This document shows, one piece after another, positions 1 to 64,000 of a DNA stretch of 64,000 nt. The notes under the pieces are model-generated. The model searched no databases, was not told the origin of the DNA, and saw only the letters and a program-made list of their open reading frames with translations. The translations under genes were made by a program, and so were the position numbers. The DNA is taken from the NCBI GenBank assembly GCA_029204225.1, contig CM055097.1, positions 31,896,802-31,960,801 on the forward strand. Direction: 5' to 3'. This DNA comes from Diphasiastrum complanatum (Eukaryota > Streptophyta > Lycopodiopsida > Lycopodiales > Lycopodiaceae). How positions within the stretch are numbered: the stretch's first letter is position 1; every line of letters starts with the position of its first letter.

Positions 1-2
1 CC

Positions 3-278
3 GTTTTGCGGAATTTATTTCTAGCACCTACACCATTGTGCTATGAGCCTCAGTGGGCTACTATCATTCAGCATAAATCTTTTGGCATGATTGCAGCAGA
101 TTTGATCAGTTGTAAGTGTTGGACTGAGAAGGCTGAGGTGAAATCCAGTACTATTTTTCAGAAATCCCTTCTCTCATGTACAACAAATGATTATGAGAAT
201 CAACAAGATTCTGACATGATATTTAATACATCTTTAGAACCATGTTCAAAACTTCAAGATGATTTATTGCTGATGTGA
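3..278 (+). CDS. Possible terminal exon of an unidentified gene, cut by the window edge
   Basis: The frame is open from the left edge and ends at a TGA at 276-278, giving about 91 residues. The first part (LAPTPLCYEPQWATIIQHKS) is compositionally like real protein, with mixed hydrophobic, Trp, Cys and Pro residues. The second half is Ser/Asn/Asp-rich, as in many plant C-terminal tails. No transposon domain is visible. I do not recognise the family. It could be the last exon of a host gene whose other exons lie to the left, or a chance open frame; the sequence alone does not decide. Confidence 0.3.
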   Translation, partial: VLRNLFLAPTPLCYEPQWATIIQHKSFGMIAADLISCKCWTEKAEVKSSTIFQKSLLSCTTNDYENQQDSDMIFNTSLEPCSKLQDDLLLM

Positions 279-1371
279 TTATTATAATTTGTGAGTGATT
301 ATAGTAAATTGTGATAGGAAACAAGTTCTAAGTTGTACTCAACATGGTGATCCATATTTGATGTGTTTTTATGCTTTAGCCAGCATAGTTTAAGATTGAT
401 GCATTCTAGCTCGACTACTTTTGATCAATATTTATTTATGGGATTTGTGCTATCATCTGTGCTTGAAAAGTAATGATGATATTTTTCTATGATCTAGCCA
501 ATATAGTTCAAGATTGATCTTTCTTCCATATATTTCAACCTAGTATCAAAGGCGAACACAAGCATTTATCAATAGATCAATCAAAACCTTTTTTGAGATC
601 AAAATTACCTATACTACTAATATTAGTTACAAAAAATTTGTGCTTTATCAAGTGTCAGTCCACCACATAGTTTGCAACGTTGCTGATCGTTGAAAACAAA
701 AGATTAAATAACATCGATAAGTGTTGAATTTTGACGAAAGTGTAAAATATCACTATATATATTTGCAATAGTTTAATAAACGTTGCAAAGCAATGTTTAT
801 ATTCTTCCTTCTTTCTATTTATATTGGTCAATGTTGCTGAAAACCTTATTGCTTAGTTATCATTTGATTTGTCCTCAACAATATCATTAGATAATTGAAT
901 TATCTCGATAATATCTACTAGCCAAGGTCTTTTTTCAATGGAACGAATGTTGGATGGTTCATGATCAAGAATATTCATGTCATGAAGATGAATTAAAATC
1001 GTCATCGTCACCAAATAAGACTGCATAATCTCGTATTGCATTAGCATCAACAATGTTTTTGAAAAACTTTTTTTATTGCATTTGTTGGCAACACAAACAA
1101 ACACCTTGGGTTGGATGCATTGGATAAACGTTTCAAACATAAGAATCATAACAAGGATATCAAATGTGTATTCTAATTACAGAATATCAATTACCTGCTC
1201 ACAATGGCTTGAAAGTTTCAATGTTTCAACTGGAGATGTGAGAATTTGATTTGTGTTAACTACATGTAGTTCATTCAAATACAATGTTGGAGGGTTTGCG
1301 GATCCCAAGGCAATCCTAATTAGTTTATTCGTTTATTAGAACTTAATAAGTGAGAGGGATTTTGTCGGAAT
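279..1371. other. Intergenic stretch without a supported gene
   Basis: The stretch is AT-rich. A 98-residue minus-strand ORF (1149-853) has no domain I recognise and could be a decayed transposase piece or chance. Two short direct repeats of the form 'agccagcatagttyaagattgat' style occur near 380 and 495, spaced by about 115 bp. Confidence 0.4.
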
Positions 1372-2655
1372 TAGGTGAGTAATAGAATGCGGAAAATTCC
1401 TACTTCCAATGCATGACTATGCCTATCAAAAATTGAACAAAGTGTTGGGAGAGAGAGGGGGAGAATAAATGACGAACATGAACGAGAAACGAACTCGAAC
1501 AAAGAACGAACGAGAAACGAACTCGAACAGAAAATGTTCGTGCGCAGCGGAATGAATTATATGACTCTCTCCCTAAGCATGACTACGCCTATCAAAATGA
1601 ACAAAACTTTAGTGATAGAATCACAGTCATTCTAGATTACGTAGCCAAACATCTCTGTTTATCTCACTTTCCCTCATCCTCGTGGAATGTCCAGATGGTA
1701 TCCAATATATACATAATATTACAGGTGTGCAGATGTGAAAGTATAGAGTGGATGTGCTGTCTGTAGGAGATCGTGGGTGGCTGCAATCGTTGTCCAAGTT
1801 GTTAGCGCAGCTGCATGGGGTGAGCATGAAAGGGTGCGACGTCAGTCAGTACTGAGGTGAACGTTGGTGATGATGCAAAAGTGTGTCACTTCTTACGAGT
1901 AGCCTTAGGATTAAGTTTACAGGGTGCCTTAGCTTTTAGGGCACTTTTGGCATTCAGTAAGGTAGTGTCACCTTTTCGTCCGTCACCATAATCTGTGTAA
2001 GAACACAGTGTCGCGATTCATTCGTCTTTTCTTCGTATGAGCGAATTTGCATGTAAATATGTAGACTGCGTGACAATGTTAGTAAATATGCACAACATGA
2101 ATGGAGGCAAATTAAAATTGGGATTTAGGAGTAGAAGGAGTAAATCCAACACAATATGGCAACTAACTTTTGCTAGATACTAAGTGATTATGTAGACAAA
2201 CATAAAGTATTGAATTCTCAGACAATTTCTATCAGTTACAAAACAATACAGAGATGCATGCATTCTGACACAAACTGAATGCAATAAGAAAATAGTTCTG
2301 ATTCAGAAAAACAAGATCAGATGCTAATGAGTGCAGTTAGAAACCGCGCATTCTAAAGCTATCTCTGAGTAACTGATAATAAGTTTGAAATAATTAACTC
2401 TGTTGATAAGCAGTAGCGCAATAGCAACTCTAAAATAAATCTCTAAAAGATTGATCTAGAATGCTCAAGAGAGTTCAAGCTTGAAAACTTGATAGAGAGC
2501 TAACAACAATACTTTCTGATTGTGAACGATTTGCTTGATGAGAGCACAGGAAGCGTCGTGTAATAACACTCAACTCCTTTACAATTCACAATGTTGATTG
2601 ATCATTCTACTTGGTCATTGATAATGAGATGATTTATACAAAGTAATTAGGTCAT
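1372..2655 (-). repeat. 3' LTR copy of Copia family A, with foreign sequence nested in it
   Basis: The stretch 2160-2655 aligns closely with 6165-6670, sharing for example 'ctaagtgatta', 'gcatgcattctgacacaaac' and 'gaagcgtcgtgtaataacac'. The stretch 1372-1440 aligns with 6060-6120. Sequence between these blocks is not in the other LTR and includes a duplicated 22-bp motif built on 'cgaacgagaaacgaactcga' (1485-1530). It looks like part of another LTR that landed here. Confidence 0.7.
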
Positions 2656-5600
2656 CAAAGTGGATTTGAATACCAAGACAGAAATGAGCTTCACCCAGAT
2701 CGTGGTCATGTAGAATTCAGAAGATAACATTGTCTTGTCTTCTTTTATCAGATCGGTACTGTTGCTGAAAAGCAATGTATCATCCACATACAAAGTGATA
2801 GTGATAATGATAAAAGATTGTTGCATTGTCTTGAAGTAAACATTTGAATCTGAAGAGCTAGGTGTGTAGCTATGATCAATAAGAAAAGTATTGATCCTTT
2901 GAAACCGTGCTTGAGCAGATTGCTTCAAGCCATAAAGTCCCTTATGAATTCTACACACATGATTGTGTTTACCCTTGATAATATAACCTTTGGATTGCAC
3001 TATGTAAATGTCTTCTTCAATAACTCCATTGAGATATGTTGTATGTACATCCATTTGATATATTTCCAAATCTGCAGCAGCAGCAAATGATAAAAAAAGT
3101 CGAATAGAAGAATGCTTGACTACTGGATTGAAAATCTCAATGTAATCGACATTGTATACCTGAGAAAGTCCTCTAGCAACAAGTCGGGCTTTTCTTCTGT
3201 CGATGCTTCCGTATGCTTTGTACTTGACTTTGAAAATCCATTTGCAATCAACTACGTTTCTGCTAGCAGGTAATTCGACAATCGTCCATGTCTGGTTCTT
3301 GATAAGAGATGAATACTCTTTATCCATAGCTTCTTTCCAAAGATCTAAATATGGCTGATTGAGTGCCTCTTTGACAGTTGTCGGCTCGTGAAGGTAGGCT
3401 GCAGACTCGTCGATATACCTGATAGGTGGTCTGCTAGCTCTTGATGATCTTTTGGAAAATAGAGAAAGTTGATCATTTTCATCATACTGTAGTTGCCGCG
3501 AATTGCAGCATCATCATCTTTTGATTTGCCGTTGATTTGTTGTTTGTCAAGAGTAGATGAGCTTGGTCCTTCAAGGGGAATAGTTGATTGAGGAATTGAA
3601 AAGTTCAATATGTTAGGAGAATCTAACAGGTCGGCTGGATGGGCTGCGTCTTTTCCCTTGAGGTCTTGAAACTGATCTTTGATGAAAATGTCATCTCGGC
3701 TAGTGAATACTTTCAAGTCGATGGGAGCGAACAACTTGTAGGCTTGATTTGAAATAGTGTAGCTGATGAAAATACATTTGATACTCTAGAAGTCGAGCTT
3801 CTTCCTAAGATCATGAAGAATCTGCGCATAAGCAGTACATCCAAAAACTCGTAAGTTTGATAAAGAAGGTTTGGTACCCGTCCAAACTTCGAATGGTGTT
3901 TTGTTTGAGAGACCTTTAGTAGGACATCTGTTCTGAATATAGGTTGCTGTTGAAACAACTTCAGCCCAGAAGGACTTCGGAAGTGTCGCATGTGATGACA
4001 TGCACTTTGCCGATTCGACTAAGGTTATGTTCTTTATCTCAGCAAGACCATTTGACTGAGGCAAATATGAGGTAATGTATTGTTGCTCAATGCCATTGTT
4101 AAGGCAATACTCCTTGAATTTGGTGGAGATGTATTCTCCCACGTTATCTGACCTCAGTGCTTCAATTTGTTTACCAGTCTGATTTTCTGGATGCTCTTTG
4201 AATTGTTTGAACTTGATGAAAGCCTCTGATTTCTGTTTAATAAATTAAACAACTGTTCGTCTGGAGAATTTGTCAATAAAGGTAATGAAATACTTTGCAT
4301 ATGGTAATGAAGAAGTTTGCATAGGTCCACATATATCTGTATGAACAACATCTAATAGACCTTTTGCTGCATGCCTATGACTTGTGATCTAAAAGAAATC
4401 CTAGTTTGCTTTCCAAGGATGCAGCTATGGAAGACAAGGAGATCAACTTTACCAGAAGGATAGTCGAGATCAAGAGCCATGGATTGTTTGGACATGTTTG
4501 AAACAGATGCATAACTCAAGTGTCCTAAGCGATGATGCCATAGTAATGCTTTATTGACAAGAACAGAGGTTTTCAAGGCTTGACTAGAATCAGAATAACA
4601 ATGTGCCATTGTATATAAGTATCCATGCCTCTTGCTAAGTGCAAGGATCTTATTACTCCTATTTATAATTCAGCATTGATCAAACTCAAACTCCACCTTA
4701 TGACCTAAATCTGTAATTCTACTTACTCATAACAGATTTGTAAAGAGTTTAGGAACATACAAGACTTTTGACAGTAGTTCGAATTGATCATGCCGAAATC
4801 TCAATCTTACAATACCTTCACCTTCGATAGTGTGAGTACTATTGTCACCAAGATGAACATACTTCTTTGTGCTGTAAGGCATATAGGATTGGAAAATCTC
4901 ACAATGATTGGTCATATGTTGAGTAGCTCCGAAAACCAGAAACCACGAATCATCTGAATTCACGTATTTGTCTTTGACTATAAAAGTGCCTTCGTCCATT
5001 TCGACTTGAGGAGATGCTGTAACTTTATTTGCTTGTTGATCAGGTTGCTTGGCTGCATTCTTTGCTTTGAGAATTCAACAATCCTGGATCTCATGGTTAT
5101 TGCGTTTGCAATACCTGCAAAACATCTTTTTCTTTGATGAATGTGGATTTGATGATTGTTTTGACTTTGAGTCTGTTTATGATTTGATGCAGACTGCTTG
5201 GAGCTTTTCTACCCCTTATTGACATATAGAGCATGAGACGAAGTGGTAGACAAAGTGTCTTGACTTCTTTGATTATCTTCTTGTAGCAACATAGTGATAA
5301 CTCTGATAAGAGTTAAATCTGAGTGTGTCATGATGATCATCACTTAGTTCTCATATGTAGAGGGCAGACTTGAAAGCAATGTCATTATTGCGTCTTGATC
5401 GTCTATGATTGATCCAACAACGACCATCTATTGCAAGAGATTTTTAAACTGGTTAATATGATTCTGAAGAGAATCACCATTTGACATCTTGAGTGTGAAG
5501 AATTTCCTTCGAAGATATAACTTGGTAGTTACGTCTCTCACATCATATAGTGAGTTCAGAATGTCCCAAACTTCTTTCGAAGTTTTAGCTTCAACTATGT

Positions 5601-5997
5601 GGCCAATTTGAGTATATGATATATTGAGGATAATAAGCACGAAAGCTTTACCATCCTTCGATTTCCATTTTGAGTCTTCTGTGTCATCTTCAGGTTTCAC
5701 TTCGATATCTGTAACAACATCCCATAAGTCGTTGGCGATTACCAAGGTCTTCATCTTAAATTTCCACAAATGATAATTGGATCCATTCAGCTTGTCTGCA
5801 ATAAGACCAGCTTGAATCCATCCGAAACTTAGTATGTCGATTGTATCGATAACGCTAAGATGTAGTGATTCCAACAACAGGAAATCAATTAGCTGATATT
5901 GAAAGGATAATATCAATTTGATATCGTGAAAGATATCAAGTATTAGAGCTTTTCGGTCTGATATCAAAATAGTATTAGGCCTTGAAGAAGAATCAGT

Positions 5998-6052
5998 GCC
6001 CTGATACCATGTAGATAAGCTTTGATACCATGTAGGTAAGTTTTGATACCAT
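5998..6052 (-). promoter_or_regulatory. Triplicated primer-binding-site motif at the LTR junction
   Basis: The plus strand shows three near-identical 19-21 bp units, each containing TGATACCATGT (6002-6012, 6023-6033 and 6044-6054). On the element strand each reads ACATGGTATCA, the complement of the Met-tRNA 3' end used by Copia elements to prime reverse transcription. Only the unit touching the LTR would be the normal site. The other two look like local tandem duplications. Confidence 0.6.
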
Positions 6053-7183
6053 GTCGGAAATAGGTGAGTAATAGAATGCGGAAACTTCCTACTTTCAATG
6101 CATGACTACGTCTATAAAAAATTGAATAAAGCAGTAGTGATAAAAATCACGTTCAATCTTTAGCAACTAACTTTCGCTAGATACTAAGTGATTACATAGC
6201 CAAACATAAAGTATTGAATTCTCAGACAATTTCTATCAGTTACAAAAACAATATAGAGATGCATGCATTCTGACACAAACTGAACGCAATAAGGAAATAG
6301 TATTGATTCAGAAAAACAAGATTAGATGCTAATGAGCGCAAGACAATAGCAGATAGAAACCGCGCACTCTAAATTTGTCTCTGAGTAACTGATAATAAGT
6401 TTGAAATAAGCAACTCTGCTGATAAGCAGTAGCACAATAGCAACTCTAAAATAAATCTCTAAAAGACTAAGCTAGAATGCTCAAGAGAGTTCAAGCTTGA
6501 AAACTTGATAGAGAACTAACAACAATACTTTCTTATTGTGAACGATCTGCTTGATGAGGGCACAAGAAGCGTCGTGTAATAACACTCAACACCTTCACAA
6601 TTCACAATGTTGATTGATCATTCTACTTAATCATTGATAATGAGATGTATAAACAGTTGATTTATACTAAGTAATTAGGTCATCAAATGCGATTGTCAGT
6701 TGGATGGAGTCCGTTGGCATTCATCCAGTTTTTCTCAGAAATTGTTTGTTGATAAGCGATGACAATTGGTCGTAAACAGTCTGTCTGCATAAATGAACGT
6801 AAACTGTCATTTTGCATAAATGAACGTAAACTACCACAAGCAAAAAATGCGACACTGCATTTTCACTCGTAATTTTTGACAGGTGAAAAATGCAAAAAAT
6901 GCGACACTGCATTTTTACACGCAATTTTTGACAGGCGAAAAATGCAAAAAAGCCGACACTGCATTTTTTCACGAGATTCTTGACAGGTGACATTGTCGGG
7001 TTTGTAGAGAGAGAAAATGTGACACTATTGTCAAAATCCATGTATTTCTGCAGATTGTGTAAAAACACTTGTAATTCTACAGACACTGTATAAAGGTACG
7101 GAAAAATCCGCAGAACTGGATAAACAGTTCAATGAAGATTAAAAATCGATTAATCGATTAGTAGGAAAGAGAATAATCCAACA
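6052..7183 (-). repeat. 5' LTR of Copia family A, copy 1
   Basis: On the minus strand the LTR starts TGTTGGATTATT at 7183 and ends CCGACA at 6052. That gives the usual TG...CA ends and a length of about 1.13 kb. It is followed on the element strand by TGGTATCA, the start of a Met-tRNA primer-binding site. The interior holds a 52-bp tandem repeat at 6843-7000. The matching LTR of the 32.5 kb copy ends at 33649 with the same CCGACA and primer site. Confidence 0.85.
6843..7000 (-). repeat. 52-bp tandem repeat inside the family A LTR, three units
   Basis: Each unit starts with GCGACACTGCATTTT or GCCGACACTGCATTTT and contains a 'ttgacaggtg'-like segment. Unit starts are at 6849, 6901 and 6952, a period of 51-52 bp. 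Related motifs appear in the other family A LTRs near 32600-32900 and 37640-37900, so the array belongs to the family and is not local. Confidence 0.75.
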
Positions 7184-7880
7184 TATTTGATACCCTGTGT
7201 GTGTAAGTCCAACGTGATGGTCACATAATTTGATTAGTTAAAAGTTATTAAAAGGACTTTAGGTCGTTTTGCAAGAATTAAATGACTCAAGGCCTAATAG
7301 TCAAGTTAGTGAATATAAAAAGGTTCTCTTCAACTTTCAAATTTCCAGAAATAAGGGAGGTGGAAATTGGCCAATACGATTTGAGGCCAAAGCCTTAAAT
7401 CCACTATATATAGTGGTACTTTGTAATTGATTTTACATGTTCATTTCAATAAAGTAGGTGGAACCTCTATCAAATTGAAATTGGATGTCCTTGCTCTTCT
7501 TTCTTGCTTCATCTCTCATGCTTATTTGGATTTTGGTATTTGCTGGATTTGCTAATTGTTGGGATTGTTTCTTTTTATACTTTTTGTGAGAGAAAAGAGA
7601 GAGAGAGAAAAAAGTAGGCTTGATCTTTGCTTGAGTAGTGTTAATGGATCGTAGTGTTGATGTTAGTGTTAACGGATTGTAGTGCTAATTGTGGAATCAT
7701 AATCATGTTCTTGAATATGAACTATGCTATCGCTCCCATGGGAACGAATCTCCGCGTGACAGTAAGTTAATCCTCTTCATCCTTTGATGCTTGATTGTGC
7801 TTGGATCTAGGGTTGAAGTTGGCTAGAAAATACTCGCTACACTTTTGGCACCATTGGTGGGGAGCTATGCCAAATTTTCA
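7184..7880 (+). mobile_element. Probable Gypsy LTR end and leader
   Basis: The block has an LTR-like layout on the plus strand: a TATA box (CTATATATAG near 7402-7411), an AATAAA signal near 7449, and at about 7842-7866 the segment TTTTGGCACCATTGGTGGGG. Plant Gypsy elements of the Athila/Tat group have a very similar TTGGCGCCGTTGCCGGGG just inside the 5' LTR. No gag or pol frame follows on this strand. This is therefore a remnant, and the exact LTR borders are uncertain. Confidence 0.4.
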
Positions 7881-8182
7881 CTTTCAGCATGTTTATGATC
7901 CATGCATGGATGGTAGCTTGCATATAGGCATCTTGTCTTGGCATATTAGTTTTATATATTGTAGAGCATACATACAAGTGGATCCTATATACAATTCCAC
8001 TGATCCCAATGGTCCAATGGAGAAACATGAAATTCTCCATGTAAAATGCCCCAAAACAGACAACTTTTCTGTTGTACAAAAAACTGTTCCCATAACCATA
8101 AAAACTCCTCTTTGTCCTAAACTGACTCCCAAGCCTCCCAAGAATTTCCTATGTTGTCTGGTAACATCAGATAGTCGACATG

Positions 8183-10180
8183 TCATTGCAATTCGATATC
8201 AAAATGGTGCGGCAACCATGTCTTTAATCTTTGAAAGAAAGTTTGAAATATTTCAGGACATACCTTTGAAACTTGTTGTCGAGTGCACTTCCCTTTCGGT
8301 TGTGCTTCTACTATGGCTTGATTGCACAAGTCAGTGGCCAATTTCTGATCATCGACCTGATGTTTCAAATCCGTGACTTCCTTCTGCAACTCAGCTATCT
8401 TTGTGACGGACTTTGCATATTATGAATGTGCTGTCAGGCCCAAACAGATAGGTACCGAGAGCAATTGTTTATGAAGGGCTGAGATTTGCTCAAGGGCCTA
8501 TGTATATTCAACATGAGTATCAGGACCCCCACAAGAAAGAGTTCAAGAAGATATCTCATTTAGTTCAGCTAACTCCTCTTCAAACAAGGCCTTCTCACTT
8601 TCGAGAGGCTCCAAGAAATCGACTCGAAAGTTGTCTGGAATCTGAGTTTGCAGCTGCTGTAGTTTTGAATAATCAACCTTTACAATACCAGCATCATTGC
8701 AACAACAACTTAGAGCATTTTTGGCCTTTATTCGTCGTGCCTTCTCTTCCGAAGATTGAGTATGCATGTTTGCATTCTCCTTCTGTACTTTTGAAAGAAT
8801 GGCATTGAACTCAACAATTTGTTGCAGGTCTTTTATTCAACTGGGCTTGTAAAGAATTATGTTGTTGTTGTAAGCTCGCAGTTGTGGCTTGAATTGTCTC
8901 TCGTCTTTAATGAATTTACGTCTATTTCAAATTTAGCAATGTCTTGGTTCGACAATTGAATGTGTCTGATTTTGCTCTTCGAGCTGCCTCTTCTCTGCCT
9001 CCAGGCTTTCAATGGCGCTGCACTGGAGTTTGAAATTTTCAACCAATTCATCATTGGATCTGAGGAGCCTCAAGACTTTAGCCCTCATTTTCTGATCATA
9101 TTCGTGTACTTGTGCAACAATGTCTTTTGCCCCCTTAGATAAGTCGATAAACCATTGAGACTAGGGATCCTCTTCTTCTGCCTCGGTTTTGACCTTCTTC
9201 TCTTTATCTTGTACATCTTTGACATCGTTAGATAGCTCATTCTCAGTTGCATCATCATCTTCCGAATGGCGGGGACTGAATGCTCTTCTGGGTCGAATCT
9301 TGCTATGTTGTAATAGTAGTAGCTAGTAGCTGTGTGACTTTTGTTGCTACCTCTTCATGTGATGTGTCTTCTGCTACCTCTTCTTGTGTTGTGTCATGTG
9401 TTGTGGCATCTATAGTGACTGCCTGAGTGGGTACAACATCAACCATGGTAGTAGTTGTATCTGCCTGGAGATTCGGTGGTGTTGAGGAAGTGGGTTGCAG
9501 GAGGCTCGAAAGATGTATTGCCATGGGAAGTGTCGGCCTTCCCTCAAGCAACCTTTTCTCTGCATCTGTTAGCACACCAATGTTCTCGCACAGGCATAAG
9601 ATATGTGCGCCAATAGCAAAAAACTTCATATTTTTAATCCATCTCAAAAATGCTTTATATGTTATACTTCCATAGCACACCATCTATCCACCTAACGCAT
9701 CCAAAATGTATCCAAAATTTTGGACAGAAATGGTAACATTGCATCCGTAATAAACAAAACTTGATTAACATATTTGCTAAAAAAATTGAATTGTTGGTCC
9801 TTGATCATAGTGATTTTGTACCCCTTGCTGGGCACAAAACAATTGGCCAGGAAGTACTTGGCCGCATGTATCTCGTTCTTGGATTTGTGATGTGCAACCC
9901 CATCCTAGGGCAATCCAAGAGCGGTAGAAAAAGTGGTCTCGTTGAAGAGATAAGACACACCCCGCATCTACACTATGATATCTGTTTCAGTTACCGAGCT
10001 GATGAAATTCACAAACTTGTTATTGACTTCAACAAGCACCACTGACGGATCAATGTTGAGATGGCATTGATCCAGGAGGGCCCAAATTGCTGAAAGTTTG
10101 ATAGAAGCACGCACTTTCCAATTGATAGCCGAGCTTGTTCCAACATCTATGATGAATAGTGAAGTGTTCGAGTCACGCTC
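8183..10180 (-). pseudogene. Decayed coding region with coiled-coil segments, family unknown
   Basis: The minus strand carries a series of protein-like blocks in the same direction. A hydrophobic N-terminal region (about 10150-9700) includes a stretch with WALLDQCHLNIDPSVVLVEV. A Thr/Ala/Glu-rich linker (9683-9303, with repeated 'HDTTQEEVAEDTSHEEVATK' character) follows. Heptad-rich segments come next at about 9130-8990, 8767-8543 and 8389-8183. The frame is interrupted several times. I cannot name the family; similar proteins in plant genomes are often carried by retrotransposons. Its position just right of a Gypsy-like LTR and leader on the opposite strand fits that idea but does not prove it. 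Confidence 0.4.
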
Positions 10181-12736
<2,556 letters not shown>

Positions 12737-12925
12737 GGAAGGGTCTAGAGACATCGGGACTTCGCACATGAGGGAGGTAAAAGCAACCCCCTCATCACAC
12801 GCTTGGAAGGGTCCAGAGACATCGCGACTTTGCACATGATGGGGGAAAAAGCAACCCCCTCATCACACACTTGAAAGGGTCCAATGACATCGTGCTGGGC
12901 AGAGAAGGGATCAGTTGCAGGGACC
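12737..12925. repeat. 68-bp tandem repeat, about 2.7 units
   Basis: Units start at 12737, 12805 and 12873 with GGAAGGGTC(T/C)AGAGACATCG or a near variant. Each contains AAAGCAACCCCCTCATCACAC in its second half. The third unit is partial. The array ends just before the left direct repeat of the Penelope-like element. Confidence 0.8.
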
Positions 12926-12985
12926 GACGCCTCAACATGATCCTTGAAGGTGGTGGTCCCGAACATTCGAGGTGGTGAGGTGGTG

Positions 12986-13332
<347 letters not shown>

Positions 13333-13641
13333 TGGAGGGAAGTTGAACTCTCACACCTTCCTGGATGCTACCAAACTTGACACTATAAGTGCAGGCTTTT
13401 TCGACACTTGGTTTCCACAATACCAGTGAAGAAGTTCTCTCCTCCACCACATGCTAAAAGTGCGCCCTACCAGTTCATTGATCGGCTGGTTGCGATCATA
13501 CGGTATGCATATCTTCCTCTTTTGCACTTCTTGTTATGCTCTACTCTCATAGTTAATGACATTCCGATAATCTTTAACTTATGTATTTTTGGTGCTCATC
13601 ATACGAAGGTATGATGGAGCCTTTGTGGAGTTAAGAGATGT

Positions 13642-14170
13642 AAGAGTCCAGCGATGGACTTCAATGGCTATTTTTGATAGGAAAAACTACCCATCCTGCA
13701 ACAATAGGCAGCGATGGTTTTCTTCTATCATAACGTTAACTCTTTGTGAGTTCAATCGACAAGGATGGCATACTGACCACCTATCCCAATACATAACTAC
13801 TCAATCTTGCTTAGTTGGCCAGCGATGGAGGGACACTCCATTTTCTTGCTTATTGCTTACTCCTTTTTATGAAGCTAGCCGTTGTCCAACGATGGATAGT
13901 CGGCCTCCTTTCGCAATGCAAATTGTTGTAAATGCATAATGTATGATTTTGACCAGCGATGGTCTATATGTCCCTGTTTGGAGGCAAGTTTATTCACCAT
14001 CATACTTTGTATTTACCCTGTTGTCCAACGATGGATAGGAGGAGCCTCTTTCTTGTATACTCTGAGAATTTATAAGGATTAATGGCTAACTGTCCAGCGA
14101 TGGACTGCAAATTGTTTTTATCATTTCAAATATGTTTTCATAGATATCCTCCTCTATCCAGCAATGGATG
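13642..14170 (+). repeat. Array of about eight short palindromes (CCAGCGATGG family) at near-regular spacing
   Basis: Palindrome units lie at about 13646-13661, 13707-13718, 13817-13829, 13884-13897, 13951-13964, 14022-14037, 14092-14105 and 14155-14169. The best ones read AGTCCA-GCGA-TGGACT, GACCA-GCGA-TGGTC, GTCCA-GCGA-TGGAC and ATCCA-GCAA-TGGAT. Four of these have GNRA-type four-base loops, and the stems differ between units by paired changes. Two units have an ACGA loop with a G-U closing pair, and two are weak. A further degenerate unit may sit near 13757-13769. Spacing is about 60-72 bp except for one gap of 110. The spacers are mostly unlike each other. The array lies in the leader of the Penelope-like element. 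I know of no named feature of this kind. Confidence 0.8.
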
Positions 14171-15003
14171 ATCGGCTACAATTAAGCTCAATACTGATGG
14201 CATATTGACTCTCTTTAAAGTGTTCACTTATGTTTGGTCTCATAATACAAAACTAATGATAGTGCATATTGTAGTTGCATCGTATTGCTCTGGCTTCTCC
14301 AAGTTACGGCTTGGTTCATATCTGAACGTAATACCAGTTATTTCAAGGTATGGCACCAACCAAATCTCCACAAAGCAACTTAGCTATTGTACTCCGAATA
14401 AGTCTTGTAAACATTCTATCTGTAATTTTGTGTGAATAGCTATATGCTAAAAAGTGTGTCTATTGGTGGTTTTATGATCTAAAAGAGAAAGAATTTCCTC
14501 GCTCAAAACAACCATAGCTGTCTCTCAAGAAGCTACGTCTACAACCATTCAGGTATTCTTTATGAGTTTAAGCAAACTCCTCGCATTCTTGGTGAGTATG
14601 GCAGTTTTAATTCCATATTTTTATGATGGGTCACTCGTCCACACAAGCTCATATGATAGGTCACTCTTCCACACAAACTCATATTTTTCTCTCTTCTTTT
14701 CTCTCAGTCTCCCTTTTTCAAAAAAAGAAATGACATAAAACCACACTTAGGTTGAACTAAAATCGATGTGTAGGAAGAAGAAGACAAAATTAGAAGACAA
14801 ATCAACGTTTCAGCAACTGGACATCTCCAATTCTCCACTAGTAGCGACTCAAGGAGACTTTTTTTGCATTTATGTTACCGAAATAGAGTATTTGACTTTA
14901 TCCATGTGAAGCATTTTTACGCTCATGTTTTACGCAAAATTTTTGGTACTATTGATGAACTCTTTTATGATATTACTTTTTATCTACCAAGTGTCAAAAG
15001 TGA

Positions 15004-16819
15004 ATGGTGGTTCCTTATGATGTGTTTTGCCAATTTGATATAGATAACCTTCATCCTTGTCAATGTTACACTTTTTACCGTTTCAAGAACTTTATCTCTG
15101 AAAAATTTGGCCATGTCGTTTGCACAGACTGTAAGATTATTAAGAGTTCTCTTTTACGAAAATCTTTAGAAAAAGGCCTAAATCATATAACTCTAAGACA
15201 AGCTAATGTGAATGAAGTCACTTTGGAGCTTTATGACGACAGATGGTTTAAACTTATGGGACTCCTTCCTTTTTATGATTCTTTAGACAGTAATACAAAA
15301 AAAGAGCATGTTACTTTTTGTAAGAAAATTGCTTTAAGTCATATTAGAAAGGGTAAATGGCTTCATGGAAATACTGGGTCTCTTTCTAAATATAGGATTG
15401 CAAAAGATGAGAGACTTTGGCTTACAAACTCCCTTTACGTGAATGGTATTGATAAAGCACAACATAATCCCTGTTTCATGTGTAAATTCTTCGCACGAAA
15501 TTTGGCCATTAAACGACTCAACAATCTAGATTTTACTCCTTTTCCTAACAGTCAATCTAATTATGTGGAGGATTCCTTGTCATAATGATAACGAACATTT
15601 CTACTTACTCTTTATTAGAAATTTTCTTGGGCAATAATTCTCTTCCTTATCTTCTCTGCACCTTTAAAGCCCACAAGGAGTCTTTTAGATGGATTACCAA
15701 TGCTCACGATTTCTGCTTTACCAAACTTGCCAAATTTCTCACAGGAGCTCTTGGTATGCTGTCACCATTCCTCATGGAAGGTGCATGCCTTAAGGCAAAT
15801 ACATACAAGAGTATCCTTAGAGCTGATACGATTTTATATTGGCAATGTGAGTCATCTATGGATTTCTACCTAAACTTACCATCTATGATTGTCAAAATGT
15901 GGGTCGCAAATATCTCAAAATGTTACAAGAATATACCCTTAGATGGCCTAGAGGGTCTAAAAACTGTTATGAAAAAGGCAATAAAATATGCATTTAAATA
16001 TTCCAGACATGAGCTTATGTACTTTAAATGGAAGCGAAACTTTCAATTGGTCATGGAATAAGAAGCAATCACAAGATTGGCACACTCTTGACATAAACCT
16101 ACTCTATCAATGGAACGACTTCTTGATTGATAATTGTATTGTCAGACTAGGGAACAAAACCTGGAGACAGATACAAGGTATTCCTATGGGTTTTTCTTGC
16201 TCACCCACGTGGTGCAATTGGTATCTATCTTTTTTTGAAGCACAATTTATTGAGAGACTTGCTAAATTGGGCCTGACCTCTTTCATGAATGACTTTCGAC
16301 ATTCTTTTAGATATATAGATAACATTTTCTTCATCAATAACCCTAATATAGAACTTTTTATGGACAAAACACAGGTAAGGAACCCTGAAAACCCTTTTTG
16401 GATCTAACCCCCTGGACATTCTAGAAATAGAGAGGAAAGTGACTGAAGGGAACAAGATCAGCTTTCTAACTATATCTATTACTTTCGATAATGAATCCGG
16501 CCTTACTTGCCTTTCAAAATATGACAAAAGAAGAGAACTACCCTTTCCATACCTACAATATATACATCTGGCTTCGAATAGACCAATCTATAATTCATGT
16601 AAGATTATTGTTTCACAGGTCACTGCCGCAATGTACTGCTATAACAAGCAAGAGACGTTTATTAATGAGGTTGGAATTCTTGTTGATGCTTTTCAAAAAA
16701 ATGGATTTATGAGAGATAAGCTCTATCGTATCATCAATAAATTGCTTACTTCGGAATCGTTTCCCGGTTTGTCGTACACTTTACCACATGACATTGATGT
16801 TCTTCTGGTGGGCAGTTAG
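15004..16819 (+). pseudogene. Reverse transcriptase region of Penelope-like element 1
   Basis: The N-terminal block (15004-15585) has a CxxC pair followed by a Lys/Arg-rich helix (SSLLRKSLEKGLNHITLR), as seen upstream of the RT in this class. The fingers (about 15585-15790) have LPYLLCTFKAHKESFRW. The palm carries GIPMGFSCSP (near 16180) and RYIDNIFF (near 16310), the latter standing in for the usual YxDD box. The segment 16400-16530 (LDILEIERKV, NKISFLTISITF) corresponds to the FLDxxI strand, and 16560-16760 forms the thumb (ASNRPIYNSCKIIVSQVTAA). Enzymatically the family makes cDNA from element RNA at a nick in target DNA. This copy is broken, and its catalytic box already deviates from consensus. 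Confidence 0.75.
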
Positions 16820-16847
16820 TTATCCCTTACAGGGAGCTAACTGCCCT
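16811..16847 (+). other. Strong hairpin overlapping the end of the RT region
   Basis: The perfect 10-bp arms GGGCAGTTAG (16811-16820) and CTAACTGCCC (16838-16847) enclose a nested TCCCT/AGGGA pair (16823-16827 and 16832-16836). The left arm overlaps the last codons of the RT frame. A third partial copy of the arm (CTAACTGCGGG) follows about 10 bp downstream. It may mark the 3' end of the element RNA or be recognised by the RT; that is inference. Confidence 0.8.
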
Positions 16848-16879
16848 CGAAAAGATTCACTAACTGCGGGTCGGTTGGT

Positions 16880-16882
<3 letters not shown>

Positions 16883-16937
<55 letters not shown>

Positions 16938-17127
16938 GGATGCTCCTTTGTTCAGTTTTCCCCTACTACACTAATAGAAAAGTGGACAAATACTAACGTA
17001 CCGCTCCTCCAAACTTACAAGGTCCTTGAATATATTCCACTCTTGTATATAATGAAGCCTTATTCTTTGTCAAGAGGGTTTCCCACTCAAAAATTTGAAT
17101 TGTTCTTCTTAAAAGATTTAAAAAAAA
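16883..17127 (+). repeat. Right direct repeat (pseudo-LTR) of Penelope-like element 1
   Basis: A (CT)n run (16883-16935, 53 bp) precedes the same ATGGATGCTCCTTTGTTCA segment as at 13135, ending in TTAAAAGATTT and an A-run. The unit differs from the left copy by a handful of substitutions, chiefly transitions, and by microsatellite length. Confidence 0.85.
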
Positions 17128-17379
17128 CCTGTAAAGAGGTCGTGTGCGGCTGCTGACTGAGTAGAGAGGTGGATCGGAATCTGTTAGGCTGCCATAGCCA
17201 TAACTTTTGAAGGAAAAGCTTGAAGAGAGGTGGAGATGGTGTGATGGAGGTCGCGGGCCAGTATGCGCGGCCAGTTGCGTTAGCCCTGTAGCGTGAGGAA
17301 GGGTGTAGCGATCCCAAAAAGTGAGGTTGGTGCACCTTAAGGTTTGTGATCGTTGGGCCTGTGCTGGCTGGCATCTCTT

Positions 17380-18400
17380 CGATGCCATCCACCCACGGCC
17401 ATAACACTTCTCCTCTTAGGATAAGTGATGTCTTTAACTTCCAAGCAAGAAAATTTGATCCGTCTGCTTCAAGTACTGTGCAAATCTTTGATTGGATGTT
17501 GTGAATGGAAGCCATTGTCTCAGTGACGCGGCTCTAATTAAGCCTTATGGATCTGATACCACTGTTGGAATCCCTCTGGAGCTGGAATGCTCCGATAGAG
17601 CCGAGCAATCTGGTTGCTCTGATATCATTGTTGGAATGCCTTTGCCGACGAGGGTTCCGACTAAGCTCAGATGGAGCCAATCTGTCGGATAAGACTACTA
17701 CCTCAAGCCACGATCAATCATCCTCCGAGCAGCAGATAGCTACTGCTAATCTGACAATGAGTTTATGAACATCAAATAATATCTAATGACAGCGAAAATA
17801 TATCTACTGGTAAAATTGAACAAGCATTACAACATTCAGAGATTGTGCATTGAGCAGAAAAGTGTAACTCGTTTATATTATCAAAATCGAGTGTATATCA
17901 GATATCTTTTACTTGAGCGCTGTCTGTTTCCCAGATCAGCGTGTCGACGTGAGAGAGGTGTTCTCTTCTCACGAAAGGAACTAGCTACTGCTAGATCTAT
18001 CTTGCTTCCTTGATACGCACCTCACTGAGTGTTGCGTTTAGGATTCTCTCGGTGTATATCTCTGTGTAAATGACTCTGATCCAATACATATATTATGCTG
18101 GATTGGATTACAAGGTTGGTTAGTTAAGTTTAAGCTAAGCATCTGTTTAAGTACGTTTCTGTTAACGTTGCATGGCGACGATGGATCGTGATAGTTTAAA
18201 AATTTCACGTCCGAGTAGTTGAGGTCCGATAGCTCGTTCATGCCCGATAGTTCGCCCTCACCCTGGCTTGCATATGGAGACTCTGAAATGTTGGCTTGAC
18301 TCGAAGTGTCGGTCCTCTGAGTATGTGGCAAAAAAGCCGAAGGTTGGCTAAAACAAAAATCTTGGGTCATTTTAGACCTATTGTCGCCTTTTTGCAGCAG
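17380..18400 (-). mobile_element. Copia 5' end fossil, family E (LTR, primer site, start of gag)
   Basis: On the minus strand a gag start (near 17515) contains IQSKICTVLEADGSNFLAWK and LKTSLILRGEVLWPW, typical of Copia gag N-termini. Upstream of it GTGGTATCAGATC (17550-17562) is a Met-tRNA primer site, directly after an LTR end reading CCAACA. The LTR extends rightward through 17564 to about 18400. A second primer-site-like motif with the same LTR end occurs near 17614-17634. The element is broken. A related gag lies at 50526-49740. Confidence 0.65.
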
Positions 18401-19600
18401 TCCAAAAAGACAAGGAAAAATACTAAGGCTTTAAAGTAGAAACTTAATGTTTCTTCATTAACATACTAGACCTCTCATTCCCAATACATCCTTAAACTAT
18501 GAGGATGAACCATACGGTATACAAGAGTTGTTCGAACATCATGAGAAGGATAGGACCGACTATATCTCCTCCTTAAGCTCATGATAGGAATGAAGACCAA
18601 AATCCTAATCAGCCACTCCTAATATTGGAAGGTCCAGACTTTCTAACCCTCACAAATTATATGAGGATCAACAAATGGCAAATACAAGTGGACAAAAGAG
18701 GGCTATGATATATGATAGAGATGACATCATAGATCAATTTCCCAATAACAAGCATGATTATGAGTAATGTGATTACCCATGCCTTTGATTCCACTTAGGG
18801 GATAAGGGATTGTGGGGATGTTTCCAGTTCCTCATTTGTATATGTTATATTGCTAACTTTGTTGTTTGGTGATTTTTTATGTTATAATGAATATACAATG
18901 TTTAAAAAATAATGATGATGGTCTTCGTGCACTCGGATTACTAACAAAATTCATTGTTTGGCCGATGTCCTTATTGCTCATTTCTCTCTCTTGGCAAGCG
19001 AGATGATGAATAAAAGACTACCCTTGTTTTAGGATACATGATTGGCCTCGTGACGGATACATTTTCCTAAAAATGTTCCTTAACATGTTAGGGTTTTTTT
19101 TTTTGGCGGGGGGATTTAGGTACTCTAACTTAGGGTGGTTTCACATGGAGTGGGGGGTAAGTCCAAAAGGCCCAAATCCTTTACTTTGATTGGTGGAGCC
19201 ACTTCAAGAGGCCTCCCCCTATTTCACAAGGAGTGAGAGTTGCCCCTAGGTGGCATTGAAAGGTGTCAAGGTGGGGTAAGTCAAGATACGAGGGGAGTAC
19301 CTTGGACCTCTTGGAGTATTGAGCGGTAGTGGTGGGCCTTCTCTATCTCCTCCAATGAAAACCATAAATACCTTATTTAATTTGAATTTAAATAATAAAT
19401 GCTGTGCCCTCCAAATGAAAAGGGGCTTTCACATGGAATGATTTGGAAGGACTTGGGCTTTTAAACCTGGGGTAAGTGCAATTTTTGAAATGGCCCTTGG
19501 AGAGTTGTGGTTTCAAAAATGAGGTAAGTTCCGATTTAGGTCGACTCTTGAGAGTTGTGGGTATTCGGATTTCGCACCAGGGCAGCCTCCTGTAGGCACA
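18401..19600. other. Intergenic region upstream of the HNH gene
   Basis: No gene is supported here. The sequence is of mixed composition, with a T-run and G-run near 19090. A possible TATA box for the downstream gene (GTATAAAG, 19602-19609) lies about 45 bp before its ATG. Confidence 0.4.
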
Positions 19601-19650
19601 GGTATAAAGCCACAACGAAAGACAGTTGTGGTGCTTCATTTTAGAGCAAA

Positions 19651-22600
19651 ATGGGCAACCGTTTTTCCACTCCGCCTGCGTCTTCGCCTCCGTCCACCTC
19701 TGCTGCCGCCGGGATCGCAAATGGAGATTCCTCTTCTTCTTCGCCTTCGTCTTCGCCCTCGTCCACCTCTGCTGCCGCCGGGATCGCAAATGGAGATTTG
19801 TCTTCGTCTTCGCCTTCGTCCACCTCTGTTGCCGCCGGAATCGCGAATGGAGATTTGTCTTCGTCTTCGCCTTCGTCCACCTCTGCCGGGATCGCAAATG
19901 GAGATGGAAGTTTGGCGAAAGAAGCGAATAATGCTCGAAGGCTTCGTATCTTCGACGAAAAGATGCGAAGCCTATGCTGGCAGAAAGCGGCCGTGGTGAC
20001 GGGCAGAGATCCCGCGAGATGGAGGAAAGATGTGGCTGGAAATATCGTATGTCGCAAGTTCACGCGCTGTGAGGGTTGCCTATGCCACGAGTACGACCAC
20101 ATTATCCCCTTTTCCAAAGGTCTCATTTCTCTCCTTTTCCGCTACTGTTTGGTGCTAGTTTGCTGTTTCGGGACAGTGTATCAATCTCTTGTGTCAATTT
20201 TTCTCTTGCTTTTGAGATTTTACTGCTTCGTATTAAAACCTTTATCATTCATCCGCACCACTTGTATAAACGTCGTTGATATCTTGTCCTCTAGGCTCTC
20301 TTGTTAACTGTAGCTCGCGGCGCACATAGTTAACACTGCAATGGCATTCGATTTCGTAAAAGTTAGATGTCCAGATTCAATATTATGTTTCCGAAGTATA
20401 TACAATTTTTTGAAGAAGGTAGTTAAAACTTAATTTGCCTTTTAAGTTGTGACGTATTCAGATAACTGTCCTTTTAGAGACCAGGACGCGTAGCAAGAAG
20501 CCGTGATGGCAGCATCTCTCTAAGAACGTACTGCGTAAGTGAGAATCTGATGTATAATTTATCATCCGTGGACCGTAGCATGCAACCTCGAAAGGGGGTA
20601 GAGTAGGCATAGCTGCAAAACTACTCGTACGGAGACATCATACTTTTACAAAAGAAAGTCTAAGATCTTATACTTATTGCTAGATAACTAAGTGGGGAGA
20701 CCCGGAGAGCCTCGCATCTAACCGCACGGAGGCTTTGGCCCCGGTGCATCAAGTGTTTATTTTATTTTTTAAAAATTGATTGATCTGGTGTTATGTGTCC
20801 AGGCAACCAAACATTTTTATGAAATTACATAAGCATTTTTCAAAATTTATCTCATAAACTTTTTATGGAATTACATAAGCGTTTTTATGAGATTATTAAT
20901 AGGAAATATATAAACAATATTCCCATTTATCTTACATGTGTGTGCCTGGGCTAGGCAGTGCCCGGCGCCACTTGCACCCTAACCCTAGACCATCATCCAC
21001 TGCCTAGCGCCACTTGCGCCCTAACCCTAGACCATCATCCCTTCTTGTGCCACAGCTTTAAAGGACGAGAGCAAATCGATCGTGCTAGGTCAAGAATCCT
21101 ATCGCTCATTTGCAAGAGAAAGCTCTATAGCAGGATTAGAATGATAAGTCCATTTCTGGCCACTTGGGGAGAGGTTTTCCACCTTGGGGTTGCTTTTGCA
21201 ACAAATTTAGTCTATGTAGGTAGATGGAGCTCATAGCTCCAAAGGCTGTACCTTGTAGCTGATATCTTCAACAAGAAACGTGACTACGAGTCTACGAGTC
21301 TTCTCTTCTCCAAACCGTCTCAAACAACGTACAATGGACATTTGACATTGGATTTTCTGGGTGGTGATGAGTTTTGGCTTGTCCTGCCTTTCTTGCTCAC
21401 AGAAATGGCTTGCTCTGTCTCCTAAATCTCCACATCAGAAATGGGTTGTTCTAAATTGAAGATGGTTCGAGATGTATCGTAGGGCTGACGTGCACAAGAC
21501 TCAATCGGTTACCATTCAGATGGACAACACACTCATACTTTGTGTGGGGGACATGAGCAAAATCATTCAGGAAAGGGAAGTTGATAGACTTCATAAGGAA
21601 ATTTCAAATAAGATCTTTGGAAAGCTATGATTGATCAAAGAGTGTTTGGCCAACTAGCAGAGATTTTTTTTTTCAGACCTTTGAGACAAATGGGACAAGT
21701 TTGAGTATATAGTAGAAATTTTACGAGTTTTATATACCTGGTTTTTTAATGAGATTGTTCTGAAGAGGCTTTCAGGTGTGAGAACTTTGGTATTGTCAAA
21801 AGGGCGTCGTGATAGTGTGCAGGAGGCTTGGAAGTGCGAACCTGGCCTTTGAGAGCAGTGTTACATCCAAAATATAGAAATGTTGACCCTCAACAAAAGC
21901 AACATACCGGTGATGCTTGTCAAATTAACGTTGATATCTAAACATACCTTGCTTTAGGATCACTGAAACTATCTGAGCAATGTGCTGAAACTTGTCTAAG
22001 AGAAGTGCAAATTGAAAGGTATTTCCACGGGCACAGTGGGGAGACTAGGTAAAATTGGTCTGTAAAATTGGGACACCTAGATGGTAAGGGATGTCATGTG
22101 TGTAGGACTAAATGAGAGAGACCAATTATTGCTGCTGTAGAGATAAAGTTGTCTGGGGAAGGAAATCAGTGAGGAGATGAGGTTGCTAATAAAGCAGTCA
22201 AGGAGAGTACAAAAAGGGCAATGGCACCATTGAGGAAGGGCAAATACAATGGCCAACATCTCCTTGGCATATGTACTGAATACTTTCTGTTCAAAAGGAC
22301 AGAGCAGGTGAAACTCATTACTGATGGCACAGACTTTTTGGAGTATAATGGCTCCCAATCCCAAATTACCAGCATTGGTTTAATGATGAAGTCCAATCAG
22401 AACTCAGGCAAGCAAAGACAGCAATCAAGCAAGAAATCAGCCACCAGCAAAACTTGTTACCTCTCTTTTGTTAAGATCATCCCACACCTAGCACGAGCTT
22501 GTATCACAGGTATGTGCTCGATAGGTGCCGAAAGCCCCATACAGGAATACGGCCTTAAATCAAGGAATAACGGTTGTTTATGATTTCACGGAAGCTTACT

Positions 22601-23254
22601 GTTTACACATGCACAAACAGAGTATCTGTGTTTTGTGAAGAGTTAGACAAGTATAAATGTCTTTGAAGCTAGCTGACTGCATTGAAGCAAAATTTTTGCT
22701 TGTGCTTATTTATGCACATACCTTTTCCTGAATTCATGGATTGTTGGACCTACAGGAGGAGAAACTGATCCTTCAAACTGCCAAATTTTGCAGTCTCGAG
22801 TGAACCGATCTAAAGGTGACAGGGATAAATTGGAGAGCGATGAGTTACGACACTATTCGTGTGACCTGACATTCACAGGTATGTGTATGGCATGCATCGA
22901 GCACAGTACCATACTAAGAGGTTTTCTTTGTTTGCTATCTTGTTTTGCTCAACTAACCCATTTTGAAAGATGTTTGTGTTGTTCTCCTCCATATGTTTTG
23001 CTGCTGTTTATGAATGATTCCTTCAAATTGTAAACGACTGCTCGAAGTTGTCATTCTATCTTCTAAATTGGGTTTTTCCTGCAGACAAAGAACTTGATGT
23101 GATAGAGATGGCTGTTTATGGTAATGTGATTCGACCGGGCCTGCAATGTAGATGCAAGAGTGTTGCAGAGAAATTGGGATTGGCATCACGTAAAAGCAAA
23201 GGTCCTGAAATGGCTTGCGAGTTGCCATACAAAAATATGGGTGATAGCGGTTAA
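19651..23254 (+). CDS. HNH nuclease-domain protein, three exons, 253 residues
   Basis: The exons are 19651-20119, 22756-22878 and 23085-23254, each with GT/AG borders and phases that join cleanly (762 nt including TAA). Residues 1-86 are low complexity with four repeats of the type TSAAAGIANGD followed by a Ser/Pro run. Residues 98-130 (RLRIFDEKMRSLCWQKAAVV) lead into the HNH core at about 134-178. The core has paired cysteines (C134, C140, C143, C145), D149-H150, the sequence EYDHIIPFSKGG across the first splice, N164-C165 and N173. HNH domains bind a metal at the His and cut nucleic acid; plants have a conserved small nuclear gene family of this kind with unclear biology. The C-terminus (DKELDVIEMAVYGNVIRPG) is conserved-looking. 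Function is inferred from the domain only. The start is the first ATG in the only frame that splices. Confidence 0.85.
19690..19905 (+). repeat. In-frame minisatellite coding the HNH protein N-terminus, four units
   Basis: Units of about 51-57 bp share 'gccgccgggatcgcaaatgg' followed by a TCTTCGTC-rich segment. They differ in the number of Ser/Pro codons, and the fourth lacks the Ala-Ala doublet. The repeat is in frame, so its length can vary without breaking the protein. The large ORFs on the opposite strand and in the +1 frame here come only from this repeat. Confidence 0.85.
21290..22400 (-). mobile_element. Gypsy pol fossil inside intron 1 of the HNH gene
   Basis: On the minus strand, 22396-22200 encodes a Gypsy RNase H-like segment with MGLGAIILQKVCAISNEF, and FSTYAKEMLAIVFALPQW further on. 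Downstream, to about 21290, scattered words resemble the connection and integrase region (for example TQTCPICLKGLKK). The copy is old, short and broken many times. It lies antisense to the host gene between exons 1 and 2. Confidence 0.5.
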
Positions 23255-25019
23255 TTTTCCCTTGGAATATAAGATGGTGGGTTTGATGGAGAAAGCATCT
23301 TAGCTGGACATTGCTGATAACATGGACTTCAGTTGACATTCTTGGCGGCTATACAATTCTTTTGCTCTATACAATCAAATAATGCATCATGGAAGCAATT
23401 CATGTTCAACATTTATGTATTGAATTGCTATTGACCAAGATTCTCGTCTTGGTATGATCGATTTTTAACTTCACATAAAACAGTCTTTTTGATGCATTAC
23501 CCTGATGCCCTTTTATTCTTGCATTTACAACATATTTAGACAAACTATCAACTACCAATTAACAGGTTCATAATACATTTATAAACTGCCATTTATGGCC
23601 AAAGAACAATAATTCAAGAACAGAATCCTAAAGAAGAATGGTCGTTTTGGCCAAAGAAGAATGGTCTTATGACCACGTTAAATGGCGATCCATCAAGTGA
23701 CTGATTACTCCTTGGTAGATCATCTGAAGTATGACAGCCTCACAAGCCTTGCCACAGGGTGGGTTGCCTCGATAAGCCTTGACATTATGCAATTAATAAG
23801 ATGACATCACATTCACCTTAAAATTCCCTATATGGGTAAGAAGGAAAAACTTAAACAATGAATCAAAAACCGTGTCAAAGTAGAATAAGTTCATATGGAT
23901 CTAGAATTACACCAAGATCAACTTGAGAATGATGACTTGCAGGAAATGCATACATGACTTGTTCTACCATTTTGAGTTGCATGCATGACTAATCCCGCTT
24001 TACTCCTACCCCATTGCACGTTTGATTAGTCCTACCCCAACCCAAGGCCTCACTCAACTGCGTGGTAACTTGGCCCACTTCCCTATCAAACCAACCATAG
24101 GAGAGCCTCACCCTTTCCCCTATAAGGAGGTAGTGTGCCCCTCCACAAGTCTATTCTTTGGTTCTTTTTGGGTTGTAGCTTGTTTCTGATTGTCTTGAGA
24201 AGTTCTTGGATCTTCACTTTCTTGGAGTTTGGAAAGTCATTGGAGCTTGGTGGAGCTTGGACTACAACATGGATGCAAGCATGAAGACCTTTTATTTATC
24301 ATATTGGATAGTGATCTACTCGCTCTTTCTACAGTCAAGCCCCATCTCTCTATCTATCTCTCCCTCTCTCATTGTTATCTTTTCTTCTCTCTCCTCTTGA
24401 TTAATCCTTCTTTCTATTTTAATATGCTTCTCACATGAAGTTAATTAGTCTTGATTTCTGAATGCATTTGAATGTTAGGAGTGACATGGTTTATCATGGA
24501 TGTTGGTTTTATGTATTTTTTAGCAGAATCCCTTTTAAGACTTCCATTGAATGTACTTGTGACCGATTAAGATTGGTGGTTAATTGCATAACAAGATTTT
24601 TGTAATGGAAGGTGGATCTTTGACCCTTCTATGGTGGGTTGTTATGTTATGTTCTTATGAGATAATAAAGTTCATTTTTAGCATATTTTTTTCTTCATGC
24701 GTGAGGTGTCTCTTTTCATTTTTCTGATGATGTGTGCATGAATGTATTGGATACTTTTCTATTGCTAGCTAGTGGCACGCTTTTATAATGTTGGATGATT
24801 CTACCAAGCCAGTTCACAATTCCAAAAAGTAATATTTGAATTTGTTGGGCCCTAGCTTTGTCTAGGTCTTAAGAAAGATTCGATTATGATCTAGTAAAAA
24901 TCATATATAGCATATACGATTCTTATAGAAAGAAGCAAAAAACATGTCAAAAAAGCCTCGATCCTTTTCAACAACTCTTTTTCGAAGGTCATTATTTTTC
25001 ATCCATAAAAAAGCCACAA
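23255..25019. other. Intergenic region, no gene supported
   Basis: The region is AT-rich with several pyrimidine-rich stretches (for example 24350-24400). Short ORFs near 24206-24438 read through a TCTCTC-rich stretch and have no domain. A short local duplication of 'ccaaagaagaatggtc' lies at 23630-23676. Confidence 0.4.
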
Positions 25020-25450
25020 TCACCACATGATAAGTTTTATAAGTTGCATGCAATTATTTGTGTGTGTGTGCGCACACACACGTTGTCTCATAGGGACATG
25101 TGTATAGATCATGTTTGAAAAAAAATCCAATTGTGTTAACATACCAAAACTATACATGCATTTCAAGAAAATGGTCTATAGGTGGGAGCATGACATAGAA
25201 AACATCAATTGAGAAGAAATCTATGTATGGAAGAGGCTATTTTTTCATAATATAATAAGAGACTAAGTTAGAGAAAGGCTAGTCACTATATTATGCTCCA
25301 ATGAAACTAACCAAGCTAAACCCAATCTATGGCATATTGCCAAGTTGAGAAGAGTATACTCACCTACAACCATGCACCCAAACAACATGTTAGAACAAAG
25401 AAATCTATGTGGGGCCCTAGCTTCATTGCTCAATCTCAATGATTGTCCAT
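25020..25450. repeat. Dispersed repeat R1, copy without a Copia insertion
   Basis: The block aligns with 37230-37500 plus 39844-40000. Shared words include 'gtgtatagatcatgt', 'ggtgggagcatg', 'ttatgctccaatg', 'cccaatctatggcatattgc' and 'caaacaa'. It contains a (GT)n/(CA)n palindrome (25061-25080). The other copy is split by a family A Copia exactly after the CAATG seen here at about 25299-25303, so this copy is the unoccupied version. What the repeat itself is I cannot say. Confidence 0.8.
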
Positions 25451-25562
25451 GTCACTAATTGTACTAAAGAGAAAAAAAAAAAGGGGTCATTCAACCTCAA
25501 AAAAACATCATTTCATTATTTGTCTCACCGTGAAACATATATAGCAATCTAGGTACTTGGGT

Positions 25563-25568
25563 ATGTGT

Positions 25569-25599
<31 letters not shown>

Positions 25600-25622
25600 G
25601 GGGGGGGTCGGGGGTTGGGGGG
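25563..25622 (+). repeat. (GT)n followed by a run of about 25 G
   Basis: A TG dinucleotide run is followed by G at 25583-25607 and then TCGGGGGTTGGGGGG. The tract could form a G-quadruplex on the plus strand. Homopolymers of this length are also prone to sequencing error. Confidence 0.85.
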
Positions 25623-26218
25623 CCTCAAGTTCCATGCTTGCATAGTGGAGAGTATGCCTTCTCCAACCTACTGGGCTATACATAACCCCACAATGACAAA
25701 TTGCATCCAACCTCCCCCTTCCCTCATTACACAACCCTCTTTCTAGATTGTTTTTTAAATTTTAACTTAGCCCCCTTTCTTAAGCTTAATGACATTGTGT
25801 ATCTATAATAAATGACCCTCCACCTCCAATGCCTCTCTAAATATATGCTTGGTGAACTTTAGAGAAATGTTGCATTCAAAGGACATCTTGTTCAACTTGG
25901 CATATCCTGTATTGGAGTTAAAACTAGTGGATTATAATTAAACTGCAACTTTCAATACTTCAAGTTATTTGCCCCCACTCACAACTTCCCTTTCCCACCT
26001 CCTCCCCTTGTGTACTTTTCACACGTATGAGGACATCTCAAACAATGCTTAACCTAGATCTTGAAATCAAGCCAAGATTAGGCAATGGTTTTGTGAGAAG
26101 ATTAGCAATACATGATGATGATCCAATATGCTCCAAGATGATCTCTCCTCCAATAACCTTTTCCCTTACAAAATGGTGTATTACCTCAATATGTTTGCTT
26201 CTTGCATGCAAGATTGGA

Positions 26219-27128
26219 TTATTTGCAACACCTCCCTGGTAGTTGTTGTAAGGGCCTTGTACTCGGCTTCACATGATGATAGTGATATAGTATCTTGTTT
26301 CTTGGATAACTAAGACACAAGATTGCCTCCAATAAAGATTGTATAAGCAGTTGTGGATTTTCTATCCACTTTCTCACTGCAAAGTCCAAATCTGAAAAGG
26401 CAACCATTGTAAGATCCTCTCTCTTATAGAACAGACCATAATCTACTGTGGAGGACACATATCTCAAGATCCTTTTGGCCGATTTCCAATGACATTCTTT
26501 TGGATCTTGCATGAATTAACTGAACTTGTGCACACTAAAGCTCAAATCCGGCCTAGTTATGGTCAACCACATGAGGGAGCCAATAAGACTCCTATAAAGG
26601 GTGATGTCCTCGAAGGATCTTTCATCCCCTTTGATAGGATCTTTTAAACATGCTCCCTAGGAGAATCTATGCTCTTGAAATTTTCCATATGAAACTTTTG
26701 AAAGGACATATCTAGATTGACTAATGAATGCTTCATCTTGACATAGATCTATTTCTAGGCCTGTAGTGATGCTCACCTATATCTTGCATCTTAAATTCAC
26801 TACCTGGTGCATTTTTTGTCTCATCAACTAACTTCATGCAACTTCCACTCAAGATGATATCATATACATAGGTGATGAGAATGACAATATTGCTATTTAC
26901 AAACTAAAAGTACAAAGAGGGATCGTATGCACTTAGATTGAATCCAAGTGAGATGAGAAATGAGTTCAGCCTTGCATGCCAAGACCTTGGGGCATGTTTG
27001 AGCCCATACAAACTTTTGAATAAGAGGCAAACTTTGAATTCTTGAAGTAATTCAGGCTCCTCCTCAAGTCCAAGTACAATATCCATCACATCTTGGAGGA
27101 TCAAATCGACTTCATCCTCAGCTTCCAA
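26219..27128 (-). mobile_element. Copia RT/RNase H fossil, family F
   Basis: On the minus strand, 27128-26904 encodes an RT palm piece with LFKSLYGLKHAPRSWHARLN. The segment 26512-26219 encodes an RNase H start with HWKSAKRILRYVSSTVDYGL. Both are standard Copia motifs, in the right order. The element is broken and no LTR is evident. Flanking sequence to about 25750 and 27500 may belong to it. Confidence 0.75.
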
Positions 27129-27559
27129 ATAGAGTAATTGGAGGTGGTCAATCTCTCACTTTGGTCCAAGAGAAAGGATCCCATAGAAGCCATTTTATCT
27201 TGAGAAATTGGTTTGTAATGGATCTAAACACAAACAAAAGTGTGGCTTCTCTCGCAAAGAGTCTATAAGTTCATCAAGACACATCCAATTGACATGAAAT
27301 TAATTGCACTAGAAACTAGACTTCACTAGCTTTTCAACAAGCTATCACACACTAGATTCGGATCAACCTTGGAAAAACACCAATCAATCAAAGATAGGTG
27401 ATCTCACATGTGTCGTATAGTACCCAACATGGATCTAATCAATGTGTTTTAGATCCCTCTTGATCCGTATTGCATGCATGCAACTAGTGTTGTGATTCTT
27501 GATCCAAAAATGAAAGTTTCTTGGCTATGAGAGCTTGTGAATGGCTCTAGAGTACTAGT

Positions 27560-29960
27560 ATCCCAAATCCTACTAATCGACTAATTGACTTTTATTCTTC
27601 ATCCAACTTTTTTCCAAACCTGTAGATTTCTTCGTGTTTTTACACAGTCTACATAACTACTAAAAAATGGCTCATAGTCGCGGCATTTTTGGGATTTTCG
27701 CCTTTCGAGATTTTCCTCTCTCTTCGCTTTTTTGGCAAAGTGCTAGACGCCTCAAATGCTAAAGACAAGACTTTACTAAAGACCTTTGTATTTTTCGCCC
27801 TTTGGGATTTTCTCTCACTTCGGCTTTTTTGCTTTTTCCTAATGACAGTTTTACGTTCATTTTTGTAGAACGACAATTTCACTCATTTATGGAAACAAAC
27901 TGTTTATGGCGATTGTCGCCGCTTATTAGCAATTAATTTCTGAGAAGGAACTGGATGAATGCCAATGGATTCCAGCCAACTGGTAATAGAACTGGGTGAT
28001 GATCATCATGACACACTCAGATTTAACTCTTACCAGAGTTATCACTATGTTGTTGCAAGAAGATAATCGAAGAAGTCAAGACGTTTTGTCTACCTCTTCG
28101 TCTCATGCTCTATATGTCAACAAGGGCTCGAAACAACAGAAGCAGAAAAGCTCCAAGAATGCTGCATCGAATCAGAAACAAACTCAAAGTCAAGAACAAT
28201 CATCGAATCCAAATTCGTCGAAGAAGAAGATGTTTTGCAGGTATTGCAAACACAATAACCATGAGATCTAGGATTGCCAAATTCTCAGAGCGAAGAATGC
28301 AACCAAGCAACCTGATCAACAAGCAAATACAATTACAACATATCCTGAAGTCGAAATGGACGAAGGCGCTTTTATGGTCAAAGACAAATATGCGAATTCG
28401 GATGATTCGTGGTTTCTGGATTTCGGAGCTACTCAACATATGACCAATCATCATGATATTCTTCATTCCAAACACTTTACAATACAAAGAAGTATGTTCA
28501 TCTTGGTGATGATAGCACTCACACTATCAAAGGTGAAGGTACTGTAAGATTGAGGTTCCAACATGATCAATTCAACTACTGTCAAAAGTCTTGTATGTTC
28601 CTAAACTCTCTACAAATCTGCTATCAATAAGTAGAATTACAAATCTAGGTCATAAGTTGGAGTTTGAGTCTGATCAATGCAGAATTATCGATAGGAGTAA
28701 TAAGATCCTTGCACTCGGCAAGAGGCATGGATACTTATATAGATTGGCACATTGTTATTCTGATTCTAGTCAAGCCTTGAAAGCCTCTATTTTTGTCAAT
28801 AAAGCATCACTATGGCATCATCGCTTAGGACACTTGAATTATGCATATGTATCAAACATGTCCAGACAATTCATGGCTCTTGATCTCAACTATCCTTCTG
28901 GCAAAGTCGATCTCCCTATCTGTCATAGCTGCATCCTTGGAAAGCAGATTGGGATTCCTTTTAGATTGAGTCATAGGCATGCAACACAAGGCCTGTTAGA
29001 TGTTGTTCATTCAGATATATGTGGACCTATGCAAACTCCTTCATTGCTAGATGCAAAGTACTTCATTACCTTTATTGACGAATTCTCTAGAAGAACAGTT
29101 GTTTACTTCATTAAACAAAAATCAGAAGCTTTCATCAAATTTAGACAATGCAAAGAGCATGCAGAAAATCAAACTGGCAAATGAATCAAAGCACTAAGGT
29201 CCGACAACGATGGTGAACACATCTCCACTGAATTCAAGGAGTACTGCCTTAACAACGACATTGAGCAACAATACATTACCTCCTATTTGCCTTAGTCAAA
29301 TGGTCTTGCCGAGAGAAAGAACAAAACCTTAGTCAAATCGACAAAGTGCAAGTTATCACATGCGACACTTCCAAAGTCCTTCTGGGCTGAAGCTGCTTCG
29401 ACATCAACTTATATTCAGAACAGATGTCCTACTAAAACAAAACACCATTCGAAGTTTGGACAAGTACCAAACCTTCTTTATCAAACTTACGAGTTTTTGG
29501 ATGTACTGCTTATGCGCAGATTCCTCATGATCTCCGGAAGAAGCTCGACCTCTACAGTATCAAATGTATTTTCATCAGCTACACTACTTCAGATCAAGCC
29601 TACAAGTTGTTCGATCCCATCGAGTCGAAGATATTCACTAGCTGGGATGTCATTTTCACCGAAGATCAGTTTATCGACCTCAAAGCAAAAGGCAGTGCCC
29701 ACATAGTCGACCTGTCAAATTCTCCTGACATATTGAACTTCCCCGTTCCTCAGTCGACTATTCCCATTGAAGGTCCAAGCTCATCTACTTTCGACGAACA
29801 ACATATCAACGACGAATCAAAAGATGATGATGTTGCAGTTCAATGACTACAGTATGATGAAAATGATCAACTTTCTCTATTTCCCAGATGATCATCAAGA
29901 GCTAGTAGACCATAGACATCTTGAACACATGACACCTATCTGCATCTGCTCCTTGACCTA
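27560..29960 (+). mobile_element. Copia fossil, family A, copy 2
   Basis: Part of a family A LTR (about 27560-27990, with CTACTAATCGACTAATT near its start) is followed by the gag CCHC region (CRYCKHNNHEI, near 28240) and protease (SWFLDFGATQHMTNH, near 28410). GAG-pre-integrase (28591-28980, HHRLGHLNYAYVSNMSRQ) and integrase (about 28990-29500) come next, then the start of the linker before RT (to about 29960). The copy is broken in several places. Identity to copies 1 and 3 is high throughout. Confidence 0.85.
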
Positions 29961-30540
29961 GAAACAACATACCATGGAAAAAATCATAACGACAAGTTCT
30001 CTTGAGGTCCAACAACAAGTCAAGAGAATCTGATGGAGGACACAAGTCCTTTTTTGCAGTGCTAACCATCCTTCGAATCCATTGTGCATGACTAGAGGTT
30101 GAAACTCCTTTCCACTCTACCTATGTCTACATCCATAATTTCATCTCCTCTAATGACATAGATTGTAATAAAATCTCTTGCTATTTTCATTTGGACTTTT
30201 CTAGGACCAGCTCCTCTATCGACTCAAAGTATATTTGCAACTTTATCTCTTATTGTTTGTTATCTTTGTTTGCTCACTCCTATGCAAACATGATGGTCAT
30301 GTACTCCTCAATGTATCACCAATCTTGTTTCTCTTGCACTTAAGAGAGCCATATTGACCAACACACTCGAAGAATTGTGGACAAACTTTGACCAAAAAAA
30401 TGGAGTTTATTTGGTAGTCCCTTTCTATCTCTCCCTCCATAGTTTTGGTTAGGACACTCGTACAACCCTGCACATATGCTTTTGTTGGAAGAAGGAAGGG
30501 AAGAGTCGATAAGTCAAAATCTATGAACAAATTATCGAGC

Positions 30541-30720
30541 GCAACAAAATGATCCTTCTTTCCTATGCATGGCTATGCCTATCAGAAATCAAACAAGGCT
30601 ATCATGAAAATTGTAACGTTTGATCTTTTAACAACCAAGTTTGAAATCATTAGTACTAAAGTGATTTTATAGTCAAACAATTACAGAGTGAAGTAATATT
30701 TAGAATATTGCAATATTGAA
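30541..30720. repeat. Fragment resembling a family A LTR
   Basis: Words such as 'ctatgcatggctatgcctatcag', a conserved 'gtgattttatagtcaaacaatta' and 'tttaacaacc' parallel the LTR around 6095-6215. The match is loose, so it may be a related LTR family. Confidence 0.35.
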
Positions 30721-32540
30721 GGATTTCACACACTACTTACTGGATTTGGACGACTTTAATTGCATTAGATAGGTCTCATTGAAGATTGCAAGATTCTATA
30801 TCAACTTTGTAGCATTTGCATATAGTTGGATGATTCAATTCTTTGTATGTTTGTCAAAATCCTAAATTTGTTTGGATCTCTTGTTTTTGAGGTTTCTGGA
30901 CTTCTCAAGAGTGTTTTCTAAGTTTAGGAAGTGTAAAAGTTTATGGTATTGTAGGTTGATCATGTGTTGATCAAGTACCTTCCATTCTATGTGTTGATTT
31001 TGCTAGGTTTGGTGCAACAAAGAGATTTGAGCTAGAGGTTCCATATCTTTGTGATTTCTTCTTGAGTTCGTTTGTTGACATTCAAGAGAGTGCTTTGTGC
31101 ATTGAAACAGGTTGAAAGAGAGGATCAGGTCATTGCAACATGGCTACAAATGGAGGCTTAATGTTGGAAAGCAGTGATAGGCTTACCTCAAGCAACTATT
31201 CTACTTGGAAGGTGAGAATAGAGTCTCTCCTTGAGATGAATGTGTTGTTGGACATTGTTGTAGGAGTGGAAGAAAGGTCCTTGGCACAACGAGATCAAAT
31301 GAGAAATGACAAGAGAGCTAAAAGAGCTCTATATATCATAAAGATGAATGTTATCAATGAGCTTCTCAAAGAAGTTGATAAGTGCAAATCATCTAATGAG
31401 GCTTGGGAAGCTTTGAAGAAGCTTTATGAATCCAAGTCTACATCAAGAGTACTTACTCTTAGAAGGAAAATCTTTCAATCTATGCAAAAGAATGAAGAGA
31501 GTGCTTATGCTCTTGTGTTGAGAGTTAAAGCCTTTAATGATGTGCTAGCATGCATTGACGAGAGCATTGCCTTATCGGCCAACCCTAGATTTACCCTAGG
31601 AGTAAGCACATTGAGATTCGATATCACTATGTTGGGGGTAAGATTCTTGATAGAGAGGTAAGCTTAACTTATTGTTGGACGCAAGACATGATTGCAGATG
31701 TGTTTACCAAGGCATTGAGCATTAATACACACAACTGATTTTGTGCATTTCTTAGTCTGAAGATCAAGGCATTCACAAATCCAGATTAAGGGGGGGTGTT
31801 GGATTTATTTCTCTACTATCCTAAATCCCATGTTAATCTAGTTCCATTCACATTGCTGCAGTTTTACACGCATTGTCGCATAGTCTGCAAAAATATCTTA
31901 TTATCCAAGATAGGCTTGAAAGACTCATGCAACATGTCGACCTGGTCTGACTTGCTGACTCGCTCGACTAGTTGATTTGGTCGACTTATCGGGAGGTCCA
32001 ACTTGTCGACTCGCCTGACTATCGTCGAAGACCATACTATCACGACTTTATCGCCTATCTGCAGCGACATGCTCAACTTTGAATAGTCAAAGCCTTCTCA
32101 CGCTCACTTCCTGTATTGTGCAATTACTTGACAATGAAGCAACCACCACGATCTACTCCAGACGACAAAACGGCTCCATGCCATCTTCTTGTACACTCAT
32201 CTGCACAAATGTAAATTGTATATAGATGACTATTGTAATCTAATCAAAATATAGCGAAAGAGACCAGATAGACACTATAGATGCCTTCATGCATCGATTT
32301 TTTCTTTCAGATTGATTATTAGTAATAAGCCCATAACGTTTACAAAGCGGAGCTAATTTCTTGAGCACAAGGTTTTGTTCGCTATTGTCTTGTACTCAGA
32401 GCATCAATCTGGTTTGTATTTCTATATATTAATCTGAATCAATCATTGTCTTTTATTGCGTTCAGAGTTCTTGTCAGAATTGTATGCGTTGCTACTACAT
32501 CTTTGAAGAAACTAAGAGTTTCTATCTTTCAAAGCCTTAG
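30720..32540 (+). mobile_element. Copia fossil, family B, copy 1 (leader, gag, 3' end, LTR)
   Basis: A leader (30720-31139) precedes a gag frame at 31140-31570 with SSNYSTWKVRIESLLEMN and YESKSTSRVLTLRRKIFQ, the UBN2-type Copia gag core. Sequence near 31675-31730 encodes the last residues of RNase H (ADVFTKALS) and is followed by a polypurine tract (AAGGGGGGG, 31788-31796) and an LTR start TGTTGGATTT at 31797. The right limit of the LTR is unclear; family A sequence is recognisable from about 32540. The copy is broken. Copy 2 lies at 48552. Confidence 0.75.
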
Positions 32541-35500
32541 GATTTTTCCTTAGTTTTTACACAGTCTGCTGAAAATCCACGAAGTTTGACTACAATGTCG
32601 CATTTTCATTTTCTCTCACTTCGGTTTTTTGCATTTCCAGAATCTCGTGTAAAATCGTAGTGTCGGCATTTTCGCATTTTAGCGACACTGTCGCCTTTCA
32701 GGATTTGTGAGCAAATATGCAGAGTCGCATTTTTTTGCTTTTTCCAAAGTGCTTCAAATGTTAAGAAAATGACTCTAGCAAAGTGTGGGACAACCCTAAA
32801 AGAGATTTTAAGGCACTGTCATGTTTTTCGCAAAATGCCGACACTATTGCCTTTTTGAGACAATGTCGCCTGTAGCTGTTTTTGTTCATTTTTGCAGAAG
32901 TGACAGTTTGGTTCATTTATGCAGACAGACTGTTTATGGCCAATTTTCACCGCTTATCAACAATCAATGACAAGGAACCAGATGGATGCCAGTGGACACC
33001 AGCCAACTGGCAATCGCAATTGATGACCTAATTTCTTAGTATAAATAGTTGTTCATATTCATACAGTTTGGAAGTTATTATCAAAAGAAGCATTTCAATA
33101 GTTAGCTCTGCGAGCTTGAACACTCCTGAGCATTCTAGCTCACTTCTTAGAGTTGTTTTAGAGATTGCTATTGCGCTACTGCTTATCAACATTTCACTTA
33201 ATTCAAACTTTCATTTTAGCCGTTCAGAGATAGCATAAAGTATGCAGCTTTGATCCGCAACTTATTGTACTCATTTACTTCTATTTCGTTTTCATACTGA
33301 ATCAATACTATCTTTTATTGCGTTCAACTTCGTCTCAGAATGTATGTGTTCTCTGTAGTTATTTGCGACAAATTATTTGTCTGATAATTCAATGCACTAT
33401 TGTTTGGCTACGTAATCATTGTAGTACTGATGATATCAAAGTTAGTTACTATAAGATCGAACATGATTTCTATCACTATTGTTTTATTCAAAAATTGATA
33501 GGCGCAGTCATGCATAGAGAAAGAGGAAGATAGTTTATTCCACCATGCACGAAAAGTTTTCTTTCTAGACACTCAAATTATTTTCATTTGTTTCTTTTCG
33601 AGTTCGTTTTTTCCAGTTCGACCTATCTTCTGCACATCTCTTTCCGACATGGTATCAGAGCCAAATCTCTAATACTTGATATCTTTCGCGATGTCAAATT
33701 GATAATCATACTCTTTAGTTCTTTTCAACTTTTCAATATCAGAAAATTGATTTCCTATTGTTGGCATTTCTGCATCTTAGCATCATCGATAGAATCGACA
33801 GACTAAGTTCCAGATGGATTCTCAAAGTAAAGCTGGTCTTATCACATACAAGCTGAATGGATCCAATTATCATTTGTGAAAATTTAAGATGAAGACCTTG
33901 CTAATTGCCAGCGAATTATGGGACGTTTTTACAAGTACAAAAGTAAAACCTGAAGACGACGACTCCAAGTGAAAATTGAAGGACGGTAAAGCTTTCGCGC
34001 TAATTATCCTCAATATATCAGATACACAGATTGGACACATAGCTGAAGCTAAAATGTCAAGAGACATTTGGAACATCCTGAAATCACTACATGACGTGAG
34101 GGACATAACTACTAAGTTACATCTACGAAGGAAATTCTTCACATTCAAGATGTCTACTGGTGATTCTCTTCAGAGTCACATTAACCAGTTTAAGAATCTC
34201 TTGCAACGGATGGCCCCTGTCAGATCAGTCATAGATGATCAAGACGCAATTATGACATTGCTTTCAAGCTACATATGAGAAATGGGTAATCGACACACTC
34301 AGATTTAACTCTTACTAGAGTTATCACTATGTTGCTGCAAGAAGACAATAGAATAAGTCAAGACACTTTGTCTACTTCCTCCTCTCAGGCTCTATATGTC
34401 AACAAAGGCTCTAAGCGACAGAAGCAGAAAAGCTCCAAGAAGGCTGCAACGAATCAAAAACAGACTCAAAGTCAAGCACAATCATCAGATCCACAATCGA
34501 AGAAGAAGATGTTTTGCAGGTATTGCAAGTGCAATAACCATGAGATCAAGGAATGCCGAATTCTCCAAGCAAAGAATGCAGCCAAGCAAACTTGTCAACA
34601 AGCAAACATAGTTTCATCATCTCCCCAGGTCGAAGTGGACAAAGGCGCATTCATGGTCAAAGATCAAAGCACATTTTTGGATGATTCATGGTTTCTGGAT
34701 TCTGTGACCAATCAACATGAGATCTTCAACTCCTACATGCTTACAACACGAAGAAATTTGTTCATCTTGGTGACAATAGTTACTCACACTATTGAAGGTG
34801 AAGGCACTGTAAGATTGCGATTTCAACATGATCAATTCAAATTACTATCAAAGGTCTTATATGTTCCTAAACTCTCTACAAATATGTTATCAGTAAGTAG
34901 AATTACAAATTTAGGTCAACATGTCTAGACAATCCATGGTTCTTGATCTCAACTATCCTTCTGATAAGGTCGATCTCCCTATCTGTCATAACTGCATCTT
35001 TGGAAAGCAAGCTAGAATTCCTTTTAGATCAAACCATATGCATGCAACAAAAGGTCTGTTAGATGTTGTTTATACAGATATATGTGGACCTATGCAAACT
35101 CCTTCATTGCCAGATACAAAGTATTTCATTACCTTTATTGACAAATTCTCCAAACAAATAGTTGTTTATTTTATTAAACAGAAAATCAGAGGCTTTAATC
35201 AAATTCAAACAATTTAAAGAGCATGCTGAAAATCAAACTATCAAAGCACTGAGGTCAGATAATGGGGACGAATACATCTCCACCAAATTCAAGGAGTATT
35301 GCCTTAGCAACGACATTGCACAACAATACATTACCTCCTATTCGCCTCAGTCAAATGGCCTTGATGAGAGAAAGAACAGAACCTTAGTTGAATCGGCAAA
35401 GTGCATGTTATCACATGCGACACTTCCGAAGTGCTTCTAGATTGAAGCTGTTTTAACAACAACCTATATTTAGAACAAATGTCCTACTAAAGGTCTTTCA

Positions 35501-36395
35501 GACAAAACACCATTCGAAGTTTGGACTGGTACCAAACCTTCTTTATCAAACTTATGAGTTTTTGGATGTACTGCTTTTGTGCAAATTTCTCGTGATCTCA
35601 GGAAGAAGCTCAACTTCCAGAGTATTAGATGTGTTTTCATTAGCTACACTACTTTAGATCAAGCCTACAAGCTGTTTGATCCCATCGAGTAGAAGATATT
35701 CACTAGCTGGGATGTCATCTTCATCGAAGATCAGTTTCAAGACCTCAAAGGAAAGGGCAGTCCCCATGTAGCTGACCCATCAAATTCTCTTGATGCATTG
35801 AACTTTCCAGTTCTTCAGTCGACTATTCCCATTGAAGGTCCAAGCTCTTCTACTTCTGACGAACAACAAATCAACGACGAAACAGAAGATGACGATGTTG
35901 TAGTTCAGCAACTACAATATGATGGAAATGATCGACTTCCTCTATTGCCCAGGAGATCATCAAGAACTAGCAGACCACCTCATAGGTATATCGATGAGTC
36001 TGCAGCCTACCTTGTTCAGGAACCAACGTCTGTCCAAGAGGCACTCAGTCAACCTGATTCAGATCTCTGGAAAGAAGTTATGGATAAAGAGTATTCATCT
36101 CTTATCAAGAACCAGACATGGACAATTGTTAAATTACTTGCTAGCAGAAGCATAGTTGATTGCAAATGGATTTTCAAAGTCAAGTACAACACATATGCAA
36201 GTTGGGAAGGAGATGTAGACACTCGTAAATCCAGTTTCGGATTTATATTCTTCCTCAACAATGGTCCAATTTCCTGGAACAATCGCAAGCAATCCTCGAT
36301 AGCTCTATCTTCCACTGAATCAGAGTATATCGCAACCTCTCAAGCTACAAAGGAAGCAATTTGGTTGAGAATTTACTCTCAGATATCGGTCTGAA
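32540..36395 (+). mobile_element. Copia fossil, family A, copy 3
   Basis: The LTR ends CCGACA at 33649 and is followed by TGGTATCAGAG (33650-33660), the best-preserved primer site of the family here. Gag (33814-34280) contains HIAEAKMSRDIWNILKSL. A CCHC knuckle (CRYCKCNNHEIKEC, near 34515) is followed by protease (near 34680), integrase (about 34920-35570, with DICGPMQTPS and HAENQTIKALRSDNGDE), the linker to RT (35800-36060), a piece of RT (near 36080) and RNase H motifs (GPISWNNRKQSS, LSSTESEY, to 36395). The copy is broken in several places and no right LTR is evident. Confidence 0.85.
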
Positions 36396-36716
36396 TCAAT
36401 ATGCTTCGACGACATTATATTGTGCCCCATCGAGGGCACCTAAAATCACATAAACCACCCCAATAAAAATCATCAAGAAAAATCTAAAACAGAAGACCTG
36501 AAAAGAGCACAAGGAAAACCCATAAGTAGAACGACATAGAAGAAACACACAACAAACCAAAAACAAGAAGGCATAAAAGTAAGAAGTACAGTAAAGTAAG
36601 AATAAAACATGAAATAGTCAAAGAACCAACTTACTTACAAAATTGCGAAAAAATATCTCATAAAAAAAAGCCATATTATCAACTTCTTATAGGAGAATAT
36701 CCAACAAAGCATGACA

Positions 36717-36967
36717 CTAATTAGTTTGAGATAAATCCGTAGTCGATTAGAGAAGTAAGTGTACGATAGAAATTAAAAAAGCCATTACATAAGTCTAATT
36801 AGTTTGAGATAAAACCATAGTCAAGTAGAGAAGTAAGTGTACAACTGAAATTAAAAAAGCCATTACATAAGTCTAGAACATAATTACACTAATTAGTTTG
36901 AGATAAAACCGTAGTCGAGTAGAGAAGTAAGTGTACAATATAAACTAAATAGCCATTACATAAGTCT
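36717..36967. repeat. 78-bp tandem repeat, three units
   Basis: Units start CTAATTAGTTTGAGATAAA at 36717, 36795 and 36889. Each contains GAGAAGTAAGTGTAC and ends CCATTACATAAGT. A 16-bp insert separates units 2 and 3. A fourth degenerate piece lies near 37100. Confidence 0.85.
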
Positions 36968-37226
36968 AGAACCAAATCTCAACATAAGACTGTCAACAAT
37001 CCAACTCTCTTTATATTTTCATGATTGTGATAAAAATCTCATAAATAAAACCATAGTAACAAGTTACTATAAAATATTCCAATAAAAGCAAGTATCCCAT
37101 TAGTTTGAGACTAAATTGTAGTCAAATACTATAGATTCTCAAGAAGCAAAAAGCTGTATTAAAGCTAGCTAATTAGTCAATCTGCATCTTCACAAACTAT
37201 TGTCGGCATTTTGTCTCTTCTTTTTG

Positions 37227-37229
<3 letters not shown>

Positions 37230-37266
<37 letters not shown>

Positions 37267-37500
37267 AATATTGCATATTGCCTCATAGGATTATGTGTAT
37301 AGATCATGTCTTAGAAAAAACATCCATATATGTTAACACAGCCAAACTATACATGAATTTCAAGGAATTGGTCTGTAGGTGGGAGCATGCATAGGAAACA
37401 TCAATTAAAAAGAAATTTATGTATTTAAGAGGCTACTTCTTCACAATATAGCTAGAGAATGAGTTAGAGAAAGCTTAGTCCTCTAACTTATGCTCCAATG
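37230..37500. repeat. Dispersed repeat R1, second copy, left part
   Basis: This is homologous to 25060-25303. It starts with a (GT)n run (37229-37262) and stops at CAATG (37496-37500), where the family A Copia begins. The right part resumes at 39844. Confidence 0.8.
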
Positions 37501-38962
37501 TGTTGAATTATTCTCCTTCTTACTAATCGACTAATCAGTTTTTAATTCTCATCCATTGTTTATCTTGTTTTGCATATTTTCCCGTGTTCTTTTACAGTCT
37601 GTAGATTTACAAGTGTTTACACGGAGTTTGACTACAATGTCGCATGTTCATTTTCTCTCACTTCGCATTTTTCGCCTGTCAGGAATCTCGTGTAAAATCA
37701 CAGTGTCGCATTTTTTTTGCATTTTAGTGAACTGTTGCCTATCAAGATTTGCGAGCAAATATTTAGAGTTGCATTTTTTGCTTTTTCCAAAGTGCCTCAA
37801 ATGTTAAGGAGATACTTTGGCAAAGTGTGGGGGCAACCCTAAAAGAGATTTTGAGGCACTGTCAGATTTTTCGCAAAATGTCGGCACTGTCGCCTTTTTG
37901 CGAGCATCTGGCTGTTTTAGTTCATTTCTGCAGAAGTGACAGTTTGGTTCACTTATGCAGACAGACTATTTACGACCAATTTCCACCGCTTATCAGCAAT
38001 CAATGACAAGGTCTCTTTCTAGATGTTCGAATTATTTTTATTCGAGTTCGTTTATTTTCGAGTTCGACCTATTTTCGGCACACCTCTTTCCGACATGATT
38101 TCAGAGTGAAATTTCTACAACTTGATATCTTTCGTGATATTAAATCAGTATCATACTCTTCAGTTCTTTTCAACCTTTCAGTATCAGAGAATTGATTTCC
38201 TATTGTTGGCATTACTACATCTTAGCGTCATCGATACAATCGTTGGACTAAGTTCCAGATTCATTTTCAAAGTCTTATTGCAGACAAGCTGAATGGATCC
38301 AATTATCATTTGTGGAAATTTAAGATGAAGAGGATTTTCTCAGGTATACAACGTCGATTACACTGAGACCTTCAGTCCAGTAGTCAAGCATTGTATTCGA
38401 CTTTTGCTATCATTTGCCACTGTAGCAGATTTGGAAATACATCAAATGGATTTACAGACAACATATCTTAATGGAGTTATTGAAGAAGACATTTACATGG
38501 TGCAACCCAAAGGTTATATTATCGAGGGTAAACACAATCATGTGTATAAACTCCATAAGGCACTTTATGGCTTGAAGCAGTCTGTTCGAGCATGGTTTCA
38601 AAGGATCAATACGTTTCTTATTAATCATGACTACACACCTAGCTCTTCAGATTCAAACGTTTACTTCAAAGTAGTGCAGCAGTCTTTTATCATTATCACT
38701 TTATACGTGGATGATACATTGCTTTTCAGCAACAATACCGATCTGATAAAAGAGGCCAAGACAATGCTATCTTCCAAATTCGACATGACCGATCTGGGCG
38801 AAGCTCATTTCTGCCTTGGTATACAAATCCATAAAGACAGAAAACAGAAGTTGGTTTACATTACACAACATAGGTACATCTACAACATGTTTGTATTTGA
38901 TTAATTGCAAGGGGCAACCCTAAAAGAGATTTTAAGGCACTATCGGATTTTTTGCAAAATGC

Positions 38963-38992
38963 CGACACTGTCGCCTTTTTGCGACAGTGTCG
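38963..38992. other. 12-bp perfect inverted repeat in a family A LTR
   Basis: CGACACTGTCGC (38963-38974) and GCGACAGTGTCG (38981-38992) enclose CTTTTT. Each arm is itself nearly palindromic. Degenerate versions occur in the other family A LTRs (near 32835 and 37880). Confidence 0.9.
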
Positions 38993-39225
38993 CCTGTGGC
39001 TGTTTTACTTCATTTCTGCAGAAGTGACAATTTGATTCATTTATGCAGACAGACTGTTTACGGCCAATTTCCACTGCTTATCAACAATCAATGACAAGGA
39101 ACTGGATGGATGCCAGCGGACACCAGCCAACTGGCAATCGCAATCGACGACCTAATTGTTTAGTATATATAGCTGTTCATATTCATACAATTGATCTATC
39201 CAGTTATGATCAAACATTTTGAATA

Positions 39226-39327
<102 letters not shown>

Positions 39328-39843
39328 CTGCGAGCTTGAACACTCCTGAGCATTCTAGCTCACTTCTTCGAGTTGTTTTAGAGATTGTTATTGCGCTATT
39401 GCTTATTAGCATTGCGCTTAATTCAGACTTTCATTTTAGCTGCTCAGAGATAGCATAGAGTACGCGGCTTCAATCCGCAACTTATTGTACTCATTTACTT
39501 CTGTTTCGTTTTCATACTGAATCAATACTATCTTTTATTGCGTTCAGCTTCGTCTTAGAATGTATGCATTTCTGTAGTTCTTTGCGACAAATTGTTTGTC
39601 TGATAATTCAATGCTTAATTGTTTGGCTACGTAATCACTGTAGTACTAATGATTTCAAAAATAGTTACTATAAGATCAAACATGATTTCTATCACTATTA
39701 TTTTTGTTTGAAATTGTAGGCGTAGTCATGCATTGAGAAAGTGGAAGATAGTTTATTCCACCATGCACAAAAAGTTCTCTTTCTAGACGTTCGAATTATT
39801 TCTATTCGAGTTCAACCTATCTTCTGCACACCTCTTTCCGACA

Positions 39844-40000
39844 CAATGGAATTAACCAAGTTGAACCCAATCTATGGCATATTGCCAAGTTCAGAAGATT
39901 ATACTCCCCTGCAACCATCACCTACAACCATACACACAAACAATGTGTTAGAACAAGAAAATTCGTGTGGGAAATCCTAGCTTCATTGCACTCTCCCAAT
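39844..40000. repeat. Dispersed repeat R1, second copy, right part
   Basis: This continues the homology to 25299-25450 (CAATG then 'gaattaaccaagttgaaccc', 'caatctatggcatattgcc'). The strand of R1 is unknown. Confidence 0.8.
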
Positions 40001-41279
40001 TATTATGTAGGTCTGTAAAGTAGAAAAACTTGATTTCTCTCAATGATAAAAATGAGAAGTACATATTTTTATAGATCCTCACCTCAGATCCAATCTTTAG
40101 AGTTTTTACCCTCCTACTAAAGATTATACCCAAGTACAAAACCCTAAAATAACTCATCACCTTAATTTCTACATACATTGTGAAATGGGCCCCATTTTCT
40201 ACAAAACCACGTACTACTTCGGGACTCCATTTTTACTCCATGTAAGATGGCAAATATTCCTAAATAAAAGATGATCCTATGTTTTAGATACTAAATATAT
40301 ACATCATATTTAACATCCTTGGTAATTGATCCAAGTGTTGATATGATGTGAATCTATTAAGCTAAACTTTTGTGAATTTTAGCATTGTTTTAAATCTTCC
40401 AGAGGTTTTTCTTATAATCATCTATTGCATCAAACTTGTAACTATGGTGAGTTTTTTTTAGTAACCACAGATTTTAAAAGCTCATGACCAAGTCTCCTAT
40501 GCCATAATAAGTTTCACACAACATTGATAATGGAAGACCACATTGTCCAAGAACAAAGACATTGAATGCATCTTTCCAAACCTACTCTCCCTCGACTTAT
40601 CATTGAATGCAATTTTACGTCCATTTAGAAGTGCAAACAAAGCTCACTGAAAACACCCTTTGCCTTAAGTCATACTTTCAAATTGTTAAATAAACAACAA
40701 AAAAGAAATGATTGCATTTTAGAAAAATATAAAAGTTAAAAAGAACTTATTTTAATGCTCAAGCTTAGCTAGGAGTGACACCTCAACTTTTAGCATTCTC
40801 ACAATAGCCCTTGACACAACAAAGCCAGAAAGATTCCTTGATGTGTGTCTACTCAAATCTTAAGTGGATCGATGGCTTAGATTGAGTTTGGTATTTTCTA
40901 CAAATTTGATTGGCTGTCATTTTCATCTACCCTCGAAATAAAAAGTTGTCATGGATGGAATCTTAAAAATAGATAGCTCTAATGGAGAATCGTTAAGACA
41001 ATCTTGAAAATAATTTTTTTTATTTTTTTTAAGAGTTTAGTGACACATTATGGGCGGCTGGGTGCATGAAAGGTGCATGCTAGAGCCGGTGCATGCTAGA
41101 GCCGGTAGGGGGCTGGTCCATATTCACACCAAACATTTTACATTCTCCCATCTCTTTAATCTCCTTCACATTTGTACTTGTTATTATGATGATCGCGAGG
41201 CGACAGAGCAAAGAAGCGACTAGGTGGTGTGAGGTGGACTAGGCTTGGAGCTTGTGGTTGCTTCATTGATTTATTGGCG
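40001..41279. other. Intergenic region upstream of the aldo/keto reductase gene
   Basis: No coding region is supported. A short tandem duplication of GGTGCATGCTAGAGCC occurs at 41068-41103. The promoter of the downstream gene should lie in the last few hundred bases, but I see no convincing TATA box. Confidence 0.4.
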
Positions 41280-44279
<3,000 letters not shown>

Positions 44280-44553
44280 ATCTTCCAATTGACAGAATAA
44301 GAACCAAATGGAATGCTTGGTCTATTTAAATAATGGAGCAATCTACTTCTGTAGAAGATTGACCTTGGTATAAGGTAGAGACCGCAAGAAAACACAAGGT
44401 TCTATCACTAGCAACTTATGTATATCAAACTTCCAGATCTGTCTTTATGACGACTATGGTTTAGATCAAAGCTCAAAATGAGAAACATGTTTCATTGCTC
44501 TAGTACTGAAAATTTTGAATGCACTATTACATGACGTTAGCACATATGACTTG

Positions 44554-44818
44554 TCTAGTATTTTGTCTTTGTTTTAGTAACTCGTATACACATCATGATC
44601 CTAGTTCTTATTAATTTTCATTTTATGTTTTGTTTTTATTATTTTTTCTTTCTTCTTACTGATTGTCTTTTGCTTCTTAGTCAACACTGGGTCTACCCAA
44701 GAGAATCCGGATTCTTTCGAAACCCAGTTAGCAACTTATGCTTGGGTACTAATGAGACATAAGCAATGCTATTTGGCTAAGATTTTTTGTTTATTGAATT
44801 TTTTATTGTTGTTTTGAC
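44554..44818 (+). repeat. Left direct repeat (pseudo-LTR) of Penelope-like element 2
   Basis: It starts TCTAGTATTTTGTCTTTG and ends TTTATTGTTGTTTTGAC, matching 47340-47661 apart from about 60 bp of extra AT-rich sequence in the right copy. It begins about 275 bp after the reductase stop codon, so it may overlap that gene's 3' UTR or polyadenylation region. Confidence 0.85.
44687..44756 (+). other. Structured segment with hammerhead-like strands in the left pseudo-LTR
   Basis: In order the segment holds CTGGG-TC (44687-44693), TACCCAAG (44694-44701), the palindrome GAATCCGGATTC (44703-44714), GAAA-CCCAG (44719-44727) and CTTGGGTA-CTAATGAG (44741-44756). CTGGG pairs with CCCAG, and TACCCAAG pairs with CTTGGGTA over all eight bases. 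The right copy (47538-47599) has CTGATGAG and keeps the second stem with one G-U pair. The order of strands is not that of a standard hammerhead. Confidence 0.5.
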
Positions 44819-44898
44819 TTAGATCCTTTGACTTTTTGAGTTGCTCGTATATTGTTTCTAAGGTTTACCTTATGACATCACTGACTTCTCTATATAAA

Positions 44899-44931
44899 TT
44901 TGTGAAATTGGATATATTCTAATTTCACAAA
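44899..44931. other. 11-bp perfect inverted repeat in the leader of Penelope-like element 2
   Basis: TTTGTGAAATT (44899-44909) and AATTTCACAAA (44921-44931) enclose an 11-base loop. The repeat is AT-rich, so it could arise by chance, but it is perfect. Confidence 0.8.
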
Positions 44932-45838
44932 TAGATATTTTTCTGTCACTTTAGCGGACATGCAAATTCTTAATGAATTTTCGTCCAAGTAGTGGCCAGT
45001 TGTATGTTCTTATTTGCATATCTTGAGAGGGTGCGCATGCCCCTACAACTAATCTAAATTTTACTAATCAAAAGTAACTCCTCTTACTCGATGTCATGTT
45101 GGTAAGGTTTTTGTTGTTTCATAATAGTTTTATGGCTTCCTTTTTTTTTTTTTTTGGCCTATTACTTATTAATGTTAATCACTTGTTTCTGGCTCTCTTA
45201 GATATTCTCCTTTCCTCTTCCTAGCTCTAATTTTAAAAAGTTTTTGAAGTTTGTTTGAGTTTGTGATTTATTTCCTATTAAGAAGTTGTGTTGTTCCTTC
45301 ATCTTTTTTCTGGTTCTCTTCTAAGTCTCTACTTTTTATATTTAAAGTCTAATTTATAAAATTATTTTTACTTTAGGTTAATTGATGCTCTACTTCCTTT
45401 CTTTTCAACTTTCAATATTTGTCACTCCTTTAGTAATTAAATAAAAATTCCTTCTTGTATAGTTGTAGTCAAGTTTTTCTTGGTTGCGCTTCATTAGATA
45501 AATATTTCAATTTTCCTTAATGTTCAGGTATAAGTTCTTGTTCTTGATGGTATCAAAGTTATAAAGTAAGTTTTATGCTTATTCTAGCCTCTTGGAAAGA
45601 ATTTTGTACATTTGGCTCTTTGGTCATCCTTGTAATTTACCACCAAGAGTCACTTATGCAAATTCTATGAAACCTTTTCTGAAAAAATTTCATGTGATGG
45701 ACTCTCTCATGGTCCAATTAACTTTGTCTCACCATGTTAGAGTCTGAACCATACTCACATGAAGTTTCTTTTCTTTGGGTCCTTTTAGGATCAAGGGCTT
45801 TTTGGTTAGTTCGTGAAAGACTTTTGGTGTGAGAGGGT

Positions 45839-47344
45839 TTGTTATCAGAATGGAAAACTAAAGTTCTAAATTATGTAACTTTGAGTTTGAAAAAAGTTTC
45901 ATCTGTCCCATCTTCTAATATTGATACTTCATTTTCTAATGAGGAAGTTGTTCGTAAGTTTCATAGACGTTTTGTCATTTTTATGTGGATAAATGCTCAA
46001 ACAATTTCTTATTTGTTTGCAAGAAATTCTATTTGGAATCGTTATTAAATGAAGTCCATTCTCCAGTAGGAACATATAACATTTGTTCTCTTTCAACTAT
46101 GAGTTTAATAAAATATCATCAAGATTTTTGTCATTCTTATAACTTAAATTGTTACCCAAATCTTCCTTTTCTTTGTGCTGCATGGAAATTTCATAAAGTT
46201 CCTCAAAGGCCTAGGTTTATTGCAGCAGCCTATAAAACTACGTTGACTGACCTTTCTAAGTGGCTAAGTAGTTGCTTCAAAGCGTTGCTTCCTTCTATTA
46301 TTGAGCTTTGGATACACTTACTTTAGGATGCAAATGTTCATGTTAGTTGTAGTTGGATTTTAAACGATTCTGTAAGTATTATAGAAGTAATAAAGTTTTT
46401 CAACTCCTCTCGTACTTTAGAAGAAAAGACCCAACATATGCTTCTTCAAACCTAGTTTCGTGTTAACAAGCTAATTCGAGATGTTTTTAGCAATAAACTA
46501 AAGGACACTCGATGCAAAGCTTTAGAAGTTGAAAAGAGTGTTTTGCATTTCGAGTTTTGTTGGCTTAAGAACAAAAATCAAGATGTCGATTCAAAGAAGA
46601 AAAGATTTACTAAAATAGTTGATGTTGAAGATGTTTGTTTGTTCTTGGCTGCACTTTCTCTTGGATAACTTGCATATTTCTCTAGGTGATTCGCTTTTTC
46701 AACAAACGATAGGTATTTGCATGGGTACTAATTGTGCTGTTCATCTAGCTAACTTTTATCTTTTCTCTTATGAATTTGAATTTATGCAAATATTAGTTTC
46801 TTGTGGTACTTGTCCCATCTTATTGCATGAATTAGCTCATGTTAGAAGATATATTGATGACTTATTTGTTCCTGATCTTCCTAATTTTGGTAGTTTTGTA
46901 TATAAAGACCCTAACGTTTTTGGTGGAGGAATCTGTCCTAAAGACTCATGTGAACTTAATCATACAACTAGTGATGATAAGTGCAATTTTTTAGACCTTT
47001 CTATAAGCCAGGGTAGGTCCGGTGTATTGGTTGATATTTTTGATAAAAGGCTGCAGCCAAAATATAGTAACTTGAACATAATTCGCATGCCTCATATTTC
47101 TTCAAATATTTTAGATTATGTTAAATATAGAGTGCTCACTTCTCAATTCTACAGGTTTTCTCGTCTTTGTACTAGTAGAGATGCTTTTGTAGACCAATCA
47201 AGCAATCTAATCATTTTGTTACTCCATAAGGGTTACACGTTTACGAAAATCATGAAAAAAGTTGTTTCAGCTTATGGTATGTTTAAGATGATTAATCATA
47301 GAATCCAGAAAAGTGGGGAGCTAAGGAGCCCGCTTTGTTTCTAG
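45839..47344 (+). pseudogene. Reverse transcriptase region of Penelope-like element 2
   Basis: The best-kept part is a 241-residue frame (46619-47344) covering the palm and thumb with the YIDD box. The upstream region (45839-46330) holds the N-terminal and finger motifs in more than one frame. The stop at 47342-47344 lies at the very start of the right pseudo-LTR, as expected if that repeat is the element's own 3' end. The enzyme class copies element RNA into DNA at the target. This copy is probably not functional as a whole. Confidence 0.78.
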
Positions 47345-47661
47345 TATTTTGTCTTTGTTTTAGTAACTCGTATACACATTATGATCCTAATTCTTATTTA
47401 TTTTCATTTTATGTTTTGTTTTTATTTTATTTTTAATTAGATTTAATTTATAAATTTTATTTTTGAATCTCATTTTATTTAAATTATTATTATTTTTTCT
47501 TTCTTCTTACTGATTGTCTTTTGCTTCTTAGTCAACATTGGGTCTATCCAAGAGAATCCGGATTTTTCCGAAATCCAGTTTAGCTTGGGTACTGATGAGA
47601 CATAAGCAATGCTATTTGGCTAAGATTTTTTGTTTATTGAATTTTTTATTGTTGTTTTGAC
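47340..47661 (+). repeat. Right direct repeat (pseudo-LTR) of Penelope-like element 2
   Basis: This is the partner of 44554-44818, with an extra AT-rich block at about 47427-47490. The CTGATGAG box is at 47592-47599. Confidence 0.85.
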
Positions 47662-48551
47662 GGTTTGTTTAAGTCATTGATGAACCATTTTTACACTATA
47701 TTAGAGTAGGGAACCTGTTCTCTGATATGTGAAATGATTCCAAAAAAAATGTTGATAGAAGTGTTGCATGCCATGACTATGATACTAGGAGCTCAAGCAA
47801 TTCTTGCATTTGTCGTTTTCCATCAGTATCCAAAAATCTTACTACATACCGTTGGGAGAGGAGGCAAGCGTCTTTCTAATAGTATGCATCAGTATTAGGA
47901 AACTAGGGTTTTGTCTATACACTGTTAGAGCAAGTGAATGATTCTATATTGTGGTTTGGTAGCATACGCAAACATTTTCTTCATAGTAACTGCATTTGGT
48001 TGTTGTGATTACTAGAATACCCAAGGCTACACAGTAGGTAGTTGGGAAGCGATTATGAATAGGATAACTTATCATGATAGAGACCATAGCAGTTGTTTAG
48101 GCCAAGTTGACAAATAAACCTACCTTTTTCCTACCATACTTCTGGAAGGTTGGAAACTTCCATTGGTGAGAGACCGAGATGACCCCAGGGTTGGAAGTAG
48201 TTTTCATCGATTACCGTCGAATTTAAGTTCAATTCAATCTTACACTTTACCATTGTTTTCCACTCCACGCCTGAGTCCTCACCTATGACTTCTTCCTCGC
48301 ATCCTTCATCTGAATTTGATGGAACTTTATTTTTAGACATGGCTTCCCACTCAGATACTATGTCCTCCTCTAGAGTTGGCTCAATTTTTTTTTCTTTTCA
48401 ACATGATCTCCCACTTAGATCCATCACTCTAACTCTCAAATGGAAGTAGATGTTGATTTTCTACATTGCCAATGGTGCTAATTGTGTTGTCTTCCATAAC
48501 CAAAGATCAAGAGACGATTTTGGATCTTAGTGATTAACAAAATTTTCACAT
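47662..48551. other. Stretch left of Copia family B copy 2; possibly its LTR
   Basis: No gene is supported. The last bases (TTTTCACA at 48544-48551) directly precede a Met-tRNA primer-binding site, so at least the right part should be LTR sequence of that element. I could not find the LTR start. Confidence 0.35.
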
Positions 48552-49690
48552 GGTATCAGAGCTTTTGTTGCAGGTTATTGAAGGATCAGTCATATTTAGC
48601 AAAGATTTGGAGGAGTTACCAATTCTAGAGTGTGCTAGATTGATTTCTACTAAAAAATCAAGCATTTTGCAAATGTAGAACTGATCTTTTTTAGGTCAAA
48701 ACTCAATTTAGGTTTATGAAATTGAAGTAGGCCAATTTCACATGTGCCTTACTAGATTTGGCCAATTTTTATTGCATTAGGAAAGCTTCATTGGAGGCTA
48801 CAAGATTCTTTATCAAGTTTTTGACAATTGCATGTAGAATTTGGAAGATTCAATTTTTTGTGATTTTGTCAAAACCCTAATTTTGTTTGGATCTCTATTT
48901 TTTGAGGTTGCTGGACTTCAAAATAGTGTGTTTCAGTCTTAGGAAGTGGCAAGATTCAGTAGATTGTGGGTGGATCAAAGGTTGATCAAGATTTCTTCAT
49001 TCTATGTGTTGATTTGCTAGTTATAGTGCTAAAAGAGAATTGAGAGGTTCCATATCTTTGTGATTGATTTTTGGAAACATTTTTTGTTATTCAAAAGAGT
49101 GCTTTGTGCATTGGAACAGATTGAAAGAGAGGATAAGGTCACTTCAACATGGCTACAAATGGAGGTTTTATGTTGGAGAGCAATGATAGGCTTACCTCAT
49201 CAAACTACTCTACATGGAAGGTGAGAATGGAATCACTTCTTGAGATGCATGAGTTGTTGGACATTGTTGTAGGAGTGGATGAAAGACCCTTGGTACAACG
49301 AGATCAAATCAGGTAGGACAAGAGAGCTAAAAGAGCTCTACACATGATCAAGATGAATGTTACCAATGAGCTACTTAAGGAGATTGGTAAATGCATATCA
49401 TCTTTGGAGGCTTGGGAAGCTTTGAGGAAGCTTTATGAATCCAAGTCTACATCTAGGGTACTAACCCTAAGAAGAAAAATCTTTCAAAATTTTCAAAAGA
49501 AGGAAGAGAGTGCTCATGCCTTTGTATTGAGAGTTAAAGCACTTAATGATGAGCTAGCATGCATTGATGATAGCATTAAGGAAGTAGAACTTGTGCAAGT
49601 TATACTTAATGGATTGTTGGATGAGCATGCTAACCTTGTTCAAGCTTTACAATACAAAAGACTTTGCCAAGCATGGTGGATTTGCAAGAA
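48552..49690 (+). mobile_element. Copia fossil, family B, copy 2 (primer site, leader, gag)
   Basis: TGGTATCAGAGC (48552-48563) is the primer-binding site. A leader homologous to 30720-31139 leads to a gag frame from 49149 (MATNGGFMLESNDRLTSSNY) that continues through 49690 (VQVILNGLLDEHANLVQAL). It matches copy 1 closely, including the RVLTLRRKIFQ core. The copy is broken. Confidence 0.8.
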
Positions 49691-49739
49691 GTGTTGGTGA
49701 ATGAAGAGTATAGGCTTCAAGCAAGAGGTGGATCTTCTG

Positions 49740-51250
49740 TATGACCTGATCTTTTGCATCTGTTGCAAATCTTCCTATCACTAGAGTCTTTTTGTTGTTT
49801 TCCTGATTGTCAATCATTTGTTTTGGATTCGTCTGAACGATTTCCATTCTTCTTAGATGACTCCCTCTTAGACTTAAACTTCTTCGAAGATTTATTCTTC
49901 TAAGTAAATAGAGCTTTTTCTGAATCACCATTATCGTCATAGTGTTCACAAGCTTCTACTTCCTCTTTGACTCCATCTATCGCCTTTTGAAGTGTCATAG
50001 ACAAATCTTTCGTCAGTGAAGTTCAAGTTGTGTGGAATGACTTGGGTAGGGCTCGAAGAAAATAGCTACGCTGTTTTTCCTTTGAGATTGCATTTTCGGT
50101 GTCGGAATTCTGCAAAGAAATAAGCAGATCCTTTATCTTTCATATGAAAGTGGTCAGATCTTTGCCATCCCATTGTAGGTAAGTCAGTTGATCCTCCAAG
50201 AACATGATTTGATTTTGTTATTGACTCTCATCCTCGGTTTGCAATTCTTCCCACAATTCTTTCGCATTCGTAGTTGATGAAAGATCTAACATTATGTTTT
50301 CATTCAATGAAGATGCAATAATTGCTATATTTTTGTCATTTTTTCCCCTCCATTCATGAAGTTCTTTGCCAGGAGTAATTGGAATCTCTTCTGTTGAACC
50401 TACCTACTGCCAAAGACCTTCGCCCTTTAGTATGAGTGAAGTCTTTAACTTCCAAACTAAATAATTTGAACCTTCTATATCCAAGATCGTACTGATTTTA
50501 GACTGAATGCTGCTGATCGAAGACATCTTTTAATCTTCCGAATAAGCTCCAGATACGACTGTTGATGGATGTGCTAGTTCTGATACCACTATAGGAAAAA
50601 TACTAGGAATTCTCCTTTAGAGAACACGATGAAAGTTTGAATAAATCAAACTAATATCAGTGTCTTCAATCATGTTTGATTCTGGTCTACGTACTAATAT
50701 ATGTACTAATAGAGCAATTTCTACTTTGATTGAATTTTAAAGCATGCAAAATTAGGAGATATATGAGTGAGTGTGATAGACAATTTCAGATAATCAGAAC
50801 AACTAAAAAAAAATCATCTGTTGCAAACTTTGATCAATCAAATTTTTATAATTCTGATTTTGATTCTTCTATATACACCTCTTGCTGCCTTGTGCTTACA
50901 ATGAGTAAGTGTACATGTATTTATATTGTCACAAGATAGGTCTTTTGGCCTTCTTCCTTTTGTAACAGTCGATCTAACCATTAAGACAGTTGATATACAA
51001 TGATGTTCTGTTTCCAGACAGTTTATGTTTCGAGACTATTTATCTTTCGAGACAGTTTATGTTTTGAGACAATTTATCTTTCAAGACAATTAATCTTTTG
51101 AGACAATTTATCTTTTGAGACAATTTATGTTTTGAGATGATTTATGTTTCGAGTTTGAGTTCGAGTTCCAACAAGAATAACAATGTTTCGAGTTCGAACA
51201 ATAATAAAAATGTTTCAAGTTCGGTTTCAAATACGAGTTCGAGTTTCTTA
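49740..51250 (-). mobile_element. Copia 5' end fossil, family E, copy 2 (gag, primer site, LTR)
   Basis: On the minus strand, gag (about 50526-49740) begins near IQSKISTILDIEGSNYLVWK and contains LKTSLILKGE, closely related to the gag at 17515. A CCHC start (CNRCKRSGH) is near 49750. GTGGTATCAGAAC (about 50578-50590) is the primer site, and the LTR extends right to about 51250. The LTR includes a 17-bp tandem array (51010-51150). The element is broken. Confidence 0.65.
51010..51150. repeat. 17-bp tandem repeat, about eight units, in a Copia LTR
   Basis: Units read GTTTCGAGACTATTTAT, CTTTCGAGACAGTTTAT, CTTTTGAGACAATTTAT and similar variants, with a strict period of 17. It is followed by a looser region rich in TTCGAGTT words to 51250. 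Confidence 0.88.
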
Positions 51251-51261
51251 GCCTTTGTCAA

Positions 51262-52570
51262 TTAGATTGTGCACTTTGTTGGTAGAACTGAGATTTGTTT
51301 GTTGAGGTGTTCTACACGACGAAGGTCAGAAAGTATTTTGCTCCCACTATCAAGAGAGTTTGCATGGGTCCGCAGATGTCGTTGTGCACAATATTTAACA
51401 CACCTTTGGATGTGTGTGTAGTAAATTACTAAGACAAGTAAAATTGACGTGACCCTGTTAGCCGATATTTCCACATGAAAAATGAAGTGTATTTTCACAA
51501 AACTGAAGAAATCGGCATGTCAAACCCGCCTAGTAGAGAAAAAGTCGACATAAAATTGCCTGTAGAATGAGTTCCCCACCCACTCTAAAACTATAGAATT
51601 CTTGTAGCCTTAGAAATGGCTGGTAAAAATATTTTACGATTTTAAAATTGGCCACTTACGAAATTAAAAAATAGTTGACAAAGACGTGCTAAGATTTCAC
51701 CATGTACTGAGTCAATTTCTACTAATATATGATTACCTAGAGTATTTTTCAAGAAAATTGGTTTGTCGAGGAAGCCCTATTCATTGGTTCTTGTATTGGA
51801 TTTGTAGGAGAGTGGCATTGTAAACTTGTTGGATGTTAAAATGTGTTGAGATTTGGAGAGGTTCCATGCTAAGAGGGGTTTTCTCTCCAAAGTGATATGC
51901 CACCTCAATATGCTTGCTCCTAGCATGAAAAATAGGATTGCTTGCCAACTTTTGGGTTGTTAGGTTGTCACAAAAGATGATTGGACTCTTTAAAAAATCC
52001 AGCAAACTAAGATTTGTGATCATCCTCTTGATCCATATCATCTCCTTGGTGCAATGTGTAAGAGCTTTGTACTCGGTCTCACTAGATGACAATGAGATAG
52101 TGGCTTGTTTCTTCGACATCCATAATATTGATTGCACACTCACCAACATTGGCCATGTAGATCACCCTCTTGTTATCTCCATATGCCAATAAGGAAGTGA
52201 ACTGCTCCCTGTGAAAAGTCATGTGTGAGCTTGCTCCACTACCAATCCACCATGGATCAATATCTCCAACAATAGAACTCAAACATGAAGACATTACAAA
52301 AGCATCATCATTTGTGTTTTGAACATCAACACCATCCTCATCAAGAGTTAGATTACCTTGCTTGTCTCCTTGATATCTCTTCTTCTTGTAGCAAACACTA
52401 GCAAAATGCCCCTTGATGCCACAATAGAAGCACTTCAATTTAGACCTATCTTTCTTCTTATCCCAAGAAGAAGACTCACTGTGATCTTGTCCTTTAGACC
52501 ACTTGCTCTTCCCTTTGCCCTTGAATTTGCCTTTGATGAACATAGTCTCTTCTCCATCATGAGATGTCGA
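51262..52570 (-). mobile_element. Copia fossil fragments, family G (gag CCHC, protease, integrase start, RNase H)
   Basis: On the minus strand, 52570-52200 encodes a Lys-rich gag tail with the knuckle CFYCGIKGHFASVC and a protease start WWIGSGASSHMTFH. The segment 52149-51781 encodes RNase H (SKKQATISLSSSETEYKALT, ASNPIFHARSKHIEVAYHF), and 51400-51290 encodes an integrase start (NDICGPMQT). The pieces are those of Copia but form a mosaic, probably of more than one insertion. Confidence 0.7.
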
Positions 52571-52574
52571 TGGT

Positions 52575-55080
52575 TGAATCCAAAGTTTGATTGCATTCAT
52601 TGTCATAAACAGGGTCATGCAGCAGTAGACTATTATCAAAATCCCAAGAACAAGAAGGACAAGCAAACCTTCAGATTCAAATTTTATCAAAGACAAAGCA
52701 GAATGCTCCAGAGCAACAAAAGAGAGGACAATAAAAAAATCAGCAGTATATGTTTGTGCTGATCTATGTTGTTCATCGAACTCAAAAATTCGAGGAGTAG
52801 TACTTGATTCGGGAGCCACCTCACATTTTGTTTTCTCAAAACAAATTTTATCTGACTATAAAAAGATGAATTCTTCGAGATTCATTATACTTGGAGATGA
52901 TTCTAAACATGAAGTTGAATCTGGAACTAGTGTATTGTGGTTAGACATGAATCATGGTGACAAGAAAATGGAGGAAGTTCTCTATGTTCCTACTCTCGAT
53001 AAAGATCTTCTATCTGTAGCAAAGATAGTCAACACAGGAATGTCAGTAACCTTCACAAGGGACTCTTGTAAATTTTGCGATGAATATTCTGATAACCTAG
53101 TTACTAAAGATAACATAAATGGAAACTTGTATCACTTGAGCATTCAAACTCGAGTCGAGCAAGCAAATCAAACTCAAGAATCGACAAATATTCTATGGCA
53201 CAAGAGGTTATGTCACATGAACATGGAAGCCTTGTACCAAGCCAATAAGAGTCAAAGAATTGGAGTCAAAATCAAGAGTCGAGAAATTCGAACTACCTAC
53301 AAATCTTGTCTTAAAGACAAAATGACTCGAACACCTTTTAGTAAAGATGTTTATAAAGCAACCAAGGTAGTAGAAATTGTACATTTGGATATTGTGGACC
53401 ATTCGGAATATTGTCTTTAGGTGATGCAAAAACTTCATAACGTTTATTGGTGAGTTTAGAAAGTTTGCTGTAGTATACTTTATTCGTACAAAATCAGAAG
53501 CTTTCGAGAAATTCATTGAGTATACGAAGTGGGCTGAGAAGTAGATGAGCAACAAGTTGAAGCAAATTCGCACAGATCGTGGAGGTGAGTACATTTTCAA
53601 TGAATTCAAAACTTTATGTACTGATCGAGGTATTATGCATATGAAGACTGCATCATACACACCTCAACACAATTGAATTGCTGAATGAAGAAATCATACA
53701 CTAATGGAAGCTGCCAGGTTTATTATGGCTCATGCAAAAGCAACAAAGCAGCTGTGGGCGAAAGCAGTGGCTACGTCGAACTATTTTCAGAATCGAATTA
53801 TGAAATCTAGAATACTGGATAAAACTCCTGATGAAATATGGTAGAAGTCGAAGCCAAATCTAGCTCATGTTCGGACATCTGGATGTGTAGTTTATATTGA
53901 CATAGTAGACAAATTGAGAAAGAAACTCGATGAAAAGACAGAACAAGGTTTTCTAGTAGAATTCGAGTTACATTCTTCATATTATCGAGTCTACATACCC
54001 GAAACTGGAAGAATAAAAGTTGTTTGAGATGTCAAGTTCGATGATTCAAAGTACATAGCAGACAATGATTTAATCAACTATGAAATTCTTAAGAGTTATT
54101 ATGAGTTACCAACAACAAAAGTAAAGCAAGTAGATGATGAACAAGAATTACCATCTGGACATAGTAGTGGTTTAGATGGAGTTCAAATTCGAGTACTCGA
54201 AAGACTCGAATCACTAGCTTGAATTCAAGCAAAATCAGTCGAAACCCAAAAATGCAGAATTGAATTCGAGACCTATACGAACTGTGAGAAGATCTGATAG
54301 ACAAAGAAAATCACCAGTAAGGTTTGGTCAAGATGTTTCAACAAATATAGCCATCGAATTTTGTGGTTTCACAAACGAACCTCAAACATTCGAGAAAGTT
54401 ATCGATGGACCAAATAAAGATCATTGGATTCAAGCAATGGAAGAGGAAATGTAGTCGATGTATAAGAACAATGTATGGACACTTGCACCTGTACCTGATG
54501 GAAGAAGACCAGTTAAATGCAAGTGGATCTACAAGATCAAAATAGGTCATGATGGAGATAACATCATACAAAGCAAGGTTCGTTGCGAAAGATTTTTCAC
54601 ATAAATATGGGATCGACTACACTGATACTTTCTCACCAGTAGTCAAACACACATCAATTCACTTGTGATTCACTTATGCAGTGGCTCATGATCTCAAAAT
54701 CGATATTGTGGATGAGAAAACTACTTTCTTGCATGCAGAATTAGAAGAAGATTTATTCATGGATCAACCACTTGGTTTTATAAGCCAATATCCAGAATTC
54801 GGATGTCACATGAAGAAAATCATCTATGGTCTGAAACAAACAGCCAGACAATGGTATAGAAAGAAGGACGAATTACTATGTTCTTTAGGCTTCGAACCTT
54901 TATTTGCCGAGTCGAATGTCTATATCAAACGTGTCAAAGATGAAATTATCATTCTAGCTATTTATGTTGACGACACTCTTATCTTCTCAAGAAAAGATAA
55001 ATTGATTTCAGATGTCAAAAGAGACATTTGTGGAATATTCGAGATCAGTGACCTAGTATACATGCTAAGCCAATTGTTGG
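52575..55080 (+). mobile_element. Copia fossil, family C
   Basis: On the plus strand, a zinc knuckle (CIHCHKQGHAAVDYY, near 52600) is followed by protease (DSGATSHFVFSK, near 52810), GAG-pre-integrase (WHKRLCHMNMEALYQANK, near 53200), integrase (about 53350-53990, with IVHLDIVD and KQIRTDRGGEYIF), the RT linker (54260-54460) and RT (about 54470-55080; YGLKQTARQWYRKKDEL, IYVDDTLIFS). It abuts family G in the opposite orientation. It is broken several times. LTRs were not identified; TTGTTGGAAGTAATTC near 55075 may be an LTR start. Confidence 0.8.
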
Positions 55081-56075
55081 AAGTAATTCTAGTGTGTGCG
55101 GTGGCTAAATCTACTTATGGGTGTAGTATAGGGATGTAGAGATTCGTCCACTTTTTAAGTTTCTACAACAAGCTTCAACGAAAATACGGAAAGAATCAAC
55201 ATGAATGAGAGCACTAAGGCTTACCCAACTAGAGCCCGAAACCGAAATAAAACAACAATAAAAATTCTTGCCAAGGCAGACCCAACTAGCAAGATTGATA
55301 AATCTTACTTAACACCCAAAGGGAGATAATAAGAATTGCGGCTAAACTAAGCAATAAACAAATAAAACCATGCCACAATTGAAGGCTAATGAAAGGAGGC
55401 AAGAGGAGGCCCGAGCACCTTCCCTCAAGCTATGCACCTTCCAATGGGAACACAATGAATTGCAAGATAATCACAATAGTAAGTTTGCCTTAATCACAAA
55501 GTGTTGTTTACAATGCAAATACCTCTCCTTTTATGGCAAGGAGGGTCTTCCGTAAGTGTCTACTAACTTATGGGACTAATTTGTTTCTAGCCTTTCTAGA
55601 GCTTCTAACTTAGGATTTAGAGCTTCAAAGTTTTTTAACTTAGGAAAACTTAAGATAAAATATTTCTAATCTTAAGTTTCCTAAGTCTAAGTTCTAAATA
55701 TAAGGTTAAGCTATTTTATTATTATTTAAGCTTCTACTCATGGGATTACAAAACACATGCCATGGTTGAAGTTTATTGACAGATACTCATACGTGGACTT
55801 ACAAAACACATGCCACAGAGTTTTATTTCTTTCTTTTTATTTTCTCTGTGTTAGCACAGTTGCTAATATTATTCCCCTCCTTATTGGATTGGTGGTCCCA
55901 CACCAATCGACACCTTTTCATCTTGGATCTTTTGTGCTTCTTGGAGGCGAGACTGTTGCTGTCGGGAGTGGTAGATTGTCATGCCGATGCCCTCCATCAT
56001 TTGCCATCATAATTTGTTCAAGAAGGGCATGGGTTTGTAATAATGGAGCATACCCTGTGGAAAATTATGGGTTTT
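55081..56075. other. Stretch with no supported gene between Copia family C and the 56 kb ORF
   Basis: The first 300 bases have the composition of an LTR, with repeated 'cccaactag' words. A short repeat of 'acaaaacacatgccac' occurs at 55748 and 55800. Nothing coding is evident. Confidence 0.35.
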
Positions 56076-57611
56076 TCATAGCTCCACCATATCAACGTGC
56101 AGGGCAGAAGTGAGTGCAGCACGATAATAGAGCCTCGCTACGCTGATATGGTCGTCTTGCGTTCGCAGAGATTTATTGATATCAAGGGCGATTGGGGGTA
56201 GCCCTCGATCCCAAAAACCTCTGAGTTCTGTCAGAAATGCCACCAGGCTGCAATTATCCGCAAAATATCTGATGTCATGATCAGGATTGCCATGGTGCTT
56301 CTGGTAGAATACTCGGTAGTTGGTGACCATGTCTTCGGCTAAGTTGCCGGTATCGACGCCTGTGAGCTTGGGCCAAAATATTCTATTCTTGGCCTTAGTG
56401 ACAGGAAACGGTTCTTGCCTCGCTACTGGATAGTAGTATGGATTTGTGCCCATGTAGGAGGGAGCTTCGATATACCGTGCCATTGAGGTTTTACTCTGCA
56501 GGAAGAGCTGATGACGCCAGAGAGGTTGTGGATCCAGGAGTTTGATTGCTTCTTTATGTGTTTTACTCTGGTCCAGATCTGGCAATATGTAGCCACCTCG
56601 TTCTTTTGTTGTTGGATATTTCTTGGCAAACTCCTGAGAGGTGCGCAACGCCTTGTTCGGTTCTAGGGGCATGATTTTGTGCCGAATGGTTGGTGCTTCA
56701 GAGGCAACCTCGTGTTGAATTTGTGGATCGGGTTCAGGAGAGAGAGGAGGTGAGGGGTTAGCTTCAGCAATTCTTTGTGACTCAGGAGAAAATTGTCGTG
56801 GAATGAAGGGGGGGTTAGTGGTGTCGAGAGGGTTAGAAGCGGTGGAAGGAAAAAGATAATGTTGGGAACTGGTACCCATAGAGCCTGACGGATTGGTTGG
56901 TGCTTGAGCTCCTTGCCCCAGGGGTTGGCCTTGAAATGAGGAGTCTTGAGTTGCAGGAGGAGGCTGCTGGAATCTTGTTCCATCCCCACTATCTGATCCA
57001 TCAAAGTGGTGCCCCGAATCATGGAATTGGGTGTGCTCTACATGAACTGACGGTGTCGACTGGACAACAACCTTTAAGCGTTCTTCCAGGGTGGCTATGT
57101 GCTGGTTTAGGGCCTCGATGGAAGCAAGGTAGGATTGTTGTCATTTTGAGTGTTTCTCCGTCGTGGCTTTCAACTTTTGGGCCAGCATTTGATAGGCCAC
57201 CACTAGAATGGTAGGTCCCTTAGGAATAGCTGGTGGTGCGAAGTCGTTGAAGTCCACCAATTCCAACTGTTCCTTCATAGCGGAACGTGCTGCTTGTGCA
57301 TCTGCTACAACCTCATCCTTTTCGGCTTTGAGGGTATCGATGGTTTGCTGCATGTTGGATACCTTCAGTTAGAGCTGGTTCTAGAGGTGGAGTAACATCT
57401 GCTGCTTTTGTTGATTGTAATTGGTGAGGTTCTGGATTTGCAGCTGTTGTTGTTTGTTTTCCTTCTCCATCCTTGCTTTTTCTTTTTGAAGGTCCACCAT
57501 AGCACCATCGTCGAATTGCCGCATAGTATACTGTCCCCCTAGGGTGCCGAATAGGTTGTATTGGAGCTCAACCATACCACTTTTTGGGCTGCAAAGGGTA
57601 ATCGCTCCCAA
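56076..57611 (-). CDS. Unidentified retroelement-associated protein: coiled coil, Pro-rich linker, C-terminal domain (broken)
   Basis: The minus-strand reading is protein-like over 1.5 kb. An N-terminal Gln/Lys/Glu coiled coil (KEKARMEKENKQQQLQIQNL, 57611-57381) is followed by a second coiled coil (57353-57141) and a third short one (IATLEERLKVVV, near 57080). A Ser/Pro-rich linker (57050-56700) leads to a well-kept 267-residue frame ending at 56076, with GNLAEDMVTNYRVFYQKHHG and YFADNCSLVAFLTELRGFW. I do not recognise the C-terminal domain. There is no CCHC knuckle, so it is not a plain gag. Its neighbours (a Gypsy integrase on the same strand and a divergent ORF) suggest an accessory ORF of a large Gypsy element, but a captured host gene is possible. 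Confidence 0.45.
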
Positions 57612-57798
57612 GGTCCAATGTCAGGGAGGGTGCGTGTGTGCACTGTCAGTCATTTTTTCTCTTTTGGCATAAAAAAATCACTTACAAGAATTCGCGGACC
57701 CTCAGAACGTTGTCTCAAAATTCGTGACCATCATTACCAAGTCGTAGACACTGAGGACAATTTCTAAGTGAAGTTGCAAATTCTTGCGGAAAAAAAGT

Positions 57799-57808
57799 CT
57801 ATATATAG
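57799..57808 (+). promoter_or_regulatory. TATA box for the divergent plus-strand ORF
   Basis: CTATATATAG lies about 110 bp before the ATG at 57919, in the 300-bp gap between the two head-to-head ORFs. Transcription would start near 57830-57840. Confidence 0.55.
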
Positions 57809-57918
57809 TCCTCCACCCTTCTCTCCACGAGTTCATTTTAGATTGCTGCTCTTGAGTTCATGCCAAAATTTTTCAAAATTTTCAAAATTCTCAGAGCAAT
57901 CTAAAATCACTACTATCA

Positions 57919-59310
57919 TGGCTTCCCGCGATTCCTCGCTCAGTTTGCATCGCCGTAAACCCCCTCGTCCTTATTCAGGAGATATTTTTATGATCTGTAT
58001 CAAGAATTACGCAGAGCGGCTCACCCTGGCCAAGGATATCCTCACAAGCCTTGGCTTTGATCTGACTTTTTTTCGGGACCAGCAGAGCGAGAGCCTCATC
58101 CGAGCTGCCTACTCCACCTATTCGGATGAATTTCAAACTTTTCGGATTACATCCAAGAGTGGCAGCTATACCATCATCAACGTCTCTCCTGGGGATCTCC
58201 AAAGCATTGGCTTCCCTAATCTCGGAGAGACAATCCATGGCAAGGGCACCAGCTATGATGCCAAGTGCTTCACCAAGTTTCTGACCGAGGACAACAAAAC
58301 CATTGCCCAAACCAACGACGGGATCGCTATCTGTCTCATCACGGATCCCCATCTACGGGCCGCTCAGAAATCCTCATCACCATGGTCGAAGTGCATACCG
58401 CCAAGATGGATTGCATACCACCGAGCGACCTCTTTTCTTTGACCCTCACCATGGATGATCCCACTCAAATTACAAGTGGGTTGAGAAGGTAGTAGAGAAG
58501 CTGTGCGGAGCTCTAAAAGCCAGAAAACCAACTAAATACCAAATGTGGGTATCTCCTCCACATGTTGGTCACCAAACAATTGGGTTCTAGGGCGGCTGCT
58601 GCCATCAAGAAGCTGGATGATCTCTATCCAAGCAAAAAATGCGAGCCACCCCCCAACAGACAGCAGAACCGATCTCACCAACCCCACCTACTAAGAAGCA
58701 GAAAGGGAAGGCGATCAGTACAGAAGCCGATGTCCCTCACGACCTTCTATCCATCGACATCGGGGAGGAGTATGTTGAATCCAGAGGGAGTCTTAAACCA
58801 TCTTAGGTCCCAAAGGAGGTCCTAGAGCAGCAGGCGGCCTTACTTCACCAGGCCCAGCAACGCAGGCAAGCAGTAGCGACAGCAGCAGACAGCTCAGTGA
58901 CGGCAAACACTTCGGGCTCTGATCCTATGGGCGTGACTCCATCCACACAGGCAACCTCCTCTTCCTCACTTGCTCTCACACTCCCACCATCACCCCCACC
59001 ATTTACTGCCACCTCCACACCATCACTAACTCTCAACATGGGCTTCACTTCCACAATTCCACCAAAGCCCTCACCTGTACAAATTTCCACCCTACTTGAC
59101 TCCACAGTCAACGTAGATGATTTTGCATTACAATTACTAAATGCACTTCCATCAACCACCGTCACCGCTAACCCAATCCAAACATCTCTGCCATGTAGTA
59201 TCTCCCCACCTCTTCTAACCATCAATCCACAATCACCTCCACCTGCCTTTCATACACCTCCATCCAGCCCTACTCCTGATTTTCTACTCTTTAACCTAAA
59301 GTGTGTCTGA
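57919..59310 (+). CDS. Unidentified ORF, antisense to the Gypsy pol (broken)
   Basis: From the ATG at 57919 (MASRDSSLSLHRRKPPRPYS) a frame runs into a folded-looking domain of about 160 residues (IKNYAERLTLAKDILTSLGF, SGSYTIINVSPGDLQSIGFP). It is followed by Lys/Gln-rich sequence (58600-58860) and a Ser/Thr/Pro-rich tail (58897-59310; 137 residues in one frame, ending FNLKCV). The frame is interrupted between these parts. I recognise no family. It lies between the 3' end of a minus-strand Gypsy integrase and the minus-strand ORF at 57611. Some large plant Gypsy elements (Tat/Ogre/Retand and Grande types) are known to carry an extra, sometimes antisense, ORF between pol and the 3' LTR, which fits the position. 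Confidence 0.45.
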
Positions 59311-59641
59311 TTAAAATTCGCAGAGATGACTGATAAAGGATATCTGATGAAAAAAACTACATTTTTCTATTTTAATGTTTTTTTTTTCTGAGACAGAATT
59401 TGCGAAGGCCAAAAATGAATCATGCTTTGTAAAAAAAGGGCCAGACGAATTCTATCTAAGATGGTGTGAAACAATTCTTCTGAAACTTATGGCTTTTGTG
59501 GTTTTCTCAAAGAAGACTGTTGGTATACCTGATCCGATAGTATCTTGATGGTTTGGATAAGAAAGCACAACAAAAATATTGTCGAAATGGTAGGCAGACA
59601 ATAAAAAATGAAAATAAATAAAACAGTAGGAAAGAAAACAA

Positions 59642-60037
59642 CTAATACATATCAAGATAAAAACATGGTTCATTGTACTTTCTCAGTCGGCTCCCATTGA
59701 CCACAATGTTGAGAATATCACCTTGAAGGGTTTGGAGTTGTACATATCCAGAGGCAAATATTTTTTTGATGACGTAAGGTCCTTGGCCATAAAATTTCAG
59801 TTTGCCTTTGAAGGCTTTGGCCTGGTATAGTAGGATCTTATCTCCAACCTGGAAGTCTCTAAGTTTCAATGATCGATCATGCCATGTTTTTTGTCATCGT
59901 TTGTGGACTTGTTGAGCATGGATGCTGATCCGTCGTGTTTCACAGAGTTGCTCCAGATGGAATAACCTATTTGCTAGATTCTGGTGAGTATCAAGCTCAA
60001 GGTTATAGGCTACTCAAAGGGAGGGGATATGGAATGG
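59642..60037 (-). mobile_element. Gypsy integrase C-terminal part
   Basis: The minus-strand frame has KLRDFQVGDKILLYQAKAFK and GKLKFYGQGPYVIKKIF, the usual Gypsy integrase C-terminal region, ending RLRKYNEPCFYLDMY. Upstream (59870-60037) are LETRRISIHAQ-type sequence and HRRWQKTWHD-like words. The continuation lies at 63379-64000, beyond the inserted Copia. The fossil is broken. Confidence 0.8.
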
Positions 60038-60308
60038 TTAGAATTAAAGTAGAATCACTGTGTTACTATACTATGGGTCCTATCAGTGGATAAGGGTCAG
60101 TTGGCCTCGCCACGAGGCAAGTCGACGGTACACGCGTCCCGCCAATGGCAACCTGGGTCATGCATGGGTTGCCTGAGTGAACAACTATATGTACAGTGTA
60201 ATTTCATTTTGAGAAATACAGTTGCTATGTGAGCTTGTTGTGTAGAGTGTTTTCTATCTGTGTTACTGTGTAGCATGATCTGTGTTCCTGTGCAAAGCAA
60301 ATTCTAAG
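60038..60308 (+). repeat. Left LTR of Copia family D
   Basis: It starts TTAGAATT and ends AATTCTAAG. Its ends are inverted copies of each other over eight bases but are not the usual TG...CA. A palindromic GGCCTCGCCACGAGGC segment lies near 60110. Confidence 0.88.
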
Positions 60309-63107
60309 TTGGTATCAGAGTCGTACAGGGAGTGTACACAGTACAACATCGCCGTTGAAGAGAGCTTTGGGAGAACTGTCTTCTGAGAGTTTGGGGTTTA
60401 CGGCGGACGGAAAGAGAAGCACTGGTGCACGGTTTCTAGTTTATAGAGGCTTGCTAAGCTCAGCAGAGGGATTATTAGCCTGTGCATAGCATCAGACAGG
60501 AAAAATTTTGGTAAAAAATTGACAATTTTGAAGCCAGCTGAAAATTGAAACTGGGTTTGGGGTTACGGTTTTTATACATAACTGGTGATTTCTTCGCTGT
60601 TTGTGCACCGTTTTGGATGCCGTAAGGACAGGAAGGAAGCTAATCACATTGTTAACCAGCCATGGAAAGATTCGGAGGTTTGTCTCAGAGATTTGTCTCC
60701 AGACAGTTAACCTATCAGATTTGCGGTAAAAGGTGAAAAAAGCCACTTTGTCAAGTTGAGCTAAAATCACCATTTCTCCACGGAATTTTTTGAGTGAACA
60801 CTCTACAGACTTGGAATCAGTAGGGTGAACCTGGTCTAGGCCTCAGATCATGCTCAAAGCGATCTATAGGCGAGCTAGATCAAACAAGAACGAGTGTGGG
60901 GAGGCGCGGCCGCAGACATGGAGGTGGCGGACTGTTCGCGCGTGGAACCAGGGTGAGAGCATAACGTTTTGGAGTGGGTAGCGCTTACAAGACTCTCCAT
61001 TGGTGCACAAGAGTGCTTAGATCCGCTGGATAGAGAAGCTACAAGATCGACGACTCAGATTGTGCTACCTAGAAGGGATATCCACAGTTGTATCAGATTC
61101 AACCATTGGATGGAGTCTAAAGGGTTGTTGAAGAGGGCCCTGAAGAAGTGAAGTGCATTTTAGCCTTCAACTTCATTAAAAACTTTTGTACTGAAATTGG
61201 AGTTGGGTCCCTTCACAAGTGAAGAGTGAAGTTTCTTCAAGGTGAAGAAACAGTTCAAAAACTAGAAAAGTCCCTATTTTTGGGTCCTTTGCCCGTTTTG
61301 AACCAAACGAAAGGCTATAACCTCCAAACGAAGGGCACCCGAACTGTACCTGCAAGTACGGTATATAAAAACAGAATAATTGCAGCGGAGAAAGTGTTTG
61401 GAGTACGCTAGAAGTGATTTCACCATCCCACTGGGCACGTTGTTGGGAGTTGACGATTGAGTGCATTTCGGAAGGCGACGTCGATTTGGCTTTCAAATTG
61501 GTGGAAAAGTGGCGAGTGGCCTGGTAAGGGAAAAAGTGCAGGTCATTATTTTCAACTTCTGACATCACTGTTGGCCTCGACATACTGTTTTTAGCTTACG
61601 ACAGAAGTTTCAAGCAGTTTTGCGATGACAAACATGAGAGAGTCCATTTTGAGTGAAAGTAGCAAATTGGACGGGATTTCTAACTATGCAGTGTGGAAAT
61701 TCAAAATGAAAAACATACTGATGGAGAAAGACGTGTGGGAATTTATCACATGTGATGAGAGGAGACCTTTGCGCCGGTTTGTAAGTGGAATACTCTACAT
61801 CTACTTGTTGCTTTAGCTTCACATTTTGGTTGGCCTTTGCATTAGATGGATGTGAAATCTGGTTTTCTAAATGGTGAGTTAGAAGAAGTGTTCATGCATC
61901 AATCTGAAGGCTTTGTAGCGAAGGGATAGGAAAATAAAGTATGTCGCTTGAAGAAAGCGCTTTATGGTCTTAAACAAGCACCACGTGCGTGGTATAGCAG
62001 GATTGATGCCTACTTTCATTCAAAGGGGATGGTCAGAACACATTATGATCCAAATCTTTAAGTCTTATGCTTTGATGGTATGGTTGCTTTGATTGCTCTT
62101 TATGTTGATAGCTTGATTATTACGGAAAATAATCAAGAGATGATAGACATGATCAAAAAAGACCTCATGGAACAATTCGAGATGACAGATCTCAGCCTGA
62201 TGCATTACTGCCTTGGAGTAGAAGTGTGGCAAAAAGGACATGAAGTGGGTTTAACACAGGTGAAGTATGTCAAAGAGTTGCTGCACAGGTTTAGGTTGCA
62301 GGATTGCAAACCAGTAAACACTCCTATTGAACCAAGTAAAAAGCTTTCTAAGCCTGATGAGTCACAGTCATTTGATGCTACGCTGTATAGACAGTTAGTA
62401 GGGAGCTTGATTTACCTTACCACAACTAGACCAGATATATGCTATGCTGTTGGCATTGTAAGTCAATTTATGGTAGCACCTACGGAAACGCATTGGAAGG
62501 CAGCTAAACGCATTTTGCGTTATGTGAAAGGCACTTCAGAGTATGGCTTGATTTATAGGAAGCATGATGGTTTACCTGAGTTGTGTGGCTACGTGGATGC
62601 GGATTGGGGAGGTGACTATGATGATCGTAGATCCACCACAGGGTATGTATTCCAGTTTTGTGGTAGTTGTTTTTCCTGGTCTAGTAAGAAGCAAAGTACA
62701 ATTGCTCTTTCCACCATAGAAGCAGAGTATAAGACAATGTGTAGTGCAGCACAGGAAGCTATATGGTTGAGACAAATCTTGGAAGAAATTGGCATGAAGC
62801 AGAAAAATCCCACGACTTTACATAGCGACAGTCAGAGTGACATTCAGCTAGCAAAGAATCCAGTGTTCCATGCGAGAACTAAACACATTGAGATTCAGTA
62901 TCACTTTATACGTGAGAGGCTGCTGAGTCGTGAAATTCATGTTGTTCATTGTAGCACAGAAGAACAACTAGCTGATATTTTCACTAAGCCACTTACTGGA
63001 GAAAAGTTTGATAAGTTTAGATCAAAGCTTTCTGTACTTAAAGTTTGTTGACTTTAAAGCTATGTATATGACTGTATAAAAAGTAGACTCTACTTTAAGG
63101 GAGAGAG

Positions 63108-63378
63108 TTAGAATTAAAGTAGAATCACCGTGTTACTGTATTGTGGGTCCTATCAGTGGATAAGGATCAGTTGGCCTCACCACGAGGCAAGTCGACGGGA
63201 CACGTGTCCCGCCAATGGCAACTTGGGTCATGCATGGGTTGCCTGAGTGAACAACTATATGTATAGTGTAATTTCATTTTGAGAAATACAGTTGCTATGT
63301 GAGCTTGCTATGTAGAGTGTTTTCTATTTGTGTTAATGTGTAGCATGATCTGTGTTCTTGTGCAAAGCAAATTCTAAG
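63108..63378 (+). repeat. Right LTR of Copia family D
   Basis: This is the same unit as at 60038, following the polypurine tract and followed directly by Gypsy integrase sequence (TGGAATTCC). Confidence 0.88.
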
Positions 63379-64000
63379 TGGAATTCCATAGGCATAACGG
63401 CTTCTTGGCCATATGTGAGCTGGAAAGGGGTTAAGCCTGTAGCTTGCTTCGGGGTGGTGCAATAAGCCCAGAGAGCAGCATGGAGTTTGAGTTCCCAATC
63501 AGATCGGCTGGATTCGATGATTTTGGTGAGAATTCCACATAGGATTTTATTTGTGGATTCCGCCTGGCCATTGCAGCGTGGATAGTATGGAGAACTCTTG
63601 CAATGTACCACAAATTTTTTTGAAAGGAGATCTGCTATGACAAAATTAAGGAAATGTGTACCCCTATCACTGATAAGCTCCAGAGGACATCCGAAACGAA
63701 CTATAACCTGTTCATAGAGAAATTTGGCAGTAGAACGAGCATCAACATTGCGAACAGCTCTTGCTTCAGCCCATTTGGTGCAATAGTCCATAGCTACTAT
63801 GATGTAACGAGATTGTGTGTGTCGAGCAGTAGGACTAATAGGTCCGACATAATCAATTCTCCATTTATGAAAAGCTTGATCAGTGGTTACAAGGTGTAAA
63901 GGCATGTAGTCTGTTTCTTGAAAGTGTTTTGTGCATTGGCAGACATCACAAGCCTTAGTGTAATTGTGCGCATCCTTGAAGAGTGTTGGCCACCAAAAAT
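63379..64000 (-). mobile_element. Gypsy integrase core, running off the right edge
   Basis: A minus-strand frame (63905-63333) holds the D,D-35-E core: WRIDYVGPISPTARHT, then ELISDRGTHFLNF, then YYPRCNGQAESTNK, and GLTPFQLTYGQEAVMP. Just upstream, at the window edge, CDVCQC marks the zinc-binding HHCC region. The frame is interrupted at its far end by the family D Copia (60038-63378). The element looks otherwise fairly well kept here, but only part is visible. Confidence 0.88.

Follow-up and report, generated by a model that had tools for sequence, protein, structure and literature searches.

An array of eight copies of a short motif occupies conserved positions upstream of the first open reading frame (ORF1) of an element that looks Penelope-like in the genome of Diphasiastrum complanatum. 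We tentatively propose that the array acts in cis in a plant Penelope-like retrotransposon, within which it is conserved, and that its intronic motifs single out unspliced RNA for use as the reverse-transcription template, a reading that we regard as possible but somewhat short of probable. Relative to the original prediction made from this DNA, the predicted intronic place of the array and a second, covarying array in the same element are new.

Eight motifs in an element that looks Penelope-like

The window, by which we mean the whole 64-kb stretch of DNA analysed, contains nine matches to CCAGCGATGG with at most one mismatch when both strands are searched, eight of them on the plus strand at 13648-14167 and the ninth isolated at 60656; in 100 dinucleotide shuffles of the whole window such matches numbered 1.30 on average and never more than 4. 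Successive motif starts are 60, 111, 67, 67, 72, 69 and 64 nt apart. The eight plus-strand motifs, set against 1.30 expected, confirm the array of eight palindromes originally predicted, the predicted series of intervals is matched to within 1 bp, and the stems GTCCA/TGGAC, GACCA/TGGTC and ATCCA/TGGAT are all present in the window. The loops had been described as GCGA or GCAA, both of GNRA type, and this holds for six of the eight (GCGA five times, GCAA once) but not for the two ACGA loops at 13886 and 14025. The unit at 13708 has the form GCA...TGG, in which the third stem pair is missing and a full CCA/TGG stem is impossible. The features of the element are as follows (^ marks a predicted splice point).

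12989..13134, plus strand: (CT)n tract directly 5' of the pseudo-LTR (73 copies of TC, from TRF)
13135..13326, plus strand: 5' pseudo-LTR (pLTR) proper, 192 nt, direct repeat D1
13503..14274, plus strand: predicted intron 1, from sequence only, with donor ATACG^GTATGC and acceptor TTGTAG^; the entire array lies within it
13648..13657, plus strand: motif 1, CCAGCGATGG, in GTCCA-GCGA-TGGAC
13675..13730, plus strand: longer hairpin replacing the tetraloop stem at motif 2, GCAGCGATGG, which lies at 13708-13717; covariation in 19 copies
13819..13828, plus strand: motif 3, CCAGCGATGG; Watson-Crick pair 0:9 missing in 19 of 20 copies
13886..13895, plus strand: motif 4, CCAACGATGG, ACGA loop
13953..13962, plus strand: motif 5, CCAGCGATGG, GACCA/TGGTC
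14025..14034, plus strand: motif 6, CCAACGATGG, ACGA loop
14094..14103, plus strand: motif 7, CCAGCGATGG
14158..14167, plus strand: motif 8, CCAGCAATGG, ATCCA/TGGAT
14348..14349, plus strand: donor-like site 2, CAAG^GT, from the alignment of copies
14514..14552, plus strand: first coding stretch of ORF1 (exon 3), ending CATTCAG^GTATTC; start codon lost in the window copy
14749..14761, plus strand: internal deletion junction, about 2.29 kb missing relative to copy L013
15004..16819, plus strand: broken reverse transcriptase (RT), in pieces 15004-15585, 15585-16061, 15988-16407 and 16439-16819
16801..16855, plus strand: imperfect inverted repeat I1 at the RT end, 19-nt arms, 84%
16883..17127, plus strand: second (CT)n tract and 3' pLTR, ending at an A-rich tract upstream of where an array would start

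The element occupies the region 13135-17127, from (CT)n and pLTR on its 5' side to a second (CT)n and pLTR ending at 17127. The tract at 12989..13134 is the probable start region of the element RNA, and (CT)n is found within 900 nt upstream of 17 of the 41 arrays described below, several of which have little upstream sequence. Direct and partly tandem pLTR copies are a Penelope-type feature and both are found here: D1, which including the end of the (CT)n tract is 227 nt long, has 96% identity to 16901-17127, and copies L011 and L019 have the tandem order RT-pLTR-array. The array starts approximately 320 nt downstream of the point that matches the end of the 3' pLTR copy. Relative to L013, the 2.29-kb deletion in the window copy took most of predicted intron 3, with the second hairpin array, as well as the main ORF1 exon.

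When ORF1 and RT pieces were compared with Pfam, NCBIfam and PDB, the sole RT-related family above noise was RVT_1, which matched the 462-aa open RT piece of L069 with an E-value of 4.8e-6 at 26.9 bits, below the Pfam cut-off of 29.6; this piece has the residues YVDD. The RT piece gave no meaningful match in PDB, and a search for the RT in plasmid records found none. No GIY-YIG domain was detected in 11 pieces of the element (4 + 5 + 2), whose reading frames are broken and were scanned in pieces. Comparison of window positions 12000-18500 with Rfam at E up to 5 gave three sub-threshold, chance-like matches to known RNA families, none of them a hammerhead ribozyme, and at E up to 1 there was no match, and so no hammerhead, in L011, L013, L022, L028 and L037. 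A hammerhead in the pLTR is common, and not universal, in Penelope-like elements. The element as a whole looks Penelope-like, in support of the identity first assigned to it.

We note that the window contains a second, distant Penelope-like RT piece at 46619-47344, with 30% identity to L069 over 222 aligned positions, and Copia-like reading frames elsewhere. An inverted repeat GGTTC...GAACC is located shortly 5' of donor 2 (window 14313-14328, where the right arm reads GAACG) and recurs in many of 16 aligned copies.

Conservation of the array among copies

A search of the genome (1.74 Gb in 5176 contigs) found 670 pairs of exact motifs 40-65 nt apart (291+379), compared with 1+0 for a reversed control pattern. 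From these places we took 20 stretches of 8 kb and 20 of about 1.5 kb, in contigs C1-C3 only, which with the window make 41 sequences; they yield 41 arrays of at least three motifs, some sequences containing two arrays and three containing none, and the motif is present in them by construction. The arrays fall into nine groups not joined at 80 bits, with 25, 6, 3 and 2 members and five singles. The arrangement recurs across distant groups, such as families A and B, with (CT)n upstream of the array and a shared ORF1 start downstream of it.

When the largest group was aligned (23 of its 25 arrays, omitting L024 and the second of the two L017 arrays), conservation was 0.918 for motif columns, 0.733 for the four flanking bases on each side and 0.634 for the spacers, although the selection of most copies by two exact motifs inflates the value for the motif. 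The eight best-conserved 11-mers within 13560-14280 in this alignment are the eight motifs, and the eight sites have the same orientation wherever they are present. These values agree with the earlier view that the spacers differ while the motif is kept, which is not how an evenly decayed satellite would look. A neutral tandem repeat that expanded locally and then decayed has in its favor that the array probably arose by duplication: L017 and L033 have extra motifs 22 nt from a neighbor, local duplications that show how arrays grow, and in family B second motifs lie at 11 nt. Such a repeat would nonetheless have to account for motifs at 0.918 against spacers at 0.634 and for the same eight positions in distant copies, and we consider it very improbable. 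Intervals within the array have standard deviations of 3.5-15 nt, looser than one neighboring interval (donor 2 to ATG, 3.5 nt) and tighter than another (last motif to donor 2, 57 nt), so the near-regular spacing speaks neither for nor against a length ruler.

Because these arrays had been chosen by motif, we added a sample independent of the array. The end of exon 3 (its last 30 nt, with at most three mismatches) occurs at 613 places genome-wide, with none for the control; the window's own exon-3 end (C6:31911324-31911353) is among the perfect matches, and 12 copies, all perfect matches, were taken by this sequence alone. Ten of the 12 have between two and eight motifs (8, 3, 7, 3, 7, 7, 2, 8, 4 and 5), and the other two start downstream of the array and are 5'-truncated, as judged by eye; they look like truncations and not like splice products. 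An absence of the array from other copies, which would have favored a chance or local repeat, is thus not what is seen, as copies elsewhere carry it at the same place.

Among 261 distinct motif instances the most constant positions are A2, A6, T7 and G8 (255-260 of 261), and the outer C is present in 204. The first loop position is G in 214, A in 40 and T in 7; of the variant loops ACGA is the most frequent (33 of 261), followed by GCAA and GTGA with 15 each, and since CpG transitions of GCGA yield both of the latter, they do little to support a GNRA constraint. A10 is found in 233 instances and its pairing partner T in 158. With the 3' arm (ATGGA) better conserved than its pairing partner and the loop variable, CARCGATGGA is more strictly kept than the stem; the kept feature is this sequence, more than a GNRA-looped hairpin, and the proposal that a hairpin with such a loop is what is kept is not supported. 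The motif also forms a strong start-codon context, with a purine at -3 in 254 of 261 and G at +4 in 236, and conservation reaches the CA ahead of this context. Auxin-response and other plant binding sites were considered and set aside as seemingly ill-fitting in spacing or core.

Clusters of CCAGCGATGG that are GA- or GC-rich, with short irregular spacing and other surroundings, occur in L007 and L049-L055; they were set aside by eye as not of the same array class. Those in L007, L052 and L053 adjoin (GA)n or (CT)n, and L007 contains plant-type telomere repeats.

Pairing within the array and a second hairpin type

Folding of the array as RNA receives partial support. The whole array folds better than its dinucleotide shuffles (z -3.36, 0 of 100 shuffles as good); of the eight sites folded singly, three have z below -2.5, one has -2.0 and four are above -1.3. 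Across 177 distinct units the outer pairs -1:10 and -2:11 are Watson-Crick in 106 and 91, compared with 91 and 73 in shuffled columns (p 0.0005 and 0.001). Within orthologous sites the excess for the pairs from -1:10 to -5:14 has z of 1.8, 2.7, 1.7, 0.1 and 1.8. Outer-pair covariation beyond site 2 is modest, and there is none for the inner pairs 1:8 and 0:9 (z -0.5 and -0.3), which hardly vary. Pair 0:9 is Watson-Crick in 19/19, 18/21, 22/23, 19/21, 17/21 and 17/18 copies at six of the sites, in 0/19 at site 2 and in 1/20 at site 3, where one further copy has a T-G wobble; it is therefore missing in 38 of the 39 instances of sites 2 and 3, this wobble included, and two of the eight sites lack the CCA/TGG closing stem. 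The claim that the stem is kept by paired base changes thus has some support, from the outer pairs and from a long hairpin at site 2, and none from the near-invariant inner pairs; local stems are not universal.

Site 2 folds as a longer imperfect hairpin with another stem-loop between its two arms. Of 22 rows extracted for this site 19 were used, L036, L038 and L044 being left out (two are short, and L038 has a deletion before the site). In these copies 76.9% of cells are paired, compared with 69.7% in shuffles (0/500 as high), and the covariation score is 0.190 compared with 0.115 (0/500) and at most 0.130 for slid versions of the structure; the structure was drawn from the fold of one copy, and relatedness alone can inflate these measures. 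Two of the five measures show no excess, namely pairs with changes on both sides (8 compared with 6.9 in shuffles, 124/500) and further pair types (22 compared with 20.6, 142/500), and a slide of +3 exceeds the site-2 structure on both (10 and 23). RNAalifold predicts three pairs from the same 19 rows. Closure of domains by pairing of a motif's right arm with the left arm of the next motif was rejected, there being no excess over shuffles beyond the core-adjacent pair.

Counts of G-U against A-C cells (21 and 27, 10 and 6, 28 and 24) reveal no preference for a fold of the sense strand, and as the two are about equally frequent the data do not indicate which strand folds. An array acting in DNA, as a downstream promoter or enhancer at which a sequence-specific DNA-binding protein has eight sites, would fit these wobble counts and the better conservation of sequence than of stem. 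It fits less well with the shared orientation of the eight sites in aligned copies, which is unusual for transcription-factor arrays, and with the position of site 2 inside a long, imperfect, covarying hairpin, and we judge it unlikely. The hairpins could also make the array a source of small RNAs, as inverted repeats cut by Dicer, but their stems are only about 5 bp, far too short for Dicer substrates, and this we think extremely improbable.

Fuller copies have a second hairpin type in predicted intron 3 (L013 2700-3100; L022 2930 and 3189; L011, L019, L037 and others). It consists of 3 bp, a 1-nt bulge, 5 bp, a 3-nt bulge and 4 bp closed by a YGGAUY loop. In 16 instances, 14 in predicted intron 3 and 2 upstream of the pLTR (L015 and L022), it covaries strongly: 93.2% of cells are paired, compared with 79.3% in shuffles (0/500), and covariation is 0.466 compared with 0.207 (0/500) and at most 0.164 for slid versions, in rows whose choice by loop and fold favors structure. 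Further pair types show no excess (15 compared with 13.4). Searching 35 sources with a covariance model gave 25 matches at E < 1e-6, including the 16 training rows, and none in the window (best E 0.57), whose copy lacks this array because of the 2.29 kb deleted at 14749/14761.

Predicted introns, a possible template signal and known systems

The ORF1 start stretch AACAATGGCAGCCTCTCAAGAAGC...CATTCAG^GTATG follows 22 of the 41 arrays, which come from the largest group, family B (L011 and L029), the group of three (L041, L045 and L046) and L026; 21 of the 22 have the ATG and 20 have GT at donor 3. The main ORF1 exon starts at TTTTAG^TCCACAGGG with a stop codon just upstream, and its conserved protein starts before any methionine and joins exon 3 in phase. 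The ORF1 protein (STGWFQEAAALGYGEPLPPPN..., L010 3433-4362 on the minus strand) has no match in Pfam, NCBIfam or PDB; the L010 protein has matches in L009, L013, L020 and L022. A noncoding stretch precedes the main exon (L013 3275-3640, with matching segments in L009, L011, L020, L022 and L010) and is similar between distant families in several reading frames, some with stops. In L022 an upstream repeat at 1359-1562 resembles this stretch at 3399-3607 (77%) and is possibly a rearranged promoter region.

Of the 41 arrays, 23 have a donor-like site with at most two mismatches at 60-260 nt upstream of the first motif, and none was found for the other 18; GT is kept in 19 of the 23, some of which may be chance matches. 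The largest group and family B (L011, L019 and L032) have the type ATACG^GTATGC, or T in its last position, and variants are AAG^GTAAGC in L030 and ACG^GTAAGT in L047. Downstream, an acceptor-like (G/A)TAG is present in 14 of 16 aligned rows (11 TGTAG, 3 TATAG); this short motif is the weakest of the predicted splice sites. Because of these donor-like and acceptor-like sites the array is placed in a predicted intron at 13503-14274, so that it probably lies in an intron upstream of ORF1; the earlier placement in the element's leader holds as to the position upstream of ORF1 and is sharpened to a predicted intron of that leader.

The start of exon 4 is found at 346 places genome-wide (control 6). 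A search for spliced retrocopies by the exon 3-exon 4 junction gave nine places, all with three mismatches, compared with 299 for the control; as it tolerated no more than three mismatches in 23 nt, older spliced copies that have changed further would escape it. Conservation of splice-site-like sequences in genomic copies, with no spliced copy found, is consistent with intron retention.

The array could instead remain in the mRNA as a translation-control leader, with its ATGs and hairpins serving as upstream ORFs or as an entry or shunting structure, for which the long leaders of plant pararetroviruses offer a comparison. The conserved core provides a strong context for initiation, the distance from the last motif to the ORF1 start is 345-390 nt in 13 of the 16 arrays of the largest group in which that start was found, and the median open stretch in the ATG frame is 16 codons compared with 11.5 and 12 in the other frames. 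The frames are not kept, however, as 91 of 157 ATG frames stop before the next motif, compared with 101 and 105 for the others; conservation has no consistent codon periodicity and extends to the CA ahead of the start context, and a 5' splice site-like sequence lies upstream of the array. We consider this reading improbable. Upstream ORFs with kept peptides were rejected on the lack of consistent periodicity and on stops that come no earlier than in other frames.

The proposal that the motifs mark the reverse-transcription template starts from the presence of the array, its eight conserved orthologous positions, its partial pairing, its place between splice-site-like sequences and the failure to find a spliced retrocopy, and it supposes functional splice sites, a protein that binds the motifs and selection of the template through this binding. 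Lying between a predicted 5' splice site and the ORF1 start codon, the array would be removed from the mRNA by splicing and so would be present only in unspliced RNA. There the RT or ORF1 protein of the element itself, or else a host factor, would bind the CARCGATGGA units, of which six can form short hairpins and one sits within the longer hairpin, and this binding would mark the unspliced RNA for reverse transcription. The eight ATGs in strong start context may keep this RNA from being translated, and splicing would free the mRNA of these eight start-like ATGs.

The same positional evidence would suit an intronic splicing or retention element, whose motifs bind an RNA-binding protein of host or element and set the level of unspliced RNA without being a template-recognition site. 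Repeated short motifs in one orientation may favor the cooperative binding that this would involve, but a place beside the pLTR is equally expected for template recognition, and we give this reading only a small chance. An extension of the template-marking proposal, that two introns of one Penelope-like element each carry an array of hairpin motifs and that both arrays are the RT's signal for unspliced RNA, seems to us doubtful.

If true, marking of unspliced RNA as template would explain why Penelope-like elements keep introns despite moving through RNA, and would make a switch, coupled to splicing, from mRNA to template or back. The motif, repeated, conserved and restricted to a predicted intron, is a concrete, testable candidate cis element for intron retention, and 670 motif pairs and 613 exon-3 places in one genome offer good statistical power.

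The retroviral packaging and export signals psi and RRE are likewise located in introns, as structured RNA that only unspliced transcripts contain and that marks the genome; the likeness is one of working only, as retroviruses are a different element class and packaging and export are not part of the present case. Athena and Coprina are of the endonuclease-lacking Penelope-like type, EN(-)PLE. In the titles and abstract beginnings of the literature searched no such array is described. EN(-)PLE are recorded for Selaginella, pine and spruce in excerpts of PMC9033089, and Athena is named in those of PMC3846280. They resemble the present element in an RT in which no GIY-YIG domain is detected, in direct pLTR repeats, in introns that are probably retained and in a plant host; these excerpts do not mention an array located in an intron or a second covarying hairpin array, both of which are proposed here from sequence.

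PAc, a Penelope-like element of Anolis, has an RNA stretch just downstream of its pLTR that its protein requires, and reverse transcription begins inside the RNA, according to the excerpted text of Frangieh et al. 2024 (PMC11167929). Unlike the present element, the minimal PAc RNA requires the first 172 nt of the PAc ORF, and PAc has a hammerhead ribozyme and a GIY-YIG domain, neither of which was detected here; as a point against the template reading, the present array is farther from the pLTR end (about 320 nt) than the Anolis binding segment, and a repeated motif array, present here, is not reported in the same excerpts. For the Penelope elements of Adineta vaga, intron retention is noted in the excerpted text of PMC3846280, which poses an antisense transcript or an unspliced sense transcript as alternatives for the template and in that text proposes no cis element selecting unspliced RNA. 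The arrays described here may be the cis signal for the second of these alternatives, the unspliced sense template.
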